NCBI GenBank assembly: GCA_002689385.1
Contig: NZFX01000061.1
Span: 3,722-51,122, forward strand
Reading direction: 5' to 3'
Length of the DNA stretch: 47,401 nucleotides
Source of the DNA: Phycisphaerae bacterium
Lineage (GTDB): Bacteria; Planctomycetota; Phycisphaerae; Phycisphaerales; SM1A02
Shown one piece after another: positions 1 to 47,401 of the stretch. The notes under the pieces were generated by a model that did not search any database, was not told where the DNA came from, and saw only the letters and a program-made list of their open reading frames with translations. Every line of letters begins with the position of its first letter. Positions within the stretch are counted from its first letter, which is position 1. The position numbers were made by a program, and so were the translations under genes.

Positions 1-269
1 CATGTTGTAATTGAGTGAGTTCCCGATACCTTTGCGGTGTATCTAAACCAAACATCTGCACTAGAATTCCAATTCAACGAAGAGCTAGGGCATTGCGTGT
101 CATCGGGTTCAGGCATGCTTGGCGAAGCACTAATAGTGGTATACATGTTTGGGCCATCAGTTGCCCATAATGCGTCAGTACATTCATCCCCAGAGAATTG
201 TGCATGTGCAACACCGGTTTGCAAAGCGCACAATGTCACTATTACTGTTACTACTATTTTTTTGAACAT
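1..269 (-). CDS. Secreted cysteine-framed planctomycete protein, C-terminus beyond the window edge
   Basis: This minus-strand frame is open from about position 293 to base 1, so only the N-terminal part is present. From the ATG at 267-269 it begins MFKKIVVTVIVTLCALQTG and has a clear signal peptide ending AHA, followed by a mature start QFSGDECTDALWATDG. Further on come a DDTQCP segment and ADVWFRYTAKVSGTHS. That pattern (DEC.DA, an aromatic D-V-W-F-x-Y-T-A core, then a Thr-rich strand) resembles a domain common in secreted proteins of Phycisphaerae; this comparison is from memory. An in-frame ATG at 291-293 would add MHPKKAKK. I prefer 269 because it gives a normal signal-peptide n-region and has AAGG about 8 bases upstream. 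The plus-strand reading of the same DNA is its shadow. Binding or enzymatic role is unknown. Confidence 0.7.
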   Translation of the reverse strand, partial: MFKKIVVTVIVTLCALQTGVAHAQFSGDECTDALWATDGPNMYTTISASPSMPEPDDTQCPSSSLNWNSSADVWFRYTAKVSGTHSITT

Positions 270-470
270 CTTTTTCGCCTTTTTTGGGTGCATTCTGTAC
301 CTTGCACCGCGTCTACTACTATGCCACAAAAATGATTAAAAGTCGAGAAAAAACTTCGTTAAAAAGAGTATCAAAATTTGGAACCGTCCGATAGGTGCGA
401 ATATGGCTGTTTTTTGACGCAAAAGTAATTGTTCGATAAATTCATGTATTGCGGTCTAATGAGCGCATTG

Positions 471-519
471 CCGACTTAGAGAATCAGCCCTTCAAAGAAG
501 GGCTGATTCTCTAAGTCGG
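471..519. repeat. Perfect 20-bp inverted repeat abutting tRNA-Pro 3' end
   Basis: Bases 471-490 and 500-519 are exact reverse complements separated by a 9-base loop (491-499). The arm nearest the tRNA contains its last bases (516-519), so the tRNA acceptor 3' strand begins the hairpin. No T-run follows on the minus strand, so it is not a textbook intrinsic terminator for the tRNA. It could be a processing or termination structure, or a mobile-element or attachment-site relic. Confidence 0.85.
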
Positions 520-589
520 GGTGACAGGATTTGAACCTGCGGCCTCTTGTTCCCAAAACAAGCGCTCTGCCAAGCTGAGCTACACCCCG
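516..589 (-). tRNA. tRNA-Pro (anticodon UGG)
   Basis: On the minus strand the 74-base sequence folds as a cloverleaf. The acceptor stem CGGGGTG pairs with CACCCCG and the discriminator base is A. The D-arm carries AGCTCAGCTTGGCAGAGC, the anticodon stem CTTGT/ACAAG encloses loop TTTGGGA (anticodon TGG, reading CCA and other proline codons), and the T-arm has GGTTCAAATCC. The CCA end is not encoded. It lies 63 bases downstream of nuoA on the same strand and could be co-transcribed with it. Confidence 0.97.
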
Positions 590-652
590 CATAAAAGCGG
601 ACATTCTCGGTTACATTTTCCAAGGTGGGACATTCTACATGAAAAAACTGGA

Positions 653-1030
653 TCAGTCCCAGTTAAAAACACCCTTTTTCCATGCGTATATGTATGCAAC
701 GATGGAAGTTCCAAGGAAGAAGAGGATTCGACCGAGGAAAAGGGTTGCTTCCTCACTTCCCTGTGCGAGTTGTGAAAAATCAACTGCCCAGGGGTAGAGG
801 AAAATAATTTCAATATCAAAGACTAAAAACGTCATCGCAAGTATGTAAAAGCGAATATTGAAACGTTTTCGTGCGGTTCCGATTGGATCGACACCACATT
901 CGTACGTGGAATCTTTAACCTTGCCCGAACGCTTTGGTCCAAGGAGCCCAGACGCAATAATGTTAATGACGCCGAACCCAACGGCCATCAAAATGATGAG
1001 TAACACTGGGATGTAGTTCGTGAAATCCAT
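653..1030 (-). CDS. nuoA: NADH-quinone oxidoreductase subunit A
   Basis: A 125-residue membrane subunit of respiratory complex I, which couples NADH oxidation to quinone reduction and proton transport. It starts MDFTNYIPVLLIILMAVGFG and has three hydrophobic segments. Between the first and second is the hallmark loop YECGVDPIGTARKRFNIRF, followed by YILAMTFLVFDIEIIFLYPW. An upstream in-frame start at 1090 would add 20 unconserved residues. I chose 1030 because it gives the family's normal length and sits 8 bases after a TACAAT hexamer. Unusually, nuoB and the rest of the complex do not follow: the next genes are tRNA-Pro and a secreted protein. The other subunits must be elsewhere, as happens when nuo genes are dispersed. 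Confidence 0.93.
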   Translation of the reverse strand: MDFTNYIPVLLIILMAVGFGVINIIASGLLGPKRSGKVKDSTYECGVDPIGTARKRFNIRFYILAMTFLVFDIEIIFLYPWAVDFSQLAQGSEEATLFLGRILFFLGTSIVAYIYAWKKGVFNWD

Positions 1031-1038
1031 GGCTTGGG

Positions 1039-1044
1039 ATTGTA
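1039..1044 (-). promoter_or_regulatory. Predicted -10 element of nuoA (TACAAT)
   Basis: On the minus strand TTTTGGTACAAT ends 8 bases before the nuoA ATG. The TGG before the hexamer looks like an extended -10. Transcription starting about 7 bases later would leave almost no leader. No Shine-Dalgarno sequence precedes the ATG. Confidence 0.5.
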
Positions 1045-1458
1045 CCAAAAGTGAATAAGCAGAGGTACGAAGCGATAGTGCAGTTCGCAATCTGTCGAGA
1101 AAAACAACCGCGAGTAGGCCCAGACAATGATGTCGTTTTATCTACCACGGGTAGCTAAAATGGGTTGTATAAAAAACCCCAAGACGGTGGTGGGTCCGTC
1201 TCGGGGGGAAGAGAAGGAGTTTCACCCATTTAAGGGAAAACTCCGCACAGGTGCCTCAGTTCATCCTTGATCTGGGCGAAGGTCACAATTGAAGGAGTTA
1301 CATTTTCTGATGATGGTGTTCAGCCCTAAAGTTGAACATGAGAAGAGCACCGTTCCATCGGCGTGCATCTCAAGCAAGTGGTTCCTTCCTCTTACTTGTA
1401 CATCATCAGTCATCCGTGTTTTGGCTCCAACAATTCCCAGCCAGTTCTCTCCAAAAGA
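1045..1458. other. Gene-free stretch between nrdJ and nuoA
   Basis: About 410 bases without a convincing gene on either strand. It holds the 3' untranslated region of nrdJ, an intrinsic terminator at 1171-1206, and a weaker hairpin with arms 1216-1222 and 1238-1244. Short frames on both strands lack start signals or recognisable protein character. Confidence 0.5.
1171..1206 (-). terminator. Rho-independent terminator for nrdJ
   Basis: Read on the minus strand, an 11-bp GC-rich stem (1196-1206 with 1177-1187, one G-T pair) with an 8-base loop is followed directly by six T residues (1171-1176). It lies about 250 bases past the nrdJ stop codon and insulates nuoA. Confidence 0.85.
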
Positions 1459-4400
1459 TTATGAACAACCCAGCGAATCGCCGCAGTTCATACATTTGTA
1501 ACAAGTGCCATTTCGTACAGTAATCGCCCCACAAGATGGGCATGGTGGTGCGTCAGTTTGCAATTGTGCCGTTGATTGACTCAGTGACGATTGCATGGTC
1601 GATTCCTCGGTCGACATTCCATCGCCGCCGGTAGTTTGGACTGAGAGTTGTTGTGTCACAACTGTTTTCTCGATTTTTACTTCGGCGACCCCACCTGCTT
1701 TGGGTGCAATCCCACCACGAGCGGTGATCACTGAATTGCGGGGAGTTGTAGTCGCATTTTCTTTCGATTCTTCTGTCCACAGTGTGTCCTCCTTGACGGG
1801 TGTGGTTCGTTTCATTGGTGTCACGTGGGTCGGTAGCGTCGAAGTTGAGGGGCGATTTGGAAGGTTCGCTTCTCGGTAACCCTCGATAAACTGCATACCC
1901 ATCCATTGAAAAATATAGTCGACAAGGCTTTTTGCAAATGGAATATCACGGTTTGTTGTTATTCCTTGTGGTTCAAAACGCTGGAATGCAAATTTATTTA
2001 CAAGACTTTCAATTGGAACACCGTATTGCAACGCAACACTGATGGCTGTGCCAAGACTGTCCATGAGTCCACCAATAGTGGAACCTTCCTTAGACATAGT
2101 GATGAAAAGTTCGCCTGGACCACCCGTTTCATACATTCCTACAGTGAGGTAGCCCTCATGACCTGCAACGTTGAAATGGTGTGTAATGCTGTGGCGTGTG
2201 TCCGGTAGTCGCTTGCGCATTGGACGTTCAATGATCCGCTCAACGATTCGTTCGACCACTTCTGGCTTGTCATTTTCGGCCATGTCTGCAGCGGCAACAA
2301 CTTCGTTTGCAACTTCGTTGCGTGCTGAGTTTAACTCAACAATATCTTCGTCGTCCTCGAGCGTTGCGTCTGCCTTCGCGTTAAGCGGTTGGCTTAACTT
2401 GCAACCGTCTCGATAAAGCGCATTCGCTTTTAGGCCGAGTTCCCAACTGAGCCAGTACGCTTTCGCAATGTCATCGGTAGTCGCTTCATTTGGCAGGTTG
2501 ATCGTTTTTGAAATTGCACCAGTGATGAAAGGTTGGCAAGCAGACATCATTCGAATATGTCCCTCAGCGGCAATGTACCTTGTTCCGGTCTCGCCACAAC
2601 GGTTCGCACAATCGAACACCGGAAGATGCTCTTCTTTCAAGAATGGAGCACCTTCGATGGTGCCAGTGCCACAGATTCGTCGGTTGAGTTCACCGATTTC
2701 ATCTTTGGTAAGGCCAAGCAATTGCAACCCATTAAATGACGGATTATTTGTTGCTTGTTCACGAGTAATTCCGTGCGCTTCTAGTACATATTCTGGCATT
2801 GTCCATGCAGCGAACGAGAATGAAAGTTCAAACACTGTTGGCAACGTTTCGTTCATTGTTGCGATGTCTTCTGGCGTGTAACCGTTTGCAAGTAGGAATG
2901 CATTGAATGCGATTTCTTCGCCATCATCCGATACAGTCTTTGGCATGGGCGTATCAAGCGAAAGCGTGCCCATGACATAAAGCATCATTTGCTCAACTTC
3001 AATCGCTGTGTACCCCAATGCGAGAAGCGCTGGGTGAAGCGATTGATTTGCAATTTTAAAGTAACCACCGCCAGCAAGTTTTTTGAATTTCGTAAGGGCA
3101 AAGTCAGGTTCAACGCCGGTCGTATCGCAATCCATGAGTAAACCTATTGTGCCAGTTGGCGCAATAACAGTGACTTGTGCATTTCTGAAACCGTGACGTC
3201 CGCCAAGATCGATCGCTTCGTCCCACGCCTGAACAGCACGTCCAAGTAAGTCGCCGGCATTTGTAATATTGATGGAGTCATCATGAAACAGAGCGTGGTT
3301 AATTGGCACTGGGGCAAGTCGAACTTTTTCATATTCGCCGCTATCACGAGTGACGCCGTTTGCAGCACGGCTGTGGTTTCGGATAACACGAAGCATGTCG
3401 TCGGCGTTATCTGCAAAACCATCAAACGGGCCAAGCTCGCTGGCCATTTCTGCGCTTACTGCATAGGAGCGACCGGTAAGAATAGAAGTGATGGAGCCAC
3501 AAACTGCACGCCCCGCTTCGCTGTCGTATGGGATGCCTGCTTGCATTAGCATTGCACCCAAGTTTGCGAAGCCAAGACCGAGGGTTCGGTATTTCCAACT
3601 TTGATGTGCGATAGCTTCACTTGGGAATGCCGCCATCAAAACTGAAATTTCAAGAACAACGGTCCATAGTCGAATGGCATGTTCAAATGAATCAACATCA
3701 AACATGCGTGTATCACTGTTGTAAAACTTCAATAAGTTGAGTGACGCAAGGTTACACGCGGTGTCATCAAGGAACATATATTCGCTGCAAGGGTTTGAAG
3801 CGTTGATCCGTCCACTTTTTGGACAAGTATGCCAGTCGTTAATAGTTGTATCAAATTGCACGCCTGGATCTGCGCAGTGCCATGCTGCATCGCAGATGGT
3901 GTTCCACAGTCCGCTAGCGGGAATAGATTTGGCGACTTCACCATCTGTTCTTTTTATGAGATTCCATGTTTCTTCGCGATCGACAGCTTCTAGAAAATCA
4001 TGCGAAAGTCGAATGGAGTTGTTTGAGTTTTGCCCAGCAACTGTTTGGTACGCTTCGCCGTTAAAGTCGTAATCAAGTGTAAGGCCAAGGTCTTTCGCCT
4101 GTTGTTGTTTCGCAGGGGAGAGGTGTTTCATGCCTTCGACAAGTGCGGCTACTTTTAACTCTTCCCGCACTTTCCACGAAATGAATTCTTCAATATCTGG
4201 ATGGTCAACGTCAAGGCAAACCATTTTTGCAGCACGCCGTGTTGTACCACCAGATTTGATTGCACCTGCTGCTCGATCGCCGATTTTCAAGAAGCTCATC
4301 AAGCCACTGGATTTTCCGCCACCTGAGAGTGGTTCATCCCCACCGCGGACAGTAGAAAAGTTAGAACCCGTACCAGAACCATATTTAAAAAGTCGTGCTT

Positions 4401-5013
4401 CGCGCATCCAAAGATCCATGATGCCGCCATCGTTGACAAGATCATCGCTTACGGATTGAATAAAACATGCGTGTGGTTGTGGGTGTGAGTACGCGTCATC
4501 AGCGAGAGTGACTTTTCCTGTTTCTGGATCTGAAACAAAGTGGCCTTGCGCAGGACCTGAAATACCGTATGCCCAGTTCAAACCAGTGTTAAACCATTGC
4601 GGGCTGTTTGGAGCACTCATTTGATTCAACATCATAAAGCAGAGTTCATCGTAAAACGATTCAGCATCTTCAGGTGAATCGAAATAGCCATGTGATTCCC
4701 CCCAACTTCTCCAGCAGCCGACAAGTCGATGAATGACTTGCTTTGCAGACTGCTCAGGTCCGGTGACGGCTTTTCCATCTTTACCAACTTCTGGTGTGCC
4801 GTCTTCGTTAGTTTGTGGAACACCGGCTTTGCGGAAATATTTGCTCACCATAATGTCAGCGGAAAGTTGACTCCACTGTGCGGGGATTTCAGCGTTCTTC
4901 ATTTCAAACACAACGGATCCGTCTGCATTTGTAATTTTTGTTGCGCGTGTGGACCAGTCAACTGTGTTCCAAACGCTCTCACCTGCTGTTGTAAATCGTC
5001 TTTGTATTTTCAT
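1459..5013 (-). CDS. nrdJ: Adenosylcobalamin-dependent (class II) ribonucleotide reductase
   Basis: This 1184-residue enzyme reduces ribonucleotides to deoxyribonucleotides, generating its thiyl radical with adenosylcobalamin, so it needs no separate radical subunit and no oxygen. Visible family features are the redox cysteine in HACFIQSV near residue 183, the NPCSEYMFLDDTACNLASLNL-type active-site block near residue 408, and the CANRCGETG, HIRMMSACQPF and SKTINLPNEAT stretches near the end of the barrel. A TSCPD-like region follows (HHFNVAGHEGYLTVGMYETG). The tail is a CPSCG...CYKCMNCG zinc-ribbon-like cysteine cluster in the last 30 residues. Length matches the large TIGR02504-type enzymes. 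It is a single-gene unit with its own terminator at 1171-1206. I found no cobalamin-riboswitch box or clear NrdR box pair upstream. Confidence 0.96.
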   Translation of the reverse strand: MKIQRRFTTAGESVWNTVDWSTRATKITNADGSVVFEMKNAEIPAQWSQLSADIMVSKYFRKAGVPQTNEDGTPEVGKDGKAVTGPEQSAKQVIHRLVGCWRSWGESHGYFDSPEDAESFYDELCFMMLNQMSAPNSPQWFNTGLNWAYGISGPAQGHFVSDPETGKVTLADDAYSHPQPHACFIQSVSDDLVNDGGIMDLWMREARLFKYGSGTGSNFSTVRGGDEPLSGGGKSSGLMSFLKIGDRAAGAIKSGGTTRRAAKMVCLDVDHPDIEEFISWKVREELKVAALVEGMKHLSPAKQQQAKDLGLTLDYDFNGEAYQTVAGQNSNNSIRLSHDFLEAVDREETWNLIKRTDGEVAKSIPASGLWNTICDAAWHCADPGVQFDTTINDWHTCPKSGRINASNPCSEYMFLDDTACNLASLNLLKFYNSDTRMFDVDSFEHAIRLWTVVLEISVLMAAFPSEAIAHQSWKYRTLGLGFANLGAMLMQAGIPYDSEAGRAVCGSITSILTGRSYAVSAEMASELGPFDGFADNADDMLRVIRNHSRAANGVTRDSGEYEKVRLAPVPINHALFHDDSINITNAGDLLGRAVQAWDEAIDLGGRHGFRNAQVTVIAPTGTIGLLMDCDTTGVEPDFALTKFKKLAGGGYFKIANQSLHPALLALGYTAIEVEQMMLYVMGTLSLDTPMPKTVSDDGEEIAFNAFLLANGYTPEDIATMNETLPTVFELSFSFAAWTMPEYVLEAHGITREQATNNPSFNGLQLLGLTKDEIGELNRRICGTGTIEGAPFLKEEHLPVFDCANRCGETGTRYIAAEGHIRMMSACQPFITGAISKTINLPNEATTDDIAKAYWLSWELGLKANALYRDGCKLSQPLNAKADATLEDDEDIVELNSARNEVANEVVAAADMAENDKPEVVERIVERIIERPMRKRLPDTRHSITHHFNVAGHEGYLTVGMYETGGPGELFITMSKEGSTIGGLMDSLGTAISVALQYGVPIESLVNKFAFQRFEPQGITTNRDIPFAKSLVDYIFQWMGMQFIEGYREANLPNRPSTSTLPTHVTPMKRTTPVKEDTLWTEESKENATTTPRNSVITARGGIAPKAGGVAEVKIEKTVVTQQLSVQTTGGDGMSTEESTMQSSLSQSTAQLQTDAPPCPSCGAITVRNGTCYKCMNCGDSLGCS

Positions 5014-5420
5014 CGGTTCTGTTTTGCTTCCGTGCTTTTCTTTGGCTTACTTTTTTGTTTGTCTTGTTTGCTGTAAATGGTTCAAGTCTGTTCTTTAATA
5101 AATGTGCAATAACCCTCACAAGGGATGAAGTGCTGGGACGTGTGGTTTATTTTGTTGTGTGAGCAGCTGTTCAATTTCAATACTGATGAACGTTCTCTTT
5201 TGCGTTTTGCAAATTACTGCCATGAATTCCACTCTCTCCTGCCTTAGGTCCTATAAAAATCAAATCACACGTTTTTCCTTGAAAAACGACACTATTAGTG
5301 GTTTTTATTGCTGTTTTTTCCTGTTTTTCTCATTCAAGAATCAGAATTACAATGCTTTCCACACTTGCTTATCGTACCACTACATCTTGGGTCTGCAATG
5401 ACCTAGAGTACAAAATATCG

Positions 5421-5541
5421 TGCCCTTTTTAAAATAGTTGTAAATCCACAATCTATCGGAAGTTACGAAAGAGGAGTCTCGGCTACGGTTATGTGGAAAG
5501 GTTGTCGGCGGTCCTGAAGCGGCTTGGATGACGCCTTTTTT
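5421..5541 (+). ncRNA. Possible small RNA or attenuator upstream of pcrA
   Basis: A promoter-like pair TTGGGT (5388-5393) and TACAAA (5410-5415), with a 16-base spacer, precedes a non-coding stretch ending in an intrinsic terminator (stem 5507-5514 with 5526-5535, then TTTTTT 5536-5541). Inside, TCCACA and TGTGGA can close a long helix. No known RNA family was recognised, so this is a structural inference only. Confidence 0.25.
5507..5541 (+). terminator. Intrinsic-terminator-like hairpin upstream of pcrA
   Basis: GGCGGTCC (5507-5514) pairs with GGAT-GA-CGCC (5526-5535, two-base bulge), and is followed by six T residues. It points toward pcrA and would end a short upstream transcript. Confidence 0.45.
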
Positions 5542-5586
5542 ACAGATTTATGAGGGTTTCGCTTGGGTTCTCGAGCTTCTTCCTAC

Positions 5587-5592
5587 TACACT
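5587..5592 (+). promoter_or_regulatory. Predicted -10 element of pcrA (TACACT)
   Basis: TACACT ends 6 bases before the ATG at 5599, with a weak TTGGGT 18 bases upstream of it (5563-5568). This spacing predicts a leaderless mRNA and supports 5599 as the start, since no Shine-Dalgarno sequence is present. Confidence 0.4.
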
Positions 5593-5598
5593 GTCGAA

Positions 5599-7833
5599 AT
5601 GAATATGAGCATGGATGCCAAAGCAAATTCTTTAACAGACGCACAGCAAAAAGCAGTAACACACATACAAGGGCCGCTTTTAGTATTGGCTGGTCCAGGT
5701 TCTGGGAAGACGACTGTTGTCACAAAACGGATTGCAAACTTGATTGCTAATGGAGTGCAACCTTGGCAAATACTTGCGCTGACGTTTACAAACAAAGCGG
5801 CAAAAGAAATGCGCGAACGCGTATTCACACTTCTTGAAGAACAAAATTTGCATGCAAGGGGATTAACTGTTTCAACTTTCCATGCTTTTTGCGCGCGCTT
5901 GCTCCGTGATTGGGGCGACCGAATTATTGGCACAACAACGTTTACAATTTACGATACTGCTGACCAGAGAAGCGCGGCAAAAGCAGCTATACGCGCATGC
6001 AACTTAAACGATTCAAACTGGAAACCTGCTTCAGTGCTTGCTGCGATTAGTTCTGCAAAAAACAAACTTATTGATGCGGACACATTCGAAAATGAAGCAT
6101 CTGATTTTTATGGAAAATCAGTCGCTAAAATTTATAGAGCGTATGAAAATATTTTGCGAGGTAACGATGCGGTTGACTTCGATGATTTACTTATGAAAAC
6201 GGCACAGTTACTTCATAAAGATGCAGAAGTAAAGCAAGCAATGCAGGACCGATATCAATATTTGATGATCGATGAATACCAAGATACAAATCACACTCAG
6301 TTCGTTATTGCCGACAGTATTGCGAAAAACCACAGGAATATCTGTGTTGTTGGCGACCCAGACCAATCGGTGTATGCTTGGCGCGGTGCGGATATTTCAA
6401 ACATTCTCGAGTTTGAAGACCAGTACAGTGATGCAACCGTTGTGCCTCTTGGGCGAAACTTTCGCTCCACGGGACATATAGTTGAAACGTCCGCGAAATT
6501 GATTGCGTTTAACGCGCAACGTAAAGATAAAAAATTGTATACAGAACTTGATGATGGAAACATGCCAACAGTTTTGTCACTCGAGAGTGAGCGCGAAGAG
6601 GCCGAAGCGATTGTTCGCGAAGCTGTTCGACTGCGTGACGAAGGTGTTCTCTTGAAAGAGATGGCAGTTCTGTATCGCGTGAACGCGCTTAGCCGTGTGC
6701 TCGAAGATGCGTTTAGAAACGAGGGCATGCCGCATATTGTCGCAAGAGGCACAGCGTTTTATGCACGACAAGAAATTAAGCAGGCACTTTCCTATCTGCG
6801 GTTACTTGTAAATCCAAATGACGATGTAGCGTTTGTGCGAATTGTTAACATGCCAACGCGGGGTATTGGTGCAACATCAATTAATCGACTAGAACAACTC
6901 GCACAGATGCGTGGAATCTCGATGCTTGAAGCTATATCTGAAGTGTCAAAAGAACGGGGTTTTACAGCACGATCAGTAACATCAATGAAAAAATTTGCGT
7001 CAACTTGTCATCAGTGGCAAGTTGACGGAAGGTCAGATGAAAGTTTGACAGCGGCGGGCTCGCTTGCAGATTTAGTCGAGCGTGTTGTTCGTGAATCTGG
7101 ACTTGAGGCGTTTTATGCGAAGAATGCTGGTGAAGATGATCTGGAACGACTCCAAAACTTGGAAGAACTTGTTTCGGCTGCTTCTGAATTTGAGGAACGA
7201 CTTGGAATTGATGATGAACAACCGCCAACACCGTTGCACATGCTCTTTTCATTTTTAGAGCACGTCGCACTTGTAAGCGACGCTGATGCCGTCGACCCAA
7301 AAAACGGGGCAGTAACTCTGATGACATTGCACGCAGCTAAGGGACTCGAGTTTGATTTTGTCGCAATCGCTGGTTTGGAAGAAGGCGTGTTGCCCCACGA
7401 ACGATCGTTGTTTGAGAACGATCAAATGGAAGAAGAACGACGACTCTGTTACGTTGGAGTTACTCGTGCGAGGAAAAATTTGCTCTTGACAAATGCTAGA
7501 AAAAGAACGCAACGCGGTATGACAAATCGCACAATGGGTAGTCGATTTCTTCGTGAAATGGCCGGCTCATCCCTGATAGAGGAAGTTGCAGTCGAGCAGT
7601 GGGACGTGCCAGATGCAGATCCGCCAAGCCCTTGTGAGCAGGAAATTACAACAGGCTCAGTCGTCAGGCACAAGCGATTTGGCGTAGGTAAGGTGCAACG
7701 AATAATTCGCCGCACTCGTGGTTCAACTGTCACCGTGCATTTTCAAGGTGGTGTAAAACATCTTGTTCTTGAATATGCAAAATTAGAACTCGTTTCAAAC
7801 GGTTCATCCACAAGTTTTAATGGAATCGCATAA
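5599..7833 (+). CDS. pcrA: UvrD/PcrA-type ATP-dependent DNA helicase
   Basis: A superfamily 1A 3'-5' DNA helicase for repair and replication-fork clearance, 744 residues from this ATG. Motifs appear in the expected order: Q-motif LTDAQQKAV, Walker A AGPGSGKTT (residues 31-39), LTFTNKAAKEM, STFHAFCARLLR, Walker B region IDEYQDTN, motif III VVGDPDQSVYAWRGAD, GRNFRST, TLHAAKGLEFDFV with EEGVLPHERS, and RLCYVGVTRARKNL. The last 50 residues (VVRHKRFGVGKVQ...VHFQGGVKHL) form the Tudor-like tail typical of PcrA/UvrD. A TTG at 5563 is in frame, but the added residues are unconserved; ATGs at 5605 and 5611 are also possible. Its stop overlaps the next gene by 14 bases, so the two are translationally linked. 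Confidence 0.94.
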   Translation: MNMSMDAKANSLTDAQQKAVTHIQGPLLVLAGPGSGKTTVVTKRIANLIANGVQPWQILALTFTNKAAKEMRERVFTLLEEQNLHARGLTVSTFHAFCARLLRDWGDRIIGTTTFTIYDTADQRSAAKAAIRACNLNDSNWKPASVLAAISSAKNKLIDADTFENEASDFYGKSVAKIYRAYENILRGNDAVDFDDLLMKTAQLLHKDAEVKQAMQDRYQYLMIDEYQDTNHTQFVIADSIAKNHRNICVVGDPDQSVYAWRGADISNILEFEDQYSDATVVPLGRNFRSTGHIVETSAKLIAFNAQRKDKKLYTELDDGNMPTVLSLESEREEAEAIVREAVRLRDEGVLLKEMAVLYRVNALSRVLEDAFRNEGMPHIVARGTAFYARQEIKQALSYLRLLVNPNDDVAFVRIVNMPTRGIGATSINRLEQLAQMRGISMLEAISEVSKERGFTARSVTSMKKFASTCHQWQVDGRSDESLTAAGSLADLVERVVRESGLEAFYAKNAGEDDLERLQNLEELVSAASEFEERLGIDDEQPPTPLHMLFSFLEHVALVSDADAVDPKNGAVTLMTLHAAKGLEFDFVAIAGLEEGVLPHERSLFENDQMEEERRLCYVGVTRARKNLLLTNARKRTQRGMTNRTMGSRFLREMAGSSLIEEVAVEQWDVPDADPPSPCEQEITTGSVVRHKRFGVGKVQRIIRRTRGSTVTVHFQGGVKHLVLEYAKLELVSNGSSTSFNGIA

Positions 7834-8869
7834 GTCAACACTTGTAACTGATCTGTGCGAAACATATGGATTTGCACTTGCTGGTATTGCTGAAACGGGT
7901 CGTTCTGACTACGACGTGCAACTTATTCAATGGCTTGCAGACAAAAAACAGGGCGAGATGGAGTGGATGGAGCGCAATGTCGAAGTTCGTCTCGATCCCC
8001 GCAAGTTAGTGGAGCATGCACGCTCGATTATTTGTGTGGCTGATAGGTACGGTATAATCGAATCAGCAGAGCATGGCAATCGTGCTGGTAGGATCGCAAG
8101 GTACGCGCAGGGTCGAGATTATCACAAGGCAATGAAGAAACGATTGCACGAAATTTGCGATGTGCTGCGTCAGGAATTTCCCAATGAAACGTTTCGTGCC
8201 TGTGTTGATACTGCGCCACTTCTTGAACGAGAGTTTGCGCAACGTGCTGGTGTTGGCTCTGTTGGAAAGCACACCCTACTTATCGAACAAGGGGTTGGCA
8301 GTTGGATGTTGCTCGGTGCTATAGTAACAACCGCAAAGTTAGAGCCAACTGCTCCAGCTCCTGCGGATCCATGTTCTTCATGCACTCGTTGTATTGATGC
8401 ATGTCCGACTGATGCGATTACACCTTGGGAAGTTGATGCACGCAAGTGCATTAGTTATCTCACTATTGAACATAGGACGGATATTGATCCTAAATTTTAT
8501 TCACAGATTGGCGACCGGATTTTTGGTTGCGACATTTGCCAAGAGGTTTGTCCGCATAATCAGCCTAACGAGCGGTCAGCCCTTGCCCCAGTGCATGAAA
8601 TGTACGAATCTAAATTTGAATCATTTGATGTTCTTGAAGTGCTTTGTTGGGATGAAGAAGCACGCAGGTTGCATGTACGTGGTTCTTCAATGAAGCGGGC
8701 CAAGTTGGGTATGTTTCGCCGAAATGCAGCGATAGTCGCAGGGAATATTCTTGCATCACAACCAGACGCTGCACTTTTTGCAAAATTGCAGACAATTGCC
8801 AGTGACGATACAGAAGATCCACTTGTTTCAACCGCAGCAACTGAAGTACTCCGCGCACTTGCCGATTAG
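7820..8869 (+). CDS. queG: Epoxyqueuosine reductase
   Basis: A 349-residue cytoplasmic iron-sulfur and cobalamin enzyme performing the last step of queuosine synthesis on tRNA, reduction of epoxyqueuosine to queuosine. Seen here are the family segments GRIARYAQGRDYH, RACVDTAPLLEREFAQRAGVG (with the likely catalytic Asp near residue 131), and GSWMLLGAIVTT. Two ferredoxin-like cysteine clusters follow, CSSCTRCIDACP (about 185-196) and CDICQEVCPHN (about 237-247), for two 4Fe-4S centres. The C-terminus is helical and HEAT-like. The ATG lies inside the end of pcrA. Its use of cobalamin matches the B12-dependent reductase nearby. Confidence 0.95.
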   Translation: MESHKSTLVTDLCETYGFALAGIAETGRSDYDVQLIQWLADKKQGEMEWMERNVEVRLDPRKLVEHARSIICVADRYGIIESAEHGNRAGRIARYAQGRDYHKAMKKRLHEICDVLRQEFPNETFRACVDTAPLLEREFAQRAGVGSVGKHTLLIEQGVGSWMLLGAIVTTAKLEPTAPAPADPCSSCTRCIDACPTDAITPWEVDARKCISYLTIEHRTDIDPKFYSQIGDRIFGCDICQEVCPHNQPNERSALAPVHEMYESKFESFDVLEVLCWDEEARRLHVRGSSMKRAKLGMFRRNAAIVAGNILASQPDAALFAKLQTIASDDTEDPLVSTAATEVLRALAD

Positions 8870-8889
8870 TTAATGCACCCATGAAATAC

Positions 8890-8933
8890 TCCTCAGCACG
8901 CCTTAATTCTAAACAAAGTCTCTGAGGAATTAA
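8890..8933 (+). repeat. Interleaved inverted repeats after queG (possible H-type pseudoknot)
   Basis: CTCAG (8892-8896) can pair with CTGAG (8922-8926), and TTAATTC (8903-8909) with GAATTAA (8927-8933). The order A-B-A'-B' is that of an H-type pseudoknot; two competing hairpins are the alternative. The rest of the 270-base convergent gap (8870-9138) holds no gene and no clear terminator. The stems are short and may be chance. Confidence 0.3.
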
Positions 8934-9138
8934 TTTATGGGAATTGATGTATATTTTTTGTGGCCAAGTGTTTAGCGAGCCGGCTGGCTGAGATAAAGTT
9001 CATTTTGATTTTTTGAAACTAAAACGTGTATATGCTTTCTACGTAATGGTGCACGTAAGAAAACAACGCGTAAAAATCATAGAGGAATAAATCGGTTATT
9101 TTTATCTTGGTGAATCAGCGCTGAAGGAATGCTGGGGC

Positions 9139-11046
9139 TTAAAAAGGGTTCATGCCACCAGCGGCAACAGCCATCGCTTGTTCAAGTTGATTAAGCGTTG
9201 TGATCTCGCCAGAATTAATTTGATTGGTAAGTGTCGCCATGACGTCTGCCATCGATGCAAGCCCTTCGAGCATCATCATCGCAAACTCTGATGCCTGCGG
9301 GTCAGCGACCGAGTTGCCACCGAGAACAATTTTCCATCCTTGCGCAGTTTTTTGCAAGGGTGTTTCTTTGCCCATGACATCAACAGCGATTGCGCTGTCG
9401 TCACCATGCATCGAGAGTGTATCAGGTTCAATTTTCGGCATCATACTACGGCCATTTGAGGGTGGGAGTGAATTGATCATTTCCTCGATAGCAGCCTCTC
9501 CCATGTTTGTGCGCACGGCAATGGCTAAATTTGCGGACGATGTCGTAATCGTTTGCAAAATATTAATCAGCTTTTGCCCATCGGCGTTTGCCCCTACAAA
9601 AAACTGCGTTAAGTTTGGCGCGGGTGCAGAACCGTCGTTACGTTCGAACGGTGGAATTGCATTGAACTGTGTAAGAAGTTCTTGTGGTGTCGCGAAACCT
9701 GCTCCTGTGCTTCCACTTGTGCTTGAAGATTCGGTTGAACCTGTTGTTGCTGCTGGTACAGCAACGATTGTTTCACCGTTAAGTACGGCAATCCGGTTGT
9801 CAAGCATCGTCTTGTAGGTTGCACCCTTTGCCCCTGCGTTGTCAGCAAGTGCTTTCGCATTGTCATACGCAGCAATTGCGCTTATAGTTGCAGTTTCAAT
9901 TTCTGCATTAATGGTGTTCGCTAACTCGCGCCATTTGCTCGATGAGGTCACGATTCCGTTCGCGATAATCGACGTCAATGCGTGCGCTTCACCAAGTAGG
10001 AATTGGCGTTTTGATTCTTCAATACTCCCAAGAAGCAATTCCATGTCTAACTTCCAAAGATCCCGCGCAGCTTTTGTTTCCCTTGAAGCTTTTCGATTTT
10101 GACCAGCACTTTTAATCGCTTCTTGAAGAAGTGAGGCGGTTTCGTTCCACAGTTTTTTGAGTGATGTTGCACGAGCTACGGTGTCGCCGAGTAATTTTGC
10201 TGTGTCATTATCCAATTCATCAGCAATTTGCCTCAAATTTGCGGAAGTTTCAACAGCGTTGTCGTTCAACTTTCGAAGCAAACTTGCAGTTTGTTCAAGG
10301 CCATGCATTTTAGAAGCAATGGCTTCGAGTTCTGCTTGCGCATTTTGTTGACGTGGTGCCTCTCTTGTTTCAGAATTGAGCGCGTGTTTCGCTGCGATGA
10401 GCTCAGATTGTTGTGAATCTCGTAGCGTTTTGGTAGCGTTTCTATAGGACTTATGACCATCAATAAGTCCTGCTTTTTCAGCTTCGCGCAAGAGTTTGTT
10501 AGCCCGCTCTTCGAGTTCAATGGAAACGTCTCTATGCGAAACAACATGGCCGCGAAGGTTTTCGATCGCTGAATTCGCATCCTGAAGTTGTGCCTCAAAC
10601 GTTTCTTTTAAGTCTGCTAATGCAAGTTTCTGCGCTGAAGTTACATCACTACTGCTTTGAATGTCAGTGCTTGCTGTAATTCGAAGCGTTGCAATATCGT
10701 GACTTTGATTTACGGCCCGTTGGAATTCGGATGAGATTGCGATTGCTTCAGCGCTGATAGTTTGGAAGGAAAGTTTTGCTAGTTTCGCCTTTGCCGTTGC
10801 AAGAATTGTATTTTTGCTTTGCACTTGCGACGCAGCAGCGGGGCGTAAGCGCTTAACCTCTGAAATGACTTTTTCAAGTTCAGTAATGTTGCTTCCGCGC
10901 ATTGCCGAATCAAGTTTGATAATCGATGCATCAAGTGTTGCTTGAATGCCATTCTCACTATCTGGTGCCTCTTCGCAACCAATTGGCGCGAGAGCAAAAA
11001 GGGCAACGAGTGCGAGTGGACGATAAAAACGGTAAAAGTTACGCAT
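9139..11046 (-). CDS. Helical coiled-coil lipoprotein of unknown function
   Basis: A 635-residue protein with a lipoprotein signal: charged start MRNFYRFYRP, a hydrophobic stretch LALVALFALA, then APIGC with the lipidated cysteine at about residue 24. Residues 30-430 are almost entirely Ala/Glu/Lys/Leu-rich helix with heptad character, suggesting a long coiled coil reaching into the periplasm. A Ser/Thr/Gly-rich linker (about 435-460, many TGSTES-like residues) leads to a compact C-terminal domain of about 160 residues. That domain contains MPKIEPDTLSMHGDDSAIAV and KTAQGWKIVLGG and resembles small lipocalin- or NTF2-like folds seen in DUF-type lipoproteins; this is inference. It follows the DUF4139 gene on the same strand after a 140-base gap with a hairpin. 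Confidence 0.75.
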   Translation of the reverse strand: MRNFYRFYRPLALVALFALAPIGCEEAPDSENGIQATLDASIIKLDSAMRGSNITELEKVISEVKRLRPAAASQVQSKNTILATAKAKLAKLSFQTISAEAIAISSEFQRAVNQSHDIATLRITASTDIQSSSDVTSAQKLALADLKETFEAQLQDANSAIENLRGHVVSHRDVSIELEERANKLLREAEKAGLIDGHKSYRNATKTLRDSQQSELIAAKHALNSETREAPRQQNAQAELEAIASKMHGLEQTASLLRKLNDNAVETSANLRQIADELDNDTAKLLGDTVARATSLKKLWNETASLLQEAIKSAGQNRKASRETKAARDLWKLDMELLLGSIEESKRQFLLGEAHALTSIIANGIVTSSSKWRELANTINAEIETATISAIAAYDNAKALADNAGAKGATYKTMLDNRIAVLNGETIVAVPAATTGSTESSSTSGSTGAGFATPQELLTQFNAIPPFERNDGSAPAPNLTQFFVGANADGQKLINILQTITTSSANLAIAVRTNMGEAAIEEMINSLPPSNGRSMMPKIEPDTLSMHGDDSAIAVDVMGKETPLQKTAQGWKIVLGGNSVADPQASEFAMMMLEGLASMADVMATLTNQINSGEITTLNQLEQAMAVAAGGMNPF

Positions 11047-11117
11047 GAGTATTTCTATTCCTAAAAGAAGGCCCTAAAGACCTAAAACTTATCTGAGGTA
11101 TTGAGCGACACAGTGTA

Positions 11118-11146
11118 CCAATCCAACCATGTTCTGGTTGGATTGG
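11118..11146 (-). repeat. 12-bp perfect hairpin between two minus-strand genes
   Basis: CCAATCCAACCA (11118-11129) and TGGTTGGATTGG (11135-11146) form a 12-bp stem with a 5-base loop. It lies 40 bases past the DUF4139 gene stop. There is no T-run on the minus strand, so it may be a 3'-end stabiliser, a partial terminator or an attenuator lowering expression of the lipoprotein gene. Confidence 0.6.
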
Positions 11147-11186
11147 CTCGAGCCTGAATTGCTTTTAAGGGGTAAAAACGGTGTTC

Positions 11187-12890
11187 TTACTCAGGGAGTG
11201 GCGTGATTTCGATATCTTTGCCTCGGGAGACTTCCACTTGCCAAGACAGAGCAAAACTCTGGTCGCCAGTTCTGTTTGCTGGGATGGTTAGGTCCCATCG
11301 AAGAATGCCCTGTGGGCGCTCTGTTTTTACATACACCGCATCAGTGGAGAGTGGCATAGATTCGTTTTTAAGTTGGACTTCAATTTCTTCATTTCTAGAG
11401 ATTGGAATTCGGTCAAAAACATGCAATTTAATTTCAGCATCATTACCATTGGAGATTGAAATTCGATATTCGTACAACGTTTGTTTTCCCGAGTTAAACA
11501 AACCCGTTGTCGTTGTAGTTTTTTCAACAATTGTTCTCATTGCAGTCATGGTTGGATCGATACCCAAATCGAGCGAGAATGTTTCGTCCGGTGTAATCGT
11601 ATTGAGCGATGTTTTGCCCACATAGTCCCCACCATGGAATATGGACGCGTTTCCTGGTAGAAGGATGTAATCACTTTCGTTCGTTACTTCGCTTCGAATA
11701 AACACTTCGTCAGTGAGCATTGGAACTGCAATGAGGAAATGTTCGGCGGAAGTTTTGATGGCACCTATAGATGTCGTTTGTTCATCGCTCGCGTTTGAAG
11801 GAACAGTGACAGTGCGTGGTAGTACAAAGCTAACAGCTGGCCCGTCATTTACAACGGATGCAGCAGCGGATGCTTCTGCAACTCTAGATTCCATAATCTG
11901 GGAATCCATCATCATCCCAGTAAAACCACCGCTAGACTCCATGCCATAGGCGGATCTAGAACCTCGTTTATTGTCAGCAGGTGCTGATGGCGGGGGTGGC
12001 TGGTAGATATCAACGTACCACGGCGTTGGCATTGGAGGCGTAATGGATTGTTGTGGTTGTGCCGTGGAAAGAGTGAGAGTCACGTCTACCCAGTTTTCGC
12101 CTGTCTGTTGTGTCAACGTGGCATCGTAATCAATGGTAATTTCGTTTCCCTTTGCGTTTGCACGAACGGCGTACGCTGGATTCCAAGAGGCGTTGTAAAC
12201 AAGATATGTCAACTGCACTTTAACAGTGCCAGCTCGAACGACACCGATATCGATTATGGCATTAGTTTGTTTTTTTCGATGTGCAGAGATGAGTTGTTTG
12301 CGTTGTTGTAGATTTCTCAATCGCTTTTGGAGTTCTTCTATTTCTTTTGCGTTGTTTGTTTTGTCAACAGAAAGTTCTTGCATCCGTTTTCCAATGAATG
12401 CAATTTGTGCGTTGAAGGCATCCATCTCGACTGAGGGCGCCTTGTCGTTCGTTGCCTTTTCGATAAGCGTTTTAAGCATGTTTATCTGCAATTTAATTGC
12501 TTCTGCAGACGCACTGGCCTGTGTTATTTCTACATTCACGGCATCTATTTTTGCGACAATTTCAGCAACTAATTCGCTGTTGTCAACGACAATTGGTCTG
12601 CTTGAAGTTTCAACGGAAAGAAGCGAACCGTTTTCACTGACCCGTGCCTGGACGGAATCGAGGTACGCAACTTCAGGAATATCGCGGAAGAAAACGGAGT
12701 ATCCTCCAGAGTCAAGATTAAGCGTTGTTGAACGAGTGACCAACGCGCGATTTCTATACAACGTAATATCAGTAATGACTGAGTCGGCTTCGATTGGCTC
12801 CATTTCCAGTGCAACTTGAGCAGAGGTACGTTGTGAACATGGGGCAAAGAAAAAGCCAACTACAAATAAGGCCAGAAGTTGTTTACGCAT
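11187..12890 (-). CDS. DUF4139 / MuiA-like exported protein
   Basis: A 567-residue protein with an N-terminal signal peptide (MRKQLLALFVVGFFFAP, probable cleavage near TSA-Q). The N-terminal block ITDITLYRNRALVTRSTTLNL...YSVFFRDIPEVAYLDSVQARV matches the DUF4140 start of mucoidy-inhibitor-A-like proteins. It is followed by a coiled coil (about 95-200) and the DUF4139 beta-rich domain with VQLTYLVYNASWNPAYAVRA, TLTQQTGENWVDVTLTLSTA and VEVSRGKDIEI near the end. A Ser/Pro-rich, poorly conserved insert lies around 300-350. An excellent Shine-Dalgarno AAGGAGG (12896-12902 on the minus strand, 5 bases from the ATG) fixes the start. It lies 44 bases after the glutamate dehydrogenase gene and is probably co-transcribed. 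The biochemical role of the family is unknown. Confidence 0.85.
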   Translation of the reverse strand: MRKQLLALFVVGFFFAPCSQRTSAQVALEMEPIEADSVITDITLYRNRALVTRSTTLNLDSGGYSVFFRDIPEVAYLDSVQARVSENGSLLSVETSSRPIVVDNSELVAEIVAKIDAVNVEITQASASAEAIKLQINMLKTLIEKATNDKAPSVEMDAFNAQIAFIGKRMQELSVDKTNNAKEIEELQKRLRNLQQRKQLISAHRKKQTNAIIDIGVVRAGTVKVQLTYLVYNASWNPAYAVRANAKGNEITIDYDATLTQQTGENWVDVTLTLSTAQPQQSITPPMPTPWYVDIYQPPPPSAPADNKRGSRSAYGMESSGGFTGMMMDSQIMESRVAEASAAASVVNDGPAVSFVLPRTVTVPSNASDEQTTSIGAIKTSAEHFLIAVPMLTDEVFIRSEVTNESDYILLPGNASIFHGGDYVGKTSLNTITPDETFSLDLGIDPTMTAMRTIVEKTTTTTGLFNSGKQTLYEYRISISNGNDAEIKLHVFDRIPISRNEEIEVQLKNESMPLSTDAVYVKTERPQGILRWDLTIPANRTGDQSFALSWQVEVSRGKDIEITPLPE

Positions 12891-12934
12891 TAGAGCCTCC
12901 TTAAGAGGAAAAGAGTTATTGAGACACCGCTACA

Positions 12935-15892
12935 TCACGAGTTATGATGTCGGCCCATGGTAGAGAAAATACCTGCATCATGTAACAACGCAGCAACCCT
13001 CTCTTTATATTGCAAATCAGTCTGTAAAATCGAATCAGTAAGATTTTCTCGCTCTTGCTCGAGGTCTAGGTATCGAAGCGCAAGCCCGGCTAAATCTGCA
13101 TCTTCCATCGTTTCGAGGTATTCAAATCCCTCGCGATATACGATTCTTGCAGCGAGCGATTTTGCCATCATCCAGCGCAGATAAGTTGCGGGCATTTCAG
13201 ACCAAAGCGAATCTCCGACACGTTCAAGTAGAACTGGTGGAAGGTGTTCGAGCACAAGTCGGTGTAACTCAGTCGTTTGTAGATCACTCATGTTGTCCCA
13301 GTTTGCAATGAGTGAGTCTGAAACGCGCGACATAATTTTACTAATTCTGATGCTCATTTCAGGAAGCGACGAGTGTGGATGATGTTCGTGCAATCGAGCG
13401 AGGAGTTCTGCTTCAGCACGAGCGAGATGTCGAAGGCGATCAAGAACCTGTGCAACAAAAGTTTCTTTTATCTCCATGAACTCTGCTTCATCGAGCAACA
13501 TGCAAGCGCCAATTTCAAAACTGGAACAAATGACACCGCATTTATTTGCAGAGGAATCCTTTAAAATAAGAGCGCCAGCGTTTGACAATTCTCTTCGAGC
13601 ATCGGGCGTGAGGAACAAGTTGGCCCCTTCAACGATTACATGTGAACTTGGTGAGCCATCTTTTTTAAGGAAGTTTTTCCAATTGCCACCGTGTATAGTT
13701 GCTGGCCGTCCACCGCAGGGGATAAATGCGTCGGCTTCTATTCGGTCATGAAGGGTGTTCCGTAAATGCACGCCTTCTGGATCGTCAATGGTAGAAATCT
13801 TCCCATTTGGACTTAACTTTGAACGGTCAAAATGGGCAATCGGTAATGCTTCTTTGAAGAGTCGAAGGAGTTCGGTATGATCGAGTCCGTTTGGATCTTC
13901 ACCACAGCCAGAACCATCTGCGATACCGAGTATTTTTGCGCGGTCGCCGTATTCTCGATTGAGGATGCGAATGCCATTGCCCGCAACGTCACCGTCAGGT
14001 CCGCCAGTTATTTTTATCGTGAAATCTTCTTCATCAGGATTGATGCCTACCGCGCGTAGCGCTGCGTCGAGGAAAACGACGACGCCTTCACTGGTTACGC
14101 CATATTCCTTGTGATTGATACCTGCGCCTGGTTTTGAACTCATGAGCGCCGAAGGCATCGGGTACCCGCGTCGGCGGGCTCGGTCCACGACCCAGTCGAT
14201 GAGTTCGGGTGTGATGTTTTCGTCTGGTCCAAGATAAATAAGTTCTTCTCGATTGAGCCGGTCAACAACTTTTGCTTTTGTTGTTTCCTCTGGAGTAATC
14301 AAATCTAAGATCGAATTGACGAACGCTTTCACGCTTCGGCTGACGCGCCCTGCAGGGTGTACTAGCATTGCTGCTTTTGAACCGCCTTCGGGAATGTCCT
14401 TGTTTTTCAGTTGCTGTGCAAATGCAAGGTTGTACGCTTCATCGTAGAGTCGCTCTTGCTCTCTTGTGAATTGTTCAACACTGGGAGGGTGGATAGCACG
14501 AACGCCACCTCGAGAAATATCTCGGAAGCGAACATGGAATCCGTTGAAGTCACGACCGTGTACGAAGAATACTCCAAATGGGCACTCTTGGCGATCTTCT
14601 GTTGTTAAGAAGGAGGGGTCAATCCGCATCGCAAGTGCATAGCGATTTTCTATGAATAAGTTTGTTCTGCGTACTGCGTCAACAGCGTCAATCATTTTTC
14701 GCAGTAGCGTTCTTGTATCTTCAAGGTCAACGGTGTTCTCAATTGTTGCAAGAAGCGCGTCTCGTTTGTCCATGTATGCGCTGTCTGAAAGGGTATTAAC
14801 AGGATTGAATCGTTGCCTGAGCAAGTCTGCAATCTCAGAAGAAATTTCTATATTGCATTGGACAAGTGTATTGAGACGGTTTGGGTTAAATGCATACGCG
14901 TTTTGTTTTACAAGAACTTGGTACACCAAATCAAGTAGGGCAGTGATAATTTCGGCAGTTTCAAGCGTAAGTTCAGGGTGAGAATAACCAAGTCGCATGG
15001 TGCGCGGGTCGAGCCACTTCAGTCGCAGTAGGTCTGCTCGAACTTCAGCCCAAAGCGCACTTGTTCCTTCAATTGGTCCACCGTCAGGGCTTTGCACAAC
15101 ACAGCCGACGAGTGTAATCCAGCCATTTTCTCCGTCATCAATGCTGTCAAGGTAAGCACGATGAATATTAATTTTTGACTTGCTTAATCTTGTAGCGATT
15201 CGTTGCAACATTGAGCGCCGCGTTGAATTACTTGCAGCAACAATAATTCTGCTCAGTGATGGATCCGTTTCACGTTCGAGAACGACGGTCGTGCCGTCTG
15301 TGCCAGTTAGCTGTTGCACAAGTTGCCAGTGTTTTTCCATTCGCAACGGTGTTATGGTTGCAAGATAGTCTTCTGAACAACGTGTGAAGTAGTTACGGAT
15401 TTCCTCAACAGACCAAGCAAGAGTGTGTTCTTTCGCGTACGCAATTGTTTCTTCGACTTGTGCGGTATGTTCTGGGTTATCGAGTGAGAAATATTCGACA
15501 TCGCCAAACTCAAACGTATCAAGTACAAGACCGCCATCACTGGCAGTATGAATTTTTGCTGCGCGAAGTGTGACATCATTTGGCAATTCAGCCATCAAAT
15601 CAGCGAGCACGCCTGGGTAGTCAAGTGGCCGCATACATGTCCACTCAGAGCCATCTTCAGATCGAAGTGTGAGTTTAATTGGGCGTTCAGATGCTTTGGC
15701 TGCAATGATCGCACGCAAGTGGGCGAGCTGCGTTTCTTCGTCCGTGTCTTGGAAATACATCAATGGCATCTGCTCTAAAAACCAGGGCACAGTATTTTCC
15801 GCGGTCGTTCGAAAGCTGTTGGTCACTTTGTCGATGACAGAACTTGGATTCTCAGGTTTGTTACCAATTGGTTGTTTTGATTTCGTTGCCAT
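12935..15892 (-). CDS. NAD-specific glutamate dehydrogenase, large type
   Basis: A 985-residue enzyme interconverting glutamate and 2-oxoglutarate plus ammonia with NAD. It is shorter than the 180-kDa proteobacterial form but has the same core. The N-terminal 350 residues are regulatory-type sequence. The catalytic domain shows FRDISRGGVRAIHP, NKDIPEGGSKAAMLV (substrate Lys region near residue 500), GPDENITPELIDWVVDRA, PGAGINHKEYGVTSEGV, and the NAD-binding loop TGGPDGDVAGNGIRI. PCGGRPATIHGGNW and ILKDSSANKCGVICSS follow, and a helical domain closes the protein. It is the first gene of a three-gene minus-strand run with the DUF4139 and lipoprotein genes, and is divergent from ribF. Confidence 0.94.
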   Translation of the reverse strand: MATKSKQPIGNKPENPSSVIDKVTNSFRTTAENTVPWFLEQMPLMYFQDTDEETQLAHLRAIIAAKASERPIKLTLRSEDGSEWTCMRPLDYPGVLADLMAELPNDVTLRAAKIHTASDGGLVLDTFEFGDVEYFSLDNPEHTAQVEETIAYAKEHTLAWSVEEIRNYFTRCSEDYLATITPLRMEKHWQLVQQLTGTDGTTVVLERETDPSLSRIIVAASNSTRRSMLQRIATRLSKSKINIHRAYLDSIDDGENGWITLVGCVVQSPDGGPIEGTSALWAEVRADLLRLKWLDPRTMRLGYSHPELTLETAEIITALLDLVYQVLVKQNAYAFNPNRLNTLVQCNIEISSEIADLLRQRFNPVNTLSDSAYMDKRDALLATIENTVDLEDTRTLLRKMIDAVDAVRRTNLFIENRYALAMRIDPSFLTTEDRQECPFGVFFVHGRDFNGFHVRFRDISRGGVRAIHPPSVEQFTREQERLYDEAYNLAFAQQLKNKDIPEGGSKAAMLVHPAGRVSRSVKAFVNSILDLITPEETTKAKVVDRLNREELIYLGPDENITPELIDWVVDRARRRGYPMPSALMSSKPGAGINHKEYGVTSEGVVVFLDAALRAVGINPDEEDFTIKITGGPDGDVAGNGIRILNREYGDRAKILGIADGSGCGEDPNGLDHTELLRLFKEALPIAHFDRSKLSPNGKISTIDDPEGVHLRNTLHDRIEADAFIPCGGRPATIHGGNWKNFLKKDGSPSSHVIVEGANLFLTPDARRELSNAGALILKDSSANKCGVICSSFEIGACMLLDEAEFMEIKETFVAQVLDRLRHLARAEAELLARLHEHHPHSSLPEMSIRISKIMSRVSDSLIANWDNMSDLQTTELHRLVLEHLPPVLLERVGDSLWSEMPATYLRWMMAKSLAARIVYREGFEYLETMEDADLAGLALRYLDLEQERENLTDSILQTDLQYKERVAALLHDAGIFSTMGRHHNS

Positions 15893-15899
15893 AATGGGT

Positions 15900-15905
15900 A
15901 TTAGA
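15900..15905 (-). promoter_or_regulatory. Predicted -10 element of the glutamate dehydrogenase gene (TCTAAT)
   Basis: On the minus strand TCTAAT ends 7 bases before the ATG at 15892. There is no Shine-Dalgarno sequence, so this again fits a leaderless start. The remaining bases up to ribF (15906-16066) hold no gene. Confidence 0.35.
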
Positions 15906-16066
15906 CCTGTTTAGCCCGTGCAATTCAAGGGATATAACACGATGAACACCTCTTTTATCAGATGACCTGAAATACTGGTTGGAGTGCTTCAGATGTTGTT
16001 TTTAGCCAAGTTCAACACCTAATATGAATTCCGAATATCGTGTGCATTATTCTTGAAAGAACCAAC

Positions 16067-16969
16067 TTGAAAATAGCACTTACAATTGGAAATTTTGACG
16101 CAGTTCATAGGGGACATATTGCCCTTGTTGAGACTGCGCGTCAAGCAGTAGGAAGCGATGGTAAAGTTGAAGTTTGGAGTTTTGATCCGTCTCCGGTGAC
16201 CCTGTTGAACCCAAATTTTCATTTGGATCGTATAACGACGTTTTCACAACGCATGGAACAATTGATTCGGGCGGGTGCAGATGTTGTGCGCCAGATTACG
16301 CCAACGACTACTTTGCTTTCTCAGACACCAGAAGCGTTTATTGCGGATGTTGTTGAGAGGTCATCCCCAGACATTATTGTTGAGGGTTATGGATTTAAGT
16401 TCGGCAAAGATAGAGCAGGCGATGCACAAACACTGCAAAAAATAGGAAAGCAATATGGATTTTCTTTGATAGAAATGGACGGGGTAGAAGTAACTCTTTC
16501 AGATGCAACAACCGTTCGTGCGAGTAGCTCCCAAGTTCGAGAGTTACTTTCTTCAGGGCGAGTCGAAGATGCAAAAAAAATGCTAGGCCGACCTTATTCA
16601 GTCACTGGCATCGTGACAAGGGGCGATAGAAGAGGACGAGAAATGGGTATACCCACGGCAAATCTATCACACATTGAAACCATGCTGCCACAAGACGGCA
16701 TTTATGCTGGCAATGCAGTCGTTGACGGTGAGACCTATATCGCTGCAATAAGTGTCGGCACAAAACCAACATTTAGTGGAAATACACGGGTATTTGAGGC
16801 GCATCTTGTTTCATTTGATGGCGATCTTGAGCACTACAATTGGCCGTTGACTGTTACCATTTCACATTGGATACGAAATCAAATTGCATTTGACTCTGCG
16901 AATGATTTGCAAAAGCAAATTAATGAAGATATTCAATTAGCAATTTCCTTGATAGAAAGCACAGCATGA
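16067..16969 (+). CDS. ribF: Bifunctional riboflavin kinase / FAD synthetase
   Basis: Converts riboflavin to FMN and then FAD; about 300 residues. The N-terminal nucleotidyltransferase domain begins KIALTIGNFDAVHRGHIALV, with the HxGH-like nucleotide motif HRGH, and continues VWSFDPSPVTLLNP and VEGYGFKFGKDRAGD. The C-terminal kinase domain has GRPYSVTGIVTRGDRRGREMG and IPTANL. The start is uncertain: no ATG is available. GTG at 16040 is in frame, but TTG at 16067 gives the canonical (M)KIALTIGNFD beginning and has GAAAGA about 6 bases upstream, so I use it. It overlaps nrnA by 4 bases and heads a long plus-strand gene run. Confidence 0.93.
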   Translation: MKIALTIGNFDAVHRGHIALVETARQAVGSDGKVEVWSFDPSPVTLLNPNFHLDRITTFSQRMEQLIRAGADVVRQITPTTTLLSQTPEAFIADVVERSSPDIIVEGYGFKFGKDRAGDAQTLQKIGKQYGFSLIEMDGVEVTLSDATTVRASSSQVRELLSSGRVEDAKKMLGRPYSVTGIVTRGDRRGREMGIPTANLSHIETMLPQDGIYAGNAVVDGETYIAAISVGTKPTFSGNTRVFEAHLVSFDGDLEHYNWPLTVTISHWIRNQIAFDSANDLQKQINEDIQLAISLIESTA

Positions 16970-17991
16970 CAACTCACACAGGCGTGTATGAATCAACAGC
17001 GAGTTACGCTGAATTAGCAGACAGGATTAACAATGCGCAACGTATTGTTGTCACGACTCACCGAAAGCCAGATGGTGACGCCATCGGTTCCGTTGTTGGA
17101 CTCTGCCGTGGGTTGCAATCGATAGGTAAGGATGCGACGAATTTGTTTATTGGCCCAGTTGAGCATTGCTTGCGTATGGCAGCGGGTGATACACCGATAA
17201 ATCTGTATGAAGAAATAGGTCTTCCAGAAGAAGAGCCCGATTTAATCATTGTTGCGGACACTGGTGCATGGACTCAACTTGAAGCGCTCGAAAAGTGGTT
17301 GCGCGCAAATCGAGATAAGGTCATTGGCCTTGATCACCATGCAAATGGCGACGATGTTGCTGTTCAGCGGGTTGTCGATACATCAGCGGCTGCGTGTACA
17401 CAAGTAGTTATGGAGTTGTTTGAAGAGATGGGGGTTTCTCTTGGCACAGGCAGGAACTCTGTTGCAGAAGCATTGTTCATTGGGCTTGGAACAGATACCG
17501 GTTGGTTCCGTTTCTCGAATGCAGACGCTCGTTGTTTTGCAGATGCTTCAAAATTGTTAGAACAAAAGATAGACAGGTACCAACTGTATAGAGCGCTTGA
17601 AGAAACCGCACGACCAGCTCGGATGGAGTTATTGCAACGTATGCTTGCAAGTTTAGAATACGTTGGCTCTGTTGCCATAATGTCCTTGCGCTCGATTGAT
17701 TTTCAAGAAACCAATGGCTCAAGTTTGGACCTCATTGGGCTAGTGAATACGCCAATGGTGTTGGATACAGTGCAGGCAGCTGTTTTGTTGACCGACACAG
17801 ACCCAACAGTGACGAAGATGAGTTTTCGATCAAAACCAAGTCTTCCTGGCGCACCCGACACGCTCATTGATGTAAATAAACTTGCAAACAAATTTGATGG
17901 TGGTGGCCACGTACATGCGGCAGGAGCACGCGTTTTTGCTCCATTAGACGAAGTTAAACAACGTCTCATCGATTTAATCCAAGATTTGTGA
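16966..17991 (+). CDS. nrnA: DHH/DHHA1 phosphoesterase, NrnA-type
   Basis: A 341-residue enzyme of the family that degrades very short RNA (nanoRNA) and dephosphorylates 3'-phosphoadenosine 5'-phosphate. Metal-site motifs are visible: VTTHRKPDGDAIGSVVGL, IIVADTGAW, the DHH motif in GLDHHANGDD, and GLGTDTGWFRFSN. The DHHA1 domain ends with the FDGGGHVHAAGARV signature. Its ATG overlaps the ribF stop (ATGA). The pairing of ribF and nrnA is common in bacteria, though usually as part of the infB-rbfA-truB neighbourhood, which is absent here. Confidence 0.92.
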   Translation: MTTHTGVYESTASYAELADRINNAQRIVVTTHRKPDGDAIGSVVGLCRGLQSIGKDATNLFIGPVEHCLRMAAGDTPINLYEEIGLPEEEPDLIIVADTGAWTQLEALEKWLRANRDKVIGLDHHANGDDVAVQRVVDTSAAACTQVVMELFEEMGVSLGTGRNSVAEALFIGLGTDTGWFRFSNADARCFADASKLLEQKIDRYQLYRALEETARPARMELLQRMLASLEYVGSVAIMSLRSIDFQETNGSSLDLIGLVNTPMVLDTVQAAVLLTDTDPTVTKMSFRSKPSLPGAPDTLIDVNKLANKFDGGGHVHAAGARVFAPLDEVKQRLIDLIQDL

Positions 17992-18039
17992 TGAACATTG
18001 TCTGTGCTAGCGTACAATAAAGTCGCAGGCACTTTTACG

Positions 18040-19677
18040 ATGGACACACTTTTACGAATTGCGCACAAGGCAAAAATACGATTGCAACTAAATGCAACAG
18101 TTTTTCATTGCATTCGTTGGTGCCTTCTTGCTTCAATTGTGCTCTTTCTCCTTGCGGTAATCGACAGGGTCGGCATTGCGCCGATTTTACATTGGAATTC
18201 AATTTGGATAGGCGCAGCGTGTGCTGCAGGAATACTCTTCATTGCGCAATGGAATGCATATAGTTTTTCCTTAGTTCAAGCTGGCGCAGAAATTGATTTG
18301 CGAATGAAGTTGGACGAACGTGTTTCTTCCGCACTATCAGTTGAGCCAGGTACTCCTTATGCAGATGTTGTTTTGTCCGATGCTTTGGATATCGTAAAGA
18401 AGAAACAAGTACGCTCATCTGTGCCGAGGTTTTTTCCAATTTTGGCTCCTGCAAATTCGTACTGGGTTGTAGGTTTTGTTTTGGCGACGCTCTTTGTTTT
18501 ATGGACGCCACAGTGGGGGATGTTTCAGGGTGAGGATAAAAGTGGAATGCAGGCCCTCATATCATCTGACAGAGAAAACATTGAAGCATCCATCGATTCT
18601 GTTTTGGAACAACTGCAGTATGATGAAGAGTTAAGCGAAGCGCTCGAAGAAGAATTGAATGATCTTTCATCGCTAGCAGCGAATTCGAAAACGGATCCTG
18701 AAAAAATGCGACGTGATGCTTTGCGTAAAATGACAGACATGCAAAAACGTCTTGAAGAAATGTTGCAGGGGGAAGATTCACTTGCTTTTGAAGAAATACT
18801 ACGTCGATTGCAAGGACTGAAGCTTCCAAAAACAGGCGACACGCTTCCCATGATTGCTGCCATGAAAAATGGCAATATGAGCAAAGCAAAAAAAGAGTTT
18901 GAAAAACTTCAAGAAAAGATGGATTCAGAAGAGCTGTCAAAGGAAGAACGTGAAGAACTTACGAAACAACTCGAAGCCCTCGGTGAACAATTTGAAAAAC
19001 TTGCGAAGTCTGATGAAGCACTTGCTTCAGCACTTTCTGCGGCTGGGCTTAACGGCGCTTTAGCCAAAAATACAGATGCAGCAATGAAGGCAATTAAAAA
19101 CGCGGAGAATTTGAATGACGCGCAAAAGAAGAAATTGCTCGAGTTGTTAAAAGCACAACAAACTGCGAAAAAGAATTGTCAAAACATGGGCAAAGGGTGT
19201 AAGCAGTGTGCAGGTGGGAAAGATGGTGGTTCCGCAGCCACGAGCGAACTAGAAAAAATGGAAGCGATGCAAGCTTTTAAAACAAAAGCAGAGATGGCAA
19301 AATCTGCTTGCCAAACAGCAGGTGCTGGCATGTGCAACAAGCCTGGAAGCGGGCTGACAGGCGGTCAAGGCGAGGGGAACGGAGGGGTGAATGCAACTAA
19401 AGAAACAGATGCAACACTTGTTGGGGAACGAACACCAGTGAGTACGCTTGAAGGCACCATAATTGCAAAGCAGCTTTTCGAGGGCGGATTACTTACTTCT
19501 GGTGAGTCCACATCCGCAATCAAGGAAACAGTTCTCGCGCAACGTCGCGATTCAGAGCAAGCAATCACAGATGAAGAAGTGCCAAGAAGGTATCACGATC
19601 TTCTGCGGCATTATTTTGGGCAACTTGAAGAAATGACGAAGCCATTCCAAAATGATGAATTTGAATCAGACGATTAA
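18040..19677 (+). CDS. Membrane protein with coiled coil and cysteine cluster, function unknown
   Basis: About 545 residues from ATG 18040 (a TTG at 17998 is an alternative). Hydrophobic segments lie near residues 25-45 and 60-75, and a third (YWVVGFVLATLFVLW) near 140. The rest is soluble and highly helical, rich in Glu/Lys/Leu (for example KKEFEKLQEKMDSEELSKEER), so a long coiled coil is likely. Then comes a compact cysteine stretch KKNCQNMGKGCKQCAGGKDG, with further Cys residues in SACQTAGAGMCNKPGSG. A GTACAAT hexamer at 18012-18018 could be an internal promoter. Its position before the solute-binding, VWA and MoxR genes suggests a partner in an envelope complex. I do not recognise the family. 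Confidence 0.75.
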   Translation: MDTLLRIAHKAKIRLQLNATVFHCIRWCLLASIVLFLLAVIDRVGIAPILHWNSIWIGAACAAGILFIAQWNAYSFSLVQAGAEIDLRMKLDERVSSALSVEPGTPYADVVLSDALDIVKKKQVRSSVPRFFPILAPANSYWVVGFVLATLFVLWTPQWGMFQGEDKSGMQALISSDRENIEASIDSVLEQLQYDEELSEALEEELNDLSSLAANSKTDPEKMRRDALRKMTDMQKRLEEMLQGEDSLAFEEILRRLQGLKLPKTGDTLPMIAAMKNGNMSKAKKEFEKLQEKMDSEELSKEEREELTKQLEALGEQFEKLAKSDEALASALSAAGLNGALAKNTDAAMKAIKNAENLNDAQKKKLLELLKAQQTAKKNCQNMGKGCKQCAGGKDGGSAATSELEKMEAMQAFKTKAEMAKSACQTAGAGMCNKPGSGLTGGQGEGNGGVNATKETDATLVGERTPVSTLEGTIIAKQLFEGGLLTSGESTSAIKETVLAQRRDSEQAITDEEVPRRYHDLLRHYFGQLEEMTKPFQNDEFESDD

Positions 19678-20647
19678 ATCTTTGCTCGTTCTTGCCCTTG
19701 TTGGTTGTTCGTCAAATGTTGATGACAATAAAACAGTTACAGTGTATGTTTCTGCTGACGAGCAAATAGCGAGAGAAGTGTTTGATTTATTCACAAAAAA
19801 GACTGGAATTGAAGTCGCATGGGTGGGCGATACAGAGGCCTCGAAAACGACAGCACTTGTGCAACGTATTCTTCGCGAGAAAAACGATCCAGTCGCTGAT
19901 GTGTTTTGGTCATCTGAAATTCTCGGGACTATTCAATTAACAAAACAAAACGCTTTCACTAGCCACAATTCCACATCGGCAACTGCATGGCCAAGGGAAT
20001 TCCGAGACGAAGAGTTTTCCTGGTTCGCATTTTCTCCAAGGGCAAGAGTCATTGCATACAATCCAGATAAAACCCTTCCAAGCGAGTTGCCAGAAACATG
20101 GTGGGAGTACAGTAACAGTGCCATGGCTGACCCACGATTTGGGACCACTGGTACACATATAGCTGTTCTTTCGTTGTACCCAGAACTATTTAAAAAGTTT
20201 GTCTCAACACGTTCCACAATACCTTTGCTTGGTGGAAATGCAGCGACTGTTCAAGCAGTGATAGATGGTTCTGCAAAATATGCAATGACAGACAGTGATG
20301 ATGTACATGCGGGCATTGCTCGAGGTGCATCGCTCGCAATGCATTATCCATTGCATCACGAAGGTAAAGATGGTGGAACACTGCTTATTCCAAACACAGT
20401 TGCGATCATTCGAAACTGTTTACACCCTGATACTGCATCTATATTCGTGGACTTTTTATTGAGTGACCAAGTTGCAACACACTTGGCCGAATCGACTTCA
20501 CACAATATTCCGCTGCAACCTACAGTTTCAGCTATGTATCCTGAATTGCGTGTAGAGAATCCACTTGCAGTTTCCTTTGTCCAAGCAGAAGAAGCCAAAA
20601 GAGAAGCCATTCAAGAGCTTATGAAAGCACTGCGTGTTGATGAATAA
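19652..20647 (+). CDS. Iron(III)-type ABC transporter solute-binding lipoprotein
   Basis: A 331-residue lipoprotein of the FbpA/AfuA-like extracellular solute-binding family. The signal MMNLNQTIKSLLVLALVGC ends in the lipobox LVGC, with Cys19 lipidated. The mature part begins VTVYVSADEQIAREVFDLF, then KKTGIEVAWVGDTEASKT, the hinge-like DVFWSSEILGTIQLTKQN, and ARVIAYNPDKTLPSELPETWW, all matching ferric-iron binding proteins. Later AMTDSDDVHAGIARGASLAM and a C-terminal LSDQVATHLAES block fit. It overlaps the preceding gene by 26 bases and the following permease by 8. The ligand (Fe3+, another metal or an organic ion) cannot be fixed from sequence. Confidence 0.88.
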   Translation: MMNLNQTIKSLLVLALVGCSSNVDDNKTVTVYVSADEQIAREVFDLFTKKTGIEVAWVGDTEASKTTALVQRILREKNDPVADVFWSSEILGTIQLTKQNAFTSHNSTSATAWPREFRDEEFSWFAFSPRARVIAYNPDKTLPSELPETWWEYSNSAMADPRFGTTGTHIAVLSLYPELFKKFVSTRSTIPLLGGNAATVQAVIDGSAKYAMTDSDDVHAGIARGASLAMHYPLHHEGKDGGTLLIPNTVAIIRNCLHPDTASIFVDFLLSDQVATHLAESTSHNIPLQPTVSAMYPELRVENPLAVSFVQAEEAKREAIQELMKALRVDE

Positions 20648-23042
20648 GAATACCGTGATGTTTCCGTGTGTTGCAATAGGCATCGCAACGGTAGTAATTC
20701 TTCTGCCAGTTTTTTTTGGCGGAATGCCATCGACCTCTGCGCCTAAAGTCGAGGCCTTAAGTTTAGAATCGTCTGGATCGATTATTGTACGGACTGTAAC
20801 CTGGTCTTTTCTTATTGCAATGGTCTCAACGACAATGGGTTGGCTCCTTGGAATACGGATGGCATCCTTGCGTAAACGAGCGCTCGTTTGCATGCAAGTA
20901 ATGCTCGTTGTGACACTGGTGATACCTGCGTATGCAATTTTTTATGTTTGGTGGCAAACATGGCCTTCGGGTACAGCTTTTCATGCGTTTGTTGTAGAAC
21001 ACGGCTACCTGCAATTAGCAATTCGTACCTGCTTGTTCTGTGCGCTTGTTGGGTGGTCTTGGCCGATACCTGCACTTGTCGCCTCTATGTACCACCATTC
21101 AGGCGCGACTTTATCGGTGTTGCACAGACTCGATGGCCTGTCTTTTGTCAGGCGCTGCATGCTTCAAATACAACAAGATTACAAAGTGCTTAGTTCAACA
21201 GTCATACTTGTTGCTTCACTAGTTGCAGTCAATACAACCTGTTTTGATCTTGCGCAAGTGGTAACGATTGGTAATGAACTCAGAAGTCTCTTGGCTTCAG
21301 GTGGAACTGCACTTACTGCACCTGCTTTGAGTTTTACGGGTTTCTTTATTGCAATTGTCGCAACGTTGTTTCTTCTTCGCCTTACTTCAGAAAAAGAATA
21401 CACCAAATCGTTTGGGACAAAGTCTATGCTTCCCGTTCTTCTATTTTGGTTTTTGCTCTCTGGTTTGCCCATAGTCATTGCATTGATTGTCACTAATAGC
21501 GAGGTGTTTCAGTTATTGAAAGTATATTCAGGTGATATTTGGGCGAGTGTACGCATAGCTTTTGGCGTGTCAGTTTGTAGCATTCTCATTTTTATCACTT
21601 CTGCTCGTATGCATACCTCAAACTGCCATCAGCATAAATTCGTAGCAACAATTCTTGATTATCTCTGGGTTGTCGTTGCGTTTCTTCCGGCGAGTATTGT
21701 AGTTTCTCTCTACGCTACTTCGTGGCATCTGATTGGGATGGATTTTGTGTATCGAACTCCAATAATTCTTATTTTTGCACATCTGACAAAGGTCGGTTTT
21801 GTCGCTTCGCTCGCAGGACGGTGGGTGGCATCAAACAAGAGCATGCAGATTCTTAGTGCAATTGATATCACATCTTCTGTGCCATCTTTTTTAACGGCAT
21901 TCGCACCGCGGCTTATTTCAGCAGGTGTTGCCGTTATTGGGATTTCTTTTGCGATTTCGTTCGGCGAAGTTGCTTTAACCAACCAGCTTTCACCACCTTC
22001 GGCGAATCAGCCAATCGCAGTTGCACTGTTACATGCAATGCATTACCAACGCCCACAGATGGTAACTTCTGCATTGTTCTTACTGATTATTATTGCTGGT
22101 GCAAGTGGAGTATTCTTTATGTTTGTACAAAGAAAAGTTGCAAGTGTCGTAATTCTTTTTTGTATTGTTTCCTGCTCGCCGGTTACCCCTGAAGCACTAT
22201 CAAACGCCACCGTCCTCGGAGGTGTTGGTAGGTCGGATGGTCGATTTACTACGCCAAGGGCAATAGCATCCAACGAAGAATTTCTTGTTGTGATTGATAA
22301 AACGGGTCGGTTGCAACGGTTTTCCCATGACGGTTCGTTTTTGTCCTCATGGGAGTTAAAACTTGATGGGACGGGATTTCCAACGGGTGTTTCAATCGAT
22401 AGCGAGGGTTTGATATGGATTGCAGATACGCATCAGCATCGAATACTTGTTCTAGACCAAGAGGGCAATGAAGTGTTTCATTTTGGTGAATACGGAACAC
22501 TAGATGGTCAATTTTTATATCCAACAGATATTGCTTTTGGAAAAAAAGGTGAAGTATATGTCGCAGAATACGGTGGGAACGAACGCATTAATGTCTTTAC
22601 GCGTGAAGGAGTGTTTCAATATTCGTTCGGGCATTTTGGGAATGATGAGGACGGTTTTATTCGACCTCAGTCAATTGCCATTTCACCGTTGACAGGCAAT
22701 TTATTCATTACTGATGCAGGCAATCATCGAATCGTTGAACGGACTCCAACTGGTGCATTCGTTCAAGTGATTGCCTCACCAGGTCGAAGCCAAGGTGAGG
22801 TATTGTTTCCGTATGGGATTATCTTTGACTCTGCTGAGACGTTCTTGGTTTGCGAATTTGGCAATAATCGGCTGCAGCGATTTACCACACAAGGTGAATC
22901 CTTGCAAACATTCGGCGGCGCAGGGGATGCCGCAGGGCTGTTTAAAACTCCTTGGGCAGTCGTGCTTGGTCGCGATGAACTTATTGTTGCAGACACCGGA
23001 AACAACCGTCTTCAGCGGTTGCCCGATATGATGGGGATGTGA
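20640..23042 (+). CDS. ABC transporter permease fused to an NHL-repeat propeller
   Basis: About 800 residues in one open frame. Residues 1-500 are a polytopic membrane protein like iron(III) permeases (FbpB type), with about 12 hydrophobic segments. The second half carries an EAA-like loop (AISFGEVALTNQLSPPSANQ followed by PIAVALLHAM). Right after the last segment comes MFVQRKVASVVILFCIVSC, an excellent lipoprotein signal, then SPVTPEALSN and about 300 residues of NHL/six-bladed propeller repeats (IWIADTHQHRILVLD, VYVAEYGGNERINVF, LFITDAGNHRIVERT, FLVCEFGNNRLQRF, LIVADTGNNRLQRL). The internal ATG at 22119 could therefore start a separate 307-residue lipoprotein, so the frame may yield two proteins. 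GTG 20634 is an alternative start. No ATPase gene for this transporter is adjacent. Confidence 0.85.
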   Translation: MNKNTVMFPCVAIGIATVVILLPVFFGGMPSTSAPKVEALSLESSGSIIVRTVTWSFLIAMVSTTMGWLLGIRMASLRKRALVCMQVMLVVTLVIPAYAIFYVWWQTWPSGTAFHAFVVEHGYLQLAIRTCLFCALVGWSWPIPALVASMYHHSGATLSVLHRLDGLSFVRRCMLQIQQDYKVLSSTVILVASLVAVNTTCFDLAQVVTIGNELRSLLASGGTALTAPALSFTGFFIAIVATLFLLRLTSEKEYTKSFGTKSMLPVLLFWFLLSGLPIVIALIVTNSEVFQLLKVYSGDIWASVRIAFGVSVCSILIFITSARMHTSNCHQHKFVATILDYLWVVVAFLPASIVVSLYATSWHLIGMDFVYRTPIILIFAHLTKVGFVASLAGRWVASNKSMQILSAIDITSSVPSFLTAFAPRLISAGVAVIGISFAISFGEVALTNQLSPPSANQPIAVALLHAMHYQRPQMVTSALFLLIIIAGASGVFFMFVQRKVASVVILFCIVSCSPVTPEALSNATVLGGVGRSDGRFTTPRAIASNEEFLVVIDKTGRLQRFSHDGSFLSSWELKLDGTGFPTGVSIDSEGLIWIADTHQHRILVLDQEGNEVFHFGEYGTLDGQFLYPTDIAFGKKGEVYVAEYGGNERINVFTREGVFQYSFGHFGNDEDGFIRPQSIAISPLTGNLFITDAGNHRIVERTPTGAFVQVIASPGRSQGEVLFPYGIIFDSAETFLVCEFGNNRLQRFTTQGESLQTFGGAGDAAGLFKTPWAVVLGRDELIVADTGNNRLQRLPDMMGM

Positions 23043-25918
23043 TGCTGCTTCCAATTCAATTTGATCGCCCGGGTTGGCTACTTCTTTTGTTGTTGCTGGT
23101 ACCTGTGATCTACCTTGCTTGGGGTGGCTTGACTCGCTCTGGAGCACGAAGCCGTGCGGTTGCTTCGACAGTTACGCGTTGCATAATTGTGATTCTGCTT
23201 GCAACAGCAATTGCAAAACCAGTATGGGAAAAAAAAGGTGAAGGCGTCACCGTTATTGCAGTACTTGATAGAAGTCAGTCGATCCCTCGCAGTTTACAAA
23301 TGCAGTCGGTGGATGCATTTCAACAATGGACAGCACCTGATCGACGTGGAGAGCATAACCGTCTCGCTGTCATTAGTGTTGGCCGTGATGCTGTTATAGG
23401 TTCAATGCCGAGCGAGGCAACTATTTTTGAACCCGCTGCGAATGAACCAATCGGCAGCGCGACGAATCTTGCAAAGGGCGTGCAACTGGCACTGGCTCTA
23501 CTTCCGCAAGACACAGCATCGAGAATTCTTGTTGTTTCAGATGGAAATGAAACGGATGGACACGTTGCAAACGTTGCTTCTATTGCAAAAGCAAATGGTG
23601 TACCTATCGATGTTCTTCCGTTGCAATACGACCATCAGCAAGAAGTCATGATTGAAAAAGTAGTTGTGCCGTCTCAAACTCGCATTGGACAATCAATTCC
23701 AGTTCGAATCATTCTTCGAAGTGTTAATGATGCTCGCGGAACTTTGCATTTGTTACAAAACGATATTGAAATAAATATATCTGATGTTGAAGGAAAGACG
23801 GGATTACCTCTTGCACTTACTAGTGGTGTGAACGCCCTCGTGTTTGATATTCCTATACAAACGAGTGGCCCCCAAATGTTTGAAGCAATGTGGGTACCCG
23901 TGAGTAACTCGGACACGATTACTGCAAACAACACTGGGCTTGGTGTTTCGTTTGTTTCTCAGGGTGGCCTGGTGTTACTCGTAACACAAAACCAATCCGC
24001 ATCTTCTCATTTGCAAGCGTTACTTGAGAGTGCTGGAATACAAATAGAAGTGCGAAATCCACAAGAAGTTCCTCGTGACAGTATTGGCTTCTCAGCGTTT
24101 GACGCAGTTGTTCTCGCAGATATTCCACGTTGGTCATTGGACGATTTGCAAGAACAAAACCTGTTTACATTTGTTCACGATGTTGGTGGCGGATTACTTA
24201 TGACAGGTGGCCCCAATGCATTCGGCGCTGGCGGTTGGATTGGCTCAAAACTCGAGCAAGCAATGCCACTCAAATGTGAGCCACCACAAACAAGGCAATT
24301 GCCTCGCGGTGCATTGGCACTTATCATGCACTCTTGCGAAATGCCCGAAGGAAATTATTGGGGACAAAAAATGGCAATGGCGGCAGTTGATTCATTGAGT
24401 GAACTTGATTACGTCGGCATCATCGAATACGACTGGAATGGCGGAGTTGGCACCCTTAATAATTCTGGCTGGACGTTACCGTTATCTTTGGCAGGGGATA
24501 AAGTGCAAGCGCATGATGCAATTCACAGTTTGGTTTTTGGTGATATGCAAGATTTTGAATCTCCCATGCAAATCGCTTTGGATGGGCTTGCAGGATTGGA
24601 TGCTGCTCAGAGGCACGTCATCATTATTACTGACGGCGATCCTTCAGGCCCTTCGCAGGAGTTACTCGAGGCATATAGGTCTCATGAAGTAACAATTTCA
24701 ACTGTGATGGTAGGTGGGCATGGCTCCGCTATGGACCAACAAAAAATGCAGGGAATTGCAACAGTCACTGGCGGCCGTTTTTACATGGTGAATGACCCAA
24801 ATACTTTGCCAAGTATCTTTATTAAAGAGGCGCAATTGAATTCTCGTTCGCTCTTGCAAGAAGGCGGAACGTGGGAAGTTGCTTTGCAGCCAAGTATTTC
24901 AGGACCTGTCCGTGATATTCGCCAAGTGCCGCAACTTGGTGGATATGTAGTAACAGGAAATAAAGCAGGATTTGCGCAAACACCTTGGGTAGTGCCGGTG
25001 AGTGATGGCGAAGACCCATTGTTTGCTTGGTGGCACTTTGGTTTAGGGAAATCAGTTGCTTTTACAAGCGACTTAGGTGACCGTTGGGCCACGCAGTGGC
25101 CGAGTTGGTCGGGATTTCAAGAATTTTGGGAAGCAACTCTCAGGTGGTTAATGCGTGGTGCATCGCCCCCAAACATGATGGTGACATCAAAGGTGGAAGG
25201 TGGGCGTGGCATAGTTGACATTGAGGCAGTTGACGATGAAGCAGGGTTTGTAAATTTTATGCGCTCGAAAGCAGTAGTCATTAATCCAGATGGCGAAGCA
25301 GAAACATTGTCTTTGCAGCAGACTGGCCCTGGGCGCTATCACGCTGAATTTGACGCACCAAGTAGTGGTGCTTGGCTAGTGAACATCGCATTCCAAAACG
25401 GAGATGGAGAATTGACTGGACGGATCCCAACAGCCGTGACAGTTCCTTATGCACAAGAATATTCATCAACAACCGCAAATGATGCATTGCTGCATGAACT
25501 CGCAAGAAATACTGGCGGTCGTGTGCTTTCATTCTTAGACCTTGAATCAGTAAATCTTTTTGACGAAACAGATGCCGTCTTCCCAGAAAGCCCTCAACCC
25601 TTTTGGGATTTGCTTGCAATTCTTGCCGCTTCTGTTTTAATTTTAGATGTTGCAATTCGCCGACTTTGGATGGATAAGAAAAGCATGCAATCAATCCTTG
25701 CACCAGTGGGGTCCATGACCACTGGCTCAGTGGAAGCACTTCGCAAAGTGCACAAGCCAATTGAGAGAAGCAAAGAAGAACTTCAAGATGAACGCGTTCC
25801 GAAAATACCGATGAAGCAGGAAGATCCTCGAACTGAGGAAAGTAATGAAGAAAAAGACGATAACTTAAGCCAGTTGTTGAAAAATAAACGCAAGCGCAGT
25901 GGGGGCGATAAAGAGTGA
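23042..25918 (+). CDS. Membrane-anchored double VWA / glutamine-amidotransferase-like protein
   Basis: About 958 residues. Two N-terminal transmembrane segments (GWLLLLLLLVPVIYLAW and CIIVILLATAIAKPVW) are followed by a VWA domain with VIAVLDRSQSIPRS, a metal-site-like DxSxS. Next is a beta-sandwich and a class I amidotransferase-like domain (FVHDVGGGLLMTGGPNAFGAGGW, lacking a catalytic Cys). A second VWA-like domain follows (LIMHSCEMPEGNYWGQKMAM ... HVIIITDGDPSGPS) whose first metal site is degenerate (MHSCE). A C-terminal transmembrane segment (WDLLAILAASVLILDVAI) precedes a charged cytoplasmic tail rich in Lys/Glu. GTG 23039 is an alternative start. It overlaps neighbours by 1 and 4 bases, and forms the first part of a MoxR/VWA gene set. 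Confidence 0.88.
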   Translation: MLLPIQFDRPGWLLLLLLLVPVIYLAWGGLTRSGARSRAVASTVTRCIIVILLATAIAKPVWEKKGEGVTVIAVLDRSQSIPRSLQMQSVDAFQQWTAPDRRGEHNRLAVISVGRDAVIGSMPSEATIFEPAANEPIGSATNLAKGVQLALALLPQDTASRILVVSDGNETDGHVANVASIAKANGVPIDVLPLQYDHQQEVMIEKVVVPSQTRIGQSIPVRIILRSVNDARGTLHLLQNDIEINISDVEGKTGLPLALTSGVNALVFDIPIQTSGPQMFEAMWVPVSNSDTITANNTGLGVSFVSQGGLVLLVTQNQSASSHLQALLESAGIQIEVRNPQEVPRDSIGFSAFDAVVLADIPRWSLDDLQEQNLFTFVHDVGGGLLMTGGPNAFGAGGWIGSKLEQAMPLKCEPPQTRQLPRGALALIMHSCEMPEGNYWGQKMAMAAVDSLSELDYVGIIEYDWNGGVGTLNNSGWTLPLSLAGDKVQAHDAIHSLVFGDMQDFESPMQIALDGLAGLDAAQRHVIIITDGDPSGPSQELLEAYRSHEVTISTVMVGGHGSAMDQQKMQGIATVTGGRFYMVNDPNTLPSIFIKEAQLNSRSLLQEGGTWEVALQPSISGPVRDIRQVPQLGGYVVTGNKAGFAQTPWVVPVSDGEDPLFAWWHFGLGKSVAFTSDLGDRWATQWPSWSGFQEFWEATLRWLMRGASPPNMMVTSKVEGGRGIVDIEAVDDEAGFVNFMRSKAVVINPDGEAETLSLQQTGPGRYHAEFDAPSSGAWLVNIAFQNGDGELTGRIPTAVTVPYAQEYSSTTANDALLHELARNTGGRVLSFLDLESVNLFDETDAVFPESPQPFWDLLAILAASVLILDVAIRRLWMDKKSMQSILAPVGSMTTGSVEALRKVHKPIERSKEELQDERVPKIPMKQEDPRTEESNEEKDDNLSQLLKNKRKRSGGDKE

Positions 25919-26961
25919 CACTGACGGCGAAAAATCTTCCCAGCGAAATAGAAACGGTGAGCGACGTTCGTGCTGCTTGTTCAATCATCCAAGCTGGTTT
26001 TTCAAAGATGCGGCGAGAAGTAAACAAGGTCATTGTTGGTCAAGGTCGTGTGGTTGACTTGGTGTTAGTTGCAGTGTTTGCAGATGGACACGCGTTGCTC
26101 GAGGGACCACCTGGATTAGGTAAAACATTACTTGTACGAACATTGGGTGATGTGTTACAACTTTCAACAGGTCGAATTCAATGCACCGCAGATTTAATGC
26201 CTGCAGATATTGTTGGTACGGTTGTGGTTGATGAAGACCCCGCAACAAAGGCGCGCCGTTTTACGTTTCGAGAAGGCCCCGTATTTCATCAATTACTCCT
26301 TGCAGATGAAATTAATCGAGCAACGCCCAAGTGCCAATCTGCGTTGCTTGAATCTATGCAAGAGCACTCAGTCTCCATTGATGGAAAAACCCGTTTGCTT
26401 CCTGAACCATTCTTCGTTCTTGCAACACAAAACCCGATTGAACAGGAAGGTACGTATCCACTGCCAGAGGCACAGCTTGACCGATTTATGTTTAAAATAG
26501 ATGTCGAGAACGCTTCGCAGGAAGACTTGTACCAAATTGTTTCTAAGACGACAAGTGGAGCGCATCTTGGCGCAGATGTTGTTGTTCAGGGAGACTTCGT
26601 TCTTGCTGCGCAACAAATTATTCGCCACGTAGTGATTGCACCTCATGTGCAAGATTATGTAACTAGATTAGTTTTAGCGACGCATGCAGGTTCAGAGTAC
26701 GCGCCTTTATGGGTGCAGGACGATCTCAGTATAGGCGCAAGTCCACGTGGTGCACAAGCAATCGTTTCGGCCTCAAAAGTAGCAGCGGTGGTTGATGGCC
26801 GTTTCGCGGTTTCAATGCGCGACATTCAAGCAGTAGCAATTCCTGCATTACAACATCGAGTTGTTCGGACATTTGAGGCAGAAACTGCATCGCGTTCTAC
26901 AGGTAGCATGATTGCGCGCTTGCTGAACGAGGTTTCGTCCTTCGAAGAAGGTGTACACTGA
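25915..26961 (+). CDS. MoxR-family AAA+ ATPase
   Basis: A 348-residue cytoplasmic ATPase thought to act as a chaperone that matures or remodels VWA-domain partners. Motifs are Walker A EGPPGLGKTLL (residues 63-73), Walker B LLLADEINRATPKCQSALLE, the sensor block VLATQNPIEQEGTYPLPEAQ, LDRFMFKI, and the sensor-2 region SIGASPRGAQAIVSASKV. It starts with GTG overlapping the previous stop (GTGA). The arrangement VWA protein, MoxR, DUF58, BatA-like protein is the classic MoxR/Bat operon order. Confidence 0.95.
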   Translation: MTLTAKNLPSEIETVSDVRAACSIIQAGFSKMRREVNKVIVGQGRVVDLVLVAVFADGHALLEGPPGLGKTLLVRTLGDVLQLSTGRIQCTADLMPADIVGTVVVDEDPATKARRFTFREGPVFHQLLLADEINRATPKCQSALLESMQEHSVSIDGKTRLLPEPFFVLATQNPIEQEGTYPLPEAQLDRFMFKIDVENASQEDLYQIVSKTTSGAHLGADVVVQGDFVLAAQQIIRHVVIAPHVQDYVTRLVLATHAGSEYAPLWVQDDLSIGASPRGAQAIVSASKVAAVVDGRFAVSMRDIQAVAIPALQHRVVRTFEAETASRSTGSMIARLLNEVSSFEEGVH

Positions 26962-27890
26962 TGGCTGATTTTGGTAAGACCATGCATGCAAGACCAGAGA
27001 AGATTGATGAACTTTTAGGTTCCCAATTGATGGCCTCTTTGGACAAGCTTGATATTGTCGCGAGGAAGATATTTAGTGGCAAAACGCAGGGCGAACGGCG
27101 TAGTCGGCGACGGGGCATGAGCGTTGAATTTGCTGATTACAGGCAGTACACATCGGGAGATGACTTGCGATTTATCGATTGGAACGTGTACGCTCGACTT
27201 GACCGCCTTTTTATGAAAATCTTCTTGGAAGAAGAAGAGTTGACTCTTGGTATTGCTATTGATGCCAGTGCATCGATGGAGTTTGGTAACCCAAACAAAT
27301 TTGACTTTGCAAGGCGACTAGCAATGGCGCTTGGATACATCGCGTTGAGCAGCCACAATAAAGTTTCACTATTTTCCTTTAACGATAAAGGGGTGAGACG
27401 GCTCTCCGCTATGCGAGGTCAAAAACGAACTCGCGATGCTGGGCAGTGGCTGTTAGGGTTAATGCCAGAAGGCGGTACATCTTTTGTTGATGCTTGTAAA
27501 ACGATTTCAACTTCTAGGCTGGGTAGAGGTGTTTTGGTTGTTCTTAGTGATTGTTTTGAAACTGATGGAATCAAGCAAGGGTTGTCCTACCTCGTTGGTG
27601 GTGGATGGGATGTGTTTGTAATGCAGATTTTATCTCCAGAAGAAATTGACCCAATTCAGGCGGGACTTGAAGGCGATTTGCGATTAGAAGATGCAGAATC
27701 ATCAGATGCCTGTGAAATTACCGTGACAGCACCGTTAGTGGATACCTACAAAAAACGATTGCGGTTGTATTGCGAAGATATTCGTGAGCAATGCACAAGG
27801 GTAGGCGCAGGCAGCGTGAAGGTTTCAACAGACGTGAATATGGAACAACTTATTGTGGAGTATTTGCGTAGCCGAGGGTTGCTTCGATGA
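26961..27890 (+). CDS. DUF58 domain protein
   Basis: A 309-residue protein of the DUF58 family, VWA-like folds that accompany MoxR ATPases. The diagnostic block is RSRRRGMSVEFADYRQYTSGD, DLRFIDWNVYARLDRLFMK, and EEEELTLGIAIDASASMEFG, the last holding an intact DxSxS metal-binding motif (near residue 107). No transmembrane segment is seen, so it is probably cytoplasmic. Its ATG shares one base with the moxR stop (TGATG) and its stop overlaps the next ATG (ATGA), consistent with coupled translation. Confidence 0.94.
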   Translation: MADFGKTMHARPEKIDELLGSQLMASLDKLDIVARKIFSGKTQGERRSRRRGMSVEFADYRQYTSGDDLRFIDWNVYARLDRLFMKIFLEEEELTLGIAIDASASMEFGNPNKFDFARRLAMALGYIALSSHNKVSLFSFNDKGVRRLSAMRGQKRTRDAGQWLLGLMPEGGTSFVDACKTISTSRLGRGVLVVLSDCFETDGIKQGLSYLVGGGWDVFVMQILSPEEIDPIQAGLEGDLRLEDAESSDACEITVTAPLVDTYKKRLRLYCEDIREQCTRVGAGSVKVSTDVNMEQLIVEYLRSRGLLR

Positions 27891-29872
27891 TTTGGGTGAC
27901 GCCTGAAACAGGATTGATTCTTGGTGCAGCAACGATTCCATTTCTTTTGTTGTTGTATTTTTTGCGATTGCGGCGGCAACCGTTGCGGATTTCCTCCACC
28001 ATGTTGTGGGAGGGGGCTGTGGAAGATTTGCATGCGAACTCACCATTCCAAAGATTGCGTCCTAGCGTGTTGCTCCTCTTGCAACTGTTCGCTTTATTGC
28101 TCGTAGTGCTTTCGTTAATGCAACCACAAGTAGAAGGCGGTTCGCCAAAGTTAGGAAAACATGTACTGTTAATTGATCGGTCCGCTTCAATGGCATCTCA
28201 AAACAATGATGGCGTGACACGGCTCGAACAGGCGAAAGAGCAAGCTAAAGAGTTAGTGACACAACTTCATGGCGGAGGTTTGTTTTCAGGAACAGGTGGA
28301 GAAACAATGATAGTTGCTTTTTCAGACACCGCTGAAATCAGCATCCCATTCACAAATTCGGAACAACAACTCGTTGCGGCAATAGATGCAATTAATATAA
28401 CGCACGGCGGTTCAAGTATCGTTGATGCATTAAAACTTGCACGGGCGTATACAACAAATGTCGACCCAGAAAAAAACGGGTTGTCATTGAGTGAATCCGC
28501 ACAACTCGAGCTCTTTAGTGATGGCTCTATAGCAGGGTTGCAATCTGAAGCGTTGCAACGCGGGGAAACAGTACGGTACCATCAACTTGGCAAAGAAACA
28601 GATACAAATATAGGTATCGGAACAATGAGCGCCAAACGTGTTTCGGAAGCGAGCGATGATGTTCAGGTTTTTATTTCACTCTTGAATACAAGTAATCAAG
28701 TTGTGTCAACGGATGTGGAAATTTCAGTAAATGGTATTCCGATTGGGATACAGCAAGTTGAGATACCCGCGAAAGAAAGTGGCACACCTGGCTCTGCAAG
28801 TGTTGTCTTTGTTCCATTTTCTATGCCAAGCGGGGGAGTGATTCTTGCGACATTAGACACCGCTGATGCGTTGGTAATTGATAATATTGCATCGCTTGTT
28901 ATTGCTCCACCAAAAGACTTGAAGGTGTTGCTTTCAGAGGATAAAGCTCCGCTACTCAAGACTGTTTTAGAAGGCATGCCATTAGCAGAATTAAAGGTTG
29001 TGCAACCGAACCAACTTCGAGACATGATTGTTTCGGGAGAGACTGCTCAGTTTGATGTTGTTGTTACGCGTGATGTTTCTCTTGACATGTTGCCTATAGG
29101 AAAGTTTCTTATCTTTGGGCAACCACCAAAACTTAAAGCGTTTTCTACTTTTGTTGAAGGCGAAGCGCAGGTCATGCTCGTTGCAAATGAATCACACCCT
29201 GTGATGCGGTTTGTTCGGTTTGAAGAAATCGTTGTTTCGAATGGATATGAAATTATCACCGATGGAAGTATGGAAACGTTGCTCGAGGGAAGCGGTTGGC
29301 CAGCGGTCATGTCGACTCGACTTAATGGGGTGCAAGTAGTGTATGTTGCGTTCGACCCACTTGAAAGCAATTGGCCATACCTTCGAAGTTTCCCATTCTT
29401 TGTTTATAATGCGGTGCATTATCTGGGTCGATCTGGGGACGCTGTTTCAACCGCGCTTCGCAGTGTTGGTGAAACAATTAGTATGGATATTCCTGAAGGA
29501 ATAGCATCAGTTACTGTAATTGAGCCAAATGGCGATTTCCATGAGGTGAACGTTTCACAAGAAGGAAGTATTACTTGGGGCCCAATTCGGTTAACTGGGC
29601 AACATACTCTTTCTTGGTCAGGAACGAAGCAACACACTATTGCTGTGAATACATCAGTTGCAGAAATGGATATAGCGAGTACGCCAACTATTTCAATTGG
29701 TGCGACCGAAGTTACCGCAAGTGGCTCAAGCGGCAACTCGTTTATTCAATTGTGGCCGTGGGCACTTGGGGCGGTACTTTTTGTTTTGCTTGTAGAGTGG
29801 TGGGTGTATCAACGAAAGACTGGTGGAGTACATCGTTTTTTGCATTCGAAAGTAAAAGATACATGGGCATAA
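27887..29872 (+). CDS. BatA-like membrane protein with VWA domain
   Basis: A 661-residue protein. The N-terminus has a BatA-type anchor: LILGAATIPFLLLLYFLRLRR, then ISSTMLWEGAVEDLHANSPFQ, and a second membrane segment VLLLLQLFALLLVVLSLMQP. The VWA domain follows with HVLLIDRSASMASQNN (intact DxSxS) and GGSSIVDALKLARAYT. Further on are beta-sandwich regions and a degenerate amidotransferase-like segment. A C-terminal membrane segment LWPWALGAVLFVLLVEWWVY ends in a short basic tail. It belongs to the Bat-like set with the MoxR and DUF58 proteins, and its last 10 bases overlap the murD start. Confidence 0.92.
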   Translation: MIWVTPETGLILGAATIPFLLLLYFLRLRRQPLRISSTMLWEGAVEDLHANSPFQRLRPSVLLLLQLFALLLVVLSLMQPQVEGGSPKLGKHVLLIDRSASMASQNNDGVTRLEQAKEQAKELVTQLHGGGLFSGTGGETMIVAFSDTAEISIPFTNSEQQLVAAIDAINITHGGSSIVDALKLARAYTTNVDPEKNGLSLSESAQLELFSDGSIAGLQSEALQRGETVRYHQLGKETDTNIGIGTMSAKRVSEASDDVQVFISLLNTSNQVVSTDVEISVNGIPIGIQQVEIPAKESGTPGSASVVFVPFSMPSGGVILATLDTADALVIDNIASLVIAPPKDLKVLLSEDKAPLLKTVLEGMPLAELKVVQPNQLRDMIVSGETAQFDVVVTRDVSLDMLPIGKFLIFGQPPKLKAFSTFVEGEAQVMLVANESHPVMRFVRFEEIVVSNGYEIITDGSMETLLEGSGWPAVMSTRLNGVQVVYVAFDPLESNWPYLRSFPFFVYNAVHYLGRSGDAVSTALRSVGETISMDIPEGIASVTVIEPNGDFHEVNVSQEGSITWGPIRLTGQHTLSWSGTKQHTIAVNTSVAEMDIASTPTISIGATEVTASGSSGNSFIQLWPWALGAVLFVLLVEWWVYQRKTGGVHRFLHSKVKDTWA

Positions 29873-31113
29873 ATTTCAAAGACGCACGAGTTACCGTCAT
29901 GGGCCTTGGCCGATTTGGGGGTGGGCTTGGAGTGACCCGTTGGCTTCTTGCACAAGGCGCCAAAGTGATTTTAACAGACCTTGCAACGGAAGATGCATTG
30001 GCGGCACAAATTACTGATCTTGGAACTCATGCAAATTTAGAGTGTGTGTTTGGAGAACACCGCGAAGAAGATTTTGTACATGCCGATGTTGTCATTGCGA
30101 ATCCTGCAGTTCCAATGCCGTGGAAAAACATGTATCTCCAATCCGCTTGGCGTGCAGGCGTGACAGTTACGACGGAGATAGAAATACTCACAAACCAATT
30201 GAACCGCAAAAAGGTCATTGGGGTCACTGGTTCTTCAGGGAAATCGACGACTGCTTCAATGATTTACGCTGGCCTGCAGTCTGCGTGCGTTCCTTGCTTA
30301 TTGGGAGGAAACATTGGAGGCAGTTTACTTACGCAACTTTCTTCAATAAATTCTGAGACCATTGTTGTATTGGAATTGTCGAGCGCGATGTTGTGGTGGC
30401 TAGAAAAAAACGGCGGTTGGTCACCAAGTGTTGCAGTATTGACAACGATAGAGCCCAACCACCTTGATTGGCATGGTTCGTTTGATGAATATAAATCGTG
30501 CAAGGAGTTATTGTTTAAACACCAATCCGAGGACGACACATCCCTGACGCAAGATGCAGAAGCTTCTTTTGAAGGCCTTTTATTGATTGGAAAACATAAC
30601 GAGCGTAATGCTGCAGTTGCTTTTTTGGCAGCCATCTCTGCGGGCGCGGACGCTAAACGGGTTCGTAAGGGGATTCAGGAGTTTCGCGGTCTACCGCATC
30701 GGTTGCAGTATGTTTGCGATGGTTTTTATAATGATTCAAAATCAACAACGCCTACGGCAACTAAATTAGCAGTTGATGCTTTTGATGATGCAGATAAAGT
30801 ACATTTAATTGTTGGTGGGTACGACAAAAAGATCGGTTTGGAATTGCTCGCAAAACAATCTGAGCGCGTCGCATGCATGTATGCAATTGGTGCAACTGCT
30901 CCCGCACTTGTAGAACAATGTTTGCGTGAAGTAATACAATGTGCGTCTTTAGAAGAAGCAGTGATTCGCGCAATGAAAAATATGAAAGAAGGAGATGTAC
31001 TTCTTTTAAGCCCTGGTTGTGCAAGCTGGGACCAATTTGCAAACTATGAGGCGCGTGGTGAATTGTTTTGCGAACTTGTTACTGCAGCGAAAACGAACCA
31101 ACAAGTTCACTAA
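29863..31113 (+). CDS. murD: UDP-N-acetylmuramoyl-L-alanine--D-glutamate ligase, short form
   Basis: Adds D-glutamate to the peptidoglycan precursor in the cytoplasm. It is 416 residues from the ATG at 29863; the frame is open further upstream, but that part only shadows the BatA-like gene. Signatures are VTVMGLGRFGGGLGVTRWL, P-loop GVTGSSGKSTTASMI, GGNIGGSLL, VLELSSAMLWWLEKNGGWSP, PNHLDWHGSFDEYKSCKELL, LPHRLQYVCDGFYNDSKSTT and LLLSPGCASWDQFANYEARG. Two oddities: the P-loop reads GSSGKS rather than the usual GTNGKS, and the segment between YKSCK and GKHNERN is about 35 residues shorter than in E. coli MurD. The lysine that is carbamylated in MurD appears present (YKSCK). Its 3' end overlaps pyrD on the other strand by 35 bases. 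Confidence 0.9.
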   Translation: MGINFKDARVTVMGLGRFGGGLGVTRWLLAQGAKVILTDLATEDALAAQITDLGTHANLECVFGEHREEDFVHADVVIANPAVPMPWKNMYLQSAWRAGVTVTTEIEILTNQLNRKKVIGVTGSSGKSTTASMIYAGLQSACVPCLLGGNIGGSLLTQLSSINSETIVVLELSSAMLWWLEKNGGWSPSVAVLTTIEPNHLDWHGSFDEYKSCKELLFKHQSEDDTSLTQDAEASFEGLLLIGKHNERNAAVAFLAAISAGADAKRVRKGIQEFRGLPHRLQYVCDGFYNDSKSTTPTATKLAVDAFDDADKVHLIVGGYDKKIGLELLAKQSERVACMYAIGATAPALVEQCLREVIQCASLEEAVIRAMKNMKEGDVLLLSPGCASWDQFANYEARGELFCELVTAAKTNQQVH

Positions 31114-32005
31114 TAGATCTGCATCCTTGCCTTGCAACCCAATCGGTAAGTTTGTTTGCAATGTTTGGAGCAATCGATGGGTTGACAAACGAAGCAGTGC
31201 CGATTCCAACAGCGGAAGCGCCTGCAAGAATAAACTCAGCAGCATCTTTCCAGTGCATGGTTCCGCCCGTTCCAATAATTGGAATGTTCGCGTCTTTTGC
31301 AACATCGCGGTATACATCATGCACTACGCGTACTGCTGCAGGGTGTATCATTGCTCCGGAAGCGCCGCCTACTCCACGCGATATTTTTGTACGTTTCGTT
31401 TCAACATCAATTGCTAGCGATGGAATGGTGTTGATAAGCGTGAGCGCGTCAGCCCCAGAGTGAATGGCAGATGCGGCATGCGGGCGAATGTCGCCTGGTG
31501 CTGCAGAAAGTTTAACAATCATGCCCTTGTTCGTAAGCACTTGTTTTATTTCGGTAAGCAAGGTTGCGAGTCGTTTTGGGCAACCGCCGAATTCAAGACC
31601 ATCCGATGTGTTTGGGCAGGAAACATTGACTTCCACAAGTTCGATTCCGTCAACAGAATTCATTGCATTAGCAACAGAAACATACGCGTCTATACAATCT
31701 CCCGCGATTGACCCGATGACGGTTGTGTTCAGTGCTCCAGCTTTTGTCGATTGATTTTTTATGAACGAATCGACCCCTTCGTTTGCAAGCCCGATGGCAT
31801 TAAGCATACCGCCTTTGAGTGTCGCGATTCGCACAGGGTCGTTACCGATGCGTGGCTCTTGAGTTATGGATTTTGTTATGATTGCACCAATATTTTTCAG
31901 ATTAATGGCATCTTTGATTTCACCCATGACTCCGCAGGTGCCAGCAGCGAGAACAACGGGGTTACGAAGCGTAGTATTTCCGAGTGTAACTTGCATCTCT
32001 GCCAT
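31079..32005 (-). CDS. pyrD: Dihydroorotate dehydrogenase, class 1
   Basis: A 308-residue FMN enzyme oxidising dihydroorotate to orotate in pyrimidine synthesis. Visible blocks are NPVVLAAGTCG, IITKSITQEPRIGNDPVRI, MLNAIGLANEGVDSF, VEVNVSCPNTSDGLEFGG, IVKLSAAPGD, ALTLINTIPSLAIDVET, GGASGAMIHPAAVRVV and IPIIGTGGTMHWKDAAEFIL with AGASAVGIGTA. Length and the internal IGLAN segment favour the class 1B (NAD-linked) type, but the electron-transfer partner PyrK is not adjacent. A second ATG at codon 4 gives MQVTLGNTTLRNP and may be the true start. It is divergent from the TPR-YggX gene. Confidence 0.93.
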   Translation of the reverse strand: MAEMQVTLGNTTLRNPVVLAAGTCGVMGEIKDAINLKNIGAIITKSITQEPRIGNDPVRIATLKGGMLNAIGLANEGVDSFIKNQSTKAGALNTTVIGSIAGDCIDAYVSVANAMNSVDGIELVEVNVSCPNTSDGLEFGGCPKRLATLLTEIKQVLTNKGMIVKLSAAPGDIRPHAASAIHSGADALTLINTIPSLAIDVETKRTKISRGVGGASGAMIHPAAVRVVHDVYRDVAKDANIPIIGTGGTMHWKDAAEFILAGASAVGIGTASFVNPSIAPNIANKLTDWVARQGCRSISELVGSFSLQ

Positions 32006-32014
32006 CTATTGGTC

Positions 32015-32020
32015 ATTGTA
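32015..32020 (-). promoter_or_regulatory. Predicted -10 element of pyrD (TACAAT)
   Basis: On the minus strand AAAGTACAAT ends 9 bases before the pyrD ATG, so the leader would be only a few bases. No clear -35 was found. Confidence 0.4.
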
Positions 32021-32024
32021 CTTT

Positions 32025-32039
32025 AGAGGTCGAGCCTCT
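32025..32039. promoter_or_regulatory. Palindrome between divergent promoters, possible operator
   Basis: AGAGG-TCGAG-CCTCT is a 5-bp inverted repeat located between the two divergent -10 elements (32015-32020 and 32066-32071), where a regulator could affect both genes. It is short and may be chance. Confidence 0.25.
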
Positions 32040-32065
32040 GTGGGGTCAGACTTCATGAATGACGG

Positions 32066-32071
32066 TACAAT
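32066..32071 (+). promoter_or_regulatory. Predicted -10 element of the TPR-YggX gene (TACAAT)
   Basis: GGTACAAT ends 6 bases before the ATG at 32078. With the usual 7-base distance the first transcribed base would be the A of the ATG. Confidence 0.5.
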
Positions 32072-32077
32072 AGGTCT

Positions 32078-32668
32078 ATGAATGATATACAAGATAAAAT
32101 TGAACGGTTTCAGAATATGGCAGCAGCTGATCCATCGAATGATATGGCCCACTTCAGCCTTGGCTCGGCATTCCTTGAAGCAAAACGGTTTGCTGAAGCG
32201 GCAACGAGTTTTGAGGCGTGTGTAAAATTGAACCCAGAAATGACAAGAGCGATGGAGCTTGGCGGCTCGGCTTTGCTTCAAATTGGCAACAAAGTAGAAG
32301 CGAAAAAACTACTTATTCAAGGGTATGAACAGGCTGCCGCTAAGGGCGAAATGCGTGTGAAGGACGGTATTGCAGAGGTGATGAAATCTGCAGGTATTGA
32401 ATTGCCAATAGTCGAGCAAGCATTAACGAGCGAATCAGGGACGCCGCTTGAAGAACCGCCACTGCCTGGGGAAACGGGTAAATGGATTTTTGAAAACGTT
32501 GATGAAGCGCAATGGGATACTTGGATTGGCCAAGGAACGAAAGTGATAAACGAGTTACGCCTTGATTTTTCCAAACTCGAAGACCAAAAGGTGTACGGCG
32601 AATATATGGCGGAATTTTTAGGCATACCGTCAGAAATAGTTGCACGAGATGCAAAGGAAACTGAATAA
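32078..32668 (+). CDS. TPR domain fused to a YggX-like iron-trafficking domain
   Basis: 196 residues. The N-terminal half has two to three TPR-like helical pairs (NDMAHFSLGSAFLEAKRFAE AATSFEACVKLNPEMTRAME). The C-terminal third, from GETGKWIFENVDEAQWDTWI through GQGTKVINELRLDF and KVYGEYMAEFLGI, lines up with the YggX Fe(II)-trafficking/oxidative-protection fold (GKRIYNEISKEAWxxW ... MLINEKKLN ... VNFLF in E. coli, from memory). The N-terminal strand of YggX bearing its single conserved cysteine is missing; the protein has one Cys, inside the TPR part (FEACVK). A role in iron handling or protection of iron-sulfur enzymes is therefore only inferred. It is first in a six-gene run with probable coupled translation to the next gene (TAATG). 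Confidence 0.75.
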   Translation: MNDIQDKIERFQNMAAADPSNDMAHFSLGSAFLEAKRFAEAATSFEACVKLNPEMTRAMELGGSALLQIGNKVEAKKLLIQGYEQAAAKGEMRVKDGIAEVMKSAGIELPIVEQALTSESGTPLEEPPLPGETGKWIFENVDEAQWDTWIGQGTKVINELRLDFSKLEDQKVYGEYMAEFLGIPSEIVARDAKETE

Positions 32669-33354
32669 TGAATATGGTCGATGATCTAGATGCTCAACCA
32701 ATATACCCTGAAGAAACAATGCCCAAAGAGCGAAGTGGATTAGCAACTGCTGCCTTAATTTGTTCACTCATAATCTGCTGTCCAATTACCACAATAGTTG
32801 GACCAATTCTCGGAGTGATTTCTTTGCTTACGTTAAAGGGTCGATCGGGAAAAGGATTCGCATGGACAGCAATTATTGTTGGTTTAATTTCAACAATTCT
32901 TTGGGTTGCAGCAGGGCTGTTCTTTGGTGGTATGGCTGTACGCTTTATCGAGCAAGCAGGCGAGGTAACTACTACGACAATTGAAGCGGGGTACGACGGC
33001 AATTATACATTGTTAAGAGAAGGGCTTGCCCGTAGTTCAGTTACTGTTAGCGATGAAGAAATAGCATCATTTATTGAACAATTACAGAGCCGCTACGGCA
33101 AATTTGATTCTGCTGTGATGAACATGGAAGAGCAAGATCAAACACTTAAGCCAACGAGTAACGAAGCGCCACTGCCAATCAGTCTTGTTTTTGAAACAAC
33201 TGATGTGCCAGCTGATGTGTTGATGGAAGTTATACCTGGTGGGGGTTTTGATTTCGAGTTAAAGATTGGCTGCATTCGTATCAACGATTCAAAAAATGGG
33301 GACCTTGTTTTCCCCACCGGTTCTGATTGCGATAATACGAACGCATCGGACTGA
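32668..33354 (+). CDS. Small membrane protein with DUF4190-like domain
   Basis: 228 residues. After a short acidic N-terminus, SGLATAALICSLIICCPITT and GPILGVISLLTLKGRSGKGF then AWTAIIVGLISTILWVAAGL form two or three membrane segments in the DUF4190 pattern. A soluble C-terminal domain of about 140 residues follows with SLQSRYGKF-like text (IEQLQSRYGKFDSAV) and DLVFPTGSDCD at the end. The gene shares one base with the previous stop. The next gene has the same architecture, so the two appear to be diverged tandem duplicates. Function unknown. Confidence 0.75.
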   Translation: MNMVDDLDAQPIYPEETMPKERSGLATAALICSLIICCPITTIVGPILGVISLLTLKGRSGKGFAWTAIIVGLISTILWVAAGLFFGGMAVRFIEQAGEVTTTTIEAGYDGNYTLLREGLARSSVTVSDEEIASFIEQLQSRYGKFDSAVMNMEEQDQTLKPTSNEAPLPISLVFETTDVPADVLMEVIPGGGFDFELKIGCIRINDSKNGDLVFPTGSDCDNTNASD

Positions 33355-33370
33355 TAAAATTTATTGACTA

Positions 33371-34030
33371 ATGCAAAAAAAAAGAATCAACCCATGGTCC
33401 CTCGTTGCAGTTCTAAGCGCTATTGGATTTTGCCCGCTTTTTACGATTGCAGCAATTCTTTTTGGCATTCGTGCATTGGTGGACATCAAAGCTAAAGGCG
33501 ACACCCGCGGTGTACGTCTTTCATGGTTTGCTATTCTTTTCGGGTCGCTTGTGACCGGCCTGTGGGGCGGTGGAATGTACTGGTGGGATGTAAACGTTCG
33601 AGCTCAAATTGAACTTGGACCCATCGACGCTATTTCACATGGGCAAAATGGTAAGGTCGAAAGTTTTGAATCAGAATTTCTTGTTCCGTACAATGGTGAA
33701 GAAACGGGTCGTTTTCTTGCTGCTATCAATAAACGCTACGGCGCATTGATCACAGGTAAACTTGATCAGGAAGTCGGTGAAGCTGATATTGAAAGCGACA
33801 AGTTGTTCCTGGGTATGGTTCCAATGGAATCACAACTTGAATATGTATTGCAATTCACAAATAAGGAAGATGTGCACTTGACTGTAAAATATGTACTTTT
33901 TGAAACTACTGAGGGAAGAAGTGCATACAAAAACAAGTTTGCGTGGTTCCAAATTGACGATGAAGAACTTGGCAATCTCGTGTACCCCCCAATAGAAGGC
34001 ACAATGGAGCAAAATCAAAATGGTGAATGA
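33371..34030 (+). CDS. Small membrane protein, paralogue of the preceding gene
   Basis: 219 residues. The basic start MQKKRINPW is followed by SLVAVLSAIGFCPLFTIAAI and LFGIRALVDIKAKGDTRGVR, then SWFAILFGSLVTGLWGGGMY. This is the same double-hydrophobic, Lys/Gly-turn layout as the protein before it. The soluble C-terminal domain also corresponds (AAINKRYGALITG against QLQSRYGKFDSAV; GNLVYPPIEG against GDLVFPTGSD). It overlaps the MlaF-like gene by 11 bases, tying the pair to the lipid-transport genes. Function unknown. Confidence 0.75.
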   Translation: MQKKRINPWSLVAVLSAIGFCPLFTIAAILFGIRALVDIKAKGDTRGVRLSWFAILFGSLVTGLWGGGMYWWDVNVRAQIELGPIDAISHGQNGKVESFESEFLVPYNGEETGRFLAAINKRYGALITGKLDQEVGEADIESDKLFLGMVPMESQLEYVLQFTNKEDVHLTVKYVLFETTEGRSAYKNKFAWFQIDDEELGNLVYPPIEGTMEQNQNGE

Positions 34031-34907
34031 CTCCGTCATTTCAGTACGTGATCTTGTTTGCCGTTTTGGCGAACAAACAGTACTTGATGGAGTGAATCTC
34101 GATGTACACGAGGGTGAAGTTCTTGTCATCATGGGAGGTTCGGGCTCAGGGAAATCGACACTACTTCGACACATGATTGGCACGTTCATTCCAGATGCAG
34201 GCACAGTGTGCGTTTTTGGGGAAGATTTAGCTCGACTAAATGAACAATCTATGAACCAAGTTCGTCGAAAATTTGGCATTTTGTTTCAATCAGGCGCGCT
34301 GTTTAACTCGATGAGTGTTGCTGATAATGTTGCACTTTCCCTTCGTGAACATACGGATCTTGACCCTGACATTATTGAATTCATTGTTAAAATTAAACTC
34401 GAACAAGTCGGGCTTCGTGAAGCTGCTGAAAAATTTCCTTCGCAAATATCAGGGGGGATGAAAAAGCGCGCAGGTCTAGCAAGAGCACTCGCCCTTGACC
34501 CTAAACTACTTTTTTACGACGAACCCTCTGCAGGTCTTGATCCAGTTACAAGCGCAACAATCGATCAACTTATTTTGGACCTTGCGAAAAAGGCAGGGGC
34601 AACAAGTGTCGTTGTGACGCACGAAATGGACTCTGCATTTGTTATCGCAGACAGAATGGCAATGCTCGACAAGGGGAAAATGTTGATGGTTGATACTCGG
34701 GAAGCATTCGAAACGCTTCGAGATTGGCCAATTGAAAAACTAGAAGAACTCGACGAACGTCAACAACTTATACGCCAGTTTTTGCGCGGTGATGCTGAAG
34801 GTCCGTTGACCAAAAGAAAAGAAGAGTCAAGTTACGCAGAAGATTTATTAGGTATTGGTGCACCCCGGCTCACACAAGGTCCATCTGTTCATTCCTCTAA
34901 GGAGTAA
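34020..34907 (+). CDS. mlaF: MlaF-like ABC transporter ATP-binding protein
   Basis: The 295-residue ATPase of a phospholipid-trafficking ABC system linking the inner and outer membranes. It has Walker A MGGSGSGKSTLLRHM (residues 38-52), Q-loop GILFQSGALFNSMSV, the Mla-specific signature ISGGMKKRAGLARALALDPK, Walker B LLFYDEPSAGLDPVTSATID and the switch VVVTHEMDSAF. The C-terminal 50 residues are an extension after RQFLRGDAEGPL. An MCE protein gene follows 5 bases downstream, but the permease (MlaE) is absent from this window, which differs from the usual mlaFED order. Confidence 0.9.
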   Translation: MVNDSVISVRDLVCRFGEQTVLDGVNLDVHEGEVLVIMGGSGSGKSTLLRHMIGTFIPDAGTVCVFGEDLARLNEQSMNQVRRKFGILFQSGALFNSMSVADNVALSLREHTDLDPDIIEFIVKIKLEQVGLREAAEKFPSQISGGMKKRAGLARALALDPKLLFYDEPSAGLDPVTSATIDQLILDLAKKAGATSVVVTHEMDSAFVIADRMAMLDKGKMLMVDTREAFETLRDWPIEKLEELDERQQLIRQFLRGDAEGPLTKRKEESSYAEDLLGIGAPRLTQGPSVHSSKE

Positions 34908-34912
34908 TTTAT

Positions 34913-36118
34913 ATGTCACAAGTACGAGATAAACGTCAGAATAATGTGAAAGCGGGAGTATTTGTAACATTCTCACTTATTCTTGGTTTAACAATTTTTA
35001 GTATTTTAACGAATGCGTGGAGCCGTCTGCTTAGTACGACAAATTCGTATCATGCAGTGTTTCAAATCGATGAAGGTGTTGGAACGTTGTCATCTGGTTC
35101 TAAAGTGAAGCTTGGCGGTGTTCTTGTTGGTACAGTGACTTCTGTCACTCCAAGAGTTGAAGAAGATAATCCAACGTCAGTGATTGATGTGCAATTCACA
35201 TTTGCAAAGCAATACGCACTGTATGAAAATGCATCGATCCACGCTCGCGCGGGCCTTCTTGGTTCGACAGGTTGGCTTTCAGTTACAGACGTCGGAAATG
35301 GCTCTAAGGCAACATCGAAATCACCACTTGTTGGAACCACTGAAACCATGGTTAGCCAACTTTTGGGCAATGATGCAGAAATGAATCTTTCGAAATCACT
35401 AGATTCTCTGCGAAAGTTAAGTGAAGCGCTTGTGGATGATAGCGGTGCGATGAACTTGCTTCTTGGTAGTGCTGAAGCAACTGCAATAAAGACGTCGATT
35501 GATGCTGCTAGATCTTCACTACTGGCGTTCAACAAGATGATGCAAACAACATCATCGGCATGGCCATCTTGGGAGTCTTCCGTGACTACAATTCTAACTG
35601 ACAGTAAAAAGCTTCCAGCGCAAATCAACGAAACGCTCAAATCAATTCAAACTGTTGTCGCTGATATTCAGGCAAAAATCCTACCAAATGTTGAACGCTC
35701 GATGCAATCGTTCGAGAACACGATGTTTTCCCTCGAAGCGATGAGTAAGAACTACCAAAAAAGTTCACCTGAATGGGCATCTAAAGTTTCAAGCATACTT
35801 CGGAATGTGGATCAAATTTCTGTTCGTGCGAAAGCAGCTATTGATGATATTTCAGCGAGCCCTTGGCGCTTGCTTTATAGACCAACAGATCGCGAGATTG
35901 CCTACGAACAGCTAAACGCTGCTTCTTGGCAACTGCTTACAGCACTCTCTGATTTACGTGAATCAGCGGAAGCGCTGGAATCAGCTTCTCTTGCAAGCGA
36001 TGCACCAGCTGACGCTTCTCGTATTGCGGCTTCGCTATCAGAAAGTGCAACTGCATTTGAACAAGCTCGTGATGCGATCATTGAACGAATGAACGTCGAT
36101 TTTCCAGACCGAAACTAG
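34913..36118 (+). CDS. mlaD: MlaD-like MCE family protein
   Basis: 401 residues. An N-terminal membrane anchor (GVFVTFSLILGLTIFSILT, about 16-34) leads to a single MCE domain (about 42-130) with GVGTLSSGSKVKLGGVLVGT and ITPRVEEDNP-like text, then ARAGLLGSTGWLSVTDVGNG. The C-terminal two thirds are helical and probably coiled coil (SLDSLRKLSEAL, SMQSFENTMFSLEAMSKNY, ASLSESATAFEQARDAIIE), as in longer MlaD/PqiB-like proteins that form periplasmic bridges. AAGGAG lies 8 bases upstream of the ATG. It shares one base with the following methyltransferase gene. Confidence 0.88.
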   Translation: MSQVRDKRQNNVKAGVFVTFSLILGLTIFSILTNAWSRLLSTTNSYHAVFQIDEGVGTLSSGSKVKLGGVLVGTVTSVTPRVEEDNPTSVIDVQFTFAKQYALYENASIHARAGLLGSTGWLSVTDVGNGSKATSKSPLVGTTETMVSQLLGNDAEMNLSKSLDSLRKLSEALVDDSGAMNLLLGSAEATAIKTSIDAARSSLLAFNKMMQTTSSAWPSWESSVTTILTDSKKLPAQINETLKSIQTVVADIQAKILPNVERSMQSFENTMFSLEAMSKNYQKSSPEWASKVSSILRNVDQISVRAKAAIDDISASPWRLLYRPTDREIAYEQLNAASWQLLTALSDLRESAEALESASLASDAPADASRIAASLSESATAFEQARDAIIERMNVDFPDRN

Positions 36119-36963
36119 TGGGCAATGTAACAGCAAATGTAAGTGTAGTGTCGTCGATTGACGATGCACAAGTAGATGTCTATCGAAACATTCGCGATGC
36201 AGACCTCCGTGGACGAAGCCATCTCTGCATGGTTGAATCAGAGATGGTTGTCAGGCGGTTGCTCGAATCAAGTTGGGATATCCACTCATTGTTTCTCTCG
36301 CCGCAAAAATATGAACGAATGGCTTCAGTTATTCCAAGTACCGTCCAAGTTTTTGTAGCAGACATTACCGTGATGTCCGAAATTACTGGTTTTCATATTC
36401 ATCGCGGTGTTCTTGCGGCAGCGCATCGGCTTACACCAAAACAACAAAATGCGAGTTTGTCGAACTTGATTGTAAAACTGCAAAAAAAATCTACCGTTTC
36501 CTTGTTGCTCGCTGAAGGTGTTACGAACGTTGATAACATTGGCGCACTTTTTCGAAATGCTGCAGCGTTTGGTGTGGATGGTTTAGTGTTTGACCACGCG
36601 TGTTGTGATCCTCTGTACCGTAAAGCGATTCGAGTATCGATGGGCCATGCCTTCTCATTGCCGTGGGCAATAGCATGCGATTGGATCTCTGATTTGAAAC
36701 GCCTTCAGGAAGAACTTGGCGTACAGTTAATTGGATGCGAAACAGGGAAGTTTGCAGTGCCAATGTGGGAAGTGCAGCCCGCAAAATCGTTTGCGCTGAT
36801 TATGGGTGAAGAAAAATCAGGTCTATCTCCAAGCACCATGCAACAGTGTGATGTCATTGCAGAAATACCAATGAATGCAAAAGTACCATCTCTAAATGTT
36901 GCCGTTGCGTCAGCTGTTGGCTTGTACGAGTTTCTTGGGCGGAACCGTTTCAACAATAGGTAA
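36118..36963 (+). CDS. TrmH/SpoU family RNA 2'-O-methyltransferase
   Basis: 281 residues. The N-terminal substrate-binding domain (VVRRLLESSWDIHSLFLSPQ) is followed by a SPOUT knot domain. Motif 1 is LLLAEGVTNVDNIGALFRNA, motif 2 FALIMGEEKSGLSPSTM, and motif 3 IPMNAKVPSLNVAVASAVGL. The target RNA (tRNA or 23S rRNA) cannot be decided. The start codon is GTG, sharing its first base with the previous stop (TAGTG). The last 54 bases overlap murA on the opposite strand. Confidence 0.9.
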   Translation: MGNVTANVSVVSSIDDAQVDVYRNIRDADLRGRSHLCMVESEMVVRRLLESSWDIHSLFLSPQKYERMASVIPSTVQVFVADITVMSEITGFHIHRGVLAAAHRLTPKQQNASLSNLIVKLQKKSTVSLLLAEGVTNVDNIGALFRNAAAFGVDGLVFDHACCDPLYRKAIRVSMGHAFSLPWAIACDWISDLKRLQEELGVQLIGCETGKFAVPMWEVQPAKSFALIMGEEKSGLSPSTMQQCDVIAEIPMNAKVPSLNVAVASAVGLYEFLGRNRFNNR

Positions 36964-38262
36964 CCCATCAACAATTACGTCATCCGTGATTCGGGTGATA
37001 TCAGCGCCAATAGATGACAAGGTTTTTTCCATCGACGAATAGCCGCGATCGAGGTGATACACACGGCTTACGGTTGTTTCGCCTTCGGCAGCAAGTCCTG
37101 CAAGGACTAGGCTTGCTGAAGCTCGTAAATCGCTCGCCATAACGGGCGCTCCAACTAAATGGCCGACTCCTTGGACGATGACAGTTGAACCTTGTCGAAC
37201 AAGTTTTGCCCCCATTCGGCTAAGTTCTGGAACATGCATAAAGCGTTCTGGGTAAATTTTTTCGGTAATGATACTGTTGCCACGGGAAAGGCAAAGAAGG
37301 GCCATTGTTTGTGCTTGCAAATCGGTAGGAAAGCCAGGGAACGGCTGGGTTGTAAACATGACAGGTTTTAAGTGCCTATCACTCACAACTTGAACGGTGC
37401 ACGAACGTGGGTCTTGCGAAGTATTTGTTTGGTGTACATGCACTCCAACAGTGGAGAGTACATCTGTAACTGCAAGTAAGTGGTCAAGCGGGAATCGTTC
37501 AATTTCAACATCACCATTTGTCATCGCTGCCGCAATCGCCCATGTGCCAGCAACAATTCGATCCGGCATCACAGTGTGCTTTGCACCGCCAAGTTCTTCA
37601 ACGCCTTCGATAGTGATGCGCGGTGTTCCAGCACCAGAAATTTTTGCGCCCATTGCATTTAACAAAATCGCAAGGTCTGTAATTTCAGGTTCGCACGCTG
37701 CAGATTCAATAATTGTTCGACCCTTGGCAAGTGTTGCCGCGCTCATTACATTGGCTGTACCAAGTACGGTCGAGCCGAATGGGCCACCAAGAAAAATAGT
37801 GGCGCCATGCAATCGGTCAGCTTTAGCGATGATGTTTCCACCATCAAGCTCAATGGTTGCACCGAGTGCTTCAAGCCCTCGAAGGTGGAGGTCAATGGGC
37901 CTATCACCAAATGCACAACCCCCTGGCATAGAAACTCTGACCTCGCCGCGCTTTGCAAGTAGGGGCCCAAGTACGCAAACACTCGCTCGCATTGTGCGAA
38001 CAATGTCGTACCTTGCGTGTGATTTTGATTCATCGACTGTAGTGATTGTGACCTTCTGATCATCGCGGGAAACATCACAACCAAGTTCGGCAAGCAACTT
38101 GCCCATGTTTTCTATATCAGAAAGTTTTGGTACCGAATCAAATGTAATGGTTTGGTCTGTAAGCAGGGATGAGGCGAGCAGAGGTAATGATGCATTTTTT
38201 GAACCATCAACTGAAATTGTCCCCGTTAAGCGTTTGCCACCGTGTATTGAAAATGCGTCCAT
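36910..38262 (-). CDS. murA: UDP-N-acetylglucosamine 1-carboxyvinyltransferase
   Basis: A 450-residue enzyme for the first committed step of peptidoglycan synthesis, transferring enolpyruvate from PEP to UDP-GlcNAc. Seen here are the substrate Lys-Asn pair in VDGSKNASLPLLAS (K22, N23), VCVLGPLLAKRGEVRVSMPG then GCAFGDRPIDLH with the catalytic cysteine near residue 116 (the fosfomycin-target Cys), TALVTGNG-like MTNGDVEIERF, and PFPGFPTDLQAQTMALLCLS with the catalytic Asp. The C-terminal 25 residues after DDVIVDGLP extend beyond the usual end and share DNA with the methyltransferase gene. With murD it argues for a peptidoglycan wall. Confidence 0.95.
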   Translation of the reverse strand: MDAFSIHGGKRLTGTISVDGSKNASLPLLASSLLTDQTITFDSVPKLSDIENMGKLLAELGCDVSRDDQKVTITTVDESKSHARYDIVRTMRASVCVLGPLLAKRGEVRVSMPGGCAFGDRPIDLHLRGLEALGATIELDGGNIIAKADRLHGATIFLGGPFGSTVLGTANVMSAATLAKGRTIIESAACEPEITDLAILLNAMGAKISGAGTPRITIEGVEELGGAKHTVMPDRIVAGTWAIAAAMTNGDVEIERFPLDHLLAVTDVLSTVGVHVHQTNTSQDPRSCTVQVVSDRHLKPVMFTTQPFPGFPTDLQAQTMALLCLSRGNSIITEKIYPERFMHVPELSRMGAKLVRQGSTVIVQGVGHLVGAPVMASDLRASASLVLAGLAAEGETTVSRVYHLDRGYSSMEKTLSSIGADITRITDDVIVDGLPIVETVPPKKLVQANS

Positions 38263-38609
38263 TTGGTTCTGCTGAGTCCTTTCTGCTGTTGACCATCCAT
38301 GGCCTTATACATATATAGGTATTATCGACTCCTGTTGTCGGATAAACACACTTTTAACTTTTTGGTGATAGTAACAAAATGAGGGAGGTTTAGTGTTTGC
38401 CTAGACTACCATTTTGAGTATTGGCATTGACCTGTTTGATTATTGCACCCATAATTAACTGGTGCTTGCCTATCTTTTCATGCGGAGTTATCGCCCCTTG
38501 TAATTCGGTTTGTATGGATTATTCGGTTATTTTCCATTGAAATACATTGAGTAATCATGAAGGGGCGTTGCTTAATTATCGATATGAGTAGACTGATGGG
38601 TGGAAGTAC
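38263..38609. other. Divergent intergenic region between murA and the beta-helix protein
   Basis: About 350 AT-rich bases with no protein gene seen. It contains a good plus-strand promoter (38427-38455) and a long leader with 8-bp arms CGCCCCTT (38492-38499) and AAGGGGCG (38560-38567) that could close a structured 5' region. The motif ATTCGGTT occurs twice between those arms. On the minus strand, a run near 38299-38325 (TATACATATATAGGTATTAT) may hold the murA -10 region. Confidence 0.5.
38427..38455 (+). promoter_or_regulatory. Sigma-70-type promoter for the beta-helix protein gene
   Basis: TTGACC (38427-38432) and CATAAT (38450-38455) are separated by exactly 17 bases, each one mismatch from consensus. 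The predicted start near 38462 gives a leader of about 148 bases. Confidence 0.6.
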
Positions 38610-39896
38610 ATGATGAAGATAAGCAAAAGGATAATTACTATGAAGCAAGTATTACTTTTTAACGGGTTAGCAATTTTAGCGCTCTCAAGTGTTAGTTTTG
38701 CAGATACACTTTTGGTTCCGAGCGAGTATGGGACTATTCAAGCGGGGATTGATGCTGCAGTCGACGGTGATACTGTTTCAGTTGATCCGGGGCAATACTA
38801 TGAGTTGATTGACTTCAATGGCAAACAAATCACAGTATCTAGTGCTTCTGGCTTGGCAATCAATACAACAATTAATGGAAACGCAACTTCAGGTACGGTC
38901 GTGACCTTTGAAACTGGTGAGACAAGCGCATCTGTTCTTGATGGTTTTACTATTAAAAACGGCAATGCATTTACTGGCGCGGGTATTCGAATTATCAACG
39001 CTTCGCCAGTCATTAGAAACTGCGTCATTAAAAGTAACCAATCTACGAGTAGCGGTGCGGGTATTTATGCTGACACCTCGTCGTTCACACTTGAAGATAC
39101 GAAAGTAAGCGCCAACATATCGGGTGCTGCAGGAGGTGGTTTGTATCTAAAGTTTTGTGAGGGTTCTATCTCTGGGTGCACGATCGAAGATAACTCTGCG
39201 AATAATGGCGGAGCTTTGTATATTAAAGACAGCACAGGTGATTTGATTATTTCTGATTCATTGTTTGATGCAAACAGTGTCAGCGGTGATGGAGGTGCGG
39301 TATTTAACAAAGGCACAAGTGCTGTTGTACAGGATTGCTCCTTTTCAAATAATGTCGCTAACCAAGGTGGCGCATGGTTTAGTTACTCTGGTGGTGATGC
39401 TATTGTTTCGAATTCTGTTTTCTCCGACAACAGTGCATTGCTTACAGGCGGAGCGGCTGAATGCCGAAGTTCAAACGTGACTTTTTCGTTGTGCACGTTT
39501 GATTCGAATATAGCGGATAGCGATTGCGACGGATCAGGTGGGAGTAGTGTTGTTGAAGTGGTGAACAGCACGGTGACGCTGAATACTCCAACGATTTGTA
39601 CAAATCTTGTTTGTGATGCCCAAGGCGATTTTTCGAGTGATCAACCAACGATTATCGGTGATATTAATGAGTGTGTGATTGGCATCGGCGCTTGCTGTGG
39701 CGGTAACGCATGTTGGGAAATGGAAGAAGAAATGTGCCTCGAAGGCGGTGGTTTATGGAATGGCGATGCCACGCTCTGCGCAACAGTTGTTTGCGAAGGT
39801 GGCTCAAGCAGTTGCCCTGGCGATCTTAACGGAGATGGTTCTGTTGAAGTGCTTGATATTATTGAGCTTATCACCTCATGGGGAACTTGCCCATAA
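38610..39896 (+). CDS. Secreted right-handed beta-helix protein with dockerin-like C-terminus
   Basis: 428 residues. The signal peptide (MKQVLLFNGLAILALSSVSFA, preceded by MMKISKRIIT) is followed by DTLLVPSEYGTIQAGIDAAV, the standard start of parallel beta-helix (chlamydial Pmp-like) repeats. Repeated strands such as GAGIYADTSSFTLEDTKVS, GGALYIKDSTGDLIISDSLF and GGAVFNKGTSAVVQDCSFSN run to about residue 320. A cysteine-rich segment (GACCGGNACWEMEEEMC ... LCATVVC) leads to CPGDLNGDGSVEVLDII and WGTCP, a single dockerin-like calcium motif typical of planctomycete exported proteins. Starts at 38610, 38613 or 38640 are possible. It may bind or degrade polysaccharide or act as a surface adhesin, but no catalytic residues were recognised. 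Confidence 0.85.
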   Translation: MMKISKRIITMKQVLLFNGLAILALSSVSFADTLLVPSEYGTIQAGIDAAVDGDTVSVDPGQYYELIDFNGKQITVSSASGLAINTTINGNATSGTVVTFETGETSASVLDGFTIKNGNAFTGAGIRIINASPVIRNCVIKSNQSTSSGAGIYADTSSFTLEDTKVSANISGAAGGGLYLKFCEGSISGCTIEDNSANNGGALYIKDSTGDLIISDSLFDANSVSGDGGAVFNKGTSAVVQDCSFSNNVANQGGAWFSYSGGDAIVSNSVFSDNSALLTGGAAECRSSNVTFSLCTFDSNIADSDCDGSGGSSVVEVVNSTVTLNTPTICTNLVCDAQGDFSSDQPTIIGDINECVIGIGACCGGNACWEMEEEMCLEGGGLWNGDATLCATVVCEGGSSSCPGDLNGDGSVEVLDIIELITSWGTCP

Positions 39897-39921
39897 ACGC
39901 GTTGCTGTAACAATAAAAAGA

Positions 39922-39955
39922 AAAAGGACCGCGTTGCAAGCAACGCGGTCCTTTT
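39922..39955. terminator. Bidirectional intrinsic terminator
   Basis: A 16-bp perfect inverted repeat (39922-39937 and 39940-39955) with a GC-rich core GGACCGCGTTGC has A/T runs on both flanks. It serves the beta-helix gene on the plus strand and the PEP-CTERM gene on the minus strand. Confidence 0.92.
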
Positions 39956-39978
39956 ATTTGGATAACTATATATGTCGA

Positions 39979-40692
39979 TTATTTACGACGTCGTCGGCTT
40001 GCAAGTCCAGCTAAACCAAGGAGTGCAAGAGCACCAGGTGCTGGAACAGCAGCACCGTAGATTGAGATAGCATCGATAAAGTATGCTTCAGAACCAGAGT
40101 TGCTTGCACCTCTAATGTGTAGGTGACCTTCGCCTAATGTGGACACATCAAATTCAAGGAACATCCATGCGCCTGCTGCATCTTCCATAACTGAACCGTT
40201 ACCATCACCATCTGCACCATCTAGTGAGTAGAGTGTTCCGCTGACTGGGTCTGATCCCCAGTGGATTGAAAAACTATCAGCAGTTTCGTAACCAGTACTC
40301 GCAATGTAAATTGCAAGTGAAACGGTTGTAGCACTACCTTCGTATCCGTCAAAGTGAAGTTCCATGAAACCATCAAGATCAGACATTTGATACCCTTGGT
40401 CACCGTCATAGTATCCCTGTGACCCGTAGTTTGTCACACCAACGTAATCACCATCTGTAAGTCCAACGTTAGGGGAGTCAAATGCACCATACCAAGCGCT
40501 AAAACCATCGCCATTTACAGCGGCTTCACCATCGTTATTTTCTAACCAGTGATCAAAAGCAGCATCGCCAGTATCGTAATATTTACCACCGAGCCAGTCA
40601 GTGTTTTCAAAACTCTGTGAGTAGAGCAAGTCAGCTGAAGCTGTGCCCGCTGTGAGCGTTGCAAATAATCCTGTTAATACTAATGTTTTCAT
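39979..40692 (-). CDS. PEP-CTERM-type exported protein
   Basis: 237 residues from the ATG at 40692, which follows a purine-rich AAGAGAGAGAAG site. The frame is open farther upstream to 40839, but that part lacks signal-peptide character. The signal peptide is MKTLVLTGLFATLTAGTASA. The mature domain DLLYSQSFENTDWLGGKYYD, with AFDHWLENNDGEAAVNG and later MFLEFDVSTLGEGHLHIRG, is a jelly-roll-like beta domain as in carbohydrate-binding modules. The end carries the sorting signal VPAPGALALLGLAGLAS and an RRRRK tail, recognised by an exosortase-like system. Aromatic, acidic and Gly-rich composition suggests an extracellular or cell-surface location. Function unknown. Confidence 0.88.
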   Translation of the reverse strand: MKTLVLTGLFATLTAGTASADLLYSQSFENTDWLGGKYYDTGDAAFDHWLENNDGEAAVNGDGFSAWYGAFDSPNVGLTDGDYVGVTNYGSQGYYDGDQGYQMSDLDGFMELHFDGYEGSATTVSLAIYIASTGYETADSFSIHWGSDPVSGTLYSLDGADGDGNGSVMEDAAGAWMFLEFDVSTLGEGHLHIRGASNSGSEAYFIDAISIYGAAVPAPGALALLGLAGLASRRRRK

Positions 40693-40745
40693 TTTCTTCT
40701 CTCTCTTTTCTTTGTTGTGTGTTATCCAAACACTATTTCTCTTGA

Positions 40746-40770
40746 AGAGAGGTGTCTCTGGCACCTCTTC
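40746..40770 (-). other. 5' leader hairpin of the PEP-CTERM gene
   Basis: AGAGGTG and CACCTCT form a 7-bp stem with a 7-base loop; flanking bases extend it. It lies at the very start of the predicted transcript (start near 40771), a position typical of mRNA-stabilising hairpins. Confidence 0.35.
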
Positions 40771-40777
40771 TATGAAT

Positions 40778-40805
40778 AATGTATAGGAACAAAGTGTGAT
40801 AACAA
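40778..40805 (-). promoter_or_regulatory. Promoter of the PEP-CTERM gene
   Basis: On the minus strand TTGTTA (40800-40805) and TACATT (40778-40783) are spaced by 16 bases, a fair sigma-70 match. The predicted leader is about 80 bases and contains a hairpin and a purine-rich ribosome-binding site. Confidence 0.5.
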
Positions 40806-40953
40806 GAAAAATACAGAGTTTTTCTGCTTTTTTTTTCATATTTTTTTGCGTGCATTACAATCGAGATTGCCTAATTTAACAAAGTAATTTGTTTACAAAA
40901 GGAATGGGTTATTGCAATTTTCCCTGCTATCTGGTTCCAGAGGCCAAAAAGGG

Positions 40954-40959
40954 TACAAT
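40954..40959 (+). promoter_or_regulatory. Predicted -10 element of the TerB-like gene (TACAAT)
   Basis: GGGTACAAT ends 11 bases before the ATG at 40971, predicting a leader of only about five bases. The octamer GGTACAAT is identical to those before nuoA and the TPR-YggX gene. Confidence 0.4.
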
Positions 40960-40970
40960 GAGTACCGAAA

Positions 40971-41393
40971 ATGACTGATTCTGATCAATTACATCTTGCA
41001 ACGCTCTGGTTTCTCTCAGCAAGAGCGATGGCGGTTGCTGGCGAGGAAATGCCCACCGTGCAAGAGGCGGCAACAGGTCTATACGCCCAGGCAATCCTTG
41101 GTTTTACGGAAGAGATTTGCTGCGAAGCAAAAGATGCAGAGTACATTAGTAATAAAACATTGATTGATTGCCTATCTGGGGTTCGTCAATTGCCTCGGGA
41201 GTTGGCTGAGAAAATTTTGACCGGTATCATGATGATTTCGTATTCAGACCGCTCGATGAAACCGCTTGAAGTTCGTTGGGCTTCGATGCTCGCGTCTGCT
41301 ATCGAAGTGTCGCCTGATGAGTTTCAACGGTGCTGTGTAAATGCAAGGGTTATAGCATCGATGTTGCGCCCACATGGAGCACCGGCTTCATGA
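40971..41393 (+). CDS. Small helical protein, possibly TerB-like
   Basis: 140 residues, all-alpha by composition, with no signal peptide or membrane segment. The second half, LIDCLSGVRQLPRELAEKIL ... MISYSDRSMKPLEVRWASML then ASAIEVSPDEFQRC, has the spacing of TerB/DjlA-like helical domains (acidic helix, E-x-R, LG/IxxDEF). The TerB-specific metal-binding aspartates are not obvious, so this is tentative. Its stop overlaps the start of the next gene (ATGA). Confidence 0.6.
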   Translation: MTDSDQLHLATLWFLSARAMAVAGEEMPTVQEAATGLYAQAILGFTEEICCEAKDAEYISNKTLIDCLSGVRQLPRELAEKILTGIMMISYSDRSMKPLEVRWASMLASAIEVSPDEFQRCCVNARVIASMLRPHGAPAS

Positions 41394-42208
41394 GCAAAAG
41401 CGAAACAAATTTTCAATTTTTGGAACGGTTCGACAAACGCGTTGCTTTGCTTGCAAAGCAAGCAGAAGAGTACGTGCACACGGATCCTGATTCGTGCATG
41501 TTTAAACTTCGCCTGATGGTTGAAACGATGGCAAAAAAATTAACCTCGTTGCAAATGCGTGGTGATATTTCTCAAGACTTAGGCGCGATGCTCGGTGCTC
41601 TTGAGCGTGGTGGTGTAGTCCCTCGTAGGCAAGCGGATTCAATGCACGCAATTCGACGCGATGGAAACGCTGCTGTGCATGGTAGCCCGACACCAGTGCC
41701 AACAGCCATGCGACGATTACGCGAGGCGTACAAAATCTCTGGGTGGTTTTGCAAAATGGTAAAACGCGGTTCTAAAGTGAATCTAGATGAATTCAATCCA
41801 CCTGAACCTCCTGTGCCGATGGATAGTGCGACCAAGCAACTCCACGGAAAAATAGATAAACTCGAAGAGTCAATCGAAGAGCGTCGGCTAGCCACTCGTG
41901 AATCATTATTGATGTTTGGACCACAAGAAAACGTCAAAGAGGTAACTCGAAGAATAACTGAAGAGTTAAAAGCACTTGATAATGTAGCTGCAGCGGCAGG
42001 TGAGCCGACTATTGACGCTGATTTTGTTGCTTTAGTCATGGCAATGGACCTTGAGCAAATCGAAGAAGACCCACGTCACGGCGGGAGTTCAAGGCAGGCC
42101 AAACGGGATGCAGAACAGCAACTTACTGGAATCAAAAAACACCTTGCTGAGCGCGAGGAAGCATTTTTAGCCGAACGAACGTTCTTACTTGAACAGAGGA
42201 AAACATGA
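41390..42208 (+). CDS. DUF4145-like protein with coiled coil
   Basis: 272 residues from the ATG at 41390, which overlaps the upstream stop; an in-frame ATG at 41330 lies inside the previous gene and is less likely. The N-terminal 125 residues (FLERFDKRVALLAKQAEEYV, DSCMFKLRLMVETMAKKL, then MHAIRRDGNAAVHGSPTPVP) match the DUF4145 pattern found as a stand-alone protein and at the N-terminus of type I restriction HsdR subunits (RxxGNxAAH). The rest is charged helix with coiled-coil character (KLEESIEERRLATRESLL, HLAEREEAFLAERTFLLEQR). No helicase or nuclease domain is attached. It may be a nucleic-acid or stress-related adaptor, but function is unknown. Confidence 0.75.
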   Translation: MSKSETNFQFLERFDKRVALLAKQAEEYVHTDPDSCMFKLRLMVETMAKKLTSLQMRGDISQDLGAMLGALERGGVVPRRQADSMHAIRRDGNAAVHGSPTPVPTAMRRLREAYKISGWFCKMVKRGSKVNLDEFNPPEPPVPMDSATKQLHGKIDKLEESIEERRLATRESLLMFGPQENVKEVTRRITEELKALDNVAAAAGEPTIDADFVALVMAMDLEQIEEDPRHGGSSRQAKRDAEQQLTGIKKHLAEREEAFLAERTFLLEQRKT

Positions 42209-42687
42209 TGATTGTTGTGAGTGAATGGGAAATAATTTTGCGCCTCGTTTTGGCGGTTGTCCTTGGCGCAGTGATTGGTTTTAACAGAAGCCGGCACAAT
42301 AAGCCCGCAGGGCTTCGAACAATGGCACTGATTAGTTTGGGTTCTGCAGCATTCACTCTGATTGGAATAGAGTCTGTCATCCAGTTATCCATGCTGCAAA
42401 CTGGGGCAGAGAGTTTGACTTCTGGCGTCTCAAAAATGATTAACTTGGATTCAAGTCGAATCATTGCGGGCATTGTTGGTGGTGTTGGTTTTCTGGGTGC
42501 GGGTGCAATCATTCAATCTAAAGGCAGAGTGCAAGGAATGACGAGCGCTGCAAGTATTTGGGTGACATCGACAATTGGTGTTTCCACTGGTCTTGGTCTG
42601 TACGTATTAGCAACAACAATTACCTTTATTGCCTTTATCGTTTTGGTTCTGTACTGTTTCTTTGGAAACGAAACAGAAGAAGAATAA
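42205..42687 (+). CDS. MgtC/SapB family membrane protein
   Basis: A 160-residue inner-membrane protein with four hydrophobic segments. Family signatures are VVLGAVIGFNRSRHNKPAGL, MALISLGSAAFTLIG, GGVGFLGAGAIIQSKGRVQG and MTSAASIWVTSTIGVSTGLG. It lacks the soluble C-terminal ACT-like domain of Salmonella MgtC, so it is the short form. MgtC-like proteins modulate Mg2+ or phosphate homeostasis and ATP synthase, but the role of short versions is unclear. The ATG overlaps the upstream stop by 4 bases; the gene ends inside a terminator shared with msrBA. Confidence 0.9.
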   Translation: MMIVVSEWEIILRLVLAVVLGAVIGFNRSRHNKPAGLRTMALISLGSAAFTLIGIESVIQLSMLQTGAESLTSGVSKMINLDSSRIIAGIVGGVGFLGAGAIIQSKGRVQGMTSAASIWVTSTIGVSTGLGLYVLATTITFIAFIVLVLYCFFGNETEEE

Positions 42688-42709
42688 ACGACCCGCGGGG
42701 TCGTTTATT
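42683..42709. terminator. Bidirectional terminator covering both stop codons
   Basis: AATAAACGACCC (42683-42694) and GGGTCGTTTATT (42698-42709) form a 12-bp perfect stem with loop GCG. The stop codons of the MgtC-family gene (42685-42687) and of msrBA (42705-42707) lie in its two arms. Confidence 0.8.
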
Positions 42710-43715
42710 CCCACGGATTTGTAATGTGGCATGCCCTGCCCGTATTCTCTATGTAATCTTGATGGCCTTCTTCGGCAAGATAAAACTGTTCAGCTGGTTC
42801 GACCTGCGTTGCAATCGGTGCGTCAAATGTATTTTTTGCAGTTAATCCCTTGACGAACTCGATGGCGGTTTTTTGTTGTGCATCGGAAGTAGTCCATACA
42901 CCTGATCGATATTGAGAGCCAACATCGGGTCCTTGGCGATTGACTTCTGTTGGGTCATGCATTTTGAAAAAAGCATGAAGTAGTGATTCGTATGAGATAA
43001 CTTTAGGGTCAAACATGACTTTGGCAGTCTCCGCATGTCCTGTTTTTCCAGAACAAATGTCTTTATAGGTTGGGTCATCAGTGTCACCCTGCATATAACC
43101 GCTTTCAACATTAAGCACACCTTTGCCCTTTTGGAACCAGTGTTCAATGCCCCAAAAACAACCGCCTGCAAAATATGCTGTTTCTGTTTGCACAGGTTTT
43201 GACTCTGTGGGCAGTTCTTCGCCTTCTTCATAAAAATGTAAAGATGCGGAATTTAAACAAAATCGTTTGCCGGTTGGTTTAGGCCCATCTTCAAAAACGT
43301 GGCCTAGATGGGAGTCGCATTTTGCGCAGAGAATCTCAACGCGCTTCATGCCGAATTGTGTATCTTCTTTTGTTGCAACATGTTCTTTTGCAAAAGGGGA
43401 GAAGAAGCTTGGCCAACCAGTTCCAGAAGTGAACTTATGATCGCTTGCAAACAAGGGAAGTCCGCAAACAACGCATGCATAGAACCCATCTTTTTTGTTG
43501 TCGAGAAGTGTTCCACAAAAGGGTCGCTCAGTGCCGGCATTCTGAGTGATTCTGATCGTTTCCTCATCGAGTTTTTCGAGAAGTTGTTTTTTTGCCTCGG
43601 CGGCAAGCGGCGTAATGTCATAACCAGCACGAGAATAGGTTGGCATTTTTGCCTCCTGAGGGGGTAAGTATCCACTCGCGCTGAGCACGAGAATCAATAA
43701 GAGTTGAAAGTACAT
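42705..43715 (-). CDS. msrAB: Peptide methionine sulfoxide reductase MsrB-MsrA fusion, exported
   Basis: About 336 residues. It repairs both R- and S-methionine sulfoxide. A hydrophobic N-terminus (MYFQLLLILVLSASGYL) suggests export or membrane anchoring, so the enzyme probably acts in the periplasm. MsrB comes first: CGTLLDNKKDGFYACVVCGL, HKFTSGTGWPSFFSPF, CAKCDSHLGHVFEDGP and the catalytic KRFCLNSASLHFYEEG, with two zinc CxxC pairs. MsrA follows: AYFAGGCFWGIEHWFQ (catalytic GCFWG), YMQGDTDDPTYKDICSGKTG, FFKMHDPTEVNRQGPDVGSQ and YRSGV. In-frame upstream TTG (43748) and ATG (43733) exist, but TATACT six bases before the ATG at 43715 supports this start. Confidence 0.93.
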   Translation of the reverse strand: MYFQLLLILVLSASGYLPPQEAKMPTYSRAGYDITPLAAEAKKQLLEKLDEETIRITQNAGTERPFCGTLLDNKKDGFYACVVCGLPLFASDHKFTSGTGWPSFFSPFAKEHVATKEDTQFGMKRVEILCAKCDSHLGHVFEDGPKPTGKRFCLNSASLHFYEEGEELPTESKPVQTETAYFAGGCFWGIEHWFQKGKGVLNVESGYMQGDTDDPTYKDICSGKTGHAETAKVMFDPKVISYESLLHAFFKMHDPTEVNRQGPDVGSQYRSGVWTTSDAQQKTAIEFVKGLTAKNTFDAPIATQVEPAEQFYLAEEGHQDYIENTGRACHITNPWE

Positions 43716-43721
43716 ACAGAT

Positions 43722-43727
43722 AGTATA
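43722..43727 (-). promoter_or_regulatory. Predicted -10 element of msrBA (TATACT)
   Basis: On the minus strand TATACT ends 6 bases before the ATG at 43715, with TTTGTT 16 bases upstream (43744-43749). This again gives a leaderless layout. Confidence 0.45.
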
Positions 43728-43774
43728 AATCATACACAGAATAAACAAAATCTCTCTATTTAAGAAAAAAATGA

Positions 43775-44049
43775 CTCTTTATCTTTCTCTTTGCAACCAC
43801 AGGCATTGGTAACGATTCGACCTTTAGAATGATTTGAGCCATTTTTGATCGTGATCAACGAGTCCCAGCTCTTGACAGGGCTGCGGTTGCTGCAGCGTAT
43901 GGTGTATTCCTCATACCTTTGATTTCCCAACACAAATCAAGGCCGGAACTCTGCAATGTGCCCTCTACGGCTTCGCATACTACTTCTTGACCTGTTTAGC
44001 GGTAAATTGGTGGTTTTATGCTCGTAAAAACGATGAAATCAAGTGCTAA
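43775..44049 (+). pseudogene. Decayed 3' end of an NNP-family nitrate/nitrite transporter gene
   Basis: The 370-base gap between msrBA and coxC is not random. One plus frame reads LFIFLFATTGIGNDSTFRMI, then an in-frame TGA (43835-43837), then AIFDRDQRVPALDRAAVAAA and YGVFLIP. After a frameshift near 43917 the next frame continues FDFPTQIKAGTLQCALYGFA and YYFLTCLAVNWWFYARKNDE, then IKC and a stop at 44047-44049. Together this matches the last roughly 95 residues of NarK/NNP major-facilitator nitrate transporters (TGIGNxSTFRMI, AVAAYGxFxIP, LYGF...NWWFYxRK; from memory). The first three quarters of the gene are gone and the remnant is broken twice. No functional protein is expected; it marks loss of nitrate uptake by deletion. 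Confidence 0.75.
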
Positions 44050-44119
44050 AAGTGGCTATACTTCTCCTTTTCTAATCACAAACCCACACTGGGTCACCTG
44101 ATTTTGGAGTCTCTACGAT

Positions 44120-45319
44120 ATGTCTGAATGCCACGAGCCAAATGTTCAACACCACTATCGCGATATGTCGCAACAACACGACGCTGCGAAGTTGGGTATC
44201 TGGTTATTCCTTGCGACTGAAATTCTGCTTTTTGGCGGTCTGTTTTGTGGGTACGCTGTGTTTCGTGCAAACCACCCAGACCTCTTTAAATGGGGCGGCC
44301 AGTTTCTAGACGAACGGTATGGCGCCGCTAATACCGCCGTTCTACTTATAAGTAGTTTGACAATGGCGATGGCTATCACGTACGTTCAACAAGAAAAGCG
44401 CCGTTTAGCAATTGCTTGCTTGGGCATAACATTTGTTTGTGCCGGCATCTTTATGGCTATCAAGTCCGTTGAGTACGAACATAAATTCCACGACCACCTT
44501 CTTGGCGGCATGGCGTTCTATGAAACAAGCGACCACGGTGATGACATGGGGGGCGACCATGCTGCATCTGTCATTGCACACGGTGACGCTGAAAAAGGCA
44601 AGATTCTTTGGAATGCAACATGTCGTTCATGCCATGGCGCAAATGGCGAAGGTGTTCCAGGTCAAGGTACAGTGTTAAACACAAGTGCGTTCGTGTACGA
44701 CCACGATGACACTGAACTCTTGGAGTTTATTAAGGTGGGCCGTCCCGCAAACGCACCGGATAGTATTTTGCAATTGGAAATGCCTCCAAAAGGCGGCAAC
44801 CCAATGCTGAAGGATTCAGCAATACTTGATATCGTTGCGTACATGCGGACATTGATGGTGCCAGTTGCGTCTGCGGATAAAAAGGGTGCTATTCACGAGG
44901 AAGTGGCAGTTGCCACAGCTCCTGTTGTAGCAAACGCACCTGAAGAGGCAAAAGCATTTCTTGATTCTATCCCTAGCTCGTCCATGCCAAATGCAATGCA
45001 TGCGCCATCTGGACTTGCGCCTGAAGGCGCATCCGAAGCGCAACGGATGGCGGTGTATGAACGACCAAAAGTTCCACAACTTGATGAAAAACGTCCAGCA
45101 AATGCGCACCTTTTCTTTGGTTTGTATTTCCTTATGACTGGCTTGCACGGCATTCACGTGATTATTGGCATGATTGTTTTGCTTTGGCTGATGTGGCGTT
45201 TACAGCGAGGCGACTTCACCAAGCGATATTACTCAGCAGTAGAGTGCGGCGGTTTATACTGGCACATTGTTGATGTGATTTGGATCTTCCTCTTCCCACT
45301 TTGGTATCTCTTGGCTTGA
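44120..45319 (+). CDS. Cytochrome c oxidase subunit III with an inserted cytochrome c domain
   Basis: 399 residues. Residues 22-120 are the first three helices of a short subunit III ([57 protein letters not shown]). The last two helices are at the end ([20 protein letters not shown] with [12 protein letters not shown], and [20 protein letters not shown]). Between them, about residues 150-250, sits a class I cytochrome c domain. It has haem motif CRSCH (168-172), [11 protein letters not shown], and probable axial Met221 in LEMPPKGGN, and ends [11 protein letters not shown]. An Ala/Pro/Ser-rich linker (250-320) returns to helix four. With five helices and the N-terminus inside, this loop is periplasmic, as haem attachment requires. 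GGAG lies about 10 bases before the ATG. The other oxidase subunits are outside the window. Confidence 0.92.
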
Positions 45320-46233
45320 CCGGACAAACAAAGTCGGCTGGGGGTGGTGCGGGTGTTTTGTTTGCTATCGGTGCATATCTTTGGTGGGCATTTGTCACTC
45401 CACTCTATTTCAAAGTGTTTAAGGAAGTACCTGTTGTTGAGTTAGTAATTTGGAGAGTGATGTCGGGCTTGCCATTGCTCTTTGCACTCCTGGTTTATAG
45501 AAAAAAAATTAAAGAATGTTTTGGTGCACTCAAAGATAAAAAAACGTTTCTTCTCCTTCTTGCTTCAACATTTTTTATCTCCGTAAACTGGATCGTGTAC
45601 GTAATTTCTGTTGTGACAGACCGCTTGCTTGATAGTAGTTTGGGGTATTACATCAATCCGCTCGTAACCGTTGCATTTGGTTTTTTGTTTTTGGGCGAAC
45701 GGCTTCACCGATTGCAAAAAGTTGCAGTTGGCATTGCATTAGTGGGTGTTTTGTTTCTAACAGTTGCTCAGGGTTCACTTCCGTGGATTTCGATTTCGCT
45801 TCCATGTACATTTGCGATGTACGGTTTATTGCGTAAAATTATGGGTGTTGGTTCCATCGAGGGTTTGACCGTAGAGATGATGTTTACATTGCCAATATGT
45901 GTCGTATTGCAGTGGTGGCTATTCTCCACAGAAAGTGCTGAGATAGTCGCGGGCAATTCGTTTATCACTATTGGCCTGCTGCTTGGGGGCATTGTGACCA
46001 TAGTACCTCTGCTGTTATTTGCGAGCGGTGCGAGTCGCTTGAAACTTTCTACGCTCGGAATTCTGCAATACATTGCGCCTACAGGGCAACTTCTACTTGC
46101 AATTGTTATTTTCAAGGAAGACTTTACTACTAACCGAGCCATCGTCTTTGGGCTTATCTGGCTCGCAGTTGCCCTCTATTCATTCGATGCTTGGCGCACT
46201 TCCACGCTTACAGCCGAACCTCTCGCCGAGTAA
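45316..46233 (+). CDS. rarD: RarD-type EamA family transporter
   Basis: About 305 residues with ten hydrophobic segments, an inner-membrane carrier of the drug/metabolite transporter superfamily. RarD features are [79 protein letters not shown], the later [20 protein letters not shown] and [17 protein letters not shown]. No ATG fits: TTG at 45316 overlaps the coxC stop (TTGA), TTG 45358 would start just before the first helix, and TTG 45280 is inside coxC. Substrate unknown (chloramphenicol sensitivity is linked to the family). Confidence 0.88.
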
Positions 46234-46277
46234 TATTACTTTCCATTTTTTAAAGTGACAGTTACTTTGTTTTCTTT

Positions 46278-47401
46278 TTAGTCATACATTGCAATGCCGG
46301 TAGGGATGTTGCAGTCGCAATGGCATTCACAATCGTCGTTATGGCTGCCGTCAAATCGGTCTTCGTCCTGATGGCCCTCATCATCGTTCTCGTCGCCATC
46401 CTCGTCATCGTGATGATCATCCCCATCGCCGTTGTTTCCATTGTTTTCATTTCCTCCGCATCCGTTTCCGCCATTGTCGCTGTTGTCATTATCATTGGCA
46501 TCATCTTCGTGTTCGTCATTGTCACTGCTATTGTCACTACCATCGTCGTTATGACAACAACATCTACACGAATCAGCATCATCGTCAGTTGGAAGTTCGC
46601 CATCAAACGGAGCGTGGTGTGATTCGCCGTTTCCTTGAATTGTTCGGCAGACTAGCGCGCCATCTATTTGACCGTTATTAAATTGAATGTTGGCAGTTGG
46701 CGCAAGAATAGTTCCCTGCCAACCAATACCATTCAATTGGACAGAGTTCGCAATCGGAAAATTAAACAAAACATCACTAGGACTGCAGCCATTAAGCACT
46801 GGCTGGAAATTATTCAGTTGCATTGCATGATGGTCAACATTGACAAGCACAGAAGAACCTTGCGGAACTGTTATTGACATGCCCCATAGAGGATTCAAAT
46901 CACTCTGGCTAAGGTGAAAAATATTAATGCCAGGGTCAGAACCAGTCATGTTGAGTTGTCCCCATGAATTTGAAACACGTCCGTTTGCTGAAGAAGAAAA
47001 CAACGCGTTTGATAAAAATTGCAATTCAGTTTCTGCATCATCAAAATCTATAGCCACTCTGTTGCCAACACTTCCATTTGGCATGCCCACATTGTTCATA
47101 TTTGCCGAACCGATTACTTGGACATTGCCGTTAAAACTTTGTCCATTATTCCAACTTAATGTTCCCGCAACGATAAGGTCATCTCGCGTTCCATTTGAAT
47201 TAGGAAGCGATGAACCCACGCCAAAATTGTTGTACGTTGCAGACCCGCCAACAGCAATCCGTCCAGTGCAGTCGGTGTTGTTTGCTTGGTAACTTTCAAT
47301 TGTGAAGATGGTGAATCCATCCGCCGGCCCAAGCCCGTTTGCAAGCCCCATTGATGTGAGTAGTGTGGTTGAAGCTAACGATATCAAAGATTGTTGAGCA
47401 A
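46278..47401 (-). CDS. Choice-of-anchor A family surface protein with acidic cysteine-flanked tail, N-terminus beyond the window
   Basis: About 373 residues are visible; the frame stays open to the right edge. The residues there (AQQSLISLASTTLLTSMGLA) look like the end of a signal peptide, so the true start lies outside. Residues near the start, DGFTIFTIESYQANNTDCTG and RIAVGGSATYNNFGVGSSLP, are the hallmark of choice-of-anchor A domains. VDHHAMQLNNFQPVLNGCSP and IGWQGTILAPTANIQFNNGQ with IDGALVCRTIQG complete it. The last 96 residues (46281-46568) are unusual: CRCCCH, about 75 residues made largely of Asp, Asn, Glu, Gly and His, then CECHCDCNIPTGIAMYD. The tail may bind calcium or other metals. 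No standard anchor is seen after it. Confidence 0.85.
   Translation of the reverse strand, partial: AQQSLISLASTTLLTSMGLANGLGPADGFTIFTIESYQANNTDCTGRIAVGGSATYNNFGVGSSLPNSNGTRDDLIVAGTLSWNNGQSFNGNVQVIGSANMNNVGMPNGSVGNRVAIDFDDAETELQFLSNALFSSSANGRVSNSWGQLNMTGSDPGINIFHLSQSDLNPLWGMSITVPQGSSVLVNVDHHAMQLNNFQPVLNGCSPSDVLFNFPIANSVQLNGIGWQGTILAPTANIQFNNGQIDGALVCRTIQGNGESHHAPFDGELPTDDDADSCRCCCHNDDGSDNSSDNDEHEDDANDNDNSDNGGNGCGGNENNGNNGDGDDHHDDEDGDENDDEGHQDEDRFDGSHNDDCECHCDCNIPTGIAMYD

Follow-up and report, generated by a model that had tools for sequence, protein, structure and literature searches.

Known subunit III proteins and oxidase-linked cytochromes c

Oxidase subunit III generally counts as devoid of redox centres, with a role in stability and proton uptake. 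Within the COX3 family, the five-helix form represented by CyoC of cytochrome bo3 and CtaE of actinobacterial aa3 oxidase shares its five helices, fold and conserved motifs with the protein described here, which differs by a loop of about 200 residues carrying a cytochrome c and by the lack of adjoining oxidase genes. NorE, a COX3-family protein of denitrifiers, is haem-less, and its gene lies next to norCB. In caa3 oxidases a cytochrome c is likewise covalently part of an oxidase subunit, but it is fused C-terminally to subunit II, together with CuA, and not placed inside subunit III; the genome studied here encodes both arrangements. CcoP of cbb3 oxidases is also a membrane-anchored cytochrome c of an oxidase, but has a different membrane part, and our protein reached 29.1 bits against TIGR00782, far below the cut-off of 179.95. 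The nearest haem-less relatives are the long-loop COX3 proteins of Phycisphaerales ACIII-caa3 operons (18 loci), which have a motif before helix 4 in common with the haem-bearing form but lack CxxCH and are encoded between COX1 and COX4. According to the available text of PMC11266412, Phycisphaerales encode ACIII. A functional parallel is offered by the ACIII-aa3 supercomplex of Flavobacterium johnsoniae, for which the available text of PMC8552683 proposes the sixth-haem domain of ActA as a tethered shuttle: it too is a membrane-tethered haem domain with a proposed role in carrying electrons to the oxidase, but it is a part of ACIII and not of the oxidase, and its membrane part is unrelated. 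The same text gives this domain as absent from Rhodothermus marinus, an owner of caa3 oxidase (PMC8552683).

We found no description of a cytochrome c inside subunit III in the openly licensed literature, a scope that falls short of proof of absence. The available portions of PMC9145763, PMC8407424 and PMC3475470 do not describe the architecture. PMC10732223 discusses, in the portion available, MAG OFTM33, which carries one of the haem-form genes (L019), and the available main text contains neither 'subunit III' nor 'fusion'.

Architecture of the haem-bearing subunit III

The window, i.e. the whole stretch of DNA analysed (47,401 nt), derives from Phycisphaerae bacterium (Bacteria; Planctomycetota; Phycisphaerae; Phycisphaerales; SM1A02; GCA_002689385.1, contig NZFX01000061.1, positions 3,722 to 51,122 of the forward strand). 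An open reading frame at 44120..45319 (+ strand, ATG start) encodes a protein of 399 aa with matches above the Pfam cut-offs to both COX3 (PF00510; E 2.3e-18, 67.4 bits vs a cut-off of 23.8, in two stretches, the best at residues 333–396) and Cytochrom_C (E 6e-11, 43.9 bits vs 21.3, residues 157–245). The best NCBIfam scores were to five-helix subunit III families, i.e. CyoC (104 bits) and actinobacterial CtaE (100 bits), and lie below the respective equivalog cut-offs of 224 and 190. Neither Pfam nor NCBIfam gave a COX2 match, hence a CuA domain is absent and the protein is not a caa3 subunit II fusion.

Hydropathy and both structure models agreed in predicting five membrane helices and in placing the haem insert in the loop that joins helices 3 and 4. 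Helices 1–3 span residues 16–51, 65–90 and 94–124 (44165..44491, + strand; second model and hydropathy), with Glu34 in helix 1, and helices 4–5 span residues 329–362 and 372–397 (45104..45310, + strand; second model), where the best COX3 stretch lies. The cytochrome c domain (residues 155–246, 44582..44857, + strand) holds a single CxxCH, C168-x-x-C171-H172, as the haem attachment motif CRSCH (44621..44635, + strand), and Met221 within MPPKGGN as the predicted distal haem ligand (44780..44782, + strand). Judged from these residues, haem is probably attached to the protein. A linker of ~80 residues (44858..45103, + strand), the least constrained part and mostly modelled at low confidence, leads back to the membrane.

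We relied on the second structure model (48 rows, mean pLDDT 78.5); the first (23 rows, mean pLDDT 60.5) had a best Foldseek PDB match of only E 0.12. Both represent the window protein alone, as a chain free of haem and partner subunits. In VIA-align comparisons the helices of the second model superposed on solved subunit III chains with Z scores of about 20 (for example 184 residues of 1v54_C at 2.1 A). Residues 153–247 gave a match to cytochrome c-554 (4j20_A) with Z 11.3, covering 85 of 88 residues at 2.0 A. The COX3 core is complete: all 23 aligned rows keep Glu34 and the HGxHV-type and YWHxVDxxWI motifs without change. The PF00510 score above the curated cut-off and the five-helix fold identify the membrane part as a subunit III, and CxxCH, the distal Met and the cytochrome c fold identify the insert as a class I mono-haem cytochrome c. 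Positive charges exceed negative ones in the loops between helices 2–3 and 4–5, whereas acidic residues prevail in the haem loop (17 K+R, 31 D+E), so the haem is placed outside, a placement that also draws on the orientation of solved COX3; the acidic N-terminal tail is an exception and does not help to orient the protein.

These results bear out what a first-pass annotation had read from the letters, namely a five-helix subunit III with a cytochrome c domain and its Met ligand between helices 3 and 4, and the charge pattern supports its periplasmic placement of the loop, the N-terminal tail apart. It had named two ways in which this reading could fail. The first, separate genes joined by an assembly error, is contradicted by homologues that are single genes; the second, a fold unable to host the haem domain outside the membrane, is contradicted by the model, in which the subunit III and cytochrome c parts stay separate units. 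Its contrast with caa3 oxidases held as far as the insert does lie in subunit III, but is softer than stated, as subunit II of the same genome also has a cytochrome c motif.

Conservation, selection and distribution

A contig scan recovered 52 relatives, which we grouped ourselves into 22 with one CxxCH (389–448 aa), 18 haem-less long-loop proteins and 12 short plain COX3; the queries of the scan were six peptide patterns taken from the window protein, with a bias towards near relatives. The architecture accordingly occurs in other Phycisphaerae, where the first-pass annotation had suggested looking for it. CxxCH and Met are exactly 53 residues apart in 33/33 aligned homologues (30 distinct), a spacing conserved far beyond chance, and the arrangement is unchanged in five further copies or fragments. 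In the window's family, 19 of 101 genomes (the source genome included) have the haem form; 16 of them gave full-length matches, and in the three with partial or split matches CxxCH and Met were confirmed. At E 1e-55 or better, only three of 392 genomes in a phylum sample matched, all from the window's family; this negative is weak because at most the best four candidates per genome were scored.

Comparison of the window gene with ten near relatives gave dN/dS of 0.006–0.068 for the membrane parts, where computable. Values for the haem domain were 0.041 and 0.062 in two pairs, with the other eight saturated (pN/pS 0.17–0.33), and those for the post-haem linker were 0.20–0.36 in nine pairs, with one saturated; all dN/dS values are rough because synonymous sites are near saturation. 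The membrane parts and the haem domain are under purifying selection. A viral or mobile origin was rejected: phage records contained no match to the haem form, fold comparison at E 0.001 gave no viral match, and among 171 matching plasmid records none covered 80% of the query.

Gene neighbourhoods

The first-pass annotation had assumed an oxidase setting, which the neighbourhoods do not show. The gene lies outside the oxidase operon, and many relatives stand with nar, nosZ or DMSO-type II genes. None of the caa3 operon genes COX1, COX2, COX4 and ActC was present in the 36 neighbourhood rows holding or flanking the haem form (several rows overlap or share a genome, and flank lengths differ), whereas all 18 haem-less long-loop relatives are in caa3 operons, flanked by COX1 some 1.1 kb upstream and by COX4 some 1 kb downstream. 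The haem form is adjoined by nar genes in L005, L007, L009, L012, L015–L018, L022 and L119, and by DMSO-type II molybdoenzyme genes in L019, L118 and L128; NosZ/NosD lie within about 6.5 kb in L113, L114 and L116, and a cytochrome cluster with a porin holds it in L020, L021, L023 and L117. Scores exceeded the NCBIfam cut-offs for NarG (L111), NarI (L007), NosZ (L114, L116) and NosD (L116), and the type II alpha subunits (L019, L128) had their best NCBIfam scores as such, yet below the cut-off. In L007 the gene order is narH, narJ, narI-cytochrome c fusion, narK, narK2 and haem COX3, with nar names that are in part our assumption. The nar operons carrying haem COX3 encode a NarI with a cytochrome c part fused at its C-terminal end (L007:2555-4336).

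NarH of the nar-operon kind was found in five of the 101 family genomes, all five among the 19 with the haem form (Fisher p 1.5e-4; 0.0025 without the window's own genus; shared descent is not removed). These associations favour another reading, in which the protein would transfer electrons in nitrate or nitrous-oxide respiration as a membrane-anchored cytochrome, with the COX3 fold as haem anchor only, the NarI-cytochrome c fusion and other cytochromes in place of an oxidase as partners, and another periplasmic pathway served in the window's genome. We consider this possible but rather unlikely: all COX3-invariant residues are kept, which is more than a mere anchor requires, and the haem form is retained in genomes of the genus that yielded no NarH. 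NarH was found in five of the 13 genomes of the window's genus, one a fragment, and is missing from the other eight, including the source genome, all of which have the haem form; the genomes are incomplete (97.9% for the source genome).

Genus loci with an MsrAB neighbour and nar missing comprise L002–L004, L006, L008, L011, L013, L014 and the window. In the window, this divergent neighbour (42705..43748, − strand), which we take to be MsrA/MsrB-like, is of the kind that adjoins the haem form where nar is absent. Between the two genes lies the C-terminal end of narK2, a nitrate/nitrite transporter gene (43775..44049, + strand), as a remnant that is interrupted by an internal stop and changes frame (tblastn E 9e-31 vs NarK2 of L007). 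This remnant, and the failure to find NarH in the source genome, indicate that the nar operon decayed there and the haem form survived. The position behind a decayed gene could also suggest an assembly chimera or a chance-kept relic of the lost operon, which we regard as barely credible, since the haem form is a single gene in 22 separate contigs, is present in 13/13 genus genomes and is under purifying selection; the identical single-gene layout on these contigs excludes an assembly artefact.

Two carriers have more than one copy in different contexts. L110 (G088, contig C278) has a pair of diverged haem-COX3 genes separated by about 7.5 kb, one adjoining an Rrf2-type regulator and NarG, the other heading a cytochrome/porin cluster. 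L008 and L012, both from MAG SI073_bin8, have haem-COX3 in the MsrAB and in the nar context, respectively, and could reflect a mixed bin. Elsewhere in the window, an 802-aa frame (20634-23042, + strand) combines, as judged by eye, ABC-transporter-permease-like and NHL-repeat-like parts and is a fusion or a frame artefact, and a secreted-looking protein (46278-47399, − strand) has an extremely acidic, Asp/Glu/Asn/His-rich tail and a relative at the same place in L007.

Oxidase genes of the source genome and genus

The source genome encodes its caa3 oxidase on contig C27 and the haem-bearing subunit III on contig C12. The order on C27 is pentahaem ActA-like, ActB-like, ActC, ActD, ActE, ActF, a 112-aa protein, SCO, COX2, COX1 and COX4, with names based on similarity to a protein set labelled by ourselves and on the usual gene order. 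ActE has one CxxCH, COX2 a CQSCH, and the ActA-like protein five haem motifs. The only PF00115 (haem-copper subunit I) match in the genome is the caa3 COX1, and G012, G018, G023, G055 and G057 likewise have one match each.

The frequent denitrification-related neighbourhoods would also suit a NorE-type subunit III homologue supporting nitric oxide reductase, given that NorE is itself a COX3-family protein of denitrifiers. PF00115 presumably covers NorB, so that, in this PF00115 search, no NorB was seen in the source genome, and the window contains no COX1/NorB-type gene, i.e. the gene is not beside norCB. A NorE-type role is therefore improbable, even with a haem-copper oxidase III gene placed by norCB in a P. 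aeruginosa table in the available text of PMC8756737.

COX1 is directly followed by COX4 in 9/9 readable genus operons (the source genome, G018, G055, G097, G101, G102, G103, G105 and G108); the remaining four genus genomes have either no main COX1 or one that is incomplete or divided between contigs. The haem form is kept in 13/13 genus genomes, with 14 copies (two in G107), and searches with COX3 and with a haem-less relative recovered an ordinary subunit III in 0/13. Other COX3 matches in the genus were three proteins of about 205 aa encoded with a second COX1 (G079, G097, G104). A divergent COX3-prime lies 3' of COX4 in three of the 13 (G018, G102, G103); the source genome has no similar frame between COX4 and the contig end, and none was found by search. 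Such a COX3-prime (about 190–230 aa) follows COX4 in several ACIII-caa3 operons (L024:9401-10036, L121:9253-9819), so that one such operon can code for two proteins resembling subunit III. In seven of the 13 genus genomes, including the source genome as well as G106 and G107, which lack a complete COX1, no subunit III other than the haem form was found. Outside the genus, at least 13 of 14 family genomes with the haem form also have a haem-less COX3 among the matches listed.

Relationship of the haem-bearing and haem-less forms

The motif before helix 4 is present in 28/33 haem-form rows and 18/18 haem-less long-loop proteins, and in 0/12 plain COX3. As it is common to both long-loop forms, their common ancestor probably had a long loop. 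Phylogenetic analysis placed the haem-less long-loop form as one clade (100/100) nested inside the haem form, and the haem form fell on one side of a branch in 0% of 200 bootstrap trees; the AU test did not reject the haem form as one clade (p 0.249). The tree omits P_L041, P_L044, P_L049, P_L051, P_L057 and three duplicates (an earlier tree omitted nine rows). The haem-bearing form may be ancestral, with the standard planctomycete long-loop subunit III as its haem-losing descendant.

Proposed role and implications

We propose, with a probability of about 0.5, that the caa3 oxidase of the window's genus uses the haem form as its subunit III and that the tethered cytochrome acts as a mobile carrier of electrons. 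In favour are the complete COX3 core, purifying selection, the retention of the haem form in every genus genome, even those without NarH, the single subunit I of the source genome, and the direct succession of COX1 and COX4 in the genus, at the very place where the 18 haem-less relatives are encoded. The architecture, conservation, selection, neighbourhoods and absence of the ordinary gene are computed results; assembly with subunit I and the direction of electron flow we infer. The five helices would pack against subunit I in the subunit III site, and the haem domain, tethered by linkers some 30 and 80 residues long, would move so as to carry electrons between subunit II and either ACIII (ActA/ActE) or other cytochromes of the periplasm. 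A shuttle need similar to that suggested for F. johnsoniae may exist in the source genome, given the five haem motifs of its ActA-like protein. An entry of electrons beside the oxidase, as the first-pass annotation had envisaged, is plausible in this genus because ordinary subunit III was not found there. In other genera the haem form would be an additional, accessory subunit III whose gene often accompanies those for nitrate, nitrous-oxide or related respiration, and it may serve as an alternative subunit III or as a membrane cytochrome of nitrogen-oxide respiration.

Several observations count against the caa3 role. With caa3 operon genes at none of the 36 loci, the haem form is not encoded with subunits I and II, a co-encoding that is typical of the COX3 family if not strictly defining. 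Outside the genus the gene stands with nar, nosZ or DMSO-type II genes, in genomes that mostly also list a haem-less COX3. Subunit II already has its own cytochrome c motif, 3/13 genus genomes have COX3-prime, the genomes are incomplete, and oxidases are able to work without subunit III.

A further-reaching version, which we regard as unlikely and put forward tentatively, is a redox-active subunit III, maybe ancestral, whose tethered haem would join the oxidase to nitrate/nitrous-oxide cytochromes in one electron-sharing supercomplex and which would have displaced the ordinary subunit III of ACIII-caa3 in the genus. If true, oxygen respiration would be tied to nitrogen-oxide respiration, and a subunit III with a conserved cytochrome c would be a new electron port of the oxidase. 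The window's genus resembles a natural swap experiment, in which the haem form stays and ordinary subunit III is not found, and a possible part of subunit III in electron delivery is therefore directly testable.
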